Below the pieces are notes generated by a model. It was not told where the DNA came from and did no database searches. It was given only the letters and a program-made list of their open reading frames with translations. The position numbers were made by a program, and so were the translations under genes. Positions 1 to 64,000 of a DNA stretch of 64,000 nucleotides are shown one piece after another; within the stretch, counting starts at the first letter, position 1; the number at the start of each line of letters is the position of its first letter. Origin of the DNA: Ruminococcus sp. (GTDB taxonomy: Bacteria > Bacillota > Clostridia > Oscillospirales > Ruminococcaceae); NCBI GenBank assembly GCA_017470905.1, contig JAFUXL010000003.1:1-64000 (forward strand), written 5' to 3'.

Positions 1-46
1 CGTGGTGACACGTTCAGCTTGCGAGTACTAATCGGTCGAGGGCTTT
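1..46 (+). rRNA. 23S rRNA, 3' end (partial)
   Basis: The first bases match the conserved 3' terminus of bacterial 23S rRNA (TTCAGCTTGCGAGTACTAAT followed by CGGTCGAGGGCTT). The rest of the gene lies left of the window. The exact 3' end is an estimate. 5S rRNA does not follow directly: a promoter and two tRNAs come first. Confidence 0.9.
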
Positions 47-117
47 TCCTTTTGTTTCATGAGTTTGATTGTTCGCTTGCTTTTTTCTTTGTTTTCGAGA
101 AAAATTTAAAAAAGTAC

Positions 118-146
118 TTGACAAATCGAATTGTTTGTGATATAAT
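118..146 (+). promoter_or_regulatory. Promoter of the tRNA-Lys/tRNA-Glu/5S/tRNA-Asn cluster
   Basis: A perfect TTGACA (118-123), 17-nt spacer and TATAAT (141-146) lie between the 23S end and tRNA-Lys. They would give a start near 153, just before the tRNA. The 5S gene can therefore be transcribed independently of the main rRNA promoter. Confidence 0.85.
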
Positions 147-159
147 ACTTATTGTTGAT

Positions 160-232
160 GCACCATTAGCTCAGTTGGTAGAGCAACTGACTCTTAATCA
201 GTGGGTCCTGGGTTCGAGTCCCCGATGGTGCA
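160..232 (+). tRNA. tRNA-Lys (anticodon CTT)
   Basis: Cloverleaf with acceptor GCACCAT/ATGGTGC, D-arm TAGCTCAGTTGGTAGAGCA, anticodon loop CTCTTAA (CTT) and T-arm with GGTTCGAGTCC. The discriminator is A232. CCA is not encoded. Confidence 0.97.
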
Positions 233-240
233 TTCCATAC

Positions 241-312
241 GGCCCGTTGGTCAAGCGGTTAAGACACCGGCCTCTCACGCCGGTAACACCAGTTCGATTC
301 TGGTACGGGTCA
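241..312 (+). tRNA. tRNA-Glu (anticodon CTC)
   Basis: Acceptor GGCCCGT pairs with ACGGGTC. The anticodon stem CCGGC/GCCGG carries loop CTCTCAC, giving anticodon CTC. The body TTGGTCAAGCGGTTAAGAC is typical of tRNA-Glu. CCA is not encoded. Confidence 0.97.
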
Positions 313-326
313 CTTTTAAAATTTAA

Positions 327-440
<114 letters not shown>

Positions 441-447
441 TATATAT

Positions 448-523
448 TCCTCCTTAGCTCAGTCGGTAGAGCACTCGGCTGTTAACCGAGTTGTCGCCCG
501 TTCGAGCCGGGCAGGGGGAGCCA
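448..523 (+). tRNA. tRNA-Asn (anticodon GTT)
   Basis: Acceptor TCCTCCT/AGGGGGA, anticodon loop CTGTTAA (GTT) and T-loop GTTCGAGCC. Unlike the two upstream tRNAs, it encodes CCA (521-523). Confidence 0.97.
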
Positions 524-524
524 A

Positions 525-565
525 AAAGCTTCGACAGATTATTCTCTGTCGGAGCTTTATTTTTA
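525..565 (+). terminator. Intrinsic terminator of the tRNA/5S cluster
   Basis: A 14-bp stem (525-538 with 545-558, one G-U pair) with a 6-nt loop is followed by ATTTTTATT. Confidence 0.9.
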
Positions 566-584
566 TTATTCCCATTTTATTCAC

Positions 585-613
585 TTGACAGTTGAAGAAT
601 TTTGTGATATAAT
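585..613 (+). promoter_or_regulatory. Promoter for the FIST-EAL gene
   Basis: TTGACA (585-590), 17-nt spacer, TATAAT (608-613). The resulting leader to the start codon is about 155 nt. Confidence 0.8.
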
Positions 614-699
614 TATATCAGGCATAAACAAATATCATAAATTTTGTTTAAATTTTAATACAAACATAGAATAAAAGACATTTTTGCATTACCGAAAGA

Positions 700-750
700 C
701 CGTGTTCTGTCTCAATATGCTGGTTATCATGAGAACAGGCACGGCTTTTT
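700..750 (+). promoter_or_regulatory. Leader hairpin with U-tract (possible attenuator)
   Basis: CCGTG...CACGG closes a long stem (inner CTGT/ACAG and CTCA/TGAG) running to 744, followed by CTTTTT and, 12 nt later, the AGGAGG ribosome site (762-767). Shape and T-run are those of an intrinsic terminator inside the leader, so conditional read-through is possible. I could not match it to a known cyclic-di-GMP riboswitch consensus. Confidence 0.5.
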
Positions 751-776
751 ATAACTGAAACAGGAGGCGATGATTG

Positions 777-3389
777 ATGTTTACATGGAATTTCAGATAT
801 ATATCAAAGGCTCGTCTTGCGGAGGCTTTCAGTCAGCTTATGCTAAATACCGCAAAGGGCGATATTCTGATACGAATACATACGGCAATACATATAGAAG
901 AAGAGGCGGTAGACCTTGCAAAATTCATAGCAAAGCTTGTGCCGGGGGCGCATATTTTCGGAACAAGCACCTCTGCGGTGATAATAAGCGGAAAACTGTC
1001 GCCCGACCAGTGCGTTATCTCCGTTACACAGATGTCGGGCGGAAGGATAAAAACCGCCCTGCTTCCGACCTTCGGCGATGACGACAAGCCCATAAAGCCC
1101 GAAATACTGTGCGAAAATGTAAAATCTGCCGTCATAGAGGATGATACAAAGCTTCTGCTGACCTTCCTTACAGGCAAGTATCTCGATGTTTACAGCTATG
1201 TTGAAAAATGCAATGTCTTTTTCCCGAATGTGCAGATGATAGGCGGTCTTGCAAATACCCCGGAAATAAGCCTCAGAAAATTCCTCGACTCAGGCTTTGT
1301 ATTCAATGAAAACGGCTTTTCCAACAAGGGAACCCTCCTCGCCGCCATAAGCGGAGAAAATGTCGAAAGCTACAGCTCATGCGCCACGGGTGTTCAGGTA
1401 ATCGGCGAGGAGATTGAAATAACAGATACTTTTGGTACGTGCATACTTTCGATAAACGGCAAGGATGCCGCAAGAGAATACCGCATTGGTGTAGGCGATG
1501 AGATTATAAACCGCCCCGAACTGACAAACCTTTTCCCTTATGTCTATTCGGACGTGAGCGATATTCCGATATTCGTGCGTTTCAGCGACAACGACAGCAT
1601 AGGCGATATGTTTGACGAAAACGACCCCGTGAACAGCGATTTGTATTCAAGCCACCCCGATATAGATACACACAAGAGACGTGAGCTTATAAACGCAAAC
1701 CATAATGTTGAAGCGGGCAAGAAGCTTAAAAGAGCCTTCATATACGACAGAAAAATAATAGCCGACAACCGTTCGCTTTTCAGACAGATTGAGAATTTTG
1801 AAAAAGCCGAAACCCTTTTCGGATATTCCTGCATAGCCCGTTCGATGATATATTCAAACTGCGTAAAATGGGAAATTTCTGCCTATGAAAATTCCAATAT
1901 GTGCGGCTGCATAACCGAGGGAGAAATCGCCCATGTGAACGGCAGAAATACCTTTGCAAACTGTTCGTTCGTTGTCTCCGTAATAGGCGAAGAACCGGCA
2001 GAACAGCCCTATAACCCGTTCGCCTTTATGCATACCGACTCACTTGTGGACGACAACAGGGAGCTTCTGAATTATCTTTACGAGATAGAACATGAATTTA
2101 TAAAGAACGATGACTCGACGGCTGCGGACAGTCTTAAAACATTCGTAAGAGACTGCGAACTCAAGCTGCTCTATTCCGAAAATGAGGATATACCCAATGC
2201 CGCCGCAATGAATATGGATATGAAGCTCAGAGGATATGACAGAATATGCATAATAAACGTCACGGACGTTTCGAGCATGAAAACTGTATTTTCCGAACAG
2301 CTCATAGACCTTACACGCAAGAACTATATGACAAAATGCATAAGCTATGCAAAGCAGAAGGACTATGCAATATATCTCCTTGAGGACTGGAATGTTGCAA
2401 TCGCCGCACCGTCCTACATGACGGAGCTTTCGGAATTTACAAGGGATATGGAAATACTCCAGAGGGAGCTTTTTGAAGTCTCGGAGGAATATATTGCCAT
2501 AGTGCCGCTTTTCTGCATAATAGACGATTGCAGTGCGGAAAATCTCACATCTGCATATTATTCCGCACTCACCGAAATGAACCAGAAAAATATACAGTTT
2601 TATTCATACAACGCAAGGCGTGGACAGCTTGACGAGGAGAGCATAAGAGAGCGTTACCACATGGTAAACGTGATAAACTATGCGATAGCACACGATAAGA
2701 TAATTCCGTATTTTCAGGGAATATATGACAATGTGAACAAGAGCATACATCACTACGAGTCGCTCATGCGCCTTGAGGATGAAAACGGAGAGATATACTA
2801 TCCGGGCAGATTTCTTGATGTTGCAAGGTCTTTCGGACTGCTATACGACTCTATGTCAAAGATAATGATAAAGAAAGTATTTGAAAAATTCAGGGACATA
2901 GAAGATAAAAGCGTCAGCATAAACCTCGGCATAAGAGATATAAAGAACCGTGAAATAGTGGAATATATCTACGGCTTTCTTTCCTCGGCAAAATATCCGA
3001 ACAATTTTGTATTTGAGATACTCGAAAATGAAGATATAGAGGACTATGACGAGCTTATGGTATTTGTCGATACAGTACACACGCTCGGCGGAAAAATATC
3101 AATAGACGACTTCGGCAGCGGTTTTTCAAATCTCCAGCACATCGCAAGCATACACTCCGATTTTCTAAAAATAGACGGCTCTATAGTAAAAAAATGCTGC
3201 ATTGACGAAAAGTCGGCAAATATTATAGCCCTCATTTCGGGCTGGAAAAATCTGAGCAACGAAACTTTCCAGATAATCGCCGAATTTGTGGAAAATGAAG
3301 ATATACAAAATCTTCTCCTCAATTTCAATATAGACTATTCGCAGGGCTATCTGTTTTCAAAACCGAGTCCCGATATTGAAAACATATAA
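777..3389 (+). CDS. FIST domain - EAL domain protein (putative c-di-GMP phosphodiesterase)
   Basis: About 870 residues, with no signal peptide. Residues ~10-380 look like FIST_N plus FIST_C, a presumed small-ligand sensory module. Residues ~430-640 may be a degenerate GGDEF-like segment with no GGDEF motif. Residues ~640-865 are an EAL phosphodiesterase domain with the key catalytic positions visible: ESLMRL, NLGIRD, EILENE, IDDFGSGFS, KIDGS, AEFVENE and QGYLFSKP. It is therefore predicted to hydrolyse cyclic di-GMP in the cytoplasm. AGGAGG at 762-767 suits ATG 777 (a TTG at 774 is also possible). It stands first in a pair with the sensor gene 15 nt downstream. Confidence 0.88.
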   Translation: MFTWNFRYISKARLAEAFSQLMLNTAKGDILIRIHTAIHIEEEAVDLAKFIAKLVPGAHIFGTSTSAVIISGKLSPDQCVISVTQMSGGRIKTALLPTFGDDDKPIKPEILCENVKSAVIEDDTKLLLTFLTGKYLDVYSYVEKCNVFFPNVQMIGGLANTPEISLRKFLDSGFVFNENGFSNKGTLLAAISGENVESYSSCATGVQVIGEEIEITDTFGTCILSINGKDAAREYRIGVGDEIINRPELTNLFPYVYSDVSDIPIFVRFSDNDSIGDMFDENDPVNSDLYSSHPDIDTHKRRELINANHNVEAGKKLKRAFIYDRKIIADNRSLFRQIENFEKAETLFGYSCIARSMIYSNCVKWEISAYENSNMCGCITEGEIAHVNGRNTFANCSFVVSVIGEEPAEQPYNPFAFMHTDSLVDDNRELLNYLYEIEHEFIKNDDSTAADSLKTFVRDCELKLLYSENEDIPNAAAMNMDMKLRGYDRICIINVTDVSSMKTVFSEQLIDLTRKNYMTKCISYAKQKDYAIYLLEDWNVAIAAPSYMTELSEFTRDMEILQRELFEVSEEYIAIVPLFCIIDDCSAENLTSAYYSALTEMNQKNIQFYSYNARRGQLDEESIRERYHMVNVINYAIAHDKIIPYFQGIYDNVNKSIHHYESLMRLEDENGEIYYPGRFLDVARSFGLLYDSMSKIMIKKVFEKFRDIEDKSVSINLGIRDIKNREIVEYIYGFLSSAKYPNNFVFEILENEDIEDYDELMVFVDTVHTLGGKISIDDFGSGFSNLQHIASIHSDFLKIDGSIVKKCCIDEKSANIIALISGWKNLSNETFQIIAEFVENEDIQNLLLNFNIDYSQGYLFSKPSPDIENI

Positions 3390-3404
3390 GGCGGAGGATA
3401 TAAT

Positions 3405-5123
3405 ATGCAGGGCAGAAAAAGATATGAAAAATCAGTGGCGGTTATACTTGACGACATAAACAGCAGCTTTTCAACAGACATCATAAAAGGCATTACCAAA
3501 GCAATACCCGAAAAGAAAAATATAAGTCTTTTCGTAATTTCGGGGAAGTATGCCGACGAAAAAAACCACAGGTACAAGGCTGTTTATAATTCAATATACA
3601 GGCTCGGTCAGCAGTGCATATTTGACGGAATTATACATATCGGAGATATGAACAGAACCGTAACGGGCGCAGATTTGTCCGAAAAACCAGGCACTGTCCC
3701 GGAGGTTTTTGTCGCATCGAATGCGCAGAACCGGACAAATGTTAATTATGACAGCGAAAAGGGCATATCTCAGGCGGTTGAATACCTCGTGAATATAAAC
3801 GGCTTTTCAAAAATATGTATGCTCGGCGGACGTGAGGACAACAGAGACGCATTTGTAAGAAAAAAGATTTTCACCGAATGTCTGAAAAAGAACGGCGTTT
3901 ATTTTTCGGATATGAATTATGAAATTACCGATATGTCCTCGGAATGTGCCCGTGAGGCGGCACGGCTTCTCGACAGAAATCCCGGTGTACAGGCGATATT
4001 CTGCGTGAACGACTCCGTTGCGAGGGGGCTTTACAGGGCAATGGAGGAGAAAAACCTCGTTCCTGGAAAGGATATACTCGTCTTTGGATTTGACAATACA
4101 CGGGCGGCAGGCGAAATGTCCCCCACGCTTACTTCAATAGGCGCAGACGAGAGCAGTCTCGGACAAAAGGCAATGGAGCTTATGCTGCGCAGGCTTGACG
4201 GTGAAACTGTAAGCTCCGCACTCGTCCCCACAAGGCTTTACGGCAGAGAGTCTTTCCATTATGAAAGATATGACTATAGTATTATAGAGCTGATGAATGC
4301 CGACCCGAAATTCATACACCGTATGTTCAGGGACTGCTTCTACAGATACCGCAGAGAGCCTTTCGACAGGGAGAGCGTTGACCTCGAAAGACTGTTCTAT
4401 GAATTTGTTTCCCTCATGCTCAAAGCTATGCAGAGAAAGTATATAAGCATAGAGGAATATAACCGCATAGTCAAGATGATAAATAAATTTTTTGAAAAGG
4501 GTGCTGCGCAGTATACCGATACGGGAAAATTAATCGAAAGCATGGAAAAGCTGCAATCAGGCATAAACCACAGCCAGAAATCCGCAGCAGTGAATGCGAT
4601 GGTCAACAGCCTCTTCACTAAAATGAAGGATAAAGTAATAGGCGTTCTCTCGGATAATATAATACAGGAAAAGAATAATCATCTCTACGGCAGAGAACAG
4701 CTTCTCGAATTTCTTATAGACGGGGCATTCGACGAAAGCAAGGGCTATGACGGCATATTTACAAGCATTAATAAACTCGGTCTGAAAAATGCCGCCTTTT
4801 ATATGTTTGAAAAGCCCTTTGAATATGGAAATTCCGACAGCGCATATTTCCCCGATACGATAATGCTGAAATGCATTGTAAAGGACGGAGATGCATATAC
4901 TCTCCCCGAAGAAAGACAAGTCTGCATGACAAGAGATATTTTCCTGCGTGATGAACTTACCTCAAAATCCAAAGTATGGCTTACCTTTCCCGTTCTTTAT
5001 ACGGATACGATATATGGTTTCCTCGTATGCGGTGCGGCAGATGAGATATACAAAAGGGGCGAATTTTTATCGCTCCAGCTCGGAAGGGCTATATATATAA
5101 AGGATTTGCAGAACAGATTATAA
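3405..5123 (+). CDS. LacI-type periplasmic-binding-like sensor protein without HTH
   Basis: 572 residues. The first ~285 resemble the sugar-binding core of LacI/GalR regulators (VAVILDDINSSFSTDIIKGI, IFCVNDSVARGLYRAMEE, DILVFGFDN), but there is no N-terminal helix-turn-helix. The middle is helical. The last ~150 residues look GAF-like. The protein stops at DLQNRL, where relatives usually continue into a GGDEF or AraC output domain. RBS GGAGG at 3393-3397. It probably forms a two-gene unit with the FIST-EAL protein, perhaps acting as its ligand-sensing partner (inference). Confidence 0.65.
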   Translation: MQGRKRYEKSVAVILDDINSSFSTDIIKGITKAIPEKKNISLFVISGKYADEKNHRYKAVYNSIYRLGQQCIFDGIIHIGDMNRTVTGADLSEKPGTVPEVFVASNAQNRTNVNYDSEKGISQAVEYLVNINGFSKICMLGGREDNRDAFVRKKIFTECLKKNGVYFSDMNYEITDMSSECAREAARLLDRNPGVQAIFCVNDSVARGLYRAMEEKNLVPGKDILVFGFDNTRAAGEMSPTLTSIGADESSLGQKAMELMLRRLDGETVSSALVPTRLYGRESFHYERYDYSIIELMNADPKFIHRMFRDCFYRYRREPFDRESVDLERLFYEFVSLMLKAMQRKYISIEEYNRIVKMINKFFEKGAAQYTDTGKLIESMEKLQSGINHSQKSAAVNAMVNSLFTKMKDKVIGVLSDNIIQEKNNHLYGREQLLEFLIDGAFDESKGYDGIFTSINKLGLKNAAFYMFEKPFEYGNSDSAYFPDTIMLKCIVKDGDAYTLPEERQVCMTRDIFLRDELTSKSKVWLTFPVLYTDTIYGFLVCGAADEIYKRGEFLSLQLGRAIYIKDLQNRL

Positions 5124-5127
5124 TATA

Positions 5128-5158
5128 TTCCCCCGTTCCGTTCGGGGGAAAATTTTTA
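5128..5158 (+). terminator. Intrinsic terminator
   Basis: Perfect 8-bp stem TTCCCCCG/CGGGGGAA (5128-5135 with 5143-5150), 7-nt loop, then AATTTTTATA. Confidence 0.9.
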
Positions 5159-5166
5159 TAAACCCC

Positions 5167-5195
5167 TTGACAATAAATTTTTTTTGTGCTATACT
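5167..5195 (+). promoter_or_regulatory. Promoter of the aldolase gene
   Basis: TTGACA (5167-5172), 17 nt, TATACT (5190-5195). Confidence 0.75.
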
Positions 5196-5213
5196 GTATT
5201 CGTGATACTAATT

Positions 5214-5225
5214 CGCTTTAAAGCG
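5214..5225 (+). promoter_or_regulatory. 12-bp perfect palindrome in leader (possible operator)
   Basis: CGCTTTAAAGCG is its own reverse complement and lies about 12 nt past the expected transcription start of the aldolase gene. That is a usual place for a repressor site; the regulator is unknown. Confidence 0.4.
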
Positions 5226-5254
5226 TTACAGCGAGAAAGAGAGGAAATTTTTTT

Positions 5255-6229
5255 ATGAAAGAAATATCTAAATTAATGGACTACAGACCCCAGATAAAGG
5301 TCATTGACGCAACACTCAGAGACGGCGGACTTGTGAACGACTTCAATTTCTCGGACGATTTCGTCAAGGCTCTCTACAATGCAAACCTCCGTTCGGGTGT
5401 TGACTATATGGAATTTGGCTATAAGGGCGACAAGGAAATGTTTGACGTTGCGAAATTCGGACCCTGCAAATTCTGTGACGATGAATACATAAGGTCTATT
5501 GTTGGCGAAAATAACACAGACCTCAAAATCGCAGTAATGGCAGATGTCGGAAGATGCAACTATAAAGAGGATATACACGACCGCAGTGAGTCTCCCGTTG
5601 ACCTCGTGAGAGTTGCAACATATATCCACCAGATACCCACAGCCGTTGACATGATTGAGGACGCAAAAAGCAAGGGTTATGAGGTAAGCTGTAATATTAT
5701 GGCTATATCCAACGCTCAGGAAACAGACCTCAAGGTCGCTCTCGACATTCTCGGAAAAACCCCTGTCGATACCCTCTATATAGTTGACAGCTTCGGTTCG
5801 CTCTATCCCGAACAGATAGCGAGAATATCCGCACTCTACGGCGAATTTGCGGAGAAATACAATAAAAAGCTCGGTATCCATGCACATAACAACCAGCAGC
5901 TTGCCTTTGCCAATACAATTGAGGCAGTCGGAGACGGCGTTGACTGGCTCGATGCAACATATTCGGGAATGGGCAGAGGTGCAGGAAACTGCTCAATGGA
6001 GCTTCTCCTCGGCTTTCTCAAAAATCCCAAGTACAACGTTTACCCCGTTATACAGTTCATCGAAAAATATATGCCCGAGGTGCGTGATGCCGGCGCAGTA
6101 TGGGGATATGATTTCCAGTACCTCATGACGGGTCTGCTCAACCAGCACCCAAGAAGTGCGATAGAATTTACAAAGCAGGGCAGAAAAGACTACTCCGAAT
6201 TTTACAAGGAAATTATTTCGCAGGAATAA
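5255..6229 (+). CDS. HMGL-like / DRE-TIM metallolyase (aldolase catalytic domain protein)
   Basis: 324 residues forming one TIM-barrel lyase domain. The metal- and substrate-binding signature is seen at the N-terminus (DATLRDGG) and in GIHAHNNQQLAFAN, followed by the glycine-rich GMGRGAGN loop. This is the 4-hydroxy-2-oxovalerate aldolase / HMG-CoA lyase superfamily. The length fits a stand-alone lyase without the regulatory domain of isopropylmalate or homocitrate synthases. The real substrate cannot be read from sequence or neighbours. GAGAGGAAA precedes the ATG. It has its own promoter. Confidence 0.8.
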   Translation: MKEISKLMDYRPQIKVIDATLRDGGLVNDFNFSDDFVKALYNANLRSGVDYMEFGYKGDKEMFDVAKFGPCKFCDDEYIRSIVGENNTDLKIAVMADVGRCNYKEDIHDRSESPVDLVRVATYIHQIPTAVDMIEDAKSKGYEVSCNIMAISNAQETDLKVALDILGKTPVDTLYIVDSFGSLYPEQIARISALYGEFAEKYNKKLGIHAHNNQQLAFANTIEAVGDGVDWLDATYSGMGRGAGNCSMELLLGFLKNPKYNVYPVIQFIEKYMPEVRDAGAVWGYDFQYLMTGLLNQHPRSAIEFTKQGRKDYSEFYKEIISQE

Positions 6230-6277
6230 TATAAAATGCCTGCTTATATTACGGATATTAAGAAAGGGTAATATAAT

Positions 6278-7310
6278 TTGACGGATATGAAGTCTATTGA
6301 ACTGTTTGCAGGTGCAGGAGGTCTTGCTCTGGGACTGGAGCAGGCAGGATTTAAACATATAGGTCTGATTGAATGGGATAAGGCGGCGGCGGAGACATTG
6401 ATTAAAAACCGTCCGCAATGGAACGTTCTGAATGAAGATGTCGAGAAAGTCGCCGGAAGAAATCTGGAAAAGGAATTTGATATAGTAAAATATGAGCTTG
6501 ACCTGTTGTCAGGCGGTGCGCCCTGTCAGTCCTTCAGCTATGCAGGAAAACGTCTGGGGCTTGATGATGTGAGAGGCACTATGTTCTGTCACTATGCGAC
6601 ATTCCTGCACAAGCTTCAGCCTAAGATGTTTCTGTTTGAGAATGTCAGGGGCTTGCTGACACATGACAAGGGCAGGACATACGAGACTATTCTCGGAATA
6701 TTTGAGGACGAGGGGTATGTTACGGCTCACAGGATACTCAACGCATGGGATTACGGAGTACCGCAAAAGCGTGAAAGATTAATCACTGTCGGCATAAGGT
6801 CGGATTTGAAGGGTAAAATTAATTTTAACTTTCCGCAGCCGCATACATACAAGCCTACTTTGAGGGATATTAAGCTTGATGTGAAGCCCCCGAAGGAAGA
6901 ATGTGCGAGTTATTCGGAAAATAAAGCAAAGGTTTTCGCTCTCGTTCCGGCAGGCGGATATTGGAGAGATATTGACCCTGCCGTTGCAAAGGAGTATATG
7001 AAAACCTGCTGGTTCATGGAGGGTGGAAGAACGGGCATTCTGCGCCGTATCAGTCTTGATGAGCCGTGCCTGACGGTTGCTTACCAGTCCGGGAATGAAA
7101 CAGACCGACCGCTGCCACCCTCTTGAGGTGCGCCCGTTTTCATACCGTGAAAATGCAAGAATACAGACATTTTCCGATGAATGGGAATTTTGCGGCAAGC
7201 TCTCCGAACGTTACAAACAGGTTGGAAATGCCGTTCCCGTTAATCTTGCAAAGGAGATAGGAGCAGAAATATTAAAATCATTAAAGGGGCTGAAACCATG
7301 CACAGGCTGA
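6278..7310 (+). pseudogene. C5-cytosine DNA methyltransferase, frameshifted
   Basis: Two overlapping reading frames make one methyltransferase. Frame 1 (6278-7126) holds FAGAGG (SAM binding), the catalytic GGAPCQSFS loop, FENVRGL and QKRERL. Frame 2 (from about 7080 to 7310) holds RCHPLEVRP, ARIQTF and GNAVPVNLAKEIG, the C-terminal motifs IX-X. Reading V at 7076-7078 and then L at 7080-7082 restores the expected ...CLTVLTSPGMKQT, so one extra base near 7079 is the lesion. Repaired length would be about 343 aa, normal for the family. TTG start at 6278 with AAAGGG upstream. It overlaps the restriction enzyme gene by 13 nt. As sequenced, the enzyme loses its SAM-site closing motif X and should be inactive. 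Confidence 0.88.
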
Positions 7311-8050
7311 CTTTTATATCTGAGGCTGATTTTAAAAATCACGTTTCGCAGACACTCAAAAGCTATGACAATAGTCTGAAATCTATTGATTTGATGACAT
7401 TCAACAGCAATATTATCGACCCGATAAAGCTGCTTTTTGATAAAAGTGCGTTCCGCAGAAGCTTTGACGATGTAGTAAATCTGGAAATTCACAGGCAGAG
7501 GGATAAGTCGAATACAAACGCTATAGGTTATTTTCATCAGAATATATTCAGATATATAAAAAATTGTGTTGTTCCGCCCGAGGGCTGGGACGTGATTGTA
7601 ACTCTTCCCGAATACAAAATCTATGTTGAGATGAAGAACACGCACAACACGATGAACTCCTCATCATCACAGAAAATATATATTCAGATGCAAAATCAGA
7701 TTTTGCAGACACCGAACGACTATTGCTTTCTTGTGGAAGCCATCGCTCCTGTTTCAAGAAATATCCCCTGGAGCTGTTCGGTGAATAAGCAGCACTGTTC
7801 CAATGAACATATCCGCAGAGTATCTATGGATAAATTTTACGCTCTTGTCACGGGCATAAAAGATGCTTTCTTTCAGATGTGCCTGCAGCTTCCCGAGACT
7901 ATTGACGAGCTTATCGAGGATAATATGGTCGGACAGATACAGGAGGATACTGTTCTTGCAGAGCTTCATCAAAAAAATCCCGATACTCTGAAAGCAATGT
8001 ATCTCCTTGCCTTTGAGTCATATGAAGGTTTCAATCAGTTAATTCTATAA
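7298..8050 (+). CDS. Type II restriction endonuclease, Eco47II family
   Basis: 250 residues, intact. The segment with SNTNAIGYFHQNIFRYI, GWDVIV, YVEMKNTHNTMNSSSSQK and YIQMQNQIL matches my recollection of the Eco47II-family enzymes, whose members cut GGNCC/GGWCC-type sites. E-x-K in VEMKN is the likely metal-binding part of a PD-(D/E)xK fold. The gene starts inside the end of the methyltransferase, so the two were co-transcribed and probably translationally coupled. The exact recognition site is not readable from sequence alone. An intact nuclease beside a broken methyltransferase is odd. Confidence 0.78.
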   Translation: MHRLTFISEADFKNHVSQTLKSYDNSLKSIDLMTFNSNIIDPIKLLFDKSAFRRSFDDVVNLEIHRQRDKSNTNAIGYFHQNIFRYIKNCVVPPEGWDVIVTLPEYKIYVEMKNTHNTMNSSSSQKIYIQMQNQILQTPNDYCFLVEAIAPVSRNIPWSCSVNKQHCSNEHIRRVSMDKFYALVTGIKDAFFQMCLQLPETIDELIEDNMVGQIQEDTVLAELHQKNPDTLKAMYLLAFESYEGFNQLIL

Positions 8051-8071
8051 ATGAAAACTGACAATACGAAA

Positions 8072-8104
8072 ATCCCCCGCCTGAAAAGACGGGGGATAAT
8101 TTTT
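8072..8104. terminator. Bidirectional terminator between restriction gene and dockerin gene
   Basis: Stem ATCCCCCG/CGGGGGAT (8072-8079 with 8090-8097). T-rich flanks on both sides (AATTTTT on plus; TTTTCG on minus) fit the two convergent genes. Confidence 0.85.
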
Positions 8105-8114
8105 GCGGATTGAA

Positions 8115-10058
8115 TTATAAAATTATTTTTCTTAATTCTATCATATCGAAAACGTCAACAACTCCGTCAGAGTTTATATCGGCATTTTCAAATTTTTCAT
8201 TTTCGAGACCTATTGCGCTGAATATGTATTCCTCCATAAGCACCGCATCGGCAATATTTACCTTGCTGTCGCAGTTAATATCGCCCTTGCCGAAGGGCTG
8301 GACAAAGTTCCACTGCTGTGTATGACTTCCGCTGTGCTGGATTTGTACGACATTCTGTCCCTCAAAGCAGTTTTCTTCCTCAAGACCGAGGCAATAGCCG
8401 CTGAGAGCCGAAATTATTGTATAATGACCGTTTTCGTATCTTATTTTCCATAGCTGACTTCTGCCGTCGTTATTTCCGAAAAGCTGGACATTTCTTTTAT
8501 TCTGCGAGAAATAAGCACCGCCGTCAATATTGTTCACATCAAGGGCAAGACCGGAGCTTTCCTCATAGATTTTATACCAGCCGTCGCCGTTGTATTCTAC
8601 CCGGAAATTTTCATACTTATCCTTTGAAACCTGAATATTCGTCTCGTCGGAGAAATCGCCCTTTACGCCGTCCGCATCGAGGAAGAAATAATTATTGCAG
8701 GCAGCCTGTATTTTATAAACACCGTCCCTTACGGGCTGTTCGTTGGTTACGGGGATAAAGCAGAAATTCTGGTTATTTTCGCCGCTTTCGGAATATGTGC
8801 GGACATTTGTATCCGTAGCTGCGGCACTGTCCTCGACATCGAGGAAATAAGCATTGCATTTTGACTGCAAGGTATAGCCGCTATCGGTTTTTCTTACAGA
8901 CCACAGCTGCGCATCGCTGTCGTTGCCGCTCCATATCTGGACATTTGTGCCGTTCAGGAGCGAGCTGCCGTACACATCAAGGCACATATTGGTATTTTTC
9001 TGTTTTATCTTATAAAATCCGTTGTTTTGGTAGGAGACATTCCATATATCATACGGAGAGGGTGCGAACTGGTTGTCAAAGCACATCTGGACATTTTCGC
9101 CCTCATAGGTTTCGTTGTCCATTGGGGTATCGAGGTAATATTTCATATCGAGAGCGTTATAGATGATATAATCGCCTTCGGGAATGGTTTTTCCTGCTGC
9201 CTCGTCCTCGCTCATGACGTGGCCCTCTTCATTACGGGGGAATGTTCCGCTTGAAATCAGCTCGATTATTTTACCGATAGTATCTTCACCGACTTCGCCG
9301 TCAACTATAAGACCGTTGTCGCTCTGAAATTTCTTTACAGCCGTATCGGTTGCGCTTCCGAACTCCCCGTCAACGCCGTAGCTGCCCGTTGAATATCCGA
9401 GGATATTGTTAAGGGCATATTGCAGCCACTGCACATAGATACCCTCACAGTCCTTAATCATTATCGGGAAATTTACGGGACGGGGATAGGGTATGCCAAG
9501 CTCATCGTCATTCTGCTGGGGTTCGCCGTCCTCGTTGTAGCGGAAAATTCCCGTCCAGCCTGCATAAAAGGGAGTTATTGAAATTTCGTCTCCCAAGTCG
9601 CCCGTAGCGGTTGAACGTCTCGGATAAGATGATGAGGGGGTGTCGCTGTGTGCGCCGACTTCGAGGGCATCGCCTATATACAATTCCGTATGCTCCCATC
9701 TCCAGAGAATATCTCCTCTCTGCAAGCTTGAAACATCCTTCAGGGTTGTCCACGGGATATAGGAAAAGCCTGCCGGAATGAGCAGTGCGTGCATATCATA
9801 GGTTCGGAAAGTGAAATCGCTTGTATGTATTCCGACATTTTCGAGAGCGTGATAAATCAGCGAGGAGCAGTCATAGTCGGGGCCGTCTCTTGATGCCTGA
9901 CTGTAGCCATGAGTTTCATCTGCCGCTATATCCAGAACCCATTGAACAGCCTCTTCGATTTTCGGGTCAAGGGCTTTGGCTTCGGGTACGGTAAATCCGC
10001 ATACGGAAACGGTGAATGCCATTGCAGTGACCGCTCCGACACATCTTTTCGGATTCAA
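8115..10058 (-). CDS. Secreted NlpC/P60-like hydrolase with PG-binding, ricin-type and dockerin domains
   Basis: 647 residues. Signal peptide ~1-29. A cysteine-peptidase/amidase domain of NlpC/P60 type follows, with YDCSSL (Cys64) and GDILWRWEHTELYIG (His123). Next is a PG_binding_1 module (~205-270: VDGEFGSATDTAVKKFQSDN, VDGEVGEDT) and two ricin-B-like/CBM13 trefoils (~290-590, repeated YCLGLEE/MCLDVYG-type and QLWS/QLWK motifs). The C-terminal type I dockerin has two calcium loops (GDINCDSKVNIAD and ADINSDGVVDVFD). It is predicted to cleave peptidoglycan peptides and dock on a cellulosome scaffoldin. TTG start with AAAGGAGA. The leader contains a family-A element and there is a good minus-strand promoter. 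Confidence 0.85.
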   Translation of the reverse strand: MNPKRCVGAVTAMAFTVSVCGFTVPEAKALDPKIEEAVQWVLDIAADETHGYSQASRDGPDYDCSSLIYHALENVGIHTSDFTFRTYDMHALLIPAGFSYIPWTTLKDVSSLQRGDILWRWEHTELYIGDALEVGAHSDTPSSSYPRRSTATGDLGDEISITPFYAGWTGIFRYNEDGEPQQNDDELGIPYPRPVNFPIMIKDCEGIYVQWLQYALNNILGYSTGSYGVDGEFGSATDTAVKKFQSDNGLIVDGEVGEDTIGKIIELISSGTFPRNEEGHVMSEDEAAGKTIPEGDYIIYNALDMKYYLDTPMDNETYEGENVQMCFDNQFAPSPYDIWNVSYQNNGFYKIKQKNTNMCLDVYGSSLLNGTNVQIWSGNDSDAQLWSVRKTDSGYTLQSKCNAYFLDVEDSAAATDTNVRTYSESGENNQNFCFIPVTNEQPVRDGVYKIQAACNNYFFLDADGVKGDFSDETNIQVSKDKYENFRVEYNGDGWYKIYEESSGLALDVNNIDGGAYFSQNKRNVQLFGNNDGRSQLWKIRYENGHYTIISALSGYCLGLEEENCFEGQNVVQIQHSGSHTQQWNFVQPFGKGDINCDSKVNIADAVLMEEYIFSAIGLENEKFENADINSDGVVDVFDMIELRKIIL

Positions 10059-10113
10059 AAAAACATCTCCTTTTCGTACTCATATCTGTTTTTGCGGAGG
10101 GGAGAAAATATCT

Positions 10114-10231
10114 GAATGAGCATTTTAAAGTAATACACAAGAATTTTTATATTTTGTCTCTGTTTTCCCGTCAAAGGCGAGAGGGTAGCATTTCTTTTTA
10201 TTATCACGGACAGTTTTAAATTTGCTCAGTA
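10114..10231 (-). repeat. Leader element family A, copy upstream of the dockerin hydrolase
   Basis: On the minus strand it reads GAGCAAATTTAAAAC, CGTGATAATAAAAAG, a weak central hairpin, ACAAAATATAAAAATT, then TTTAAAATGCTCATTC. It has the same order and sense as copies at 32246, 33105 and 58712. Here the centre is degenerate. It ends 56 nt before the TTG start. Confidence 0.75.
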
Positions 10232-10265
10232 ACAGTTTTTATTTTCTTAATCGATAACATTGTAT

Positions 10266-10294
10266 ATTTTATAATATATTTTCGCATATGTCAA
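10266..10294 (-). promoter_or_regulatory. Promoter of the dockerin hydrolase gene
   Basis: On the minus strand TTGACA (10294-10289), 17 nt, TAAAAT (10271-10266). The leader is about 200 nt and contains the family-A element. Confidence 0.7.
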
Positions 10295-10369
10295 GGAATA
10301 TTCACACAAAGCGAAAGCTTTTTGTATATTTATATAAAGTATGTCGGCTTATGTTGTATAAGATTATCA

Positions 10370-10396
10370 AAAAATATGAGAAAAAGTCATATTTTT
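10370..10396 (-). terminator. AT-rich terminator of the AraC-type gene
   Basis: Inverted repeat AAAAATATGA/TCATATTTTT (10370-10379 with 10387-10396) overlaps the stop codon. The stem is AT-rich, so it is a weak call. Confidence 0.45.
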
Positions 10397-10751
10397 AAAT
10401 TTGGTGTTTTTTTCGGAAAACGCTCGGCGCAGAACCAATTACATCTTTGAAAGCCTTTGAAAATTTGCTGCTGTTGTCATAGCCCAGTTCGCCTGCAATA
10501 TCAATTATTTTGCGGTCGGTATCACGCAGCAGGTCGGCGGCTTTCAGCATTTTCTGCGAACGAGCAAAGGCATATATTGACGAGCCGCAGGCATCTCTGA
10601 AGCTTTTTTTCAGGTGTGTGGGCGATACGTTGAATTTGTCCGCAAGCTGTCTGATGGTTATATGAGTGCCGATATTTTCGGATAAATAGGCGCAAATCTT
10701 ATTTGAAAGATTTATTTGCGCCTGAGTGCAGGAGTTTTTTTCCTTTCCCAT
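10395..10751 (-). CDS. AraC-type HTH protein, DNA-binding domain only
   Basis: 118 residues consisting almost entirely of the two helix-turn-helix subdomains of AraC/XylS regulators (TIRQLADKFNVSPTHLKKSF; IIDIAGELGYDNSSKFSKAF). There is no sugar-binding or receiver domain, so it resembles stand-alone regulators of the SoxS/MarA size class. AAAGGAG precedes the ATG. It has its own leader with a partial family-A element. The target is unknown; the neighbouring ABC cassette and dockerin gene are candidates (inference). Confidence 0.85.
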   Translation of the reverse strand: MGKEKNSCTQAQINLSNKICAYLSENIGTHITIRQLADKFNVSPTHLKKSFRDACGSSIYAFARSQKMLKAADLLRDTDRKIIDIAGELGYDNSSKFSKAFKDVIGSAPSVFRKKHQI

Positions 10752-10775
10752 TAGTACATCTCCTTTGGTTAGTAT

Positions 10776-10834
10776 AAATTTTTATATTTTTTTGTTTCCA
10801 CCGCTGTGTGCAGGGGAAACATCGCTTTTTATTT
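10776..10834 (-). repeat. Leader element family A, partial copy upstream of the AraC-type gene
   Basis: On the minus strand: AATAAAAAGCGATGTTTCC, hairpin GTTTCC...GGAAAC with a short GC stem, then AAAAAAATATAAAAATTTAT. Same sense as the gene. It ends 25 nt before the ATG. The outer arms are missing. Confidence 0.65.
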
Positions 10835-10865
10835 TAGTTAGTATTTTATAACACAGTGTTTTAAT

Positions 10866-10888
10866 AAAAAGGGGAAAATCCCCTTTTT
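10866..10888 (-). terminator. Terminator of the ABC cassette
   Basis: Perfect 10-bp stem AAAAAGGGGA/TCCCCTTTTT with a 3-nt loop, 30 nt past the last stop of the minus-strand operon. Confidence 0.85.
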
Positions 10889-10918
10889 ATCACATCTCCC
10901 CGTGCATGGAGAGGTATA

Positions 10919-12319
10919 TTATTTCATATTCGGGTCAATTCCTGCGTGTTCGCAGAATTTCTGATATGCAGGTATTACCGATGTGTTTCCGCTGTTGAGG
11001 AATGATATGTCCGCAACAGTGCCGATATATTCTTCGTTGAGGAAAACATAGCATTTTTCGCTGTTTTCCTCTGTCGGTACGAGCTGAATTTTTCTGTTTT
11101 CGCCCGATGTGAGGTGATATACGGCGGTGAATACGGGATCATTGAGTTCAGGTTCAGCCTCTGCGTCAACCTCCGAAACGGTTATATATGCAAGCAGATT
11201 ATAGAACGTCTTGAAAAGGCTCAATATTTCGGCATTGTTCAAATCAGCCTCATAGCCGTGACAGGTGGCAATTCCCGTGCTGTTGTCGATTGAAAATTCG
11301 TCCGCCGCATATTCGCAGTCAAATTCAAAGCCGTTCACGGAATACATTGATGCGCCCTCGACAACGTCCGATATAAGGTCATATATTTCATAGCCCGTGA
11401 AGAAAGTATCTGCGCTGTAATATTTTTCGGTGAAGCCGTAGTTTTCGATATAGGCATTTACATAATCGGACGAGTCTGTGATTTTGAAAAGGATTTTTTC
11501 CTGTGAGCCGTCATCGCCCGTGAGCGTGAGAACGGTATCGGGCTTGTCAAATCCGTAATCCGATTTTTCATTCGGGTCAATCGAGAGAATTTCCTGCGCC
11601 TCAAGTCTTGTGAGCGTGGTAATAATGCTTTCGATATTTGCGTTATTCAGGGTAAGCATATTGTATTTATCGGGGAGGTGCCATATGGAATTTTCGTCCT
11701 TTGTGAGTTCATACACGGTTTCGCCGTCTTTTCCGAGACTTATTTTTCCTATCGTGAAATCTCCGTAGGTAGTCATTTTCGGGGAAACTATGCTGAATTT
11801 GTCCGCAAGGAGCGAAACGGCGGAGTCATAGGATATGCCGTATATATTTGATTTTCCGTCAGCCATGGTGTAGAAATAATCCCCCGTGGGGCTTATGTCG
11901 CCGATATATACTGTATAGTCCCTGCTCCCGTCCGAAACGGAAAGCGTATACGGCTCGTCAAGACCGTACATTTTTTTCTTGTCGTCCGTTATTTCCTCAT
12001 AGTTTGTATCCGCCGTGAGAGCGGACATATATGTAGCAATCAGCTGCATTTTTGACTGGTTTAAGGCAAAGTCTCCGCCCTCCGTCAGCGTCCATACATT
12101 GTCATCACTGTCAAGCCCGGCGGTATATTTTCCGTCCGGGAAAGTGAATGTAATTTTGTCAATGCTCTCGGGGTCGATTGAAAAAATAACGTTGTCGTCG
12201 AGAATTTCCTGCTGTTTGCGTGCTTCGTTTTCATTTTTGTTTTTTACGGCGAGGAATGCGCCGGTTGAACCTCCTGCGGCTATGACAAGCGCAATGAGCG
12301 CAATAACAGGTTTTTTCAT
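10919..12319 (-). CDS. DUF4340 domain protein (ABC cassette component)
   Basis: About 466 residues: one N-terminal membrane helix (PVIALIALVIAAGGSTGAFL) and a large extracytoplasmic part with repeated units of DUF4340 type (SIDPESIDKITFTF, VWTLTEGGDFALN, YTVYIGDISPTGDYFYTM; a second round around residues 200-330). The ATG at 12319 overlaps the stop of the GldG-like gene (TAATG) and has GAGGAG upstream, so I prefer it to the longer frame opening at 12343. It is the last gene of a four-gene operon. Its function is unknown; it probably works outside the membrane with the GldG-like partner. Confidence 0.8.
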   Translation of the reverse strand: MKKPVIALIALVIAAGGSTGAFLAVKNKNENEARKQQEILDDNVIFSIDPESIDKITFTFPDGKYTAGLDSDDNVWTLTEGGDFALNQSKMQLIATYMSALTADTNYEEITDDKKKMYGLDEPYTLSVSDGSRDYTVYIGDISPTGDYFYTMADGKSNIYGISYDSAVSLLADKFSIVSPKMTTYGDFTIGKISLGKDGETVYELTKDENSIWHLPDKYNMLTLNNANIESIITTLTRLEAQEILSIDPNEKSDYGFDKPDTVLTLTGDDGSQEKILFKITDSSDYVNAYIENYGFTEKYYSADTFFTGYEIYDLISDVVEGASMYSVNGFEFDCEYAADEFSIDNSTGIATCHGYEADLNNAEILSLFKTFYNLLAYITVSEVDAEAEPELNDPVFTAVYHLTSGENRKIQLVPTEENSEKCYVFLNEEYIGTVADISFLNSGNTSVIPAYQKFCEHAGIDPNMK

Positions 12320-13824
12320 TATGCATATCTCCTCTTGAGCCATACGGCAACGCCAATAAGTGCTATGACTATGGGTGCGACTGTGAATATTCTTAATACA
12401 GACTCGGCTTTTTCTGCGCTGTCGAAATGCATTGTGTCGTATGAATTTGATTTATTTCCTATGCCCATATCGACATCGCTGTTGTAGAGCCATGTATTCG
12501 AGAATAGCGAAAGACCTCTCGTTCCCGAAAGATTATAGGCAAGGGGGTTGTTCACATCGGAGACAGAATTGTCGATAGCCTCGTCAGTGCCTATTACAAA
12601 CAGCTTTGCGCCGCTCTGCTTGTTGTATGAATAGTAGCCGAAAACGAGGGGGGTATCCGTGAGGTATTCCGCATCTTTCTCTGTGTCGGTATCTCCGCCC
12701 ATGGGAGTGCTTTTTGATGTATAGTTGGAGCTGTCGGCGGACTGGGGGAGATTTTCTATTATTGAAGCCTTTTCAATCATGGAGCTGTCGGAGGTGATTT
12801 CCTCGAAACTCCTTGTATGAGATATTCCTGCATTGTAAAGACCGTCCGTTATAAGCTGGTTTATCTCTGTCGTAAGGTCAACAGTGCCGTCATCAAGTGC
12901 GGTGGGATATGATACACGGAAATAAGCCTCGTCCTGTTCGTTGTCGGCATTTCTTAGCTGATACTGTGCGTTTGTCTCCGTAACGGAATTGTAGTCCATT
13001 GTGAGTTCAAATTTTTCGAGGATATATTCGATATTCTTAAATCTTCCCTTTGTGTCACAGGGGGGCAGATACATGGAGAGTGCGCCGCCGTTGTCGATAT
13101 ATTCGACAAGCTTGTCCCTGTCGCTGTCGGGAATATCCTTTTCGGGGGCTGTGAGATAGAGTATGGATGCATTTTCGGGGACTTTATCGACAGCCGAGAG
13201 GTCAAGCTCCTCAATCTGATAGTTGTCGGTTTTTATAGCCGAGGCGAAATTTGAATAATTGTCCTCAAGTGTCTTTTCGCCGTAGCCCGAAAGGAAATAT
13301 ATTGTCGGGAGGTTTCCCGTGGTGCAGGCATATACAGCACCTGCAACAAGTTCCTCTCCTGCATATTCAAGTATGCCGTTGGAGTCCTGCTGGAAAAGCT
13401 TTTTAAAGCTTATTTTCTTTGTAATTCCGTCACATATCACGAAAATATCTCCGTCACTGATACTGAAAACGCCGTCAGGGTCGAGGGAGTCTGCGAGGTC
13501 TTTTTTCTTGTTGGGGTCGAAGCAGGTGAGCGTGATATTTTCCCTTGAGTCCAGCTCTGTGAGAGTGTGATAAAGCGGAAGATACTGCGGTACTTCCTCA
13601 ACATATCTTAATTCCGAGAGGAAATACACATCAATGTGCTTGTCGGCTGCATCGTCCAAAATCTGTGCGGTCTTTGCGTTAAGCGTATATTTGCCAGAGG
13701 GGGTCATGTCTATTACCTTATCATAGTAGCTTGTAATGAGGTTTATCGGAACGAATACCGCAAGCACAAGCAGGGCGATAAGAAAGGCGATGCCGCCCGA
13801 AAAATTGAATTTTTTCTTCTGCAT
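12319..13824 (-). CDS. GldG-like ABC auxiliary protein
   Basis: 501 residues. An N-terminal helix (~10-32), a long extracytoplasmic region with the DTPSGKYTLNAKTAQIL-like entry seen here as DMTPSGKYTLN, the segment LPTIYFLSGYGEKTL typical of the GldG/ABC_transp_aux family, a Ser/Thr-rich stretch, and a C-terminal membrane helix (VAPIVIALIGVAVWL) ending in Arg residues. In Bacteroidetes the family belongs to the gliding ABC complex GldAFG. In Firmicutes the role is unknown. It is followed without a gap by the DUF4340 gene and lies 6 nt past the permease. Confidence 0.85.
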   Translation of the reverse strand: MQKKKFNFSGGIAFLIALLVLAVFVPINLITSYYDKVIDMTPSGKYTLNAKTAQILDDAADKHIDVYFLSELRYVEEVPQYLPLYHTLTELDSRENITLTCFDPNKKKDLADSLDPDGVFSISDGDIFVICDGITKKISFKKLFQQDSNGILEYAGEELVAGAVYACTTGNLPTIYFLSGYGEKTLEDNYSNFASAIKTDNYQIEELDLSAVDKVPENASILYLTAPEKDIPDSDRDKLVEYIDNGGALSMYLPPCDTKGRFKNIEYILEKFELTMDYNSVTETNAQYQLRNADNEQDEAYFRVSYPTALDDGTVDLTTEINQLITDGLYNAGISHTRSFEEITSDSSMIEKASIIENLPQSADSSNYTSKSTPMGGDTDTEKDAEYLTDTPLVFGYYSYNKQSGAKLFVIGTDEAIDNSVSDVNNPLAYNLSGTRGLSLFSNTWLYNSDVDMGIGNKSNSYDTMHFDSAEKAESVLRIFTVAPIVIALIGVAVWLKRRYA

Positions 13825-13830
13825 TGGAAA

Positions 13831-14562
13831 TTACCCCCTGTTCCAGCGTCTTTTTTCTATGGATATATAATTCCATACAAGACATATTATTATAGCGGAT
13901 AAGAAGAAAACAATATCTGATATTCTGATAAATCCCTGTGAGAAATAGCTGAACCTCGGCTGTGCGGCGAATGCATTCAGTGCCGACTGCAATGCAGGAA
14001 ACTGCGATATGAATGCGGTCTGTGCAAAATCGTCAACGAAAAGAAATCCGAACATGATTATTTCACCGACTATGGCGGCGATTATCGAATTTTCTGTGAA
14101 TGACGAAACCAGCATACCGACGGCTATGTACATCGCTCCCCAGAAGAAGAAGCCTGTGTATGCGCATATTAGCTGACTTACTACAACCTGACCGTTAATG
14201 GCTGTGACTATCGGGAAAATCGCCGAGCCTGCTATCATGAAGAGGAACATCGTTATATTTGCGAAGAATTTGCCGAGTACTATCTGCCATACATTCAGCG
14301 GCGAGGACATCAGCAGCACTTCCGTTCCGAATTTTCTCTCGTCCGAGAAAGTCCTCATCGTCATGATTGGAACGAGGAATATGAAGTAGAATATTACATT
14401 GTAGAATATCTCCGTGAATGAAAACTGAAATGAGCTTGAGTCCATATTGCCTATACTCGTATTGAACATATAGGTAAAAAGGAACATGAACAATGCGGCT
14501 ATCGCATAGGCGAAGGGTGTGAAGAAGAAAGACTGGAGTTCTTTTTTGTATACCGAAAACAT
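13831..14562 (-). CDS. ABC-2 type permease (GldF-like)
   Basis: 243 residues with about six membrane helices. The cytoplasmic motif RTFSDERKFGTEVLLMSSPL is typical of ABC-2 permeases of the GldF/NosY type. The start overlaps the ATPase stop (TAATG), which supports tight coupling. Substrate unknown. Confidence 0.88.
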   Translation of the reverse strand: MFSVYKKELQSFFFTPFAYAIAALFMFLFTYMFNTSIGNMDSSSFQFSFTEIFYNVIFYFIFLVPIMTMRTFSDERKFGTEVLLMSSPLNVWQIVLGKFFANITMFLFMIAGSAIFPIVTAINGQVVVSQLICAYTGFFFWGAMYIAVGMLVSSFTENSIIAAIVGEIIMFGFLFVDDFAQTAFISQFPALQSALNAFAAQPRFSYFSQGFIRISDIVFFLSAIIICLVWNYISIEKRRWNRG

Positions 14563-15575
14563 TATTCGCCGTCCTCCTTTGATTTTATTGTTTCATCGGG
14601 CATTTCGCTAAGCAGCTCCTCAAGCCCGTTTCTTTTTTCGGGTGCGTTTATCAGTTTTACGAAAACTTCCTCAAGGTCGGGCTTTTCGGAGAAAATTTCG
14701 CTTATCTGTATGCCGTTCTTTATGAGTTCGGACATTATTTCGTTCTTGACGGTATCGGCATCGCCGTCAGGGACAACGGTAAAGGCAAAGAAATCATTTC
14801 CCTCCGCATCAATTGCGGAAATTTCCTTTACGCCCCTTGTCATTTCGATAACGGAGGCAGCCTTTGTCTTTGAGCCTTTGATTTTTACATGGAGCAGGAT
14901 ATTTCCGCTGACGGATTTTTCGAGGTTCTCAATGGTATCCACAGCCTTTATTACGCCCTTGTTGATTATGACCACCCTGTCGCAGACTGCGCTGACCTCA
15001 CTCAGAATATGAGAGCTGAAAATAACGGAGTGTTCTTTTTTGAGGTCAACGATAATTTTTCTTACCTCCGCAAGCTGATTGGGGTCAAGTCCGACAGTAG
15101 GCTCATCGAGGATTAAAAATTTCGGGTTTCCGATAAGAGCCTGAGCGAAGCCGACACGCTGTTTATATCCCTTTGAGAGATTTTTAATCAGCTTGTCCTT
15201 CACGTCCGTGATTTTGAGCAGTTCGCAGACACGGCTGATTTCGTCACGTCTTTTTCCCGACGGAACACGTTTAAGACCTGCGCATAAGCTGAGATATTCC
15301 TTTACACGCATATCGGGGTAGACGGGGGGAATTTCGGGGAGATAGCCGAGATTTTTCTTAGCCTTTACGGGGTCTTTCGAGATGTCGCTGCCGCATATGC
15401 TGACCGTTCCGGAGGTCATCGGCAGGAAGCCTGCAATCATGTTCATAGTGGTGGATTTTCCTGCGCCGTTGGGGCCGAGGAAACCAAGAATCTCATTATC
15501 GTTTATTGTAAAGCTTATATTGTTGACGGCACGGTTATTGCCGTAGTATTTCGTAAGATTTTCAATAGTAACCAT
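14562..15575 (-). CDS. ABC transporter ATP-binding protein (GldA-like)
   Basis: 337 residues. Walker A GPNGAGKST, signature LSKGYKQRVGFAQAL, Walker B FLILDEPTVGLD and switch histidine (SSHIL) are all present, so it should hydrolyse ATP. The ~100-residue C-terminal extension resembles the DUF4162-type tail of ABC-2 exporters. First gene of the ATPase-permease-GldG-DUF4340 operon. AAAGGAG precedes the ATG. Confidence 0.9.
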   Translation of the reverse strand: MVTIENLTKYYGNNRAVNNISFTINDNEILGFLGPNGAGKSTTMNMIAGFLPMTSGTVSICGSDISKDPVKAKKNLGYLPEIPPVYPDMRVKEYLSLCAGLKRVPSGKRRDEISRVCELLKITDVKDKLIKNLSKGYKQRVGFAQALIGNPKFLILDEPTVGLDPNQLAEVRKIIVDLKKEHSVIFSSHILSEVSAVCDRVVIINKGVIKAVDTIENLEKSVSGNILLHVKIKGSKTKAASVIEMTRGVKEISAIDAEGNDFFAFTVVPDGDADTVKNEIMSELIKNGIQISEIFSEKPDLEEVFVKLINAPEKRNGLEELLSEMPDETIKSKEDGE

Positions 15576-15874
15576 AGAGTTTCTCCTTTCGTATATAATA
15601 CAGTAAGTTGGACGTTTTTATTATCCTATAATAATATGAACACAATATTAATAAACTGTGTACAAAATGTTAATTCATATCCGCCCTGTTTATTAATTGT
15701 ATTGCAGTGCTGTGTGGGATTTGTGAAAGAATATTGTGAATGAAGTGAATTTTGGGAATTAATATTAAATATTTTGTTTCATTAATATAAAATTAAAAAA
15801 TGCAAAATGCCCCCGTATTTTCAAATGGACAAAATATACAAAAAGAATATCCCTTATGTGTGCATTGTACCAAA

Positions 15875-15938
15875 GTTTTTAGTTGAAAAAACTAAAAATC
15901 AATAAACTGTTGACAGAAATAAAAAATTGGACTATAAT
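15875..15938 (+). promoter_or_regulatory. Promoter and upstream inverted repeat of the GH48 gene
   Basis: Perfect TTGACA (15910-15915), 17 nt, TATAAT (15933-15938). Just upstream (about 15875-15898) TTTTTAGTT...AACTAAAAA forms an inverted repeat ending about 11 nt before the -35 box, a possible activator or repressor site. The intergenic region 15576-16075 is otherwise AT-rich with no gene. The ~130-nt leader carries TCCCTTT/AAAGGGA (about 16015-16031). Confidence 0.75.
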
Positions 15939-16075
15939 TATTCATGAAAATAGTTTGAGAATTGTGTGCCGGTACTGTGTGCTGGTATGCATGGAAGTAT
16001 TTTCGTGTACGTTTCCCTTTTTGAAAGGGATTAAGAAATATTTCATCAAAATTTTACTGAGAGGGGTAAAAAAAC

Positions 16076-18553
16076 ATGATAAGCAAAAAGAACAAGGCTT
16101 TGACAGCAGGTATTCTCGCTGCTGCTATGTCTGCAAGCGCAATCGTTCCTACTTTTGCTTCTGCTGCCGAGGCTAATTCCTTTGCAACGGAAAACGGTGC
16201 GAACGAGTCCTATGCTAAGATGTTCGAGTCACTCTATGACGACGTTATCACTAACGGTCAGGACAACGGATACCTCAGCAAGACAAACAACGGCGGAGAT
16301 TCCTTCGGTATTCCCTACCACAGCGTTGAGACACTCTGCGTTGAAGCTCCCGACTACGGTCATGAGACTACATCAGAGGCTATGTCCTATATCGCTTGGA
16401 TTACAGCTATGCATGATGTTCTCGCAAGCAAGAAAATCATCAGCGGCAGCACAGGCGACCTCGAAAAAGGCTGGAAAACTCTTGAGGCTATGATTCCGGG
16501 CTGGTCTGTAAACGCTTACGGCGCAAACAGCGTACAGTACGAGACAATCTGGAAGCAGGACAGACTCAAGGCTGATACAGCTACAGAAGAGGCTGACCCG
16601 TCACTCTATCCCGCAAAGCAGAACGGCGTTGACGCTTACAACCCGCTCTACGACGACATGAAGTCCGCTTACAGCAGCGACAAGGGCTACTACCTCATGC
16701 ACTGGCTCGCAGACGTTGACGACTGGTACGGCTTCGGCGGCGGCAACGGCAAGTTCACATTCATCAATACATTCCAGAGAGGCGAGCAGGAGTCCTGTTT
16801 CGAGACAGTTCCCCAGCCTTGTCTTGAAGAACTCAAATACGGTATGACAACCAATCACAGCGGTATCAAGGGCATTTTCAACGGCGTTGACCAGGTTCCC
16901 GAGCAGTATGCGTTCACAAACGCTCCCGATGCTGAAGACCGTGCAATTCAGGCTATCTACTTCGCAAACAACTACGGTCTCGATACAGGCAATCTTTCCA
17001 AGCTTGCAGGTAAAATGGGCGACCAGTGCCGTGGCGATATGTTTGATAAGTACTATAAGGCAATCGGCTGTCAGGACATCGGTTCACAGTCCGCAGGTCT
17101 TGAGTCACAGCACTTCCTCATGGCTTGGTATACATCATGGGGCGGAGCTTTGGAGACATACTACGGCGGCAAGTATGACTGGGCATGGCAGATTGGCTGC
17201 TCACACTCACATCAGTTCTATCAGAACCCCCTTGCTGCTTACGCTCTTGCTTATGATTCAAAAATCAACGCAGGAATGGAAGCTGCAAATGCTACCAAGG
17301 ACTACGAGAAATCTCTCCAGAGACAGATTGAAATGTACCTCTGGCTCCAGTCGGCTGACGGTCCTTTCGCAGGCGGCTGTACAAACTCCAAGAACGGTAA
17401 GTATGAGAAATACGATGCAAGCGAAGCTAAGTTCTACAACATGGTTTACGTTGAGCATCCCGTATACGCTGACCCCGGTTCCAACCACTGGATTGGTAAC
17501 CAGGTATGGTCAATGCAGCGTCTCGCAGAGCTTTACTACTATGTCAAGACAAACGGCGATGCTACAGGCGGCATGAAGTTCGGCGGTCTTTCACTCGAAG
17601 AGGCTCTCGATACTCTCGTTTCAAGATGGGTTGACTGGTTCGTTAAGAACACCAAGTTCAACTATGTTGCAGACGACGGCACAGAAATGGCTTACGCTAT
17701 TCCCTCAAGCCTTGACTGGTCGGGTCAGCCCGCAAGCTGGGATTCAAGCACAACATATGACCCGAACGCTAACAGCGGTCTTACCTGCACAATCACAGGC
17801 TACGGTCAGGGAGACATCGGATGCGTATCTTCACTCTGTAATACACTTATCTACTACGCAGCAGCTAACGGCATAACAGCAGATGTCGGAAACGGCACAA
17901 CTGCTCCTACCGACCTTGCAGGCGAGGGACTTCTCCTTGCCAACAAGCTCATGACTGCTCAGTGGAATACAGCCCGTGACGAAATCGGTATTGCTTACAA
18001 GGATCACAACGGTTCACTCGTAAGAGTATTTGAGCAGGAAGTTTATATTCCCTCTGACTATAAGGGAACTATGCCCGACGGTTCACCTCTCGACGGCAGC
18101 ACAAAGAACACATTCAGCTCTATCCGTGAGAAATATGCTCAGGACTCAATGTATCAGGATTGTAAGAAGGTCTATGACGCAACAGGCGCAACAGATGACT
18201 ACTACTACACACTCCACAGATTCTGGCATATGGGTGATGCTCTCATCACAACAGGTACTATGGCACTTCTCTATCCTGAGGTTGTTCCTTTCGGTGAGGA
18301 CGCTCCTTCAACAGACGGTCTCCTCGGTGACGCTAACGTTGACGACAAGGTAACCATCTCCGATGCTGTTGCTATCCTCCAGAGCCTTGCAAATGCTGAA
18401 AAGTATGCTCTCAAGGAAAAAGGCAAGGATTTGGGCGACTGCGTTGACAGAGGCAACGGTATTACCGGTCAGGACGCAGCAGGTATCCAGCTTGTTGATG
18501 CAGGTGTAATCACACAGCCTGACTTCCCGATTACAAGCGCACAGTTGGGTTAA
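16076..18553 (+). CDS. Glycoside hydrolase family 48 cellulase with dockerin
   Basis: 825 residues. Signal peptide ~1-31 (ASA-AEA cleavage). The GH48 catalytic domain is ~40-740, with the conserved APDYGHETTSEAMSY segment that holds the catalytic acid, plus GLESQHFLMAWYTSWGG and HQFYQNPLAAYA. The C-terminal type I dockerin (~745-815) has calcium loops GDANVDDKVTISD and DCVDRGNGITGQD. GH48 enzymes are processive reducing-end cellobiohydrolases and usually the major cellulosomal exoglucanase. There is no carbohydrate-binding module, so substrate targeting would come from the scaffoldin. Codon use (GGC, GAC, AAC, CTC) looks more biased than in neighbours, suggesting high expression. Confidence 0.95.
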   Translation: MISKKNKALTAGILAAAMSASAIVPTFASAAEANSFATENGANESYAKMFESLYDDVITNGQDNGYLSKTNNGGDSFGIPYHSVETLCVEAPDYGHETTSEAMSYIAWITAMHDVLASKKIISGSTGDLEKGWKTLEAMIPGWSVNAYGANSVQYETIWKQDRLKADTATEEADPSLYPAKQNGVDAYNPLYDDMKSAYSSDKGYYLMHWLADVDDWYGFGGGNGKFTFINTFQRGEQESCFETVPQPCLEELKYGMTTNHSGIKGIFNGVDQVPEQYAFTNAPDAEDRAIQAIYFANNYGLDTGNLSKLAGKMGDQCRGDMFDKYYKAIGCQDIGSQSAGLESQHFLMAWYTSWGGALETYYGGKYDWAWQIGCSHSHQFYQNPLAAYALAYDSKINAGMEAANATKDYEKSLQRQIEMYLWLQSADGPFAGGCTNSKNGKYEKYDASEAKFYNMVYVEHPVYADPGSNHWIGNQVWSMQRLAELYYYVKTNGDATGGMKFGGLSLEEALDTLVSRWVDWFVKNTKFNYVADDGTEMAYAIPSSLDWSGQPASWDSSTTYDPNANSGLTCTITGYGQGDIGCVSSLCNTLIYYAAANGITADVGNGTTAPTDLAGEGLLLANKLMTAQWNTARDEIGIAYKDHNGSLVRVFEQEVYIPSDYKGTMPDGSPLDGSTKNTFSSIREKYAQDSMYQDCKKVYDATGATDDYYYTLHRFWHMGDALITTGTMALLYPEVVPFGEDAPSTDGLLGDANVDDKVTISDAVAILQSLANAEKYALKEKGKDLGDCVDRGNGITGQDAAGIQLVDAGVITQPDFPITSAQLG

Positions 18554-18573
18554 TTTCATAATATGTTCATTCG

Positions 18574-18608
18574 ACGGTTTCCGGACTTCGGTTCGGGAAC
18601 CGTTTTTT
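18574..18608 (+). terminator. Terminator of the GH48 gene
   Basis: Stem 18574-18585 with 18592-18603 (ACGGTTTCCGGA/TTCGGGAACCGT, two G-U pairs), loop CTTCGG, then TTTTTTT. Confidence 0.9.
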
Positions 18609-18620
18609 TAGTCAAAAGGC

Positions 18621-18649
18621 TTGCATTTTTTGGATTTGCGTGTTATAAT
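18621..18649 (+). promoter_or_regulatory. Promoter of the yicC-thiN housekeeping cluster
   Basis: TTGCAT (18621-18626), 17 nt, TATAAT (18644-18649). It is the only clear promoter before the long chain of genes to 32207. Confidence 0.7.
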
Positions 18650-18697
18650 AATATAATAGTATTCTATGCGTAATTTTAAACGAAAGCAGGCGATTAT

Positions 18698-19576
18698 TTG
18701 CTGAAAAGTATGACAGGCTACGGACGTGCGCAGAAACTGATAAACGGCAGAGATATTCTTGTCGAGATACGCTCCGTAAATCACCGCTACTATGAGTATT
18801 CCTCACGGATACCCAGAGCATACGGCTATATCGACGAAAAATTAAAGGCACAGCTTAAAACAGGCATAACCAGGGGAAAGGTTGAAGTCTCCGTAACAAT
18901 AAACCATATCGAAAACAGAGATACCCGGATAGCAATAAACCGGTCCGTTGCAGAGAGCTATGTAAATGCCCTGCGCAGCGTGTCCGAAGAGTTATGTCTG
19001 GAAGATGATATTACACTTTCAACGCTTATTAAGCTGCCCGATATATTCAATATACAGAAAATTTCGGACAACGAAGAACAGGTGTGGGAGGATATTTCGC
19101 AGGTCTCCTCCGAGGCTCTCGAAAAATTTGTCTCCATGAGACAGACCGAGGGCGAAAGACTTAAAAATGACATTCTCGAAAAATCCGCCCTTATCCTCGA
19201 TATGGTCGGCGAGGTGGAAAAGCTTTCCCCCGTGACCGCCGAGAATTACAGAAACAGGCTGTATCAGCGGCTTTCCGAAATCCTCGAAAGTCAGGACATC
19301 GACAAGCAGAGAATACTCACCGAGGCTGCAATATTCGCCGAGAAAATCGCTGTCGATGAAGAAACAGTCCGCCTGCGCAGTCATATCTCACAGCTTCGTG
19401 AGATGCTCGAATGCGATGACGCTGTCGGAAGAAAACTCGATTTTATAGTTCAGGAAATGAACCGTGAGGTAAATACTATCGGCTCAAAGGCGCAGGATAT
19501 TAATATAACAAGGCTTGTCGTTGATATGAAAGCCGAAATCGAAAAAATAAGAGAACAGATACAGAATATTGAGTAG
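18698..19576 (+). CDS. yicC: YicC/YloC family endoribonuclease
   Basis: 292 residues with the family's N-terminal signature (KSMTGYGRA, EIRSVNHRYYE) and the C-terminal DUF1732 block (KLDFIVQEMNREVNTIGSKA). Characterised members are endoribonucleases. The start is TTG 18698, with AGCAGG upstream. As in most Firmicutes it leads the remA-gmk-rpoZ-priA group. Confidence 0.93.
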   Translation: MLKSMTGYGRAQKLINGRDILVEIRSVNHRYYEYSSRIPRAYGYIDEKLKAQLKTGITRGKVEVSVTINHIENRDTRIAINRSVAESYVNALRSVSEELCLEDDITLSTLIKLPDIFNIQKISDNEEQVWEDISQVSSEALEKFVSMRQTEGERLKNDILEKSALILDMVGEVEKLSPVTAENYRNRLYQRLSEILESQDIDKQRILTEAAIFAEKIAVDEETVRLRSHISQLREMLECDDAVGRKLDFIVQEMNREVNTIGSKAQDINITRLVVDMKAEIEKIREQIQNIE

Positions 19577-19583
19577 GTGAATT

Positions 19584-19829
19584 ATGAAACTTATCAATAT
19601 AGGCTACGGAAATATGGTTTCCGCCTCACGTATCATTACGATAGTAAGTCCCGACTCCGCCCCCATAAAGAGAATTGTTCAGGAGGCTAAGGACAGCGGA
19701 CGTGCTATAGATGCAACATACGGAAGAAAAACCAGAGCAGTTATTATCATGGACAGCGGTCATGTCGTCCTGTCCTCACTGATAACCGAAACTCTTGCTG
19801 CACGAATAAACGGAGGTACAGATGAATAG
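19584..19829 (+). CDS. remA: RemA-like DNA-binding protein (DUF370)
   Basis: 81 residues, full length: [20 protein letters not shown] and [20 protein letters not shown] are typical. In Bacillus RemA is a DNA-wrapping activator of biofilm matrix genes. In other Firmicutes it is widely kept next to gmk, with less certain targets. Overlaps gmk by 8 nt. Confidence 0.93.
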
Positions 19830-20427
19830 AGGAAGACTTATTGTTTTTTCAGCCCCGTCAGGCTGCGGAAAGGGTACTATGCTTGCGGAGATTTTAAAGG
19901 ATAAAAATTATCGCTGTTCAGTTTCCGCAACAACAAGAAAACCCCGCCCCGATGAAAAAGACGGAGTAAATTATTACTTCATATCCAACGAGGAATTTGA
20001 GGAGAAAATCCGAAGAAGCGAATTTCTCGAATATGCAGGATACTGCGACCATTACTACGGCACGCTCCTCTCGGAGGTTGACCCCTATCTGAAAGAGGGC
20101 ATAAACGTTATCCTCGAAATTGAGGTTCAGGGTGCTATGAAAGTAAAGGAAATCCGTCCCGATGCGCTTTTTGTTTTCATCGCTCCGCCGTCAATAACCG
20201 AACTCCGCAGACGGCTCAACAAAAGAGGTACGGAGGAACAGTCCGTCATCGAAAAGCGCATTGAAGAAGCCGCAAACGAAATAGCCGCATCAATAAAATA
20301 CGATTATATAATCGTAAATGATGCCCTCGAAGATGCCGTTTCCGACTTTTTCAAGGTAATCGGTGCGGAAAAACTCAGGTCAGAAAACTGTCACGAGCTT
20401 GTAGGCGAAATTCTTGACAAAAAATAA
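19822..20427 (+). CDS. gmk: Guanylate kinase
   Basis: 201 residues. P-loop [13 protein letters not shown]-binding segment [34 protein letters not shown] and lid RLNKRGTEE. It phosphorylates GMP to GDP with ATP in the cytoplasm. GGAGG inside the remA end serves its ATG. Confidence 0.97.
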
Positions 20428-20456
20428 AATAATTAATATTATGAGGTGTTTTTATT

Positions 20457-20654
20457 ATGCTCAGACCCGCAGTAAATCAGATAATTTCAAAAAACGAAAG
20501 TTGTTATTCCCTTGTTATCGCAGTCGCTAAAAGGGCAAGGGAAATAGCGGACGAACTCGCCGAAAAGGGCGAAACCCTTGAGGAAAAACCCGTAAAAACC
20601 GCTGTCGAGGAACTTGCAAGCGGCAAGTGCAAGATAGTCAGCACTCTTGACTGA
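20457..20654 (+). CDS. rpoZ: RNA polymerase omega subunit
   Basis: 65 residues beginning MLRPAVNQIISKNESCYSLV, with AKRAREIADE matching the omega helix and a short C-terminal tail. GAGGTG lies upstream of the ATG. It overlaps the proposed priA start by 8 nt, the usual order gmk-rpoZ-priA. Confidence 0.93.
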   Translation: MLRPAVNQIISKNESCYSLVIAVAKRAREIADELAEKGETLEEKPVKTAVEELASGKCKIVSTLD

Positions 20655-23091
20655 TTTGATTGCAGGGATTGCCGTCAGCGGAACGGCATATTCGTTCGAT
20701 AAGCTTTTCAGCTACGCAGTCCCCGAAAATATGCCCGTGAAATGCGGCTGCCGTGTGCTTGTGCCGTTCGGCAGGGGAAACATCAGGCGCATAGGTGTTG
20801 TAATGGAAATTTCATCGGGCAGTGCCGGCGGACTGAAATATATTTCAGACCTTATCGACAGAGAACCCGTAATATCCGAAGAATTAATCGAACTTGCGGT
20901 GTATCTGCGTGAGCATACTTTCTGTACGTATTTTGATGCGGTAAAGGTCATGCTGCCGCCTGCAATGAGCGTAAAGGTTCAGGAGCATTTCAGGCTTGTA
21001 AAAAAATTCGGCAATAATTCCGTATTGTCGGCAGGAGCGTCCGCACTGCTCGAAAAACTCCGCAGTACAGATGAAAAAAATCTGACCTATACCGCAGAGG
21101 ATTTTATATCCGAAAACGGCAGGAAATTAATTGACGAGCTTTGCGATGCAGGTGCGCTGAAATCTGATAATGTTTTCCGTCAGGCTGTCGGCGATGCAAC
21201 GGTTAAAATGATAAGGCTGTCAGATGAATATATATCCTCGCCCGAAAATTTCGACTTGACCCCGAAACAGCGCAAAACCGCAGATTTTCTGCTTGAAAAC
21301 GGTGAGGCGGCGGTTAATGAGGCGGCTTATATGTGCGGTGTCACAAGCGCAGTCGTCAGGAGACTTTCCGAAAAGGGTGCGGCTGTCGAATACGAAACAG
21401 AGGTATTCCGCACAGTCGGCGGAAATATCGAAGAGAGAATTAACCCCGATGATATAGTCCTTTCAGACGAACAGCAGAACGCATATGACAGGATATTTTC
21501 AAATGTAAACCGAAAAATCCCCTCCGTCTTTCTTCTGCACGGAGTTACGGGCAGCGGAAAGACCTCCGTCTTTGAAAAGCTTATTTCCGACACGGTAAAG
21601 CTCGGCAGAAAGGCTATGCTTTTAATTCCCGAAATAGGACTGACACCGCAGGTGCTGAACCGTTTCAGGACACTTTTCGGGGATAAGGTCGCCGTAATTC
21701 ACAGCGGACTTTCCCTCGGTCAGCGGCTTGACGAATACAAGCGCATAAAAAACGGCTTCGCCGATATAGTAATAGGCACGAGAAGCTCCATATTCGCACC
21801 ATTGTCGGACATAGGAATAATAATCATTGACGAGGAGGGCGAACGCTCCTACAAATCCGACAGCGCACCGAGATATACCACGAGTGACATAGCAAAGCAG
21901 AGATGTAAAAATCATAACTGCGTGCTTGTGCTTGCCTCGGCTACTCCCTCGATAGAAAGCTATTATCTTGCAGAGAAAAAAATATATAATCTCATAGAGA
22001 TGAAAAAGCGTTACACGAATAATCCACTCCCCGAAGTCACAACGGTCGATATGAATATCGAGCGTGAAGAGGGCAATCACTCGGAGTTCAGCCGCTTTCT
22101 TGTCGGTGAGATACAGAATAATCTCAGAAACGGCGAACAGACCATACTCCTGCTGAACAGACGAGGCTATCATACGATAATAAGCTGCTGCAAATGCTTT
22201 CAGCCGATATACTGCCCGAATTGTTCCGTTCCGCTGACTTATCACAAGAAGAATAATAAACTCATGTGCCATTACTGCGGATATGCAGGGGATATGGTTC
22301 ATTCATGCCCCATATGCGGTTCGGACAGGCTCAAAAGCATGGGCTTCGGTACGCAGAAGCTTGAAGAGGAACTGAATATGTACTTTCCGCAGGCTAAAAT
22401 TCTGCGTATGGACGCAGATACAACATTTTCAAGATATTCATATGAAAAGGGCTTTACGGCTTTCAAAAACGGCGGATATGATATAATGATAGGCACGCAG
22501 ATGATAGGCAAGGGGCTTGATTTTCCGAATGTTACCCTTGTGGGGGTGCTTTCCGTTGACAGGTCGCTGTATGCAGGAGATTTCCGAAGCTATGAGAGGA
22601 CATTTTCGCTCATAACGCAGGTTGTCGGCAGAGGCGGAAGAGGCGATAAAAAGGGCAGGGCGGTGTTGCAGACCTTTATCCCCGAGCATTATCTTATGAA
22701 CCTTGCGGCAGAGCAGGATTACAGGGGCTTTTACAATGAAGAAATAGCCATACGCAGGACACTGATATTTCCGCCCGTGTGCGATATGTGCATATTGTGC
22801 TTTTCGGGAGCAGAGGATAATGCAGTAAGGGACGGTGCATATGCCGTGCTGTCACTGATGAATATAAAATTAAGGCAGCTGCAGCCAAAAACTCCCGTGA
22901 GGGTGCTTGGCCCCGTAAAATGCTCATACGGAAAAATAAACGGAAAATTCCGATACAGAATAATTGTGAAATGCAAGAATACCCCCGAAATACGGGGATT
23001 TATAAGCGATATTCTCACGCAGGGCGCAGGACTTAAAGAGATGCATAAAATTTCGCTCTATGCTGATATTAACGGCGATGTGGGAGTATAA
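20647..23091 (+). CDS. priA: Primosomal replication restart helicase PriA
   Basis: 814 residues. N-terminal 3'-DNA-binding and winged-helix part, Walker A GVTGSGKTS (~residue 300), Walker B region IIIIDEEGERSYKSD, SATPS, the zinc-binding pairs CCKC, CPNC, CHYC and CPIC, and GTQMIGKGLDFPNVTLVGVL. It reloads the replisome at collapsed forks. The family's DEEH box reads DEEG here. The start is TTG 20647 inside rpoZ; another TTG at 20656 is possible and neither has a clear RBS. Confidence 0.95.
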   Translation: MTDLIAGIAVSGTAYSFDKLFSYAVPENMPVKCGCRVLVPFGRGNIRRIGVVMEISSGSAGGLKYISDLIDREPVISEELIELAVYLREHTFCTYFDAVKVMLPPAMSVKVQEHFRLVKKFGNNSVLSAGASALLEKLRSTDEKNLTYTAEDFISENGRKLIDELCDAGALKSDNVFRQAVGDATVKMIRLSDEYISSPENFDLTPKQRKTADFLLENGEAAVNEAAYMCGVTSAVVRRLSEKGAAVEYETEVFRTVGGNIEERINPDDIVLSDEQQNAYDRIFSNVNRKIPSVFLLHGVTGSGKTSVFEKLISDTVKLGRKAMLLIPEIGLTPQVLNRFRTLFGDKVAVIHSGLSLGQRLDEYKRIKNGFADIVIGTRSSIFAPLSDIGIIIIDEEGERSYKSDSAPRYTTSDIAKQRCKNHNCVLVLASATPSIESYYLAEKKIYNLIEMKKRYTNNPLPEVTTVDMNIEREEGNHSEFSRFLVGEIQNNLRNGEQTILLLNRRGYHTIISCCKCFQPIYCPNCSVPLTYHKKNNKLMCHYCGYAGDMVHSCPICGSDRLKSMGFGTQKLEEELNMYFPQAKILRMDADTTFSRYSYEKGFTAFKNGGYDIMIGTQMIGKGLDFPNVTLVGVLSVDRSLYAGDFRSYERTFSLITQVVGRGGRGDKKGRAVLQTFIPEHYLMNLAAEQDYRGFYNEEIAIRRTLIFPPVCDMCILCFSGAEDNAVRDGAYAVLSLMNIKLRQLQPKTPVRVLGPVKCSYGKINGKFRYRIIVKCKNTPEIRGFISDILTQGAGLKEMHKISLYADINGDVGV

Positions 23092-23112
23092 TATATAGAA
23101 AGGATAATTCAA

Positions 23113-23574
23113 ATGGCATTAAGAAAAATTTTAACAGATAAAGACGAAACTCTTCACAAGGTTTGCAGACCTGTCGAAAAATTTGACGACAGGCTTGCGA
23201 CACTCCTCGATGATATGCACGAAACTCTCGACAAGGCACAGGGTCTCGGACTTGCCGCACCGCAGGTGGGAATTTGCAGGAGAATTTTCATAATGCACCT
23301 TGAAGAGGGCAGCTTTGAGGCTATAAACCCAGAAGTCTCCAACCGTGAGGGCAGTCAGAGGGTGCAGGAGGGCTGTCTTTCATGCCCCGATGTGTGGGGA
23401 TATGTCACACGCCCCATGAATGTGCATTTAAAGGCACAGGACAGGAACGGCAACTGGTTTGAAAGAGATTTTACGGGTCTCGGCGCACAGTGCGTATGCC
23501 ATGAGAATGACCACCTTGACGGTCATGTTTTCACCGAAATAGTAGAGGAATTTTTCGTCCCCGAGGAGGAGTGA
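23113..23574 (+). CDS. def: Peptide deformylase
   Basis: 153 residues with the three metal-site motifs: GLGLAAPQVG, EGCLSCP and HENDHLDG (the residue before His is Cys rather than Gln). Removes the N-formyl group from nascent proteins. GAAAGGA precedes the ATG. Followed directly by fmt, its functional counterpart. Confidence 0.97.
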   Translation: MALRKILTDKDETLHKVCRPVEKFDDRLATLLDDMHETLDKAQGLGLAAPQVGICRRIFIMHLEEGSFEAINPEVSNREGSQRVQEGCLSCPDVWGYVTRPMNVHLKAQDRNGNWFERDFTGLGAQCVCHENDHLDGHVFTEIVEEFFVPEEE

Positions 23575-23576
23575 AA

Positions 23577-24500
23577 ATGAAAATAGTCTTTATGGGAAGT
23601 CCCGAATTTTCCGTTCCATGTCTAAGAGTACTCGCCGAAAGCGGTCACGAAATCGCAGCGGTATTCACTCAGCCCGACAAGCCAAGAGGAAGAAGAGGAA
23701 ATCAGCTCGTCCCGACCGCCGTGAAGTCTGCGGCTCTTGAATACAATTATCCCGTCTTTCAGCCCGTATCTCTGCGAAAGGGCGAAGATGCGGAAAACGC
23801 AGTGAAGATACTAAAGGATATTTCCCCCGATTTGATAGTGGTCACGGCATACGGTCAGATACTCCCGAAAGAAATTCTTGAACTCCCCCGATACGGCTGT
23901 ATAAATATCCATGCTTCACTTCTGCCACGCTACAGGGGCGCAGCTCCGATAAACCGGGTTATCCTCAACGGGGAAAAGGAAACGGGTGTCACCTCGATGC
24001 AGATGTCCGAGGGGCTTGACACGGGAGATATGCTGATTAAAAAATCAACCCCAATCGGCGAAAACGAAACGTATGAGGAGCTTTATCAGAGACTTTCCAT
24101 AATGGGCGGCGAGGTCTTAAAGGACACTCTGGACGCTCTTGAAAACAATGCCCTTGCCCCCGAAAAGCAGGACGATGAGCTTTCATGCTATTCCCCGATG
24201 ATAAAAAAAGAAATGAGTGCGCTTGATTTTACTAAACCGGCGCAGGAAGTCCATAATATAATAAGGGGAGTTACGGGGTTCACAATGCTTGACGGAAAGA
24301 GAATTAAAATATTCCGCAGTGAAATCGCCGAAATAGGCGGAGAAAGCGGTACTGTCTCGGACGAGAAAATTTTCGCTGTCGCCTGCGGTGACGGAAAATC
24401 CGTTGTGTTCCGTGAGATACAGCCCGAAGGCAAAAAGCGCATGAAAACAGAGGATTTTCTGAGAGGAAAAAAACTCACAAAGGGCGAAAGGCTCGGATAG
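23577..24500 (+). CDS. fmt: Methionyl-tRNA formyltransferase
   Basis: About 307 residues. The N-terminal formyltransferase domain has NIHASLLPRYRGAAPI and the catalytic Asn-His-Asp set, and the C-terminal RNA-binding domain is short. Formylates initiator Met-tRNA using 10-formyl-THF. GAGGAGG inside the def end points to ATG 23577 rather than the in-frame GTG at 23571. Confidence 0.96.
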   Translation: MKIVFMGSPEFSVPCLRVLAESGHEIAAVFTQPDKPRGRRGNQLVPTAVKSAALEYNYPVFQPVSLRKGEDAENAVKILKDISPDLIVVTAYGQILPKEILELPRYGCINIHASLLPRYRGAAPINRVILNGEKETGVTSMQMSEGLDTGDMLIKKSTPIGENETYEELYQRLSIMGGEVLKDTLDALENNALAPEKQDDELSCYSPMIKKEMSALDFTKPAQEVHNIIRGVTGFTMLDGKRIKIFRSEIAEIGGESGTVSDEKIFAVACGDGKSVVFREIQPEGKKRMKTEDFLRGKKLTKGERLG

Positions 24501-24509
24501 GAGGATAAT

Positions 24510-25178
24510 ATGGACATTCTGTTACTTATTCTTATAATAGTTCTTCCCATAGCGGCATCAATCAATGTAAAGAGTACTTTCAGCAAATACTCTAAGGTTC
24601 AGAGCATGAGGGGCATCACCGCCGAGCAGGCAGCAAGGAGAATACTCGACAGCAACGGGCTTTACAATGTCAATATCGAACGCATTAACGGAAATTTAAC
24701 CGACCACTACGACCCACGCACCAATACGGTAAGGCTTTCGGAAACGGTTTACGGAAAATCCAGCATAGCCGCCATAGGTGTTGCCGCACACGAATGCGGT
24801 CATGCGTGCCAGCACTCCGAAAATTATATGCCGATTGTAATAAGGAGCAAGCTGGTTCCCGTTACGAATATATGCTCCATGCTGTGGTACTGGGTGTTCT
24901 TAATCGGAGTATTTTTCTTCGATACATTTCCGCAGCTTGCATATATCGGAATAATCATGTTCGGGGCTGTGGTTCTGTTCCAGATAGTAACCCTCCCGAC
25001 GGAATTTAATGCAAGCGGCAGAGCATTGAAAACCCTCGAAAGCGAGGCTATGCTCGATATATCGGAGATACCTGCCGCAAAAAAAGTCCTCGGTGCTGCG
25101 GCTATGACCTATGTGGTTTCGCTCGTTACATCAATAATGCAGCTCCTGAGACTTCTTTTATCGGTGAAGAGAAGATGA
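24510..25178 (+). CDS. Membrane zinc metallopeptidase (Zn_peptidase_2, YugP-like)
   Basis: 222 residues with an N-terminal helix, the zinc motif HECGHACQH (HExxH), then two or three membrane helices, EFNASGRALK and a C-terminal helix. The family is broadly conserved beside fmt and rsmB in Clostridia; substrates are unknown. GGAGGA precedes the ATG. Overlaps rsmB by 4 nt. Confidence 0.88.
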   Translation: MDILLLILIIVLPIAASINVKSTFSKYSKVQSMRGITAEQAARRILDSNGLYNVNIERINGNLTDHYDPRTNTVRLSETVYGKSSIAAIGVAAHECGHACQHSENYMPIVIRSKLVPVTNICSMLWYWVFLIGVFFFDTFPQLAYIGIIMFGAVVLFQIVTLPTEFNASGRALKTLESEAMLDISEIPAAKKVLGAAAMTYVVSLVTSIMQLLRLLLSVKRR

Positions 25179-26500
25179 AGAGCGGAAGATATTTTGCGGC
25201 AGAACTTCTCGACAGAACATTCAGGCATAACAGCTATTCAAATATCATGCTCGGCAGTGCCGCCGAAAAAATAGAGCCTGAAATCGGCGCAAAGGAATGG
25301 AAATTCTGCTGTGCCTTGTATCACGGGGTTATCGAGAGGAAAATCACGCTCGATTATATAATCGGCGGACTTTCCTCACGTCCGATTGAAAAGCTTGATA
25401 CTGTTATCCTGAATATACTGCGCACGGGGATATATCAGATATTGTATATGGACAGTGTACCCGACAGTGCCGCAGTAAACGAAAGTGTAAAGCTTGCAAG
25501 GGAATTTAAAAAATCAAGCGCATCGGGTATGATAAATGCCGTTCTGAGAAATTTTATACGGAACGGCAGGAAATATGATATTCCAAAGGATAATACCGAA
25601 AAAATGTCCGTTGAGTATTCCACCGACATTCGTCTTGTCGAAAGCCTGATAAAGGACTACGGAGAGGAAAAAGCCGAAAATCTCCTTGCCGACTCCCTCG
25701 GAGAGCCGCCCATTTATATCCGCCTTAACAATCTTGCGGTCACGGAGGAGGATTTTATGAAATCATGGGCGGAGGGCTTTAAGCCTGAAAAATCGGAGAT
25801 AATTCCGTATTGCTACAGGGTTGCGGGGAAATATGCGGAGAATATCGAAAAGGAAGATATGTTCGGCAGGGGGCGTTTTCATGTTCAGGATATGGCTTCA
25901 CAGCTTTGCTGTCTTGCATTAAATCCGAATGAAAACGATACCGTAATTGATATGTGCGCCGCCCCCGGAGGAAAAACCTTTACAATGGCTGAAATGATGA
26001 ACGGAAAAGGACAGGTACGGTCTTTTGACATTCACAGACACCGTGTACGTCTGATAGATTACGGTATAAAGGCTCTCGGTCTTGAAAATGTAACTGCGGA
26101 GGTCGGTGATGCGGCGGTGTATAATCCGAAAATAACCGGATGTACAAAAATACTCTGCGATGTGCCGTGTTCGGGGATAGGTACGATAAGGCGCAAGCCC
26201 GAAATAAAATACAAAAATCCCGAAGATTTTGAAAAGCTCCCCGATATTCAGTATGCCGTTGCGGAAAATGCCATCAATTACCTTGCTGACGGCGGAGAGA
26301 TGGTTTATTCCACCTGCACGCTCCGCAGAGCCGAAAATGATGAGGTTGTGGAAAAGCTGATTGAAAATCACCCCGAAATGGAGCTTGTCAGGCTGCCCGA
26401 ACCCCTCGGAGACAAATTTGACGGGGCGGCGAGTATATTTCCCATGCATTTCGGGAGCGACGGATTTTTTATCGCAAAGCTGAGAAAAAAAGGACGGTGA
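25175..26500 (+). CDS. rsmB: 16S rRNA (cytosine-967-C5)-methyltransferase
   Basis: 441 residues. NusB-like N-terminal RNA-binding domain (1-~140), then a Rossmann methyltransferase with SAM loop DMCAAPGGKTFTMAE, motif IV CDVPCSGIGTIRRKPEI (Pro-Cys) and motif VI YSTCTLRRAENDEVV (the nucleophile Cys). Starts by ATGA overlap with the peptidase gene. Confidence 0.96.
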   Translation: MKSGRYFAAELLDRTFRHNSYSNIMLGSAAEKIEPEIGAKEWKFCCALYHGVIERKITLDYIIGGLSSRPIEKLDTVILNILRTGIYQILYMDSVPDSAAVNESVKLAREFKKSSASGMINAVLRNFIRNGRKYDIPKDNTEKMSVEYSTDIRLVESLIKDYGEEKAENLLADSLGEPPIYIRLNNLAVTEEDFMKSWAEGFKPEKSEIIPYCYRVAGKYAENIEKEDMFGRGRFHVQDMASQLCCLALNPNENDTVIDMCAAPGGKTFTMAEMMNGKGQVRSFDIHRHRVRLIDYGIKALGLENVTAEVGDAAVYNPKITGCTKILCDVPCSGIGTIRRKPEIKYKNPEDFEKLPDIQYAVAENAINYLADGGEMVYSTCTLRRAENDEVVEKLIENHPEMELVRLPEPLGDKFDGAASIFPMHFGSDGFFIAKLRKKGR

Positions 26501-26504
26501 GCCG

Positions 26505-27563
26505 TTGGATAAAATCGACATACTGAGCCTTGAACTCGATGAAATAGAAAATATTTTAATCGGACTCGGAGAGAAGAAATTCAAAGCAAAACAGATATTC
26601 CGCTGGCTTCATGTCAGGAGAGTATTTGATTTCGATAAAATGACTGATATATCTGTCCAATTGAGGACTGCGCTGAAAGAAAAATTTTGTATAAATAGAC
26701 TATTTGTGCAGAAAAAGCTTGAATCTCATACGGATAATACTGTAAAATATCTTTATAGGCTTAATGACGGTAATTTTGTCGAAACGGTCTTAATGGAATA
26801 CAGCTACGGCTACAGTATTTGCGTATCAACTCAGGTCGGCTGCAAAATGGGCTGCAATTTCTGCGCATCAGCCGTTGCAGGCTTTGTGAGGAATTTACAG
26901 CCGTCCGAAATACTTATGCAGATTTACGGCACAGAGAACGACATGAATATCAGGGTTTCGGGTATTGTGCTTATGGGCATAGGCGAACCACTCGACAATT
27001 ATGACAATGTCCTGAAATTTCTGCGGCTGGTTTCGGACAAAGACGGAAATAATCTCAGTCTGCGCCATGTTTCGCTCTCTACCTGCGGAATTGTCCCGAA
27101 AATTTATGAGCTTGCACAGCTAAGGCTCGGTCTTACCCTTTCGGTATCGCTCCACAGTGCGGACGATATGCGCAGAAGCGAAATTATGCCCGTGAACAGG
27201 AAATATCATATCCCCGAACTGATTGAGGCTTGCAGATATTATATACAAAGGACGGGCAGGCGCATTACCTTTGAATATGCCGTTATAGACGGGGTCAATT
27301 CTTCGGAAAAGGATGCGGACAGGCTGGCGGCTCTTCTGCGTGGCATTAACTGCCATGTGAACCTTATCCCCGTGAACAGGATAAGAGAACGCAGCTACCG
27401 TACAACAAGAGGCGCAGCGGCAGCCTTTGCAAAGCAGCTCGGAAAAAGAGGCATAAATGCCACCGTGAGAAGAACTCTCGGAAGCGATATAGAGGCTGCC
27501 TGCGGACAGTTAAGACGTGACGCAGACAAAGAAATTTCAGAAAATGGAGGTGCGGATAAGTGA
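26505..27563 (+). CDS. rlmN: 23S rRNA/tRNA (adenine-C2)-methyltransferase RlmN
   Basis: 352 residues. Radical-SAM cluster CKMGCNFCAS (CxxxCxxC), GIVLMGIGEPLDNYDNV, SLSTCGIVPKI, and the methyl-carrying Cys region near the C-terminus (ATVRRTLGSDIEAACGQL). TTG start at 26505, 5 nt after rsmB. Adds a methyl to A2503 of 23S rRNA and A37 of some tRNAs. Confidence 0.97.
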   Translation: MDKIDILSLELDEIENILIGLGEKKFKAKQIFRWLHVRRVFDFDKMTDISVQLRTALKEKFCINRLFVQKKLESHTDNTVKYLYRLNDGNFVETVLMEYSYGYSICVSTQVGCKMGCNFCASAVAGFVRNLQPSEILMQIYGTENDMNIRVSGIVLMGIGEPLDNYDNVLKFLRLVSDKDGNNLSLRHVSLSTCGIVPKIYELAQLRLGLTLSVSLHSADDMRRSEIMPVNRKYHIPELIEACRYYIQRTGRRITFEYAVIDGVNSSEKDADRLAALLRGINCHVNLIPVNRIRERSYRTTRGAAAAFAKQLGKRGINATVRRTLGSDIEAACGQLRRDADKEISENGGADK

Positions 27564-28285
27564 GGTTCAGATCGGGTACGGATATTGGTCTGAAGCGTGA
27601 GGAAAATCAGGACTCTGTGAGATGTGAATATTTCGGGCATAATGTCCTTGCTGTCGTCTGTGACGGCATGGGTGGAGAACGTGCCGGAAGAGAGGCAAGC
27701 ACCCTCGCCATGGAAGAGTTTTTTCAGCGATTTTCCGCAGGATATACCGAAAACATGGAGGACGAGGAAATCCGCAGGCTTCTTGTGTCATCGGTGTCCG
27801 CCGCAAATTCCGTGATATATACAAGGGCAAAAATGGATTTGCGGAATTTCGGCATGGGTACTACCTGTGTCGCCGCATTCGTCACGGATAAATCTGCTTT
27901 TATAGCAAATGTCGGCGACAGCAGGGCATATCTGATAACGGACGGCGGTCTGCATCAGATTACCACCGACCATAATGTCGCCACTCTGCTCTATGAACAG
28001 GGAAAAATAACCGAGGAAGAACGTGACTGCCACCCGCAGAAAAATATGCTCATACGTGCGGTCGGCGTTGAGAGAACGGTGCTTACCGATACGTTTATCC
28101 TCGATTATGAAAACCAGATAAGTCTCCTGCTGTGTTCCGACGGTCTTTCGGGATATTGCAGCGATGATGAAATATATGATGTTATTACCGGTACAGCCTT
28201 TGACGATGTCGTTCAGGCTCTCATTGACCTGTCGCTCAGAAAGGGCGGACGTGACAATGTGACCGTTGCGGTAATCTCCGATTAA
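27560..28285 (+). CDS. PP2C-family Ser/Thr protein phosphatase
   Basis: 241 residues (PrpC/Stp type). Metal-binding motifs: TDIGLKREENQDS, VCDGMGGERAGREAS, ANVGDSRAYLI, LLCSDGLS and GGRDNVTVAVI. GTG start overlapping the rlmN stop, with GGAGG upstream. It should reverse phosphorylation by the adjacent kinase. Confidence 0.95.
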   Translation: MRFRSGTDIGLKREENQDSVRCEYFGHNVLAVVCDGMGGERAGREASTLAMEEFFQRFSAGYTENMEDEEIRRLLVSSVSAANSVIYTRAKMDLRNFGMGTTCVAAFVTDKSAFIANVGDSRAYLITDGGLHQITTDHNVATLLYEQGKITEEERDCHPQKNMLIRAVGVERTVLTDTFILDYENQISLLLCSDGLSGYCSDDEIYDVITGTAFDDVVQALIDLSLRKGGRDNVTVAVISD

Positions 28286-28306
28286 TAAGGAAGAAAGGAA
28301 AAAAGT

Positions 28307-30703
28307 ATGGACAAGAACAAGAATATCGGCAAAAAACTTGACGGCAGATACGAGATAACCGAGCTTATAGGCGTTGGCGGAATGGCTGAGGTTTATAAGG
28401 GCGTTGACGTTATCGACAATAAGACCGTTGCAATCAAGATACTGAAAAAGGAATTTTCCGAGAACGAGGAATTTCTCAGACGTTTCAGAACCGAGTCAAA
28501 GGCAATAGCCGTCCTCTCACACCCGAATATAGTAAAGGTGTATGATGTGGGATTTTCCGACAAGATACAGTATATCGTAATGGAGTATATCGACGGCATA
28601 ACACTGAAAGAATTTATCGAGCAGGATAAAGTCCTCTCATGGAAGGATACCCTGCATTTCATAATCCAGATACTCCGTGCCTTGCAGCACGCCCACGACA
28701 AGGGCATCGTTCACCGTGACATAAAGCCCCAGAATATAATGATGCTCTTTGACGGCACTATAAAGGTCATGGATTTCGGCATAGCAAAATTCGCAAGCGA
28801 AGCAGGCAAGACGGCTACCGACCAGGCTATAGGCAGCGTACATTATATAAGCCCCGAACAGGCAAGCGGCGAGCCGACAGATGCAAAAAGCGATATATAT
28901 TCGGTCGGCGCAATGATGTACGAAATGCTCACCGGAAAAAAGCCCTTCGACAGCGACAACCCCGTGACAATTGCCGTTATGCATATGCATGACATTCCCG
29001 AAAGACCCAGAGCAATCAACCCCGATATTCCCGACGGTCTTGAGGAAATTGTCCTCAGAGCAATGGAAAAGAACCCCGAGGACAGATACCAGACTACGGA
29101 CGAGATGATTTCTGACCTCGAAAAATTCAAGTCCAACCCCGAACTCACCTTCAATTACTATCAGGAGGAGGACGATGAGGGTCAGAGCAGCACACGCTTT
29201 TTCGATACCTCCGCAAATATCAGAGCCGCACAGGAGGCGGAGGCTGCACAGCTCCAGCAGCAGCAGCCAATCTATAACGGCGGCGCAGCATATGCAGGCG
29301 ACCCACAGCAGCCCTATCCTCCCCAGCAGCAGGGCTACGGCGACATCTACAACAATGACGGATACTACGAACCCGATGACGATGACGAGGACGAGGAAGA
29401 AGAGGAGGAGGAACGCTCTTCACTCGTTGTTCCCGTTCTTACGGCAGTAGTTGTGGTAGTTATTATCGTTGCCGTTATCTTCATAGCAACGCTCCTCAGC
29501 GGACTGCTCAAAAACAACAACGACAAGAATGACTATACAATGCCCGATTTTGTCGGCATGGATTTTAACGATGCCGTCTCACAGTACGGCAACAGCATAC
29601 AGTTTCAGGAGGACGGCGCAGAATACAACGAATATGATGCAGGCATAATTATCTCACAGGATATTCCCGCAGGAACAGAATTTAAAAAGGGTGACATTCT
29701 CAAGGTTAAGATAAGCAAGGGCATGGAGACAGTCGAAGTACCCAAGCTTGCGAATATGAACCAGGAGCTTGCAAAAGACCAGCTCCGCCAGAGAGGTCTT
29801 GAATGCGAGGTAAAAAACGCATCAAGCTCCGAAATCGAAAAAGGCTACGTCATAAGGACAGAGCCGAGCGAGGGTACGGAAGTCCACAAGGGACAGACTA
29901 TCCTCCTCTATGTCAGCATGGGTCTTGAAGCAGGTCAGGTAAGCGTTGACGAATATATCGGTCTTAATGCCGAGGACGCTGTGGCACTTGCCGAATACAA
30001 GGGTCTTAAACCAAGCACCGAGTCCGTTGCATCTTATGAGGACGAGGGCAAGGTTGTCGGTCAGAGCCTCGAAAAGGGCGAAAAGGTAGACATGGGTTCG
30101 GAAATCGTATTTCAGGTAAGCAACGGTCAGAACCCTGACGGTCAGATAACATATGCAGTAAACTTCCCGGCAGAGGCAAGCGGACGTTTCGTTATTGACT
30201 TCATGCTCAAAAATGAGGACGGAGAAGTAAGCACCGACACAACTCCCAATATCTTCTGCCCCGAAATGTCAACCATCAGCCATGATGTAAAGGGTTCGGG
30301 CGAAAAGGTATATGTAACCGTAATGCTCACAAACCTCAGCACAAGCGTGAGAGCAAATATAGGAACCTATTACTTCAACTTTGCCGAGGGTACAATCACA
30401 ACCGAAACAGAGGACGTATGGAGCGCATTCGACCAGGTAGACGGTATTCCCAAGGCTACCGAAGCTCCCACAGAGGAGGAACAGCCGCAGCAGCAGGAGG
30501 AAGAGCCTCCGCAGCAGCAGGAAGAGCCTCAGACCTATCAGCCCGAAGAGCCTGAGCCTGTACCCACAGAAGCTCCCACGGAGTATATCTATCAGCCCGG
30601 TATCAACGGCGAATGGGATCCTGTTGACGGTCACTGGAGAGAATATCAGCCCGGTATCAACGGCTATGTAGACGCCGTAACAGGTATTTGGGTATGGTAT
30701 TGA
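28307..30703 (+). CDS. PASTA-domain Ser/Thr protein kinase (PrkC/StkP type)
   Basis: 798 residues. Cytoplasmic kinase domain ~12-285 (GVGGMAEVY, VAIKIL, HRDIKPQN, MDFGIAK), an acidic Gln/Asp/Glu-rich linker ending in EEEEEEE, one membrane helix (VVPVLTAVVVVVIIVAVIFI), then about three extracellular PASTA domains. After a further domain comes a Pro/Glu/Gln-rich hinge and a C-terminal pair of repeats, YQPGINGEWDPVDGHW and YQPGINGYVDAVTGIW, not usual for the family. PASTA kinases sense lipid II or muropeptides and control division and dormancy. Partner phosphatase is directly upstream. Confidence 0.95.
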   Translation: MDKNKNIGKKLDGRYEITELIGVGGMAEVYKGVDVIDNKTVAIKILKKEFSENEEFLRRFRTESKAIAVLSHPNIVKVYDVGFSDKIQYIVMEYIDGITLKEFIEQDKVLSWKDTLHFIIQILRALQHAHDKGIVHRDIKPQNIMMLFDGTIKVMDFGIAKFASEAGKTATDQAIGSVHYISPEQASGEPTDAKSDIYSVGAMMYEMLTGKKPFDSDNPVTIAVMHMHDIPERPRAINPDIPDGLEEIVLRAMEKNPEDRYQTTDEMISDLEKFKSNPELTFNYYQEEDDEGQSSTRFFDTSANIRAAQEAEAAQLQQQQPIYNGGAAYAGDPQQPYPPQQQGYGDIYNNDGYYEPDDDDEDEEEEEEERSSLVVPVLTAVVVVVIIVAVIFIATLLSGLLKNNNDKNDYTMPDFVGMDFNDAVSQYGNSIQFQEDGAEYNEYDAGIIISQDIPAGTEFKKGDILKVKISKGMETVEVPKLANMNQELAKDQLRQRGLECEVKNASSSEIEKGYVIRTEPSEGTEVHKGQTILLYVSMGLEAGQVSVDEYIGLNAEDAVALAEYKGLKPSTESVASYEDEGKVVGQSLEKGEKVDMGSEIVFQVSNGQNPDGQITYAVNFPAEASGRFVIDFMLKNEDGEVSTDTTPNIFCPEMSTISHDVKGSGEKVYVTVMLTNLSTSVRANIGTYYFNFAEGTITTETEDVWSAFDQVDGIPKATEAPTEEEQPQQQEEEPPQQQEEPQTYQPEEPEPVPTEAPTEYIYQPGINGEWDPVDGHWREYQPGINGYVDAVTGIWVWY

Positions 30704-31581
30704 TGAATACCGAAAATGACTGCGGTATAATAATAAAATGCCTCGGGGGTCTCTATACCGTAGAGACCCCTGACGGCTTATATGAGTGCAGGGCAAGGGG
30801 AGTTTTCCGCAGTAAGGGCATAAGCCCCTGCACGGGCGACAGAGTGCGTATCAGGAACGGCGTTATATATGAAATATCCAGGAGAAAAAATTATATCATA
30901 AGACCTCCGCTTGCAAATCTTGATTTGCTGATATTTGTCGTTTCGACGGTAAGCCCTCCGCCGAATTTTCTTATCCTCGACAAATTCATAGCCATAGCCG
31001 AATACAAGGGAATAACCCCTGCCGTTGTCATCACAAAGACCGACCTCGGCGAAGGTACGAAAATAAGGGAAATATACGGCGGTATCGGCATAGACGTGAT
31101 TGAAGCCGATTACAGCAATGAAGATACGGTCAATGCCGTGCGAAATCTGATAAAGGGTAAAATCAGCGCATTTACGGGAAATTCGGGCGCAGGAAAGTCC
31201 ACTCTGCTCAATGCCGTGGACTCATCGCTTAATATCCCCACAGGAGAGATAAGCCGCAAACTCGGCAGAGGCAGGCATACCACACGCCATGCGGAGCTTT
31301 ATAAGCTTGCGGAGGGCGGATATATCGCCGATACTCCCGGATTTTCCACCTTTGAGACGAGCAGGTACGATATAATCCGCAAGGAGGAGCTTGCGGACTG
31401 CTTCAGGGAATTTTCATCGGCAGAGGGCGAATGCCGTTTCCGTGACTGCGCCCATGTCTGCGAAAAGGGCTGCGCAGTACTCGATGCTGTCAGGAGCGGC
31501 AGAATATCCGAAAGCCGCCATGCAAGCTACTGCGCAATGTATGAGGAGGCAAAACAGTTGAAGGAGTGGGAAATCAAATGA
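30703..31581 (+). CDS. rsgA: Ribosome small-subunit GTPase RsgA
   Basis: About 292 residues. OB domain, then a circularly permuted GTPase with G4 TKTD before G1 GNSGAGKSTLLNAV and G3 DTPG, and a C-terminal zinc knuckle (CRFRDCAHVCEKGCAV). A 30S assembly checkpoint. ATG 30703 overlaps the kinase stop (TGATG). A longer in-frame TTG at 30688 lies inside the kinase gene and is less likely. Confidence 0.96.
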   Translation: MNTENDCGIIIKCLGGLYTVETPDGLYECRARGVFRSKGISPCTGDRVRIRNGVIYEISRRKNYIIRPPLANLDLLIFVVSTVSPPPNFLILDKFIAIAEYKGITPAVVITKTDLGEGTKIREIYGGIGIDVIEADYSNEDTVNAVRNLIKGKISAFTGNSGAGKSTLLNAVDSSLNIPTGEISRKLGRGRHTTRHAELYKLAEGGYIADTPGFSTFETSRYDIIRKEELADCFREFSSAEGECRFRDCAHVCEKGCAVLDAVRSGRISESRHASYCAMYEEAKQLKEWEIK

Positions 31582-32207
31582 AATACTGTGTTATACTTGC
31601 TGGGGGAGAGGCAGGCGACATCAAAAATTTAGCTGTCGAGAACTTCCGCAAGAACGGAATAATAATAGCCGCAGACGGCGGATACAGACTTGCACGGGAA
31701 CTTGGAATAGTCCCCGATGTGTTCGTGGGCGATTTTGACTCCTTTGACGGGGATATTCCCGAAAGCGTCGAAATCCACCGCAGCGTCCCCGAAAAGGACG
31801 ATACGGATACCATGCTCGCCGTAAAGCTTGCGATAGAAAAGGGCTGCACGAATATACTCCTCCTCGGCGGAATGGGCGGAAGATTTGACCATACCTTTGC
31901 GAACATACAGACCCTTGTCTATGCCTGCGAAAACGGCTGCCGAATGTCCATGTGCGACAGCGGAAATTTCGTCACGGCTCTCGGAAAGGGCGTGCATAAC
32001 TTCACCGCCTCGGAAAGCGGATATTTTTCGCTCTTTGCTGTGACGGACGAACTGGACATAGAATACATGAGGGGTACTAAATATCCCCTTGAAAATTACA
32101 TCATGAAAAACAGCTTTCCTCTTGGTGTAAGCAACGAGATAATGGGCGAAAAGGCTGTCATTTCGATACGTTCGGGAAAAGCCCTCCTTGTTTGGTCGGA
32201 AAAGTAA
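31578..32207 (+). CDS. thiN: Thiamine pyrophosphokinase
   Basis: About 209 residues. AADGGYRLARELGIVPDVFVGDFDS, KDDTDTMLA and LLGGMGGRFDHTFAN are the ATP/thiamine-binding motifs. Makes thiamine diphosphate. AAGGAG supports ATG 31578, overlapping rsgA (ATGA). The usual rpe gene between rsgA and thiN is absent. Confidence 0.95.
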   Translation: MKYCVILAGGEAGDIKNLAVENFRKNGIIIAADGGYRLARELGIVPDVFVGDFDSFDGDIPESVEIHRSVPEKDDTDTMLAVKLAIEKGCTNILLLGGMGGRFDHTFANIQTLVYACENGCRMSMCDSGNFVTALGKGVHNFTASESGYFSLFAVTDELDIEYMRGTKYPLENYIMKNSFPLGVSNEIMGEKAVISIRSGKALLVWSEK

Positions 32208-32226
32208 CCAAAAATCCCCTGCTGAA

Positions 32227-32232
32227 TATAAT
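32227..32232 (+). promoter_or_regulatory. Possible -10 box before the spoVM leader element
   Basis: TATAAT 13 nt before the family-A element, the same spacing as at the VanZ and DUF4317 copies. No good -35 hexamer is seen 17 nt upstream, so this is weak. Confidence 0.35.
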
Positions 32233-32245
32233 ATATTATAATCTA

Positions 32246-32382
32246 TGATTGAGCAAAATTAAAATTTTTCGTGATAATATATAAAAAATTATAACGAAAA
32301 GCAATGTTCTCCCCCACCTGCGGTGGGGGAGAACAAAGAAAAAATATAAAAATTTTGTGAATTATTTTGAGACGCTCATTTA
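32246..32382 (+). repeat. Leader element family A, complete copy upstream of spoVM
   Basis: Starts TGATTGAGCAAAATTAAAAT and TTTTTCGTGATAAT; centre GTTCTCCCCCACC-TGC-GGTGGGGGAGAAC (perfect 13-bp stem, 32307-32335); then AACAAAGAAAAAATATAAAA, GTGAATTATTTTG and GCTCATTTA. The two ends can pair (GAGC...GCTC). It ends 28 nt before the spoVM start. Confidence 0.85.
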
Positions 32383-32410
32383 TAGTTATAATTTCAAAGG
32401 GGGGATACAT

Positions 32411-32500
32411 ACGAAAATAGTCGTGATAAGAAGTCCCAGGATACTTTCGGGTATACTGAGGGCGATTTTCGGAATAAAAAAAGAACATCAGGAGCAATGA
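32411..32500 (+). CDS. spoVM: Stage V sporulation protein SpoVM (tiny membrane-curvature peptide)
   Basis: A 29-codon frame reading x-KIVVIRSPRILSGILRAIF then GIKKEHQEQ. It aligns residue for residue with Bacillus SpoVM (MKFYTIKLPKFLGGIVRAML...): shared Lys2, Ile6, Pro9, Leu12, Gly14, Ile15, Arg17, Ala18 and Gly21. In Bacilli and Clostridia spoVM follows thiN, exactly as here. SpoVM is an amphipathic helix that marks the curved forespore membrane and recruits SpoIVA. A strong AAAGGGGGG (32397-32405) is placed for a start at 32411, but that codon is ACG, not ATG. The next possible start, GTG 32423, would remove four residues. Confidence 0.85.
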   Translation, partial: TKIVVIRSPRILSGILRAIFGIKKEHQEQ

Positions 32501-32533
32501 AAAAAGGAGCTGTCACTGCGGCAGCTCCTTTTT
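32501..32533. terminator. Terminator shared by spoVM and the VanZ gene
   Basis: Stem AAAAAGGAGCTG/CAGCTCCTTTTT (32501-32512 with 32522-32533). It begins right after the spoVM stop and contains the VanZ stop codon, serving two convergent genes. Confidence 0.88.
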
Positions 32534-33016
32534 GAATATCCTGCAAAATAATCTGCATATCAGGGCGGATATTATTATACCCACACAGCTTCCGAGGGTA
32601 TCTATTATAATATCCCTGAACTCCCCCGAACGTCCTGCAACGAAAAGCTGGTGCATTTCGTCCGTGCAGGCATAGAGAAAGCACAAATCAAGCGATATTA
32701 CGGAATTAAGGCTAAGAAATCTGCCCTTTCCGACACCGAGACACATGAAAAATCCGAGCAGTGCATATATGCTGAAATGCGCAAGCTTGCGGACGATATG
32801 AGTTACAGTGCCGATAATTTCCTTTTGTTCGGTCAATGTGCGGCTTTCGAGGTCGGGAAAGAATACCGAAACTATGTAATTCGCAATGCCCTTGCTTGTC
32901 ATGGAGGACTGCGCTGAATTTTCGTTTGAAAAGAGGAATATCGTTATCATCACAGAAAGAGACAACAGTAAAAATATTTTCCTCATAAGCGTAAGATTAT
33001 TGAAATATTCTGCCAT
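32513..33016 (-). CDS. VanZ-like membrane protein
   Basis: About 167 residues with four membrane helices and the VanZ pattern RKLAHFSIYALLGF, CTDEMHQLFVAGRSGEFRDI and IDTLGS. VanZ homologues are associated with low-level teicoplanin resistance in enterococci; most chromosomal copies have no tested role. AAGGAG favours ATG 33016 over TTG 33022. Leader carries a family-A element behind a good promoter. Confidence 0.88.
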   Translation of the reverse strand: MAEYFNNLTLMRKIFLLLSLSVMITIFLFSNENSAQSSMTSKGIANYIVSVFFPDLESRTLTEQKEIIGTVTHIVRKLAHFSIYALLGFFMCLGVGKGRFLSLNSVISLDLCFLYACTDEMHQLFVAGRSGEFRDIIIDTLGSCVGIIISALICRLFCRIFKKELPQ

Positions 33017-33104
33017 AGACAACTCCTTTTTATCTCCCGTAATTCAGATATTAATTTTTATTTTTTAACAATCTCCGCCGCAGCGGAGATCATGATTTTA
33101 ACCA

Positions 33105-33241
33105 TAAATGAGCATTTTTAATAATGCACAAAAATTTTTATATTTTGTCTTTGTTCCCCCTCGCCGTAGGCGGGGGGAACGTTGTTTTTTAATTATGCTT
33201 TTTTCTGAATTATCACGAAAAATTTTAAATTTGCTCAATCA
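33105..33241 (-). repeat. Leader element family A, complete copy upstream of the VanZ gene
   Basis: Minus-strand reading: TGATTGAGCAAATTTAAAAT, TTTTTCGTGATAATTC, hairpin GTTCCCCCCGCC-TAC-GGCGAGGGGGAAC (one mismatch), AAAGACAAAATATAAAAATT, TTGTGCATTATT, AAAATGCTCATTTA. The ends pair. It starts 14 nt after the -10 box and ends 88 nt before the ATG. Confidence 0.85.
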
Positions 33242-33255
33242 CAGATTTCAATATA

Positions 33256-33284
33256 ATTATAACATATATATTTCCATTTGTAAA
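33256..33284 (-). promoter_or_regulatory. Promoter of the VanZ gene
   Basis: Minus strand TTTACA (33284-33279), 17 nt, TATAAT (33261-33256). Transcription would begin about 7 nt before the family-A element. Confidence 0.75.
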
Positions 33285-33342
33285 GTGTTGAAAAACTGTA
33301 ACCAAATAGTAACCAAATTACAGAAAAAATTTCAAAAATATC

Positions 33343-33371
33343 TTGTATTATTCTTTTAAAAATGATATAAT
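33343..33371 (+). promoter_or_regulatory. Promoter of the 33555 membrane-protein gene
   Basis: TTGTAT (33343-33348), 17 nt, TATAAT (33366-33371). The 538-bp gap 33017-33554 holds this promoter, the VanZ promoter, a family-A element and a small palindrome ATCTCCGC/GCGGAGAT near 33071-33090. Confidence 0.7.
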
Positions 33372-33554
33372 AGTTTCATGTGGACTTAAAATCGGTATTT
33401 ATTATATTTGATTTCCTGTCTTAAAGCCCTGTTTCTCCACAGATCAGCGTGGAATAAATGAAAACCGTATCACTCCGCCCCCCCGGCGGTTAAAATAAAT
33501 TAAAATTCTTGATTTTATTAAAACAGATATGCAAAACCTGTTTCGGAGGTAGAA

Positions 33555-34748
33555 ATGAAAAGTTTTTTTGCAAATATATGGACTAAAAGAGTCTTTGCAC
33601 TGCTCAGTCTGCTCTATACGCTCATAGTCGGCTCGCTCTGCTATTATTCCATATTCTATAAGATACATATACCCTCACGGTTTAATCTTATGCTCATCGC
33701 AATAATAGTATCCGTCCTTGCGCTTGTCAATATGCTCTACACAAGACGGCAGATAATTACAAGGATATGCAGCTTTCTGATACTGCCCCTCATGCTGCCC
33801 GTGGTTCTTCTCTATTTCGGCGAATGGGAAATGATAATCCCCGTCATAGCCGTGGGAGTTATAATCCTCCTGCTTTCGGGTGCCGGAGAGGGCGCAAAAA
33901 CCGCATTGGGAACGATAATTCTCCTGCTGTATATATTCGGCGCACTCGGTTATTTCCTGTTCACATCATTCTTTGTATCATCGGCAGTACAGCACGAGGT
34001 TGAAAGCGGAGTATCCCCCACGGGTCTTTACAGATACAGAGTTGTAAACACCGAGGACACCTCCAACGGCAGTACCGCAGTATATGTTGAACCGAACTAT
34101 GCGGACGTTGTATATCCTTTCGCTACGTTTACGCTCAAAAATATGGAGCATATCGTCTATCAGGAAAGACCCATATGCGAGGACGTCAATATCCAGTGGA
34201 CTACAATGTCGAGGAGCGATATAACCGGTCAGCTTGAAGCTATTTCCGACAATATCGCAATACACCCCAGTGACGAAAACCTTGAAAAATACGGTCATAC
34301 CTTCAATTCAAGACTTCAGCTCTCGGATATAGAGACAGAGGACAAGTTCAAGCTTGGTCTTACCGCCTCGGACGTTGACCCGATACCGCTGAGTACTCTC
34401 ACGGACGAACAGCTTGCGATATTCAATATCGCCCGTGACGAAATGGGAGATTATTACATTAAGGAACCAACGGAGAAAACCCTCGAAGAATATCCGCTTG
34501 CGGAAGGCGAAAAGCTTTATCTTAAAGATATGAGTGAGGATTGGCTCAGTAATTTCTATATATCTCTCAGCTCCTCCATGCTCCTCAGCGAGCTTTCGGA
34601 CAGCGACCTTGCAGACCTCGGCGTTTCAGAGTCGGGCGATGTGATGTATTATAACGGAAAGATATGTTTCAGGTACTATGTCGCAGAGCTTGAAAATTAT
34701 TTCGATGTAACTTCGAGGAAATTAAGCACAGACCTCCTCGAAACATAA
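33555..34748 (+). CDS. Membrane protein of unknown function
   Basis: 397 residues. Four or five membrane helices occupy the first ~145 residues (FALLSLLYTLIVGSLCYYSI; LMLIAIIVSVLALVNMLY; FLILPLMLPVVLLYF; AVGVIILLLSGAGEGAKTAL; IILLLYIFGALGYFLF). A soluble, probably extracellular domain rich in Asp/Glu follows. I do not recognise the family. CGGAGG precedes the ATG. It stands alone between its promoter and a repeat-rich gap. Confidence 0.75.
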   Translation: MKSFFANIWTKRVFALLSLLYTLIVGSLCYYSIFYKIHIPSRFNLMLIAIIVSVLALVNMLYTRRQIITRICSFLILPLMLPVVLLYFGEWEMIIPVIAVGVIILLLSGAGEGAKTALGTIILLLYIFGALGYFLFTSFFVSSAVQHEVESGVSPTGLYRYRVVNTEDTSNGSTAVYVEPNYADVVYPFATFTLKNMEHIVYQERPICEDVNIQWTTMSRSDITGQLEAISDNIAIHPSDENLEKYGHTFNSRLQLSDIETEDKFKLGLTASDVDPIPLSTLTDEQLAIFNIARDEMGDYYIKEPTEKTLEEYPLAEGEKLYLKDMSEDWLSNFYISLSSSMLLSELSDSDLADLGVSESGDVMYYNGKICFRYYVAELENYFDVTSRKLSTDLLET

Positions 34749-34754
34749 TATTAT

Positions 34755-34783
34755 CAATTCATAATGCATAATTCATAATTATT
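34755..34783. repeat. Family C AT-rich repeat (ATAATTC / GCATAATTCATAATT)
   Basis: AATTCATAATGCATAATTC and similar; overlapping semi-palindromic 7-10-mers that also occur at 42367, 43137, 43349, 53564, 62937 and 63022. Confidence 0.7.
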
Positions 34784-34790
34784 AAGAGAA

Positions 34791-34880
34791 AATTTTTGCC
34801 CTTGTGCCGGGAGTGAACGCAGCGTAGCGAAGTGAACGAAAGCACAAGGCTGCAAAGGCAAAAATTGACGATTTTAAATT
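34791..34880 (+). repeat. Family B nested-hairpin repeat, copy 1
   Basis: Outer stem AATTTTTGCC/GGCAAAAATT (34791-34800 with 34857-34866), inner stem CTTGTGC/GCACAAG (34801-34807 with 34842-34848), centre with the direct repeat GTGAACG, tail TTGACGATTTTAAAT. Copy 2 at 37404 has different but still perfectly paired stems. Confidence 0.75.
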
Positions 34881-34891
34881 GATTTTAAATA

Positions 34892-34920
34892 AGAGGCTGT
34901 TTTGTACAGTCTCTTTTTTA
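34892..34920 (+). terminator. Terminator upstream of xylA
   Basis: AGAGgCTGT...ACAGtCTCT stem followed by TTTTTTA; it probably ends the 33555 transcript. Confidence 0.75.
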
Positions 34921-34963
34921 TATATTATTTGTTGAATATATAATGAATTTTTGTGATTTTTGC

Positions 34964-34992
34964 TTGACCGTTCAAATTTTATATGTTATAAT
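34964..34992 (+). promoter_or_regulatory. Promoter of xylA
   Basis: TTGACC (34964-34969), 17 nt, TATAAT (34987-34992). Confidence 0.78.
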
Positions 34993-35011
34993 TAGCTTAT
35001 GAATGTTTTTA

Positions 35012-35046
35012 TCCGTATCTCTCCGCCTGCGTTCGGAAGATACGGA
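35012..35046 (+). promoter_or_regulatory. Leader hairpin of xylA
   Basis: TCCGTATCT/AGATACGGA (9 bp) closing an inner CCG/CGG, located in the leader about 10 nt before the AGGAGG site. Possibly an mRNA stabiliser or protein-binding site. Confidence 0.5.
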
Positions 35047-35068
35047 AATATAGTTACAGGAGGCTATT

Positions 35069-36391
35069 ATGAGCGAATTTTTTAAGGAAATTAAAAAAAT
35101 CGGGTACGAGGGAAAGAACTCCGCAAACCCTCTTGCGTTCAAGTACTACAATCCCGATGAGGTAATCGGCGGCAGGACTATGAAAGAACAGCTTAAATTT
35201 GCGCTTTCGTGGTGGCACACAATGGGCGGAGACGGTACGGATATGTTCGGCGTAGGCACTGCCGACAAGACATGGGGTCAGTCCGACCCTGCCGCAAGGT
35301 CAAGGGCTAAGGTTGATGCCGCTTTCGAGATTATGGACAAGCTTTCGATAGAGTATTTCTGCTTCCATGACCGTGACCTCTCTCCCGAATACGGCAATCT
35401 CGCAGAAACCAATGCAAAGCTTGACGAAATTACGGACTACATCGCAGAAAAACAGAAAGAAACAGGTATAAAATGTCTCTGGGGCACTGCGAAATGCTTT
35501 GACCACCCACGCTATATGCACGGCGCAGGAACATCACCCTCCGCAGATGTTTTCGCCTATGCTGCCGCACAGATTAAAAAGGCTATTGAGGCTACAGTTA
35601 AGCTCGGCGGAAATGGCTATGTGTTCTGGGGCGGACGTGAGGGCTACGAAACCCTCCTCAATACGGATATGGGTCTTGAACTCGACAATATGGCTCGCCT
35701 TATGAAAATGGCTGTAAAATACGCACGTTCGATAGGCTATACGGGCGATTTCTACATCGAACCGAAGCCGAAAGAGCCTACTAAACATCAGTATGATTTC
35801 GATACCGCAACAGTCCTCGGATTTTTGAGGAAATACGGTCTTGACAAGGATTTTAAGATGAATATAGAGGCTAACCATGCGACACTCGCACAGCATACCT
35901 TCCAGCATGAACTCAGAGTTGCAAGGGATAACGGATTTTTCGGCTCTATTGATGCAAATCAGGGCGACCCCCTCCTCGGCTGGGATACCGACCAGTTCCC
36001 GACAAATATCTATGATGCGGCACTTTGTATGTATGAGGTACTCAAGGCGGGCGGATTTACAAACGGCGGTCTTAATTTCGACTCGAAGGCAAGAAGAGGA
36101 AGCTATACCCCCGAAGATATATTCCACAGCTATATCGCAGGTATGGATACCTTTGCACTCGGTCTGCGCATTGCACAGAAGATTATAGATGACGGCAGGA
36201 TTGATAATTTCGTTGCCGAAAGATATTCCTCATGGAATACGGGCATAGGCAAGGATATAATCGACGGCAAGGTCGGCTTTGAGGAACTTGAAAAATATGC
36301 CCTCGAAAAAGGCGAGGTAACATCTTCGCTTTCAAGCGGCAGACAGGAAATGCTCGAAAGTATTATAAATAATATCATGTTCAGCCTTTAA
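35069..36391 (+). CDS. xylA: Xylose isomerase
   Basis: 440 residues, the length of the long (group II) type. Active-site motifs [54 protein letters not shown] and SIDANQGD with the metal ligands Glu, Asp and His. Converts D-xylose to D-xylulose. ACAGGAGG precedes the ATG. xylB lies 1.7 kb downstream, so the pair gives xylose entry into the pentose phosphate pathway, fitting a plant-fibre degrader. Confidence 0.97.
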
Positions 36392-36408
36392 CCGCATTTT
36401 TCAGTAAG

Positions 36409-36449
36409 CGTTCGGGACGATTTCTCTGTGAAAAGTCCCGAATGTTTTT
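36409..36449 (+). terminator. Terminator of xylA
   Basis: CGTTCGGGAC/GTCCCGAATG (36409-36418 with 36435-36444) followed by TTTTTA. Confidence 0.9.
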
Positions 36450-36462
36450 ATAAATTCAAGAT

Positions 36463-37386
36463 ATGAATAAAATATTTAAGATAATTCACTGTATACTGTT
36501 TTCTTTAAGCATACTGATACTTGCGTCAAGCCTTATCCTCTACCTTACAAAATCGAACAGTCTGTCCGCAGAAATAGGTATGCATTTTGACGGAAACGGT
36601 GAATTTGACGTTGTTGCTTCAAAACTCTACGGCTTTTATCCGCATATTGTAAGCGGTATATTTATAATAATAACGGCATTTGCGGATTATTTCGTAACAA
36701 GAAAGAAAACAGGGCTTAAGCTGACCGAACAGGGAGAGAAAATTTTCAGGACGGAAATGATTATATCCCTTGATTTTTTCGCATTGTTCTGGAGCGTGTT
36801 CTTCGGGATATGGTCATATTCCGTATCGTTGCAGATACCGCTTAATATTGATTTGCTTGTAATTATCTGGAAAATATTTTTAGCTGTTATTTTTGTCACA
36901 AATTTGTGCGGAACTGTTATGCGCAGAAAGCATAAAATCAGAACGGCAAGGAAAGAAAAAAATCCGCAGGCTTTCCACAGAATTAGCCGCATCATAGCCT
37001 ATATACTCACGGCAGGGGAGGCGTTCATGCTTTTCTGGTGCTGGGACAGATACCCCGCAGATGATGAGCTTTATTTCAATGAGGATTATTACGGGCTTGC
37101 ATATTTCGCAAATTTCGACAAATATCTCGACAAGCATTATTTACTGATACCGCAGATTATGATATTTGTTATTCTCGCCACAATTGAAATAATATCCGTG
37201 AAAGCCGTGAAATCGGATAAAAAAGCCCTTGTCTCCCTCACGGACAGATTAAGGCTTACAGTCGGAGTATTTTTCTTCTGGTGGAATTTAATGCTTGATT
37301 CGTGCATGAGAATAGGTATCTTTTCAGTTAGTTTGTTTTTAATTCTGAATATAATATATTTCGTGCTGTATTTCAGATTTAAATAA
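36463..37386 (+). CDS. Multi-pass membrane protein with DUF1648-like start
   Basis: 307 residues with about seven membrane helices. The segment after helix 1, EIGMHFDGNGEFDVVASKLYGFYP, resembles the DUF1648/SdpI-like motif. The remainder is unrecognised. No strong ribosome site precedes ATG 36463, which lies close to the xylA terminator, so expression may be low or the start may be elsewhere. Followed by a family-B repeat. Confidence 0.65.
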   Translation: MNKIFKIIHCILFSLSILILASSLILYLTKSNSLSAEIGMHFDGNGEFDVVASKLYGFYPHIVSGIFIIITAFADYFVTRKKTGLKLTEQGEKIFRTEMIISLDFFALFWSVFFGIWSYSVSLQIPLNIDLLVIIWKIFLAVIFVTNLCGTVMRRKHKIRTARKEKNPQAFHRISRIIAYILTAGEAFMLFWCWDRYPADDELYFNEDYYGLAYFANFDKYLDKHYLLIPQIMIFVILATIEIISVKAVKSDKKALVSLTDRLRLTVGVFFFWWNLMLDSCMRIGIFSVSLFLILNIIYFVLYFRFK

Positions 37387-37403
37387 TATTTTAAATAAGA
37401 GGA

Positions 37404-37472
37404 AAATTGCGCCCTTGCGCAGTGAACGAAAGCGCAAGGTTCAAAAGGCGCAATTTGACGATTTTAAATAGG
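37404..37472 (+). repeat. Family B nested-hairpin repeat, copy 2
   Basis: Outer stem AAATTGCGCC/GGCGCAATTT (37404-37413 with 37447-37456), inner CTTGCGC/GCGCAAG (37414-37420 with 37432-37438), loop AGTGAACGAAA, tail TTGACGATTTTAAATA. It ends just before the ribosome site of the flavoprotein gene. Confidence 0.75.
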
Positions 37473-37482
37473 AGAATTTTTT

Positions 37483-38100
37483 ATGAAAGTACTTGTAATA
37501 AACGGAAGCCCCAGACATGAGGGCAATACATCTCTCGCAATTGACGAGCTTGTAAAAACATTCGACAAGGAGGGCGTTGAAACGGAAGTCTGTCAGATAG
37601 GCAGCAAGGATATAAGAGGCTGTATCGCCTGTGGCAAATGCTTTGAACTCGGAAAATGCGTGTTTAATGACATAGTGAATGAAACGGCAGAAAAATTTGA
37701 AAAGGCTGACGGTCTTGTCATAGCATCTCCCGTATACTATGCCTCGGCAAACGGCACAATGATTTCATTCCTCGACAGATTGTTCTACAGCTCACATTTC
37801 GACAAGACCATGAAAGTCGGCGCAAGCGTGGCAGTCGCAAGACGTGGCGGCTGTTCGGCTACATTTGACGAGCTGAATAAATATTTCACAATCTGCGGTA
37901 TGCCCGTAGTGTCAAGTCAGTACTGGAACAGCGTACACGGCAGAAATAAGGGCGAAGCCGCATCTGATGCGGAGGGCTTGCAGACTATGAGGGTTCTTGC
38001 AAGGAATATGAGCTTTCTCATGAAGTCAATCGACCTCGGTATGGAAAAATATGGCCTGCCCGAAAAGGAACAGCGGCAGTCTACACATTTCATAAGATAA
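37483..38100 (+). CDS. Flavodoxin-family NAD(P)H:FMN reductase-like protein
   Basis: 205 residues. FMN-binding loop NGSPRHEGNT, Cys pair CIACGKC (the iron-sulfur flavoprotein subgroup often has such a compact Cys motif here), and SPVYYASANGTMISFLDR. Probably a cytoplasmic redox flavoprotein; substrate unknown. Sits directly upstream of xylB, but no known xylose role. Confidence 0.85.
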   Translation: MKVLVINGSPRHEGNTSLAIDELVKTFDKEGVETEVCQIGSKDIRGCIACGKCFELGKCVFNDIVNETAEKFEKADGLVIASPVYYASANGTMISFLDRLFYSSHFDKTMKVGASVAVARRGGCSATFDELNKYFTICGMPVVSSQYWNSVHGRNKGEAASDAEGLQTMRVLARNMSFLMKSIDLGMEKYGLPEKEQRQSTHFIR

Positions 38101-38122
38101 TATTTTATCGGGAGGAGTTTAT

Positions 38123-39646
38123 ATGGCTTATGTTATAGGCGTGGACTGCGGTACAAGCGGTACTAAAACAGTCCTTTTTGATGAGAGGGGAAATGTGATT
38201 TCCTCGAAAACAATCGAATACCCCATGTATCAGCCAAAAAACGGCTATGCCGAACAAGACCCCGCTGACTGGGCTGATGCAATGATTAATACTATCGGGT
38301 ATGTTGTCCGTGAAAGCGGAGTGAATAAGGACGATATCAAGGGCATAGGCATTTCGGGACAGATGCATGGGCTTGTCATGCTCGACGGGGATAATAATGT
38401 TCTCAGACGTTCGATTATATGGTGCGACCAGAGGACGGCAAACGAAGTCGAACAAATGAATAAAACCGTCGGACGTGAGAGACTTGTCGAAATCACGGCA
38501 AATCCTGCGCTCACGGGCTGGACTGCCGCCAAAATATTATGGGTCAGGAACAACGAACCGCAGATATATTCAAAAGTAAAGCATATACTTCTCCCGAAGG
38601 ATTATCTGAGATTTATCCTCACGGGCGAATATGCGGCGGAAGTCTCGGACGCATCGGGTATGCAGCTCCTCGATGTGCCGAACAGAAAATGGTCTGACGA
38701 ACTGCTCTCCGCCTTTGAGATAGACAAGTCATGGCTCGGAAAATTGTACGAGTCCTGCGAAATTACGGGAACTCTCACGAAATCCGCAGCGAAGCTGCTC
38801 GGACTTAACGAAAATACAATCGTTGTCGGCGGTGCGGGAGACAATGCCGCCGCTGCACTCGGTACGGGTGTTGCGGAGGACGGAAAGGCTTTCACAACTA
38901 TCGGAACATCGGGCGTTGTATTCGCACATACATCGCAAATATCCATTGATAAAAAGGGCAGAGTGCATACCTGCTGTGCGGCTGTGCCGAATACATGGCA
39001 CGTCATGGGAGTTACTCAGGGCGCAGGGCTTTCGCTGAAATGGTTCAGGGATAATTTCTGCATGAGCGAAAAGGAAACCGCCAAACTCATGGGAGTTGAT
39101 GAATATTATCTCATGGACAGGCAGGCTGAAAATGTTCCCATCGGAGCGAACAGGCTTTTATATCTGCCCTACCTCATGGGAGAGAGAACCCCTCACCTCG
39201 ACCCCGATGCAAGAGGAGTATTTTTCGGGCTTTCGGCTGTCCATACAAGGAGAGATATGCTCCGTGCGGTTATGGAGGGCGTTGCGTATTCATTGAGAGA
39301 CTGCGTTGAGGTATTCAGGGAGATGAATATAAACGTAAATGATATGACTGCCTGCGGCGGCGGAGGCACTTCGCCCCTGTGGAGGAGTATGCTTGCGGAT
39401 TTGTACAACTGCGAGGTAAAGACAGCTTCATCAAAGGAAGGACCCGCACTCGGCGCAGCAATTCTTGCACTCGTGGGAGCAGGAATATATACAAGCGTCC
39501 CCGAAGCCTGCAATGCTGTTGTAAAGACCGATAAAATCCGGAAACCTGTTTCCGTAAACGTCCCCGAATATGAAAAATACTATCGGCTCTACCGTGAGAT
39601 TTATCCTGCACTACGGGAACAATTCAGAAAACTTTCCGTTATATAA
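38123..39646 (+). CDS. xylB: Xylulokinase
   Basis: 507 residues of the FGGY kinase family: VIGVDCGTSGTKTVLFD (phosphate 1), GISGQMHGLVMLD, WCDQRT, TIGTSGVVFAHT, LPYLMGERTPHLDPDARG and ACGGGGTSPLWRSMLADL. Phosphorylates D-xylulose to xylulose 5-phosphate. GGGAGGAG precedes the ATG. Confidence 0.96.
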   Translation: MAYVIGVDCGTSGTKTVLFDERGNVISSKTIEYPMYQPKNGYAEQDPADWADAMINTIGYVVRESGVNKDDIKGIGISGQMHGLVMLDGDNNVLRRSIIWCDQRTANEVEQMNKTVGRERLVEITANPALTGWTAAKILWVRNNEPQIYSKVKHILLPKDYLRFILTGEYAAEVSDASGMQLLDVPNRKWSDELLSAFEIDKSWLGKLYESCEITGTLTKSAAKLLGLNENTIVVGGAGDNAAAALGTGVAEDGKAFTTIGTSGVVFAHTSQISIDKKGRVHTCCAAVPNTWHVMGVTQGAGLSLKWFRDNFCMSEKETAKLMGVDEYYLMDRQAENVPIGANRLLYLPYLMGERTPHLDPDARGVFFGLSAVHTRRDMLRAVMEGVAYSLRDCVEVFREMNINVNDMTACGGGGTSPLWRSMLADLYNCEVKTASSKEGPALGAAILALVGAGIYTSVPEACNAVVKTDKIRKPVSVNVPEYEKYYRLYREIYPALREQFRKLSVI

Positions 39647-39694
39647 TGCTATCTCCTATCAAAACACAGGGATATAGCCGAAAAACGTAATTTT

Positions 39695-39733
39695 ACAGTC
39701 CTTTCGCCGTATGCGGAGGGACTGTGCTTTTTT
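39695..39733 (+). terminator. Terminator of xylB
   Basis: ACAGTCC...GGACTGT (39695-39701 with 39719-39725) with an inner CCG/CGG pairing, then CTTTTTT. Confidence 0.88.
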
Positions 39734-39809
39734 ACAGCATATAATTAAAAGAAATTACCGTAAATGTTAGCAAGTAATAAAAAAATTTTTTTAAATTTAT
39801 CAAAATCAC

Positions 39810-39838
39810 TTGATTTTTTTCTGATTATGCGTTATAAT
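39810..39838 (+). promoter_or_regulatory. Promoter of spoVG
   Basis: TTGATT (39810-39815), 17 nt, TATAAT (39833-39838). The 304-bp gap 39647-39950 otherwise holds only the xylB terminator and AT-rich DNA. Confidence 0.7.
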
Positions 39839-39950
39839 GTTAATCAATGACAATACAGCTTATGGGAATAATTTTGACAAAATCCCTTGCACAGCGACAA
39901 AATGAACGTGACAATCCGCATAGGCAGCGGATAATCAAGGAGGTAATCTA

Positions 39951-40253
39951 ATGGAAATCACAGATGTAAAAATCAGAAAAATCATGTCTGACGGCAGACT
40001 CAGAGCTGTTGTGTCCGTAACTGTTGACGATATGCTTGCAGTACATGATATTAAGGTCGTTCAGGGTGAGGAAAGACTTTTCGTTGCAATGCCCAGCCGC
40101 AAGGACGAAAACGGAATTTTCCGTGACATAGTTCACCCCATTTCACCGAGTTCAAGAAAGGTTTTCGAGGAGCGTATACTTGAGTCTTATTACGCACAGC
40201 TTGCACTTATCGAGGCAGAGTCCGAGAATAACGAAGCTTCCGAAATTGAATAA
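39951..40253 (+). CDS. spoVG: SpoVG family regulator
   Basis: 100 residues. MEITDVKIRK, DGRLRAVVSVTVDDMLAVHD and FVAMPSRKDENGIFRDIVHPI are diagnostic. SpoVG is a small DNA/RNA-binding protein first linked to asymmetric septation and also present in non-sporulating Firmicutes. AAGGAGG precedes the ATG. Monocistronic. Confidence 0.96.
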   Translation: MEITDVKIRKIMSDGRLRAVVSVTVDDMLAVHDIKVVQGEERLFVAMPSRKDENGIFRDIVHPISPSSRKVFEERILESYYAQLALIEAESENNEASEIE

Positions 40254-40270
40254 TTTTAAATTACGGTGAA

Positions 40271-40306
40271 AAAACGGTCGGGATATTTCCCGGCCGTTTT
40301 TGTTTA
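40271..40306 (+). terminator. Terminator of spoVG
   Basis: AAAACGGTCGGG/CCCGGCCGTTTT (12 bp, one G-U), 6-nt loop, then TGTTTAA. Confidence 0.9.
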
Positions 40307-40314
40307 AAAATACT

Positions 40315-40341
40315 GTTTCCCCCACCTACGGCGAGGGAAAC
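40315..40341. repeat. Core hairpin of the family-A type, without conserved flanks
   Basis: GTTTCCC...GGGAAAC with a CACC/GGCG inner part, between convergent genes. It may act as the terminator of the minus-strand surface-protein gene. Confidence 0.5.
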
Positions 40342-40349
40342 GGTATATT

Positions 40350-41132
40350 TTATTTCTTTTTGAATTTTATTGCCGCCGCCGCCGAAAGAGCGAGCAGAAC
40401 AACGGCGGCTGTAGGTGCGCCTGCTCCCGTTACGGGCGAATTTCCGCCGAAATATTCATATATCCTGTTCGTGAAGCTATTATTTGAATTATCCGAATTA
40501 TTTTCGGAAACGGTGCTTTCCTGTTGAGAGTTTGCCGCAGTCATTGTGGCTGTAGATGTTGAAACTGTTGAAAAATTTGTTGAAGCAAGGGCTGATGTTG
40601 TTGACACCGATGTGGTGGAAACTGTTGAAACGGTTGAAACCGTGGTTGAAATATCATAGTGCTGTGCAGTCAGGGTCTCTGATGTTTCTGTGATTTTTTC
40701 GACTGATATGTATTTCGAGAAATGCACGGCTGTCTGCGTGAATGTATCCTCTCCCATGAATAAATTTCCTGTGGCGGTATGGGTGCAGGCTACACGGTAG
40801 AGATGACCGCCCGATATTTCTGCGGTTATTCCGTCAACGCAGTAGTGGTTTGCATTATATTTCGTCATAGAGCCGATATTTTTTTCATTGTGCCAGTTTA
40901 TGCCGTCATCGCTGTACTGTATGGTAATATCCTCGAAGCCTATCTCCGACATCATGCCCGAAGCCTGGGTTTTGGCGGAGATTTTGATTATGCCGTTTTC
41001 GGACTGTTCGCAGGAGAGGGAGCATTTTGTGATAAGTCCTGTATTGTCCTCGGCACAGGCATTAAAATCCGCATGGCCTGTAAAGGCTATGAATATAATA
41101 AACGCAGCGGAAAGAATTTTTTTAAGTCTCAT
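40350..41132 (-). CDS. Secreted surface protein with sortase-like C-terminus
   Basis: 260 residues. Signal peptide ~1-27, a compact domain (~30-140) with one Cys pair, then a 60-70 residue Ser/Thr/Val-rich linker (TTVSTVSTVSTTSVSTTS-type repeats). The C-terminus is GNSPVTGAG, a hydrophobic helix and KFKKK. SPVTG looks like a variant LPxTG sorting signal, so the protein is probably anchored to the cell wall. 10 nt after the anti-sigma-like gene, hence probably a member or target of that sigma system. The domain itself is not recognised. Confidence 0.75.
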   Translation of the reverse strand: MRLKKILSAAFIIFIAFTGHADFNACAEDNTGLITKCSLSCEQSENGIIKISAKTQASGMMSEIGFEDITIQYSDDGINWHNEKNIGSMTKYNANHYCVDGITAEISGGHLYRVACTHTATGNLFMGEDTFTQTAVHFSKYISVEKITETSETLTAQHYDISTTVSTVSTVSTTSVSTTSALASTNFSTVSTSTATMTAANSQQESTVSENNSDNSNNSFTNRIYEYFGGNSPVTGAGAPTAAVVLLALSAAAAIKFKKK

Positions 41133-41142
41133 ATTGCTTTCC

Positions 41143-42348
41143 TCAATTCTCCGTAAGGGGGATAAAACCCTCTGCTGCGGTTCTTATTATATTTTTATCG
41201 GGGTCTGTGCTTTTACCTGTTATTGTGTATACCGTATTTCCGTCCATGAATACGGCGGTGGTTATATTATTCTCGGTGAATAAAAATGCCGTTCCGCATG
41301 GTACTGTAATCATGTCGTAGCTCATGGTATTGCTTGGTATGAGCATTTCGGGTATATCTTTCCTGTTGTAGTACTGTTCTATAATTATGTTCATATATCC
41401 GTCTCTGCCCCTGAAATACAAATATATATCTGCTGAATGCTGTGTATACTCGACAGTGCATTCAGCATTTTCCATATCGGGCATTAATGAATTGTCCGTA
41501 CTGCACACGGCTATATTGTTCTCACGGCATATATTGTCTATATAATTGGAAATATCTATGCTTTTTTCCGCAGTATTATCTTCCGAAGCAGTGGTTGTGG
41601 TCTGTACGTCCACGCCCGGAATATAAGTTTCGGTTGCCCAGCCCATAGTTGTGGTTGCCAGTGCATTCGGATAAGTTACTGTTGCCCATGGCATAGTAGC
41701 TGTGACATAGACTTCATCTGTCTGTGTCCATGCAATGCCCGTTTCGGTTACGGGGAATATTGTGGCAATTTCTGTTTCGGTTACGGGGGAAACCGTGACG
41801 GGTTCAGCCTGTGGATGAGAGGATGTAGTGCCGTAGTCGGTGGGGTCAAAGGTTCTGTATGTAACGGTGGTACTCTCCGTTGGTTCGGTGGCAATATCAA
41901 TGCCCGGTGCTGTTGTCTGTGTTATGGTGTCTTCGGGATTATCGTTGTCATTCACGGAAAAATCAAGAGAAAATCCGCTCTGTGCCTTTTTTATCGCTGC
42001 GGAGAACAAGTCCTCTCCGAATGTATTCATGGTATAGACATTAAGCCCGATTACTATTGCCAAACAGGCGCAGACAGCCGATACAAGCCTGTAGATTTTA
42101 TTAATGCGTGAGCGTTTCTGATTTGCCATGACGGTATCGGTTATTTTTTCTATATTCTGCTGTTTTCTGTCGTCTGGGAGCGAACCTCCCTTCATCTGTA
42201 CTAAAATCGAGGTAAGCTGTGCAATTTTATCGGGGTTTAAATCCTCATCGCTTTTTGAAAGCTCTTCATCGAGCTGCGCCTGAATATCATTTATGATATT
42301 ATTGTCAAACCTTTCAAAAAGAGCCTTTAGCTTTTCATCTTTTTTCAT
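41143..42348 (-). CDS. Putative transmembrane anti-sigma factor with DUF4367-like sensor
   Basis: 401 residues. The cytoplasmic N-terminus (~1-95) is charged and helical; one membrane helix follows (LVSAVCACLAIVIGLNVYTM); a long Thr/Pro-rich extracellular linker has repeats such as PVTETEIATIFPVTETGIA; and a C-terminal domain of DUF4367 type (~270-400: NIIIEQYYNRKDIPEML, VPCGTAFLFTENNITTAVFM). Encoded after the ECF sigma gene, as sigma/anti-sigma pairs usually are. GGGAGAAA precedes the ATG. Confidence 0.75.
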   Translation of the reverse strand: MKKDEKLKALFERFDNNIINDIQAQLDEELSKSDEDLNPDKIAQLTSILVQMKGGSLPDDRKQQNIEKITDTVMANQKRSRINKIYRLVSAVCACLAIVIGLNVYTMNTFGEDLFSAAIKKAQSGFSLDFSVNDNDNPEDTITQTTAPGIDIATEPTESTTVTYRTFDPTDYGTTSSHPQAEPVTVSPVTETEIATIFPVTETGIAWTQTDEVYVTATMPWATVTYPNALATTTMGWATETYIPGVDVQTTTTASEDNTAEKSIDISNYIDNICRENNIAVCSTDNSLMPDMENAECTVEYTQHSADIYLYFRGRDGYMNIIIEQYYNRKDIPEMLIPSNTMSYDMITVPCGTAFLFTENNITTAVFMDGNTVYTITGKSTDPDKNIIRTAAEGFIPLTEN

Positions 42349-42366
42349 AGCTGTTTCTCCCTTAAT

Positions 42367-42402
42367 TCAATGCATGATGCATAATTCATAATTCATAATT
42401 AT
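42367..42402. repeat. Family C AT-rich repeat
   Basis: GCATGATGCATAATTCATAATTCATAATTA in the 206-bp gap between sigma and anti-sigma genes (given here as a series of ATAATTC units). The same gap also holds a hairpin TCCGTGT/ACACGGA near 42427-42460 with no T-run. Confidence 0.65.
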
Positions 42403-42554
42403 TTTTAATTCGGAAATTTATATTCGTCCGTGTTTTTCCGCCGAAGTCATGACACGGATTTATATTATCCCTTATATATAAATGTCGAAAAAAGCGTCAG
42501 TTTTTAGTGCTTTAAAAAAAATTCGTATGAATAAACAAAAATCGCATAAAATAT

Positions 42555-43031
42555 TCACTCGTTTTTGTGATGTTTCAGCTTGCTTTTAATCTTGTGTATC
42601 TTCTGATAGAGTGATGTTACCGACAGACCGAGCTTTTTTGCAACGGATTTTTTATCGCCGTAATCTGAGCCGTAATATTCACGGACGATGGCTTTTTCTT
42701 CATCGTCAAGCACATCGAGGATACTCTCACCGACATCTTCATCAAAGGGATTGTCAGCGGTGTTTCTGACTTCGGGGCTGTCCTCTATGCTCAAATCGTT
42801 GCGGATATTTTTCCGCCTGTAGGCATTTGTTATATTATCGGCGGCACGATAGAGCCAAATTCTTATATTATCATCATCGAGGTCTTTTATTTTTTTGAAA
42901 AGAGCAACAAAAACTTCCTGAGTGCAGTCCTCTGCGGCATATGTATCGAAATTCATTTTTGCATAGCAATAATTATATATTTCGGTGTAATACTGACTTA
43001 TTATTTCATTACACCTTTCCTTTTCAATCAA
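42555..43031 (-). CDS. ECF-type RNA polymerase sigma factor
   Basis: 158 residues. Region 2 (YYTEIYNYCYAKMNFDTYAA; EDCTQEVFVALFKKI) and region 4 HTH (KSVAKKLGLSVTSLYQKIHK), about the length of ordinary ECF sigmas. Probably controlled by the membrane protein encoded next on the same strand. GAAAGG precedes the ATG. Confidence 0.92.
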   Translation of the reverse strand: MIEKERCNEIISQYYTEIYNYCYAKMNFDTYAAEDCTQEVFVALFKKIKDLDDDNIRIWLYRAADNITNAYRRKNIRNDLSIEDSPEVRNTADNPFDEDVGESILDVLDDEEKAIVREYYGSDYGDKKSVAKKLGLSVTSLYQKIHKIKSKLKHHKNE

Positions 43032-43050
43032 ACAACCACAACCAATCTGA

Positions 43051-43066
43051 AATCGTCAATTTGCGC
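43051..43066 (-). repeat. Family B remnant
   Basis: On the minus strand GCGCAAATTGACGATT matches the 3' arm and tail of family B (GCGCAATTTGACGATT). The 5' arm is not recognisable; GGCGCAAG occurs nearby at about 43076-43083. Confidence 0.5.
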
Positions 43067-43089
43067 ATTTTAAATCTTGCGCCTTTTTT

Positions 43090-43130
43090 CATTGTTTCCC
43101 CCGCCGTAGGCGGGGGAAACAATGTTTTTT
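43090..43130. repeat. Perfect 16-bp hairpin (REP-like core) in the sigma/murC gap
   Basis: CATTGTTTCCCCCGCC-GTA-GGCGGGGGAAACAATG (43090-43105 with 43109-43124), followed by TTTTTT on plus and AAAAAAGG on minus. It resembles a terminator, but both adjacent genes point away from it. Confidence 0.7.
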
Positions 43131-43208
43131 GTACTTTCATAATTCATAATTATCTATAATCATTTTAACATTTATACTTACATATGTCAACAATTTTGTA
43201 AAGTATGT

Positions 43209-43237
43209 ATTTTCCTCCGCCAACGGCGGAGGAAAAT
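43209..43237. repeat. Perfect 13-bp hairpin (REP-like core)
   Basis: ATTTTCCTCCGCC-AAC-GGCGGAGGAAAAT, followed by AAAACAAAGAAAATTTTAA, which matches the family-A right flank. It lies 28 nt before the murC -35 box. The 355-bp gap 43032-43386 also has family-C repeats at 43137-43153 and 43349-43368. Confidence 0.7.
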
Positions 43238-43264
43238 AAAACAAAGAAAATTTTAATCTTCCTA

Positions 43265-43293
43265 TTGAAATATTATGCGGTTTATTGTATAAT
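43265..43293 (+). promoter_or_regulatory. Promoter of murC
   Basis: TTGAAA (43265-43270), 17 nt, TATAAT (43288-43293). Confidence 0.72.
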
Positions 43294-43386
43294 AATAGTA
43301 ACAGTGCTGATTTATTAAACCAAAATCAGAAATGCCGCAGGCATTAACAATTATGAATTATGCATTAAGCAAGAAGGGTGATTTCT

Positions 43387-44802
43387 TTGGATATTAATAT
43401 CTTGGATAACAAAAAGCATATACATTTCATCGGCATCGGCGGAAGCGGTATGTATCCCCTCGCACAGATACTCCATTCACAGGGATATTTCCTCACGGGC
43501 AGCGACAACAACGAAACAGAAACCCTTGATGCTGTGAGAAAAATGGGAATACAGGTATTTATCGGTCAGAAAGCCGAAAATATACAGGGTGCGGATTTGA
43601 TTGTACACACCGCCGCAATCATGGAGGATAACCCCGAGCTTATGGCGGCAAGGGCAAGCGGTATCCCCGTACTCGAAAGAGCCGACCTGCTCGGTATCGT
43701 TACAAGCCGCTATGATAACGCAGTATGCGTTTCGGGTACTCACGGCAAGACCTCAACCACCTCGATGATAACACAGATACTTTATACGGCTGGTGTTGAC
43801 CTCTCCGCATATATCGGCGGAAAGCTCCCCTGCATAGGCGGCAGCGGCATTGCAGGAAAGAGCGATATTCTCGTCTGCGAGTCCTGCGAATTTCAGGACC
43901 ATTATTTAAAGCTTTTCCCCGATATTGCCGTAATACTGAATGTGGACGCAGACCACCTCGACTATTTCGGAACGCTCGAAAATGTCATTGCATCTTTCAG
44001 GAAATTCGCACAGAACACATCAAAGCTTCTCATCGTGAACGGCTCGGATAAAAATACCATGAAAGCCGTTGAGGGAATTGACAAAAAAATCATAACATTC
44101 GGCACGGACAGCTCATGCGATTACTACCCCGAAAACGTAAAGCACGAAAACGGACTTCTTACCGTCTATGATGTCATGTACAGGGGCGAAAGGCTCGGAA
44201 CGGTTACTCTCCACGTTGCAGGAATACACAATGTTCTCAATTCGCTTGCGGCTGTGGCGGCGGCGATAGAATGCGGAGCGGATTTTGAATTTATCCAAAA
44301 GGGTCTTGAGGATTTCAGGGGCGCAAAAAGACGTTTTGAAAAACTCGGCTTTGAAAAGGGCATAACCGTTGTCGATGATTACGCTCACCACCCGACAGAG
44401 CTTGAAGCAACGCTCAATGCGGCTATGGAGATGAATTTCAACGAGGTATGGGCGGTATTCCAGCCCTTTACATTCAGCAGGACGAAAATTCTCCTTGACG
44501 ATTTCTCAAGAGTGCTTCAAATCCCCGACCACGCAGTCCTTACGGATATTATGGGCAGCAGAGAGAAAAACACCTATGGCATATTCACCCGTCACCTTGC
44601 GGAGAAAATCTCCGGCTGCATATATTTTCCGCAGAATGAGGACGAGGAATGGACAGACGAAAGAAAATATTTCAACTTCGGGCAGATATGCGATTACATC
44701 TGTGCCAACGCTCACGAGGGCGACCTCGTTATAACGCTCGGCTGCGGTGACGCATACAAAATAGCTAAAATGATACTTAAAAAATTATCTAAGGAGGAAT
44801 AA
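43387..44802 (+). CDS. murC: UDP-N-acetylmuramate-L-alanine ligase
   Basis: About 471 residues. FIGIGGSGMYPLAQIL (UDP-binding), ATP loop SGTHGKTSTTSM, LNVDADHLDYFGT and DDYAHHPTELEATL. Adds L-Ala to UDP-MurNAc in peptidoglycan precursor synthesis. AGAAGGG at 43372-43378 runs into a possible GTG start at 43378, so TTG 43387, with proper spacing, is the better start. Confidence 0.95.
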   Translation: MDINILDNKKHIHFIGIGGSGMYPLAQILHSQGYFLTGSDNNETETLDAVRKMGIQVFIGQKAENIQGADLIVHTAAIMEDNPELMAARASGIPVLERADLLGIVTSRYDNAVCVSGTHGKTSTTSMITQILYTAGVDLSAYIGGKLPCIGGSGIAGKSDILVCESCEFQDHYLKLFPDIAVILNVDADHLDYFGTLENVIASFRKFAQNTSKLLIVNGSDKNTMKAVEGIDKKIITFGTDSSCDYYPENVKHENGLLTVYDVMYRGERLGTVTLHVAGIHNVLNSLAAVAAAIECGADFEFIQKGLEDFRGAKRRFEKLGFEKGITVVDDYAHHPTELEATLNAAMEMNFNEVWAVFQPFTFSRTKILLDDFSRVLQIPDHAVLTDIMGSREKNTYGIFTRHLAEKISGCIYFPQNEDEEWTDERKYFNFGQICDYICANAHEGDLVITLGCGDAYKIAKMILKKLSKEE

Positions 44803-44807
44803 TCATC

Positions 44808-45389
44808 ATGTTGAAGAAAAAGGAACAGGAAGTTTTCGACTATATAAAAGGCAGGCTCGGAAGCGGTATTTCGCCGTCCGTAAGGGAAATAATGGACGCA
44901 ATGCATTTCAAGTCCACTTCTACCGCACACAGATACATCGAGACACTCGTTGCGGAGGGTCTGCTCGAAAAAACCGACAATCTCAACCGTGCTTTGAGAC
45001 TTCCCAACAGCGCATCGACCTCGGTTCCCGTACTCGGCACAGTTACCGCAGGTCAGCCCATTACAGCCTATGAGGACATAACGGGATATGTAAGCTTTGA
45101 GGTAAAGGGCATTGACCCGAAAGACCTCTTTGCACTCAGGGTAAAGGGCGAGAGCATGATAAACGCAGGCATACTTGACGGCGATATTGTTATCGTTGAA
45201 CACGTAAGCTATGCCGAAAACGGAGACATTGTCGTCGCATTCATCAACGGCGAGGACGCTACTGTGAAGCGTTTTTACAAGGAGAACGGTCACTATCGCC
45301 TCCAGCCCGAAAACGATACGATGAAGCCCATAATTCTTGACAGTGTTGACATTCTCGGAAGGGTTGTCGGATTAAAGAGATATTACTGA
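44808..45389 (+). CDS. lexA: LexA repressor
   Basis: 193 residues. N-terminal winged HTH (SPSVREIMDAMHFKSTSTAHRYIETL), self-cleavage site TAGQPI (Ala-Gly), catalytic GESMINAGI (Ser) and EDATVKRFY (Lys). SOS regulator, autocleaved with RecA. AAGGAGG precedes the ATG, 5 nt past murC. No clear SOS box was found near it by eye. Confidence 0.94.
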   Translation: MLKKKEQEVFDYIKGRLGSGISPSVREIMDAMHFKSTSTAHRYIETLVAEGLLEKTDNLNRALRLPNSASTSVPVLGTVTAGQPITAYEDITGYVSFEVKGIDPKDLFALRVKGESMINAGILDGDIVIVEHVSYAENGDIVVAFINGEDATVKRFYKENGHYRLQPENDTMKPIILDSVDILGRVVGLKRYY

Positions 45390-45422
45390 TATTCGGCAGA
45401 CAAAGAAAGGATAATAATAAAA

Positions 45423-45791
45423 ATGGAAGAAATAAAAAATGAAATAAAAATCGTTATCTGCGGCAAGGAATACAAGCTCAAAACCGCAGAGTCTCCCAAT
45501 TATGTCTTTGCCCTTGCAAGGGCATTGGAGGGGAAAATAAACGAAATTTCCTCGAACGGCGCATCTCCCTATTCCGCCGCCATAATGGTTGCACTCACAA
45601 TCCTCGATGACCTCAACAAAGCCAACAAGAGACTCGATGACATACGCAGTCAGGCAAAGGAGTATGTCAGCGAGGCAGGCAAGGTGAGAATGGAGAGAGA
45701 TACCGCCGTCAAGGAAATGGAAATCCTCAAAGCCAAGGTTGCACAGCTTGAAAATATCGTGAAAATGCAGAGGTCAAAGGATAATGCCTGA
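45423..45791 (+). CDS. zapA: Cell division protein ZapA
   Basis: 122 residues. The head (IKIVICGKEYKLKTAESPNYVFALARAL) and ALTILDDLNKA are typical ZapA, followed by a C-terminal coiled coil (ERDTAVKEMEILKAKVAQLE). Bundles FtsZ filaments at the division site. Its stop overlaps the start of the U32 peptidase gene. Confidence 0.88.
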   Translation: MEEIKNEIKIVICGKEYKLKTAESPNYVFALARALEGKINEISSNGASPYSAAIMVALTILDDLNKANKRLDDIRSQAKEYVSEAGKVRMERDTAVKEMEILKAKVAQLENIVKMQRSKDNA

Positions 45792-47839
45792 TGAATACCC
45801 CTGAAATACTCGCCCCAGCAGGAAGTATGGAAACCCTCCGTGTGGCTCTGCGATGCGGTGCGGACGCAGTCTATGCAGGAGGTAAATATTTCTCCGCAAG
45901 AAACAGCGCAGTCAATTTCACCGATGAAGAACTCTCCGAGGCGGTGAGATTATGCCATATGTATTCGGCGAAAATCTATATCGCCGTGAATACGATTATT
46001 TCCGACAGCGAAATCGGAAAATTCTGCGCCTACATACGTTTTCTCCATGAAAACGGCATTGACGGCTGTATCGTTCAGGACTGGGGTGCGGCTGTGCTGA
46101 TAAGAAATATCGTTCCCGATGCAGTTATCCACGCATCTACACAGATGTCCGTGCATACCGCCGCAGGTGCGCAGCTTCTCGGAAGTCTCGGATATTCAAG
46201 AATTGTTCCTGCAAGGGAATGCAATAAGAATACTCTTGCGAAAATTTGCGCCCTCGGTACGGAAACGGAAATTTTCGTACACGGTGCGCTGTGTATGTCC
46301 GTTTCGGGACAGTGCTATATGTCGGCGGCAATCGGCTCACGCTCTGCGAACCGTGGCTGCTGCGGACAAGCCTGCCGTCTGCCCTATTCCTCGTGCGGAG
46401 ATAAAAATTACTGCGCACTGTCGCTCAAAGACCTTTCCTTAATTCCGAGGGTGCGTGAGCTTTCCGAAATCGGTGCGGACTCCCTGAAAATAGAGGGGAG
46501 AATGAAAAGACCCGAATATGTTGCCTCCGCCGTGCATGAGCTTAAAAAATCCCTTGACGGCATTAATCCCGATATGCATACACTGAGGGGGATATTTTCG
46601 AGAAGCGGCTTTACGGACGGCTATTTCACGGGGAAAAGGTCTGATATGTTCGGACAGCGTGAAAAGGAAGATGTGGTCTCCGCCCGTGAGCTTATCCCGA
46701 AAATCCACGAACTCTACAGGAGCGAAAGACAGGTTTATGAAATTGATATTCACTGCGTTATGAAATGCGGTCAGCCCGTAAGGATAGATGCGCAGTGCGG
46801 TGATGTTTTTGTCTCCGTATGCGGAGATATTCCCGATAAAGCGCAGAAACTTCCCACGGACTGCGAAATGCTGCTGAAACAGATTTCAAAGCTGGGGGAT
46901 ACGGTTTTCTGTGTCGGGAATTTTTCGGCGGATATTGACAGTGGACTTTTCATGAGCGCAGGAAAATTAAACGAACTGCGCAGGGAAATGTCACAAAGAC
47001 TTGCCGAAAATATAATAACTAAAAATACCCCCGTATATCATATCACGGACTATTCCCCCGTACTGCCCGAAAAATCATATATAAAGCATGAAAGACTTCC
47101 GTTGCGCACATTCTGCCGAAATATAAATCAGGCAAAAGCCGCAGCCGAATTTTCCGAATATATCATAACCGATGAAAATATAAGCCTTTCCGAGCCTGTG
47201 CTGAACGAGATTGAATATCTTTCGGACAAGATAATTCTCTCTCCGCCGAGATTTATCCACGATGAGGAGAAAACTGCAAAACAGCTTGAATATATAAAAA
47301 ATAAATTCGGTATAAAGCGTCTTTTCTGCCATACTCCCGACTGCATTGCAATCGGAAAAAAACTCGGCTTTGAGCTTTACGGCAGCTATACGCTCAATAT
47401 ATTCAATTCATACAGTGCGGAGTATATGAAAAATATCGGACTGAAGGACTGTGTTTTCTCGTTCGAGGCTAAGAAATCGCAGTATTTGCAGTTAAGCACG
47501 GGGCTTTGTGTCGGTATGCCCGTTTACGGAAAAATCCCCCTCATGCTTACGGTAAACTGTCCCATAAAAAATGAAATCGGCTGCAAAAAATGCACGGGTT
47601 TCATAACCGACCGCATAAGGCGAAAGCTGCCCGTATTCTGTCATGCAGGATATACAGAAATACTCAACCCCGATGTTTTATACATTGACAGTGAAGATAT
47701 ACCCGAAAATGTAAGCTTCGGAATTGTCATGCTCTCGGACGAAAGCCCGGAACAGACAAGGGATATTCTTTCGGGCATAAAGCCGGGGGGGAATATAACG
47801 AGAGGTCTCTACAGGAAAGGATTGCAGGAAATAAAATGA
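45791..47839 (+). CDS. U32 family peptidase (DUF3656-type)
   Basis: 682 residues. N-terminal U32 barrel (EILAPAGSMETLRVALRCGADAVYAGG; ARNSAVNFTDEEL; HGALCMSVSGQCYMSA; GCCGQACRLPYS; LSLKDLSLI; LKIEGRMKRPEYVA) and an extended C-terminal part ending in Cys pairs. The Cys-rich signature is shared with RNA-modifying relatives (RlhA, TrhP), so a role in RNA hydroxylation is as plausible as proteolysis. Follows zapA, as in many Firmicutes. ATGA overlap. Confidence 0.9.
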   Translation: MNTPEILAPAGSMETLRVALRCGADAVYAGGKYFSARNSAVNFTDEELSEAVRLCHMYSAKIYIAVNTIISDSEIGKFCAYIRFLHENGIDGCIVQDWGAAVLIRNIVPDAVIHASTQMSVHTAAGAQLLGSLGYSRIVPARECNKNTLAKICALGTETEIFVHGALCMSVSGQCYMSAAIGSRSANRGCCGQACRLPYSSCGDKNYCALSLKDLSLIPRVRELSEIGADSLKIEGRMKRPEYVASAVHELKKSLDGINPDMHTLRGIFSRSGFTDGYFTGKRSDMFGQREKEDVVSARELIPKIHELYRSERQVYEIDIHCVMKCGQPVRIDAQCGDVFVSVCGDIPDKAQKLPTDCEMLLKQISKLGDTVFCVGNFSADIDSGLFMSAGKLNELRREMSQRLAENIITKNTPVYHITDYSPVLPEKSYIKHERLPLRTFCRNINQAKAAAEFSEYIITDENISLSEPVLNEIEYLSDKIILSPPRFIHDEEKTAKQLEYIKNKFGIKRLFCHTPDCIAIGKKLGFELYGSYTLNIFNSYSAEYMKNIGLKDCVFSFEAKKSQYLQLSTGLCVGMPVYGKIPLMLTVNCPIKNEIGCKKCTGFITDRIRRKLPVFCHAGYTEILNPDVLYIDSEDIPENVSFGIVMLSDESPEQTRDILSGIKPGGNITRGLYRKGLQEIK

Positions 47840-48273
47840 AGCTAATATTCAAAAAAATACGTAAAAACGCAGTAATACCCTCCCGTGCCACGTCCGCAAG
47901 TGCCGGGCTTGATATATCCGCCTGTCTTGATGAACCCGTAACGCTCGAAAGCGGCGAAATAAAAATGATACCCACGGGACTTAAGGCGCAGACGGACTGT
48001 GACGATGTTGCACTGCTCATATATCCCCGTTCGGGGCTTTCGACAAAATACGGAGTAAGCCTTGCGAATTGCGTGGGAGTGGTTGACAGCGACTACAGGG
48101 GGGAATGGTTCATTCCGCTTATCAATCACGGAAAAGAGCCTTTCACCGTGACGAACGGAATGCGGATAGCACAGCTTATCCCCACAAGAGTACTCTTTCC
48201 CGAAACGGAGGTCAGCGAAAGCCTTGACGATACGGAGAGGGGAAAAGGCGGTTTCGGCTCTTCGGGAATATAA
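47836..48273 (+). CDS. dut: dUTP diphosphatase
   Basis: 145 residues with all five dUTPase motifs: ASAGLDISA, PRSGLSTKYG, GVVDSDYRGE, RIAQLI and the C-terminal arm RGKGGFGSSG. Hydrolyses dUTP to dUMP. Overlaps the U32 gene by 4 nt. Confidence 0.96.
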   Translation: MKLIFKKIRKNAVIPSRATSASAGLDISACLDEPVTLESGEIKMIPTGLKAQTDCDDVALLIYPRSGLSTKYGVSLANCVGVVDSDYRGEWFIPLINHGKEPFTVTNGMRIAQLIPTRVLFPETEVSESLDDTERGKGGFGSSGI

Positions 48274-48353
48274 TAAAAACATCGTTCCTCCGCCAACGGC
48301 GGAGGAAAAAAAGAAAAAACATAAAATTTTTATTATTTCAAAATGCCCGTTTA
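48271..48353 (+). repeat. Leader element family A, partial copy upstream of the DUF4321 gene
   Basis: TAATAAAAACATCG, hairpin TTCCTCCGCC-AAC-GGCGGAGGAA (48285-48307), AAAAAAAGAAAAAACATAAA, TTATTTCAAAATGCCCGTTTA. The 5' arm is missing. It ends 25 nt before the ATG of the next gene, same sense. Confidence 0.7.
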
Positions 48354-48378
48354 CGGATACTTCATTAAGGAGAAGAAA

Positions 48379-48633
48379 ATGAAGAAATTTTACTTTGTAA
48401 TTCTTATACTCGCAGCGATAACCCTCGGCGGATTTATCGGAAGCTCTGCGGACGGCTCACTGTGGTGGCTCGGATATGTGACGAGGTTTTCCTTTGAACC
48501 GGGAACTTTCATTAACATAAACATATTATCGCTGACATTCGGCATAACGGTGAATATCAGCATAGCGCAGATAATACTTATATTTGTGGCAATATTTGCA
48601 TATTACAAGACAGCCCCGAAACTTTTTCCCTGA
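48379..48633 (+). CDS. DUF4321 small membrane protein
   Basis: 84 residues with two membrane helices (FVILILAAITLGGFIGSS; ISIAQIILIFVAIFAYYK). I recognise this as the DUF4321 type commonly found just before mreB in Clostridia; function unknown. AAGGAG at about 48369 supports ATG 48379. A longer frame opening at 48343 begins inside the repeat element and is not likely. Confidence 0.82.
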   Translation: MKKFYFVILILAAITLGGFIGSSADGSLWWLGYVTRFSFEPGTFININILSLTFGITVNISIAQIILIFVAIFAYYKTAPKLFP

Positions 48634-48715
48634 TAGTATTTTTTTACAGTTTTTCAGGGCATACATACGATGTTATTCTTAAATTCGACAAAAAATATAA
48701 TTTCTCAAAAAAGCA

Positions 48716-48744
48716 TTGTCTGTATCATTTCAAAGTGATATAAT
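48716..48744 (+). promoter_or_regulatory. Promoter of the mreBCD-PBP2 operon
   Basis: TTGTCT (48716-48721), 17 nt, TATAAT (48739-48744). Confidence 0.68.
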
Positions 48745-48767
48745 ATATACTGAAATATGATATTTCG

Positions 48768-48807
48768 CCATACGGCGAAGAATAAAAATATCTCTCCGCC
48801 TGCGGAG
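48768..48807 (+). repeat. Two small palindromes in the mreB leader
   Basis: TTCGCC-ATAC-GGCGAA and CTCCGC-CT-GCGGAG in tandem, followed by a purine-rich stretch with repeated GATAAA to about 48868 before AAGGAG and the mreB ATG. Confidence 0.6.
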
Positions 48808-48893
48808 AATACCCAGAAAAAGAAAGATAAATAAACAGATAAAGATAAAAAGATAGTAAAAGATAATTGTAAAGCAAGGAGTCACTGAACAGA

Positions 48894-49910
48894 ATGTTTA
48901 CAAAAGATATCGGTATAGACCTCGGTACTGCAAATACCCTCATATATATGCGCGGAAAGGGTATAATAATAAGAGAACCCTCGGTTGTTGCCGTAAATAC
49001 CAGAACCGACAAGACAAGATATGTCGGTACTGAGGCTAAGGAAGTCATCGGCAGAACCCCCGGTTCGATTGTCGCCGTAAGACCGCTTAAGGACGGAGTT
49101 ATCGCAGATTTTGACATAGCAACCACTCTTCTTCAGGAATTTATAAAAAAAGCACTGCGCGGAAGATTTCTGACCAAGGCGAATGTCATAATATGCATTC
49201 CCTCCGGCGTTACGGCAGTCGAAAGACGTGCCGTGCGTGAAGCCTGCAAAAAGGCAGGGGCGAATAATGTCCTTATCATCGAAGAACCGATGGCGGCTGC
49301 CATTGGTGCAGGACTGCCTACCAATGCCCCCGAAGGAAGCATGATTGTTGACATAGGCGGCGGAACCAGCGAGGTCGCCGTAATCTCTCTCGGAGGAATA
49401 GTCGCCGCAAGGTCTATAAGATGTGCAGGCGACGAATTTGATGCGTCAATTATAAATTATATCAAGAAAAAATATAACCTCCTCATCGGAGAGAGAACCG
49501 CCGAGAATATCAAGATAGAAATCGGCTCGGCATTTCCGGGAAGCAAGGAGGAAAGCCTCGAAATCAAGGGAAGAAATCTCCTCAACGGTCTGCCCGAAAA
49601 TGTCAATGTCAGCTCTGCGGAAATCAGAGACGCACTTGTCGAGCCGCTTGCAAGGGTGATTGATGCGATAAAAAGCACCCTTGAAGAAACTCCCCCTGAG
49701 CTTTCGGCGGATATAATCGACCACGGCATTACCCTTGCAGGCGGCGGCGCACTGCTGAGAGGTCTTGACAGACTTATAAACCGTGAAACGGGTATGCCCG
49801 TGTATATTGCGGAATATCCCCTCGACTGCGTTGCGGAGGGTACGGGGAAAATTCTCGAAAATATAAACGACTATCAGGACGCTCTCATGGAAAACGTAAG
49901 ATATTATTGA
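48894..49910 (+). CDS. mreB: Rod-shape actin homologue MreB
   Basis: 338 residues. Phosphate loop DIGIDLGTANTLIYM, CIPSGVTAVERRA, EEPMAAAIGAGLP, IVDIGGGTSEVAVISLGG and LAGGGALLRGL. Forms membrane filaments guiding side-wall synthesis. First gene of mreB-mreC-mreD-PBP2. Confidence 0.97.
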   Translation: MFTKDIGIDLGTANTLIYMRGKGIIIREPSVVAVNTRTDKTRYVGTEAKEVIGRTPGSIVAVRPLKDGVIADFDIATTLLQEFIKKALRGRFLTKANVIICIPSGVTAVERRAVREACKKAGANNVLIIEEPMAAAIGAGLPTNAPEGSMIVDIGGGTSEVAVISLGGIVAARSIRCAGDEFDASIINYIKKKYNLLIGERTAENIKIEIGSAFPGSKEESLEIKGRNLLNGLPENVNVSSAEIRDALVEPLARVIDAIKSTLEETPPELSADIIDHGITLAGGGALLRGLDRLINRETGMPVYIAEYPLDCVAEGTGKILENINDYQDALMENVRYY

Positions 49911-49921
49911 TACTATTATCA

Positions 49922-49998
49922 CTGTTCCCCCCATCTCAGATGGGGGATAACAGACAAAATATAAGAGTTTTTGTGCATTATTTCAAAATGCTCATTTA
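49922..49998 (+). repeat. Leader element family A, 3' half, between mreB and mreC
   Basis: CTGTTCCCCCCATC-TCA-GATGGGGGATAACAG hairpin (49922-49953), then ACAAAATATAAGAG, TTGTGCATTATTTC and AAAATGCTCATTTA. The 5' arm present in promoter-linked copies is absent from this operon-internal copy. It ends 21 nt before mreC. Confidence 0.75.
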
Positions 49999-50019
49999 TA
50001 TATTAATTTTCACGGGGGT

Positions 50020-50904
50020 ATGTTGTTATTGAAAAGTTTTGTTAAAAGCACAAGGTTCAGAATTTTGATTGCCTTTGTAGCCTTTCTTGTTGGAATAATG
50101 ATATATGCCGTAACAAAGGGCGGATATTCCCTTTCTGCCGCATCTCTGATAAATCTTGTGACACAGCCCGTCAAATCCGTTTCAAATTCGATAGCTCTGG
50201 AATTTGAACGCATATCCGATAAGATATTTAGCCCCGACAAATATTATATCGAAAACCAGGAGCTTAAAGAACGCATAAACGAACTCAACAGAAAGCTTGC
50301 CGAATATGACGACCTGAAAGCGGAGGTCGAGGAGCTGCGGAAATTTGCCGATATGAAAAAGGAATACCCCGAACTCGATATGTCAATGCCTGCTGAAGTC
50401 CTCGGATATGTCACCAACGACCCGTTCAAATCGTTCAATATCGACAAGGGCAGTGCGGACGGCATTGAACCGTACAGCCCCGTTATAACCGCTGACGGAC
50501 TTGTTGGAATGACTGTCGAGGTATCGGAGAGAAGCTCAACCGTCAGGACGATTTTGTCGCCCGATTTGTCCGTTGCGGCGGTAGCCTCTTCCACAAATGC
50601 CGATTACGGAATAATCGAGGGTACTGTCCTTACGGCGGCTGACGGTCACACGAAAATGAGCCACCTCTCGACTGCGCATAAGCTGCGTGAGGGAGATTTA
50701 ATCGTCACGGCAGGAAATACAGGTATGTTCCCGAAGGATTACCCCATAGGAACGGTTTTAAGCACGGATTTTGAGATAAACGGACTTTCAGCCTGTGCCG
50801 AGATTGAGCCGTGCTGCGATATAACGAGATTAAGCACGGTTTTCGTCATAACCGACTTTACGGGAAAAAAGGAGGGCGCAGATGAGAATAAAACTGCCCC
50901 GTGA
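50020..50904 (+). CDS. mreC: Rod-shape protein MreC
   Basis: 294 residues. N-terminal membrane helix (FRILIAFVAFLVGIMIYAV), coiled coil ~75-115, then the beta-rich MreC domain (VLGYVTNDPF, GLVGMTVEVSERSSTVRTIL, GDLIVTAGNTGMFPKDYPIG). Links MreB to the wall synthases. The GGGGG is very close to ATG 50020, so TTG 50029 is an alternative start. Confidence 0.94.
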   Translation: MLLLKSFVKSTRFRILIAFVAFLVGIMIYAVTKGGYSLSAASLINLVTQPVKSVSNSIALEFERISDKIFSPDKYYIENQELKERINELNRKLAEYDDLKAEVEELRKFADMKKEYPELDMSMPAEVLGYVTNDPFKSFNIDKGSADGIEPYSPVITADGLVGMTVEVSERSSTVRTILSPDLSVAAVASSTNADYGIIEGTVLTAADGHTKMSHLSTAHKLREGDLIVTAGNTGMFPKDYPIGTVLSTDFEINGLSACAEIEPCCDITRLSTVFVITDFTGKKEGADENKTAP

Positions 50905-51466
50905 GAAAAGAATATATTATATAAAAACCGTAATCAGGTGGATAATATATTATATAATTATAATCCTGTTCTTTTCGACCATGAATGCAGGAACATGGAC
51001 AAAGCCCATACTCCTCGTTCCTGCGGCACTGTGCATAGCGATGAAAAACGATGTAATGGCATCGGCATTCACGGGCGCAGTATGCGGATTTCTGACTGAC
51101 GTAGCCTGCGGAAAGCTTTTCGGCTACAATGCGGTACTGCTGACGGTATTCTGTGCGGCGGTATCCCTTGTATTTGAACTGTATTTTCGGGATAAATTCA
51201 TAAATTTTTTCTGGATAAATGCTGTCGTTTCGCTTATACAGTGCTGTCTCGATTTTGAATTTTATTATAATATCTGGAAATACGACCACGCAGAAATGAT
51301 ATTCTATGGCATAACCGTGAAAGTATGGGCATATACCGTCATATCATCGGTATTTGTGTATCTGATTTTCAAATTCGTCAATAAAAAGCTGATGCCGAGA
51401 GAACACCTGACAATAAAGGAAATTATCGACAATAACCGTGGAATAACTCAATTCAGTAAGGAGTGA
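50882..51466 (+). CDS. mreD: Rod-shape protein MreD
   Basis: 194 residues with about five membrane helices (IIYYIIIILFFSTMNAGTW; GAVCGFLTDVACGKLFGYNA). Overlaps mreC by 23 nt and precedes PBP2. Part of the elongasome membrane complex. Confidence 0.9.
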   Translation: MRIKLPREKRIYYIKTVIRWIIYYIIIILFFSTMNAGTWTKPILLVPAALCIAMKNDVMASAFTGAVCGFLTDVACGKLFGYNAVLLTVFCAAVSLVFELYFRDKFINFFWINAVVSLIQCCLDFEFYYNIWKYDHAEMIFYGITVKVWAYTVISSVFVYLIFKFVNKKLMPREHLTIKEIIDNNRGITQFSKE

Positions 51467-51470
51467 TTTT

Positions 51471-53564
51471 TTGAAGTCTCTTGCCGACAGCATAAAGGCT
51501 GTGTTTGTTGTTGCCCTTGTCGTGTTGCTTGCCGTTTTGAGCGGAATGAGACTTATGAAAATTCAGGTTGTCGGAGAGGACGCAATGCAGAGCAGATACG
51601 ACCCCCAGGCGATAACATTCGAGAGGGAGATACGTGCCACACGAGGCGAAATCCTCGACTACAGGGGAAATGTCATCGTTGCAAATGACAAGGGCTGTGA
51701 CCTCGTTCTGCAAAAGGCATTTTTCCCGGATGACAACAATCAGGGGAATGTAATTCTTCTCGATATATACAATGCCCTCGCCGAAAAGGGCTATAAATTC
51801 AGGGAAAGCATACCGATAACCGTGAATTATCCCTATGAGTTTACTCAGGAGGACACCTCCGAGACAGTCTCAAATTTAAGCCTCAATGTCTATGCAACCG
51901 CACAGAACTGCATAGACAAGCTAATCTCCGATTATGAAATATCGGATAATTTCACCGAGAGCGAAAAGAGAATTATCGCAGGAATGAGATATGAAATGCT
52001 TGTAAAGGAATTTTCCTACAGCAACGACCTGGTTCTTGCATCGAATGTTGACCCCGAAACCGTCATGGAGATGAAAGAACTGAGCAATCTCTATAAGGGC
52101 ATTGAAGCCGTTGACACCGCCGAAAGGCATATCATCAGGGGAGATATTCTCCCCCACGAAATCGGCACGGTGGGTCCCATATATGCCGAGGAATACGACT
52201 CGCTGAAAGAAAAGGGCTATGCCCTCAATGACGTTGTGGGAAAAAGCGGTATCGAGTCCGCTATGGAAAAACAGCTGAGGGGCGAAAACGGAAAGGAAGA
52301 TGTCACCCTCCTCAATGATGCGGTTGTCGATGTGAAAACCACAAAGGAAACAGTTCCCGGACAGACCATAAAGCTTACCGTTGACGGCGCATATCAGCTT
52401 AAATTGCAGGAGATACTCAACAAATTCCTCGAAAATTTTAACTACGGCGGAAATGCAAGAGCCGGCGCAGTTGTAGTACTCGATGCAAGGACGGGTGCGG
52501 TAAAGGGCATGGCGAACGCTCCGACCTATAATCTCAAGGACTATATCAGCGATTACGAGAAAATTCAGGAGCTGCCAAATTCCCCGATGTTCAACCGCTG
52601 CACCTACGGACAGTATCTCCCCGGCTCGACATTCAAGACAGTGACCGCAACGGCAGGACTTAACGAGGGTATTGTAAAGGGCGATACGACATTCATATGC
52701 AGTCAGTTTTATGATTTTTACGGATATATCTTCCAGTGTACGGGCTTTCACGGGGCAATCTCCGTAAGACACGCCCTCGAAGTCTCGTGCAACTGCTATT
52801 TCTATGAGCTTTCGAGCAAGCTTGGAATTGATACGATAAATTATTATGCGAATTTATACGGCTTCGGTCAGAGTACAGGCATAGAAACGGGCGATGCGGA
52901 GGGCTTTCTTTGCAGTCCCGAATATTTCGCAAGGCTGGGCGAACCCTGGTATATCGGCTATGTTATACAGGCAGGTATCGGAAACCAGTCCAGCGGCATA
53001 ACCCCCCTTCAGCTTGCCGTTGCCGCAGAGACCATTGCCAACAGGGGCGTGAGATATAAGCCCTTTCTCGTTGACAGCCTCTACACCTACGGTTCAAATA
53101 AGCTTATAAGCAATACCATGCCGACCATTGCGGAGACCATTGAACTGAAACAGCCCGATGTCTATGAATATATAATCAACGGCATGATAGACGCATCGCA
53201 TAATCTGCCTTATGAATATTCCCTCGACAATCTCGGCTATACTGTCGCCATAAAGACGGGTACTCCCCAGACCGACATTAATGACAAAAGCAAGCAAAAT
53301 TCGCTGTTCATAGGCTTTGCCCCTGCCGATAAGCCCGAAGTGGCATTTGCAGGAGTTATCGAGGGCGGAGAATTTTCAAAGTATATGATACGTGATATAC
53401 TCACATCATATCAGGAGTGCTACGGACTTAACGGCGTAAAGCCAAAAAATCAGACACTTCCGGCAGAGACATTCCTTGACGGCACACAGACCACCGCGAC
53501 CGTGACAACCACGGGTACAGGAACGACCAGTACTTCCGCAAGCACAAGCACCACTGCTTTTTAA
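51471..53564 (+). CDS. Class B penicillin-binding protein (PBP2, elongation type)
   Basis: 697 residues. N-terminal helix (AVFVVALVVLLAVLSGMRLM), dimerisation domain (ATRGEILDYRGNVIVANDKG), then transpeptidase with PGSTFKT (Ser nucleophile ~386), SCN (~440) and KTGTPQ (~594). Ends in a Thr/Ser-rich tail (TTATVTTTGTGTTSTSAS). Synthesises side-wall peptidoglycan with MreCD. TTG start with AAGGAG, directly after mreD. Confidence 0.94.
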   Translation: MKSLADSIKAVFVVALVVLLAVLSGMRLMKIQVVGEDAMQSRYDPQAITFEREIRATRGEILDYRGNVIVANDKGCDLVLQKAFFPDDNNQGNVILLDIYNALAEKGYKFRESIPITVNYPYEFTQEDTSETVSNLSLNVYATAQNCIDKLISDYEISDNFTESEKRIIAGMRYEMLVKEFSYSNDLVLASNVDPETVMEMKELSNLYKGIEAVDTAERHIIRGDILPHEIGTVGPIYAEEYDSLKEKGYALNDVVGKSGIESAMEKQLRGENGKEDVTLLNDAVVDVKTTKETVPGQTIKLTVDGAYQLKLQEILNKFLENFNYGGNARAGAVVVLDARTGAVKGMANAPTYNLKDYISDYEKIQELPNSPMFNRCTYGQYLPGSTFKTVTATAGLNEGIVKGDTTFICSQFYDFYGYIFQCTGFHGAISVRHALEVSCNCYFYELSSKLGIDTINYYANLYGFGQSTGIETGDAEGFLCSPEYFARLGEPWYIGYVIQAGIGNQSSGITPLQLAVAAETIANRGVRYKPFLVDSLYTYGSNKLISNTMPTIAETIELKQPDVYEYIINGMIDASHNLPYEYSLDNLGYTVAIKTGTPQTDINDKSKQNSLFIGFAPADKPEVAFAGVIEGGEFSKYMIRDILTSYQECYGLNGVKPKNQTLPAETFLDGTQTTATVTTTGTGTTSTSASTSTTAF

Positions 53565-53604
53565 TGCATAATGCATAATTCATAATGCATAATTCATAAT
53601 TATT
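53564..53604. repeat. Family C AT-rich repeat
   Basis: Three to four overlapping GCATAATTCATAAT units immediately after the PBP2 stop codon. Confidence 0.7.
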
Positions 53605-53680
53605 GTCCGAAAACCCAAAAAAGCAAAAGGTTTTTTTAAAAACCCAAAAAACCCGATACAGATACAGAGACAGATAAAGA

Positions 53681-53725
53681 GAGGGAGAATATGCGGCTTG
53701 CGCCGATTGCTCCCTCCCTTTTTTA
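53681..53725 (+). terminator. Terminator of the mreBCD-PBP2 operon
   Basis: GAGGGAG/CTCCCTC (53681-53687 with 53710-53716) plus inner AAT/ATT and CGGC/GCCG, followed by CCTTTTTTAT. Past it, 53722-53775 resembles a decayed family-A core in the opposite sense. Confidence 0.85.
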
Positions 53726-53834
53726 TATTTTGTCTGATTAACCCCTGCTGACGGCGTAGGATAAAAAAATATTATTTTTTTCTGGATAAACAATGCTTTT
53801 GCGTTGAAAAAACAGCCGTTTTGAGGTATAGGTT

Positions 53835-53854
53835 GGTACTCATAAAGAAGTTTT
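53835..53854 (+). repeat. Left terminal inverted repeat
   Basis: 20 bp, identical to the reverse complement of 57613-57632. Confidence 0.85.
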
Positions 53855-53907
53855 CCAAAAACTAATATGAAAGACCTATACAGCGGGCTATAAGCAAAAC
53901 AGGAAGG

Positions 53908-53943
53908 AACTTCATTTAGAGGTCTCTTCCTGTTTGTTTTTTT
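53908..53943 (+). terminator. Terminator inside the element, left end
   Basis: ACAGGAAG...CTTCCTGT stem with a long loop, then TTGTTTTTTT. It would stop transcripts entering from the mre operon. Confidence 0.7.
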
Positions 53944-54030
53944 AGCACATAATTCAGAACAACATGTTATTATAGTTGAATCTGCATAATAGCTTTTGTT
54001 AGAAAATATTATATTAAGTTGCAAAAAGAT

Positions 54031-55608
54031 TTATTCTTCCACTGTTTTCTTCAATGAATTATAGATTTCTTCTGTAAAGATTCCGAGGACTTCACGCTTG
54101 ATTTCCTCATCATTGAGCAACAGGGAGAAAAAGTCCTGATTCTGCTCCAATCCTTCGATTAGAGCATCATCAATATCGTCAAAGTAAGAGAACTCAAAGT
54201 CTTTGACAGTATTATTCTTCGCACTTGCTTTGAGTTTATCAGATTTCATAAGAATATCTCTAATCTGAAGCATAGCCTTGACCGCTACATCGCTGTCATA
54301 AGATTTGCCAGTCCGAGCATTGATAGCTGCTATGATTTCAGAAAGTCTTTCTTCCTTAGCAGGAGTTAATCCAAATGTTTCAGCAGAGGGTAGTTTGACC
54401 ACAGGCTTTGCTACAATATCGGATTTTGTATGTTCGTCCTGCTTCTTTTGCATAAACTGAGTTGCTCTGATTTTTCCGTCAAGATTAAAGCCTGGACCTG
54501 GGTGCTTGATATTGATATGTGAAAGCAAAAGAATAATGTAGTTATATTTCTTGTGCAATTCTGTATCCTCAAAACTGGATACCTGTATCATAAACTCATA
54601 AAATCGCACAAAATGACGAAGATCAACAACAATTTCACGTTGCTTTTCAATACTGTAATGCTCAATCAGTTTTTGAGACTTATCAAGGCAGAAGTTGATC
54701 TTTTTCTTATCGGAGGATTGAACTTTTTCCTTGTAGAGTATTTCATTAACCTTATCTACATCGTCAGGATCAATGATTGCATAGGCATCTATCTGAGCTT
54801 CAAGATCATAGATCGCTGTCGGCGTAACAGAATTAGAGAGAAGTGTGGTGGTATAATATGGAGCAAACGCACCTACAATATCCTCATAGCTATTGACAAA
54901 ATCAAGAATAAAGGTCTTTTTCTCAAAGGGTGGGCAAATTCTGTTCAAACGAGAAAGTGTCTGAACCGCATTGACACCTTTGAGTTTTTTCATAATATAC
55001 ATTGCACAGAGCTTCGGCTGGTCAAAACCTGTCTGATACTTATTCGCTATCAAAAGCACCTGATAATCGTCCTTGTCGAACTCCTTTGTGAGCTGATCTT
55101 CGGGAATGCCATTGATACCTGGCTCTGTATATTCTGTATCATTGTCAGGGAGCTTAACCTTTCCAGAAAAAGCAACAAGTGCTCGGATATTCTTATAGCC
55201 TTTCTTCTCACAATAATCAGCGAATGCTTGACAATATTTGACGGCAGCTTGTCTTGAAGCAGTGATAACCATTGCTTTTGCTTGACCACCAAGCTCGGTC
55301 ATGACCGTAGTGCGGAAATGTTCAACAATCACCTCAATACGCTGGGCAATATTCGTTTCATGAAGCTCAACAAACCGAGCAATCTGCCGTTTTGCACTCG
55401 CTGTTTGCATTTTTGGATCTTCTTCTATTTCCTTGTTGATTTGATAAAAAGTCTTGTATGTAGTGTAATTCTGCAAAACATCAAGGATAAAACCCTCCTC
55501 GATTGCCTGTTTCATCGAATACACATGGAATGCTTCACGCTGTCCGTTAGTATTGATTGTACCAAAGAGGGGCAGATAGAGAAAGCGATCCCCTCGCTCT
55601 AAAAGCAT
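54031..55608 (-). pseudogene. hsdR: Type I restriction HsdR, C-terminal fragment
   Basis: 525 residues matching only the second helicase domain and C-terminus of type I R subunits: LFGT, FHVYSMKQAIEEGFILDVL, motif V-like NKYQTGFDQP and motif VI-like QTLSRLNR, ending naturally at KKTVEE. The N-terminal nuclease domain, Walker A and DEAD-box motifs are missing. The first ~12 residues (LLERGDRFLYLP) look like junk from the break near 55570-55610, immediately beside the tnpW-like gene. No hsdM or hsdS is in the window. The fragment cannot translocate DNA or cut. Confidence 0.85.
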
Positions 55609-55637
55609 AGAGAAAGAGAAGCTAAGGAGTACGAGCT

Positions 55638-55835
55638 ATGAATAATAACACTACTGCCGTAGATAGAGAGAAGGCAGAAACTGCTTTTAACGCAACGTCT
55701 GAGTACAAGATCGGGCATACCCTTTACACGGTAACCACTGTGTTCAGCCCTGCTTCAAAGGAGAGCCTTTCGGAAATTCTGAAAAGGCTAATCATCAGAG
55801 AGAGTGAAAAACTCCTCGGTGAATCCGGACAATAA
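55638..55835 (+). CDS. TnpW-like transposon small protein
   Basis: 65 residues (YKIGHTLYTVTTVFSPASKE; SLSEILKRLIIRES). I recognise it as the small TnpW-type protein often encoded just before TnpX-type recombinases on Firmicute mobilisable elements; its role is unknown. AAGGAG precedes the ATG. Confidence 0.75.
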   Translation: MNNNTTAVDREKAETAFNATSEYKIGHTLYTVTTVFSPASKESLSEILKRLIIRESEKLLGESGQ

Positions 55836-55840
55836 CCTGA

Positions 55841-57577
<1,737 letters not shown>

Positions 57578-57612
57578 CCGCCGAGGTTACGCAACCTTAT
57601 CTTCAAATCATA

Positions 57613-57632
57613 AAAACTTCTTTATGAGTACC
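57613..57632 (-). repeat. Right terminal inverted repeat
   Basis: Reverse complement of the left 20-bp end. Just outside it, CCGTCTATATATAGAGGG (57632-57649) is a near-perfect hairpin past the M23 stop that, on the minus strand, lacks a T-run because the element begins there. Confidence 0.82.
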
Positions 57633-57654
57633 CGTCTATATATAGAGGGGCTTT

Positions 57655-58416
57655 TTAATCCTGCTCCGCATCGGGGAATATGCAGGAAAGCGGGTCGAGA
57701 TATGTTCCGTTGCGGAGTATCTCAATATGCAGATGAGGAGCAAGAGAGCTTTCTATATCTGCGGTATTCCCTGTCTTTCCGATAACATCTCCGCTTACGA
57801 GGTTATCGCCTTTCTGGACGGACAAATCCTTTGCAAGGTTGCAGTATCTCGAAACAAAGCCGTTATGGTGGTCGATTACGACAACTACTCCCCATATAGG
57901 GTCGTTTTCGACGGATTTGACTTCTCCTGCCGACACCGCATAGACCTGCGAACCCTCTTCGGCTGCAATATCCGTACCGTTATGTGTCTGCCATGAGCCT
58001 GTGGTCTCGTTTTTGACGAGTTCGCCCTTGCTGAATGGGTTTATAATATTCTCCATATCATCGAGGGGAGCTTTAGGGAAATCAAGTCTTGAAGCACCGT
58101 CCGAATTTGCCGCTACAGAGGTTTCGGGGGGATTGGTTTCGAGTGCATGGGCAGGGGGAATATATACGGGAACGGTTGTGACGGCGGTTGTATAATAAAC
58201 GCTGGTTTCGGGGATTTTTTCGGTGGTGACGGGATTTTTCGGTATGTCCGTTACCTTTCTGTCAACGGCGGCTTCGTGCATGGACTCCTTGTCGGATATT
58301 ATCTGCTTTGTAAGCTTTTCGCCCTGCTGATAGGCAAAAAAGCAGGCAGAACCTACCATGACCGTGCTTATTCCGAGTGCGGCATAAAAGCCCTTTGGAT
58401 TTTTATTCTTTTTCAT
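57655..58416 (-). CDS. M23 (LytM-type) metallopeptidase, membrane anchored, SpoIIQ-like layout
   Basis: 253 residues. N-terminal membrane helix (FYAALGISTVMVGSACFFAY), a Thr/Pro-rich linker, then a LytM domain with HNGTDIAAEEG (HxxxD) and HLHIEI (HxH), so the zinc ligands are kept. Either a wall endopeptidase or a SpoIIQ homologue; size and single anchor fit SpoIIQ of Clostridia. Its stop lies 22 nt from the mobile element, which may have displaced its terminator tract. Confidence 0.85.
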   Translation of the reverse strand: MKKNKNPKGFYAALGISTVMVGSACFFAYQQGEKLTKQIISDKESMHEAAVDRKVTDIPKNPVTTEKIPETSVYYTTAVTTVPVYIPPAHALETNPPETSVAANSDGASRLDFPKAPLDDMENIINPFSKGELVKNETTGSWQTHNGTDIAAEEGSQVYAVSAGEVKSVENDPIWGVVVVIDHHNGFVSRYCNLAKDLSVQKGDNLVSGDVIGKTGNTADIESSLAPHLHIEILRNGTYLDPLSCIFPDAEQD

Positions 58417-58509
58417 TGGTGAACACCTCCGCTTATATTATTAACCATAAATGGAATTTAATACATGAGTGCAGGCGGAGGGAAACAAAGAAAATATAAA
58501 AACCCTCTC

Positions 58510-58538
58510 TTGACTTAACAGTAAAAATGTGCTAAAAT
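58510..58538 (+). promoter_or_regulatory. Promoter upstream of a gene remnant
   Basis: TTGACT (58510-58515), 17 nt, TAAAAT (58533-58538), followed by AAGGAAAGG and ATG 58571. Just upstream (about 58470-58504) a truncated family-A right flank is visible. Confidence 0.55.
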
Positions 58539-58570
58539 ATTTCGGAGAAATAAGGAAAGGCGGTTTACGC

Positions 58571-58716
58571 ATGATTAAAAAAAGCATTGTCGGCGAAATC
58601 AAAAATCGAAACACAGCCCGAACCCGAAGAAATCACGGAAATCATACAGCCCGAACTTGAAATAATCCTTGACTTTCAGGAGCTTTTCTGTTATACTCAT
58701 AATTGCAGTTATGATT
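58571..58716 (+). pseudogene. Possible frameshifted small gene
   Basis: A promoter, a ribosome site and ATG 58571 open a frame (MIKKSIVGEIK...) that soon becomes Arg-rich and stops at about 58660. One frame over, IETQPEPEEITEIIQPELEI follows, which looks more like a natural Pro/Glu-rich linker. I infer a decayed gene, but chance is possible; the end of the second frame overlaps the next promoter. Confidence 0.3.
58669..58697 (+). promoter_or_regulatory. Promoter of the DUF4317 gene
   Basis: TTGACT (58669-58674), 17 nt, TATACT (58692-58697). The family-A element starts 14 nt later, the same spacing as at the VanZ gene. Confidence 0.72.
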
Positions 58717-58843
58717 AAGCAAATTTAAAATTTTTTGGCAATATACGAAAAAGTATAATAAAAAGCACCGTTCCCCCACCAGCGGTGGGGGGGAACAAAG
58801 AAAAATATAAAAATCTTTTTCATTATTTTAAAATGCTCATTTG
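58712..58843 (+). repeat. Leader element family A, complete copy upstream of the DUF4317 gene
   Basis: TGATTAAGCAAATTTAAAAT; small extra hairpin TATAC-GAAAAA-GTATA; centre GTTCCCCCACC-AGC-GGTGGGGGGGAAC; AACAAAGAAAAATATAAAAA; CATTATTTTAAAATGCTCAT. It ends 33 nt before the ATG. Confidence 0.85.
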
Positions 58844-58876
58844 TAGCTGCAATATTTTTTACAAAGAGGTATTTTT

Positions 58877-60001
58877 ATGAACAAGAAAGAAGTTTCGGAG
58901 ATAAGAAAAAATTTCAGCGACAAAAGCGGTTTCTTCATCATGGAGAGAATACTCACAGGCTTTGTCGATGTTGAGAAAAATGTGCGCTGTCAGGCTGTTA
59001 ATTCCTGTCTTACCATGCCCGTTACGGAGCATGATTTGTACGAGGAAACGCTTAAAAAGGTTCTCTGCACCAATACAAAGGCTTTCACGGAATATGAGTT
59101 TCCGAATGAGGCTTACGATGAGGGTCAGCCGCAGGATATTCTCTACAGGCTTTTGAAATCGGAACTTAAAGATGAGGAGATATGCGGCGAATTTCTTGCA
59201 CATATCGCCAATAATGCCGTAATCGAAACACCCTTTGCAATAATGACGGCTTACTGCTCCTATACCATCCGCAGAAAGGATAAAAAGGACGATTTTCTCG
59301 AAGATGATGAGATATACCGCTACATACTCACGGCAATATGCCCCGCAGATACGGGCAAGGACGGATTTATATTCGACAATGACTCAAACGAGCTTTTCAA
59401 GAAACAGAATATAGAGCTTATCATAAGCAAAGCACCTACGGACGGATTTTTATACCCCGTGTTCAGCAACAGAAGCACTGATGTAAATCATGTTATGTAT
59501 TATACAAAGAACGTAAAAGAGCCCAATATATCTGTTGTGGAAAACGTCCTCGGCTGTAATTTCGTGATGTCCGCACAGAGCGAGAAAACTGCCTTTCAGA
59601 GTATTCTCCGTGGAGTTGTGGGCGAAGACCTCGACTATATGGTTATCAAAACCGTGAATGAGAAAATTCAGGAGGTCGTTGACGAAAATAAGGACAATAC
59701 CGAAAAAGCCGTAATCGACAGCGATATTCTCAAGGATATGCTCACGGATATGGGCATTCCGCAGGAGAGAATTGAAATGACCGAGCCTGTCTTTGAGAAG
59801 GTCTGCGGAAATGCTCCCCTCACTGCCGCTAATCTCGTGGAAAGCAAGACAGTCGTATCCTCTGCCGGAATAACGGTCAATATAAAGCCCTCCGCCGCCG
59901 ATAAAATCCGCACAAGCGTCATTGACGGAAGAAAATGCCTGCTTATAGATATTGACGACCCCACTATCGAGATAAACGGTCTGCCCGTTACACTTGAATG
60001 A
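58877..60001 (+). CDS. DUF4317 family protein
   Basis: 374 residues, soluble, no signal peptide. MNKKEVSEIRKNF at the start and the general length match DUF4317 proteins of Clostridia, for which no function is known. The C-terminal ~60 residues are beta-rich. Overlaps the next gene by 4 nt (ATGA). GAGG lies before the ATG. Confidence 0.78.
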   Translation: MNKKEVSEIRKNFSDKSGFFIMERILTGFVDVEKNVRCQAVNSCLTMPVTEHDLYEETLKKVLCTNTKAFTEYEFPNEAYDEGQPQDILYRLLKSELKDEEICGEFLAHIANNAVIETPFAIMTAYCSYTIRRKDKKDDFLEDDEIYRYILTAICPADTGKDGFIFDNDSNELFKKQNIELIISKAPTDGFLYPVFSNRSTDVNHVMYYTKNVKEPNISVVENVLGCNFVMSAQSEKTAFQSILRGVVGEDLDYMVIKTVNEKIQEVVDENKDNTEKAVIDSDILKDMLTDMGIPQERIEMTEPVFEKVCGNAPLTAANLVESKTVVSSAGITVNIKPSAADKIRTSVIDGRKCLLIDIDDPTIEINGLPVTLE

Positions 60002-60888
60002 CAAGAGCCTGCAAGGCGGTTCTGTTCGCTGTTATATTTATTCTCACGCTGATGCTCACGGGCTGTCACGGTATGTACCGCCTTGATATAAAAGCCGACA
60101 GGGAATTTTCGGACGGGAAAATTATTGATATTCTCATTCCCATAGACAAAAATGACGACAAATACATCGAAAGAAAAACATATTTCCGTGAGGTCTTTAA
60201 GGATAAAAAGCCCAAATATGTATATGATACCGAGATTTACAGATACAATACAGACGGTTACAGGAGCATGATATGCTATTATCCTCTGAGCGATTACAGA
60301 ATATCGCAGGACAACAATTCAGCCGATTTTGAAATTTATTTCAACGGAACGTATGAATTTAAAAATATGTGCGAAAAGTATAAGACATTCAAAATCGCCG
60401 TTCTTGACAGTGACGGGAATATATTATCCGTGTCGCAGGAATATGGTTTAATATCAAAGAAAAACTGCTATATAAAATCTCCCCTTGAATACAATCACGC
60501 TGAAAATACATTGTCCTTTGAATACGAATATAAAAGGGCTTTATGGCTTGTATTTTTTGAATTTATCCTGGAACTGACAGTAAAGGCGGCGGCATTCATA
60601 TCAGTCATTCATCTCCTTGCCGTTATCCTGATTGAGCGCAATAACCCGAAAGGCTATCATATATTCATATTCCCTGTCTACTGCGTTCCGCTGGTTTTGT
60701 ATCTTTATGTGAGATTGGATTATATGATACATACCGCACAGACCATGAAAGAGGCATGGGGCAAATTATATGACGAAATAGTAAATATTCCCTTATCCGA
60801 AAGCCTTTACTGTGCCGTACCGTATATTATACTTGTCTCGGTTGCGGTATGGTATGAGGTCAGAGCCTTAAGTAAAAAAAATAAATAA
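59998..60888 (+). CDS. Lipoprotein with C-terminal membrane helices, unknown function
   Basis: 296 residues. Lipoprotein-type start (hydrophobic helix, LTGC lipobox ~20-23), an extracellular domain (~25-180), then three membrane helices (ELTVKAAAFISVIHLLAVIL; GYHIFIFPVYCVPLVLYLYV; YCAVPYIILVSVAVWY). I do not recognise the family. Translationally coupled to the DUF4317 gene, so the two may act together. Confidence 0.7.
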   Translation: MTRACKAVLFAVIFILTLMLTGCHGMYRLDIKADREFSDGKIIDILIPIDKNDDKYIERKTYFREVFKDKKPKYVYDTEIYRYNTDGYRSMICYYPLSDYRISQDNNSADFEIYFNGTYEFKNMCEKYKTFKIAVLDSDGNILSVSQEYGLISKKNCYIKSPLEYNHAENTLSFEYEYKRALWLVFFEFILELTVKAAAFISVIHLLAVILIERNNPKGYHIFIFPVYCVPLVLYLYVRLDYMIHTAQTMKEAWGKLYDEIVNIPLSESLYCAVPYIILVSVAVWYEVRALSKKNK

Positions 60889-60891
60889 ATA

Positions 60892-60922
60892 AATCCCAAT
60901 CATGTCAGGGGGATTTTTTTCG
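60892..60922 (+). terminator. Terminator of the DUF4317 operon
   Basis: AATCCC...GGGGATTTTTTT, a short GC stem with 9-10-nt loop and a strong T-run. Confidence 0.75.
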
Positions 60923-60972
60923 GAAAATTTCAGCAGACAATCATGCTTCCTCCCTCCGTGTTCATATGTTTC

Positions 60973-60999
60973 TTTCCCTCCGCCGCAGGCGGAGGGAAA
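60973..60999. repeat. Perfect 12-bp hairpin (REP-like core)
   Basis: TTTCCCTCCGCC-GCA-GGCGGAGGGAAA, without the family-A flanks. A second hairpin TTTCCG/CGGAAA follows near 61013-61036. Confidence 0.65.
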
Positions 61000-61050
61000 A
61001 CATTCTTTCTCAGTTTCCGGAGAGTTTTTTCGGAAAATTTTTACACCGTC

Positions 61051-61079
61051 TTGACAAATCCTGTCTTATGTGATATAAT
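61051..61079 (+). promoter_or_regulatory. Promoter of the Na/Pi cotransporter gene
   Basis: TTGACA (61051-61056), 17 nt, TATAAT (61074-61079). Confidence 0.85.
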
Positions 61080-61150
61080 GTCTCTGAGATAAAGAAATGG
61101 GATAAAATATGAAACCTGTAAGGGGCAGGTTTGTCAAGGAGTAGGCTATT

Positions 61151-62935
61151 ATGGAAACAGGATTTTCGATTTTTAACATCATCACCATGCTCGGCGGTCT
61201 TGCGTTCTTCCTCTACGGTATGAATGTAATGTCAACGGGTCTCGAAAAGCTCACAGGCGGCAAGCTCGAAGTCGCCCTCAAAAAAATGACCTCAAACAAA
61301 TTCGTCAGTATCATTCTCGGAATGGTCGTCACAATAGCCATACAGTCCTCCTCGGCTATGACCGTAATGCTCGTAGGCTTCGTAAATTCGGGCATAATGG
61401 AACTTGAACAGACTATAGCCGTGTGTTTCGGCTCGAATATAGGCACTACATTCACAGCATGGATTTTGTGTCTGGGCGATTTGGACGCAAAGGGCAGTGT
61501 TTTCCTTAAAATGCTCAAACCCGAGTCGTTCTCTCCCCTGATTGCCCTCGTGGGCGTACTCCTCATTATGTCCGCAAAAAAGAACAAGCATAAGGACATA
61601 GGAAGAATTTTGGTCGGCTTTGCAGTCCTCATGACGGGAATGACACTTATGTCCGACTCGGTTGAGCCGCTTGCACAGTCTCCCGAATTTCAGAAACTCC
61701 TCACGGCATTCAAAAACCCCGTTCTCGGCGTACTCGTCGGAGCAGGCTTTACGGGAATTATCCAGAGTTCCGCCGCATCTGTCGGAATTTTGCAGGCTTT
61801 CTCAAAGACGGGCGGTCTTACCTACGGAATGGCACTGCCCATAATCATGGGTCTTAATATAGGCACCTGCATAACCGCCCTGCTTTCGAGTATCGGTGTA
61901 AGCAAGGACGCAAAGAGAGTTGCATGGATACATATTCTTATAAAGGTAATCGGCACGCTTATTCTCCTGCCGATTAGCATGATACTCCAGCATGTTGTCG
62001 GACTTTCCATAATGAATGAAACTGTCGGATATGTCGGAATTGCCGTAATGCATACGATTTTCAACGTTTTGAATACCCTCATGTTCCTGCCCTTCACCAA
62101 ACAGCTTGTACAGCTTTCGCACATCGTTGTAAGGGATAAAAAATCCGATGAAACAGAGGAAACAGAGGGCTTTAAGGTTTCGGGTCTCGACCCCCGTTTC
62201 CTGAAAACTCCTGCCGTTGCGGTTGAGGTTTGCAGAAATGCCACGATAGATATGGTAAACATCACAAGAGATGCAATCACCGAAGCCCTCGGACTTCTTA
62301 CGGGCGAATATGACGGGAAAACCGCAGAGGACGTTATCGGAAAAGAAGATATTATTGATATGTACGAAGACCAGATTAACGGCTATCTGATTAAAATATC
62401 AAAGGCGAGCGTTACGGGTGCGGACAGCAGAAAGGTCTCAAAGATGATGCACTGTGTCGGAAATTTTGAGAGAATTTCAGACCATGCGGTAAATCTCATC
62501 GAGTCGGCGCAGGAAATCCACGAAAAGGGCATAAGCTTTTCGCCCGAATGTATCAACGAAATATCCGTAATCAACGAGGCTATAAGCGAAAATATCGAAA
62601 AGGCATTCAATGCCTATATCACCAACGACCTTGCACTTGCGCATAAGGTCGAGCCGCTTGAAGAGGTTGTGGATAATCTCAGCACGGAACTCAAAAACAG
62701 ACATATAAGCCGTTTGCAGAACGGCGAATGCACCGTTGAGCTTGGATATATCTTTCAGGATATTCTCACGAACCTCGAACGTATTTCCGACCATTGTTCC
62801 AATATTGCCGGAATACTCATAGAGACGGACGAAAAGACGAATATCCACGCATATCTCCACGATGTAAAGGAGAACGATGAAACATTCCGCAGGGAATATC
62901 ACGAATATTCAACGCAGTACTTCGCAAAACTTTAA
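61151..62935 (+). CDS. Na/Pi cotransporter family protein with PhoU domain
   Basis: 594 residues. Two inverted Na/Pi-cotransporter repeats (IAIQSSSAMTVMLVGFVNSG and TGIIQSSAASVGILQAF with the QSS motifs; GSNIGTTFTAWIL and GLNIGTCITALL), eight to nine membrane helices, then a cytoplasmic PhoU-like helical domain (~350-570; MHCVGNFERISDHAVNLIE, LTNLERISDHCSNIA). Probably sodium-coupled phosphate uptake; PhoU-type tails suggest a regulatory link to phosphate or c-di-AMP sensing (inference). AAGGAG precedes the ATG. Confidence 0.92.
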   Translation: METGFSIFNIITMLGGLAFFLYGMNVMSTGLEKLTGGKLEVALKKMTSNKFVSIILGMVVTIAIQSSSAMTVMLVGFVNSGIMELEQTIAVCFGSNIGTTFTAWILCLGDLDAKGSVFLKMLKPESFSPLIALVGVLLIMSAKKNKHKDIGRILVGFAVLMTGMTLMSDSVEPLAQSPEFQKLLTAFKNPVLGVLVGAGFTGIIQSSAASVGILQAFSKTGGLTYGMALPIIMGLNIGTCITALLSSIGVSKDAKRVAWIHILIKVIGTLILLPISMILQHVVGLSIMNETVGYVGIAVMHTIFNVLNTLMFLPFTKQLVQLSHIVVRDKKSDETEETEGFKVSGLDPRFLKTPAVAVEVCRNATIDMVNITRDAITEALGLLTGEYDGKTAEDVIGKEDIIDMYEDQINGYLIKISKASVTGADSRKVSKMMHCVGNFERISDHAVNLIESAQEIHEKGISFSPECINEISVINEAISENIEKAFNAYITNDLALAHKVEPLEEVVDNLSTELKNRHISRLQNGECTVELGYIFQDILTNLERISDHCSNIAGILIETDEKTNIHAYLHDVKENDETFRREYHEYSTQYFAKL

Positions 62936-62936
62936 T

Positions 62937-64000
<1,064 letters not shown>

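What the first reader, a model, noticed from the sequence alone, without database searches (positions are those of the whole stretch)
32246..33241. A recurrent ~120-140-nt structured leader element (family A), always in sense just upstream of a start codon
Four near-complete copies (10114-10231 minus, 32246-32382 plus, 33105-33241 minus, 58712-58843 plus) and three partial ones (10776-10834 minus, 48271-48353 plus, 49922-49998 plus) share the order TGATTGAGCAAATTTAAAAT, CGTGATAAT, GC hairpin with a 3-nt loop, ACAAAGAAAAATATAAAAA, TTATTTTAAAATGCTCATTTA. The two ends are complementary (GAGCA/TGCTC plus TTTAAAAT/ATTTTAAA). The central stem varies with compensation (CCACC/GGTGG, CCGCC/GGCGG, CCATC/GATGG, TCCGCC/GGCGGA). 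All seven are in the same sense as the next gene and end 21-88 nt before its start (spoVM, VanZ, dockerin hydrolase, AraC, DUF4321, mreC, DUF4317). At VanZ and DUF4317 the element starts exactly 14 nt after the -10 box, and 13 nt at spoVM, so it would begin the mRNA. The operon-internal copies lack the 5' arm. This suggests an undescribed structured 5' leader shared by envelope/sporulation genes, or a MITE that spreads as an RNA leader.
Basis: partly seen in the sequence, partly recalled or inferred. Interest (0 to 1): 0.8.

Follow-up and report, generated by a model that had tools for sequence, protein, structure and literature searches.

The report
Species-specific mobile DNA with one-way terminator
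A rumen Ruminococcus genome carries well over a hundred copies of a jumping DNA element about 143 bases long that sits between genes, mostly pointing the same way as the next gene, with a likely transcription stop signal on its reverse strand; it is a new family of a known kind of mobile DNA rather than a new regulatory RNA.

Summary
The copies are real. Genome-wide they are a mobile repeat, not a conserved riboregulator. The element, CTATGATTGAGCA...TGCTCATTTATAG (~143 bp), has 13-bp imperfect terminal inverted repeats, 7-9 bp AT-rich target duplications (exact 7-mers at 7 of 34 full-ended copies; 0.08 expected) and one copy nested in another. Of 14 copies compared with the sister species, 11 were informative; all 11 sites lack it there. 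The 2.04-Mb draft genome gave 157 matches; 59 congeners gave only marginal hits in 7. It is a MITE (non-autonomous transposon), found here in one species. "Always sense, upstream of a start" holds in this window but is a bias genome-wide: between co-directional genes 38 sense, 7 antisense; 32 copies lie between divergent and 10 between convergent genes. Likely cause: a U-tract follows the GC hairpin on the antisense strand (96 of 132 copies) but rarely on the sense strand (10 of 133), so a copy read backwards would terminate transcription. Paired hairpin changes are weak evidence for RNA function. Transposase and transcription starts remain undetermined.

The parts
32243..32385 (+). Full-length copy, CTATGATTGAGCA...ATTTATAG, between thiamin pyrophosphokinase gene and spoVM; sense to spoVM
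   Evidence: model match 32242-32386, 102.8 bits; site empty in sister species G025
32236..32242 (+). Left target-site duplication TTATAAT
   Evidence: sequence; group test
32386..32392 (+). Right target-site duplication TTATAAT
   Evidence: sequence; group test
32227..32232 (+). Predicted -10 box TATAAT, 10 nt before the element
   Evidence: score 7.6; promoter not proven
32305..32335 (-). Antisense intrinsic-terminator-like hairpin (14 pairs) followed by TTGCTTTTCG
33102..33244 (-). Full-length copy, sense to the VanZ-family gene
   Evidence: model match 33102-33245, 115.6 bits; G025 lacks it
33095..33101 (+). Flank ATTTTAA, target-duplication half (6 of 7 identical to 33245-33251)
   Evidence: sequence
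33245..33251 (+). Flank ATTTCAA, other target-duplication half
   Evidence: sequence
33157..33177 (+). Antisense terminator-like hairpin of this copy, followed by AACGTTGTTT
10112..10235 (-). Near-full copy, sense to dockerin/ricin-B peptidoglycan hydrolase gene
   Evidence: model match 10111-10236, 77.6 bits
10774..10864 (-). Partial copy upstream of AraC-type HTH gene
   Evidence: 33.6 bits
43084..43140 (-).
   Evidence: 30.1 bits; G025 lacks it
48267..48355 (+). Short form (5' arm missing), between two co-directional genes, upstream of DUF4321 gene
   Evidence: 49 bits; G025 site empty
49901..50001 (+). Short form upstream of mreC
   Evidence: 55.6 bits; G025 site empty
58709..58845 (+). 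Full-length copy upstream of DUF4317 gene, -10-like TATACT 11 nt before it
   Evidence: 98 bits

Best explanation
[quoted passage not shown] Shown: terminal inverted repeats, 7-9 bp target duplications, a nested insertion, sites empty in the sister species, and high copy number. Shown in sequence: the central GC hairpin is followed by a U-tract mainly on the antisense strand. Inferred: that strand works as an intrinsic terminator, so insertions that a gene's transcript would read backwards are removed by selection; this leaves sense copies in leaders and between operon genes, and antisense copies behind genes. Inferred: where a copy sits just downstream of a promoter it becomes the first part of the host mRNA and shields it from antisense transcription.
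For: Mobility: exact 7-bp target duplications at 7 of 34 full-ended copies against 0.08 in 1,000 re-pairings, 8-bp with <=1 mismatch at 11 against 0.73; copy C8:101782 nested in another copy. 14 copies in three 20-kb spans compared with G025: 11 informative, 11 empty, 7 of them with <=10 nt between the flanking alignments (junctions of five). Copy number: 157 matches. Restriction: 59 congeners gave hits in 7, best 27.4 bits; 124 congeners gave at most 2 end-like 16-mers against 29 in the own genome. Polarity: 38 sense to 7 antisense, p 3e-6; 35 to 7 with one copy per gap, p 1.5e-5; between divergent genes the 3' end is nearer the sense gene in 20 of 28 gaps, p 0.04. Not replication strand: 44 copies with and 43 against the GC-skew strand. 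Terminator asymmetry: at least 5 T in 10 nt after the stem in 96 of 132 antisense and 10 of 133 sense cases, and an independent scan calls the antisense terminator in both central copies. All 7 antisense copies lie >=101 nt from the next start; 27 of 38 sense copies lie closer than 100 nt.
Against: No transposase or autonomous partner with these ends was found. Terminator activity and transcription starts are predictions. Antisense copies also sit in longer gaps, and their distance to the preceding stop does not differ from that of sense copies (p 0.42). The TIRs are imperfect. 7 antisense copies is a small number; above 60 bits the bias is 12 to 3 (p 0.035). 52 of 136 hairpins have weak stems, where the asymmetry is smaller (25 of 50 against 9 of 49).
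Confidence: 0.85

Rival explanations
1. A cis-regulatory RNA leader: the folded transcript of the element (paired ends plus hairpin) senses something or recruits a protein and coordinates a regulon of envelope and sporulation genes.
For: Sense bias; a minority of copies begin just after predicted promoters; stable folds for three of four copies (z -9.99, -6.10, -3.93; the fourth -0.79); some paired changes (9 pairs against 6.1 shuffled, 26 of 500 shuffles reach it).
Against: Found in one species only, with orthologous sites empty in its sister; target duplications; antisense and convergent copies; no Rfam match over the element; compensation weak and open to a DNA-level explanation.
Confidence: 0.06
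2. A mobile promoter: the 5' arm carries TTGAGC-18 nt-GATAAT, an outward promoter, and the sense bias reflects selection for driving the next gene. This can hold together with the MITE reading.
For: The hexamers are found in both central copies by an independent scan and are somewhat better conserved than the rest of the 5' arm (0.863 and 0.893 against 0.837, printed before that script stopped with an error). Correia elements carry promoters (review PMC10969869, passages seen).
Against: Match is 9 of 12 only; 8 such sites in the stretch against 5.4 expected. AT-rich columns elsewhere are equally conserved. 47 of 146 copies lack the arm.
Confidence: 0.2
3. Polarity and start-site placement come from targeting, not selection: the transposase inserts in a fixed direction into promoter DNA opened by RNA polymerase.
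For: Peak just after the -10 at the 5' end and none at the 3' end (score >=8: 7 of 41 against 1 of 54, control 2.1%); the duplicated target would overlap the melted region at such copies.
Against: Only about one in five to one in eight copies; RBS-preserving selection could also confine insertions to the start region. A simpler scan also showed some sites at the 3' end (8 of 95 copies in the 9-17 nt bins).
Confidence: 0.25

Closest known systems
[quoted passage not shown]
   Same: Short AT-rich intergenic repeat of a Firmicute, nearly confined to one species group, resembling an intrinsic terminator (PMC3049150, passages seen)
   Different: SPRITE has AAAA/TTTT ends and no demonstrated target duplication, and is enriched between convergent genes; here there are 13-bp ends, target duplications, and mainly sense copies before genes with the terminator on the antisense strand
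RUP and BOX elements of Streptococcus pneumoniae
   Same: MITE-like, TIRs and target duplications, species-restricted, clustered and nested copies (passages)
   Different: No sequence comparison was made; both are reported over-represented between convergent genes, which is not the main place here
Correia elements of Neisseria
   Same: MITEs mostly just upstream of genes, one case immediately downstream of a promoter, transcribed hairpins (passages)
   Different: No comparison of sequence made; no antisense terminator polarity mentioned in the passages seen
ERIC, REP/BIME palindromes
   Same: Intergenic palindromic repeats with orientation-dependent effects on transcripts (passages)
   Different: Not tested by sequence; REP elements are linked to RAYT transposases, not looked for here

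Membership tests
MITE | Short (<about 600 bp), no coding capacity | tested here: met
   about 143 bp; match lengths
MITE | Terminal inverted repeats | tested here: met
   CTATGATTGAGCA / CTATAAATGAGCA, 11 of 13; 46 ends against 0 control
MITE | Target-site duplication | tested here: met
   7 of 34 exact 7-mers against 0.08 expected
MITE | Empty sites in relatives | tested here: met
   11 of 11 informative sites, 14 looked at
MITE | High copy number, star-like divergence | tested here: met
   157 matches; 52 near-full copies 12.9% from consensus on average
MITE | Autonomous partner with the same ends | tested here: inconclusive
   ends looked for in own genome and in 124 congeners; contexts of a few extra ends read; genome 74% complete; no transposase family search was run
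Known Rfam RNA family | Reaches a family's gathering score | tested here: not met
   no match over any copy in the window
Conserved cis-regulatory RNA | Present at orthologous sites in related species | tested here: not met
Intrinsic terminator (antisense strand) | GC stem followed at once by a U-tract | tested here: met
   96 of 132 copies, 71 of 82 with strong stems
Intrinsic terminator (antisense strand) | Stops RNA polymerase | not testable with these tools
   needs an assay

The most novel reading that the evidence does not exclude
A transposon that integrates in a fixed direction into the DNA bubble opened by RNA polymerase at promoters, so that its non-autonomous copy becomes the 5' end of host mRNAs and carries a one-way terminator that protects the new leader from antisense transcription.
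Probability: 0.2. Interest if true: 0.7.

Novelty: new member of a known kind. Interest (0 to 1): 0.4.

Why it matters
It shows how a one-way terminator inside a mobile repeat can by itself produce a strong 'always sense, just before a gene' pattern that looks like a riboregulator, a trap for RNA discovery in single genomes. It also gives a system with well over a hundred natural insertions in which to ask whether transposons use promoter opening as a target cue, and it adds some hundred predicted sense leaders and antisense terminators to one species' transcriptome.

Tried and rejected
Rfam at gathering and at E<=5: nothing over the copies. RNAalifold on 24 copies gave the central stem and a small 3' hairpin but not the paired ends, so the element was not modelled as a structured RNA; the model R1 is sequence only. 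Exact patterns in genome contigs and viral contigs: 0, the own genome being left out there. Weak hits in relatives: 4 congeners (25-37 nt; three were read, the fourth only in part, and none looks like the element), 7 congeners at 22.0-27.4 bits, 3 hits at 18.0-27.5 bits in the second close relative UBA4383: taken as chance or unrelated hairpins, not followed further. Replication direction as the cause of polarity: rejected, with rough skew data. Autonomous element: extra ends were read in part; none bounded a transposase in what was read. Papers: searches gave no description of this family or of a MITE with this polarity; only PMC10969869, PMC3049150 and PMC4596501 were opened, as passages found by terms, none read whole.

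One search had dropped 52 of 136 hairpins with weak stems; one search counts them. One search counted several copies per gap; one search counts one per gap. The comparison of own against crossed stem arms (7.68 against 6.21 pairs of 8) is biased because each stem was picked for pairing. In one search two matches cut by stretch ends were given the whole-genome limits. One search stopped with an error after printing its column frequencies; redid the rest.

Full report
What is there. Aligned copies (24 from the own genome) define an element of about 143 bp: CTATGATTGAGCAAATTTAAAATTTTTCGTGATAATATACAAAAAAGTATAATAAAAAACAATG, a GC hairpin, then AACAAAGACAAAATATAAAAATTTTTGTGCATTATTTTAAAATGCTCATTTATAG. 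The ends are imperfect inverted repeats (11 of 13).

It is mobile DNA. A sequence model finds 157 matches in the own genome, with 150 of 2,663 first-look candidates scored. Around 34 full-ended copies, exact 7-bp duplications occur at 7 against 0.08 expected from 1,000 re-pairings, and 8-bp ones with at most one mismatch at 11 against 0.73. One copy is inserted in another with GACAAAAT on both sides. Three 20-kb spans holding 14 copies of at least 25 bits were compared with G025: 11 were informative and all 11 lack the element; at 7 the flanking alignments meet within 10 nt (window 32242, 48267, 49901; C32 92015, 99221, 103488; C4 165307), at 4 a shorter unaligned gap remains (33102, 43084, C32 95832, C4 178887); 3 could not be judged (C4 162524, 171466, 177619). 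Alignments at five window sites show the junctions (the VanZ one is poor on the VanZ side). The short forms before mreC and the DUF4321 gene are absent there too.

It is restricted. Blast in 59 relatives gave short weak hits in 4 congeners; the model gave 22.0-27.4 bits in 7 of 59 congeners; one end motif occurs 29 times here and at most twice in any of 124 congeners; the two nearest relatives give nothing above 27.5 bits. The 52 near-full copies lie on average 12.9% (2.1 to 28.9%) from the consensus and 21.0% from each other, so the family is not a very recent burst.

Direction. In four contigs (770 kb, 660 genes from a simple caller of my own, 87 copies) 38 copies lie sense and 7 antisense between co-directional genes (p 3e-6), 32 between divergent and 10 between convergent genes, none inside a called gene. 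One copy per gap gives 35 to 7 (p 1.5e-5). At 60 bits and above it is 12 to 3 (p 0.035). In divergent gaps the 3' end is nearer the gene it points to in 20 of 28 (p 0.04). GC skew does not explain it (44 with, 43 against). The likely reason is that the hairpin is followed by a U-tract on the antisense strand in 96 of 132 copies but on the sense strand in 10 of 133; in the 84 strong stems 71 of 82 against 1 of 84. A separate scan names the antisense terminator in both central copies. All 7 antisense copies are at least 101 nt from the next start, against 11 of 38 sense copies at 100 nt or more (p 0.0007), though they also sit in longer gaps and their distance to the preceding stop is not special. 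That selection removes wrong-way copies is inference.

Leader. Leaving these three out, 9 of 72 copies with intact 5' ends start 7-14 nt after a predicted promoter (score >=8) against 1.81 expected from intergenic positions read toward the next gene (p 8e-5). Other bins are near expectation, and the 3' ends show little (1 of 54), although a cruder scan found 8 of 95 there. So a minority probably starts an mRNA. No start is mapped, and the promoter matrix was written from recall.

Structure. The central stem keeps pairing while its letters vary, and in a fixed alignment 9 pairs have changes on both sides against 6.1 by shuffling (26 of 500 reach it; covariation score 10 of 500). Loops occur as TGC-like in 21 and as their reverse complements in 24 stems, as expected if hairpins invert or repair themselves at the DNA level. 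Paired changes are therefore not proof of an RNA function. RNAalifold did not find the paired ends.

Known kinds. The nearest described repeats are SPRITE, RUP and BOX of the pneumococcus and Correia elements (passages). Each feature has a parallel: terminator-like hairpin (SPRITE), place before genes (Correia). The combination of antisense terminator with sense bias was not in the passages or listings I saw; most subscription papers are not in the library. I file it as a new MITE family.

Noticed in passing
window 34776-34882: A different hairpin repeat (AAAATTTTTGCC...GGCAAAAATTGACG) that is high-copy in the sister species G025: most of the 71 matches and many are to it, with head-to-tail arrays of about 96 nt at G025:C68:75104-75392.
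   Followed up: partly
window 32411-32500 (+): spoVM seems to lack an ATG/GTG/TTG where the known SpoVM start aligns; an ACG codon stands there (alignment to Bacillus SpoVM from recall), and the sister species has the same ACG.
   Followed up: no
L091, L092, L093, L095, C8:28698-28920, C1:36497-36697: Tandem pairs: a copy followed 1-4 nt later by a second one that in most pairs lacks the 5' arm.
   Followed up: no
C4:232087-232244 and C32:121691-121826: Hairpin loops of two copies hold an extra palindrome around TCCCTTTAGGGA / TCCCTAAAGGGA, as if another small element had entered the loop.
   Followed up: no
for example C4:251127 upstream, C4:267130 upstream, window 34759-34785: AT-rich runs of CATAATTCATAATGCATAATT often stand beside the copies and beside the other repeat; probably a further repeat family.
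   Followed up: no
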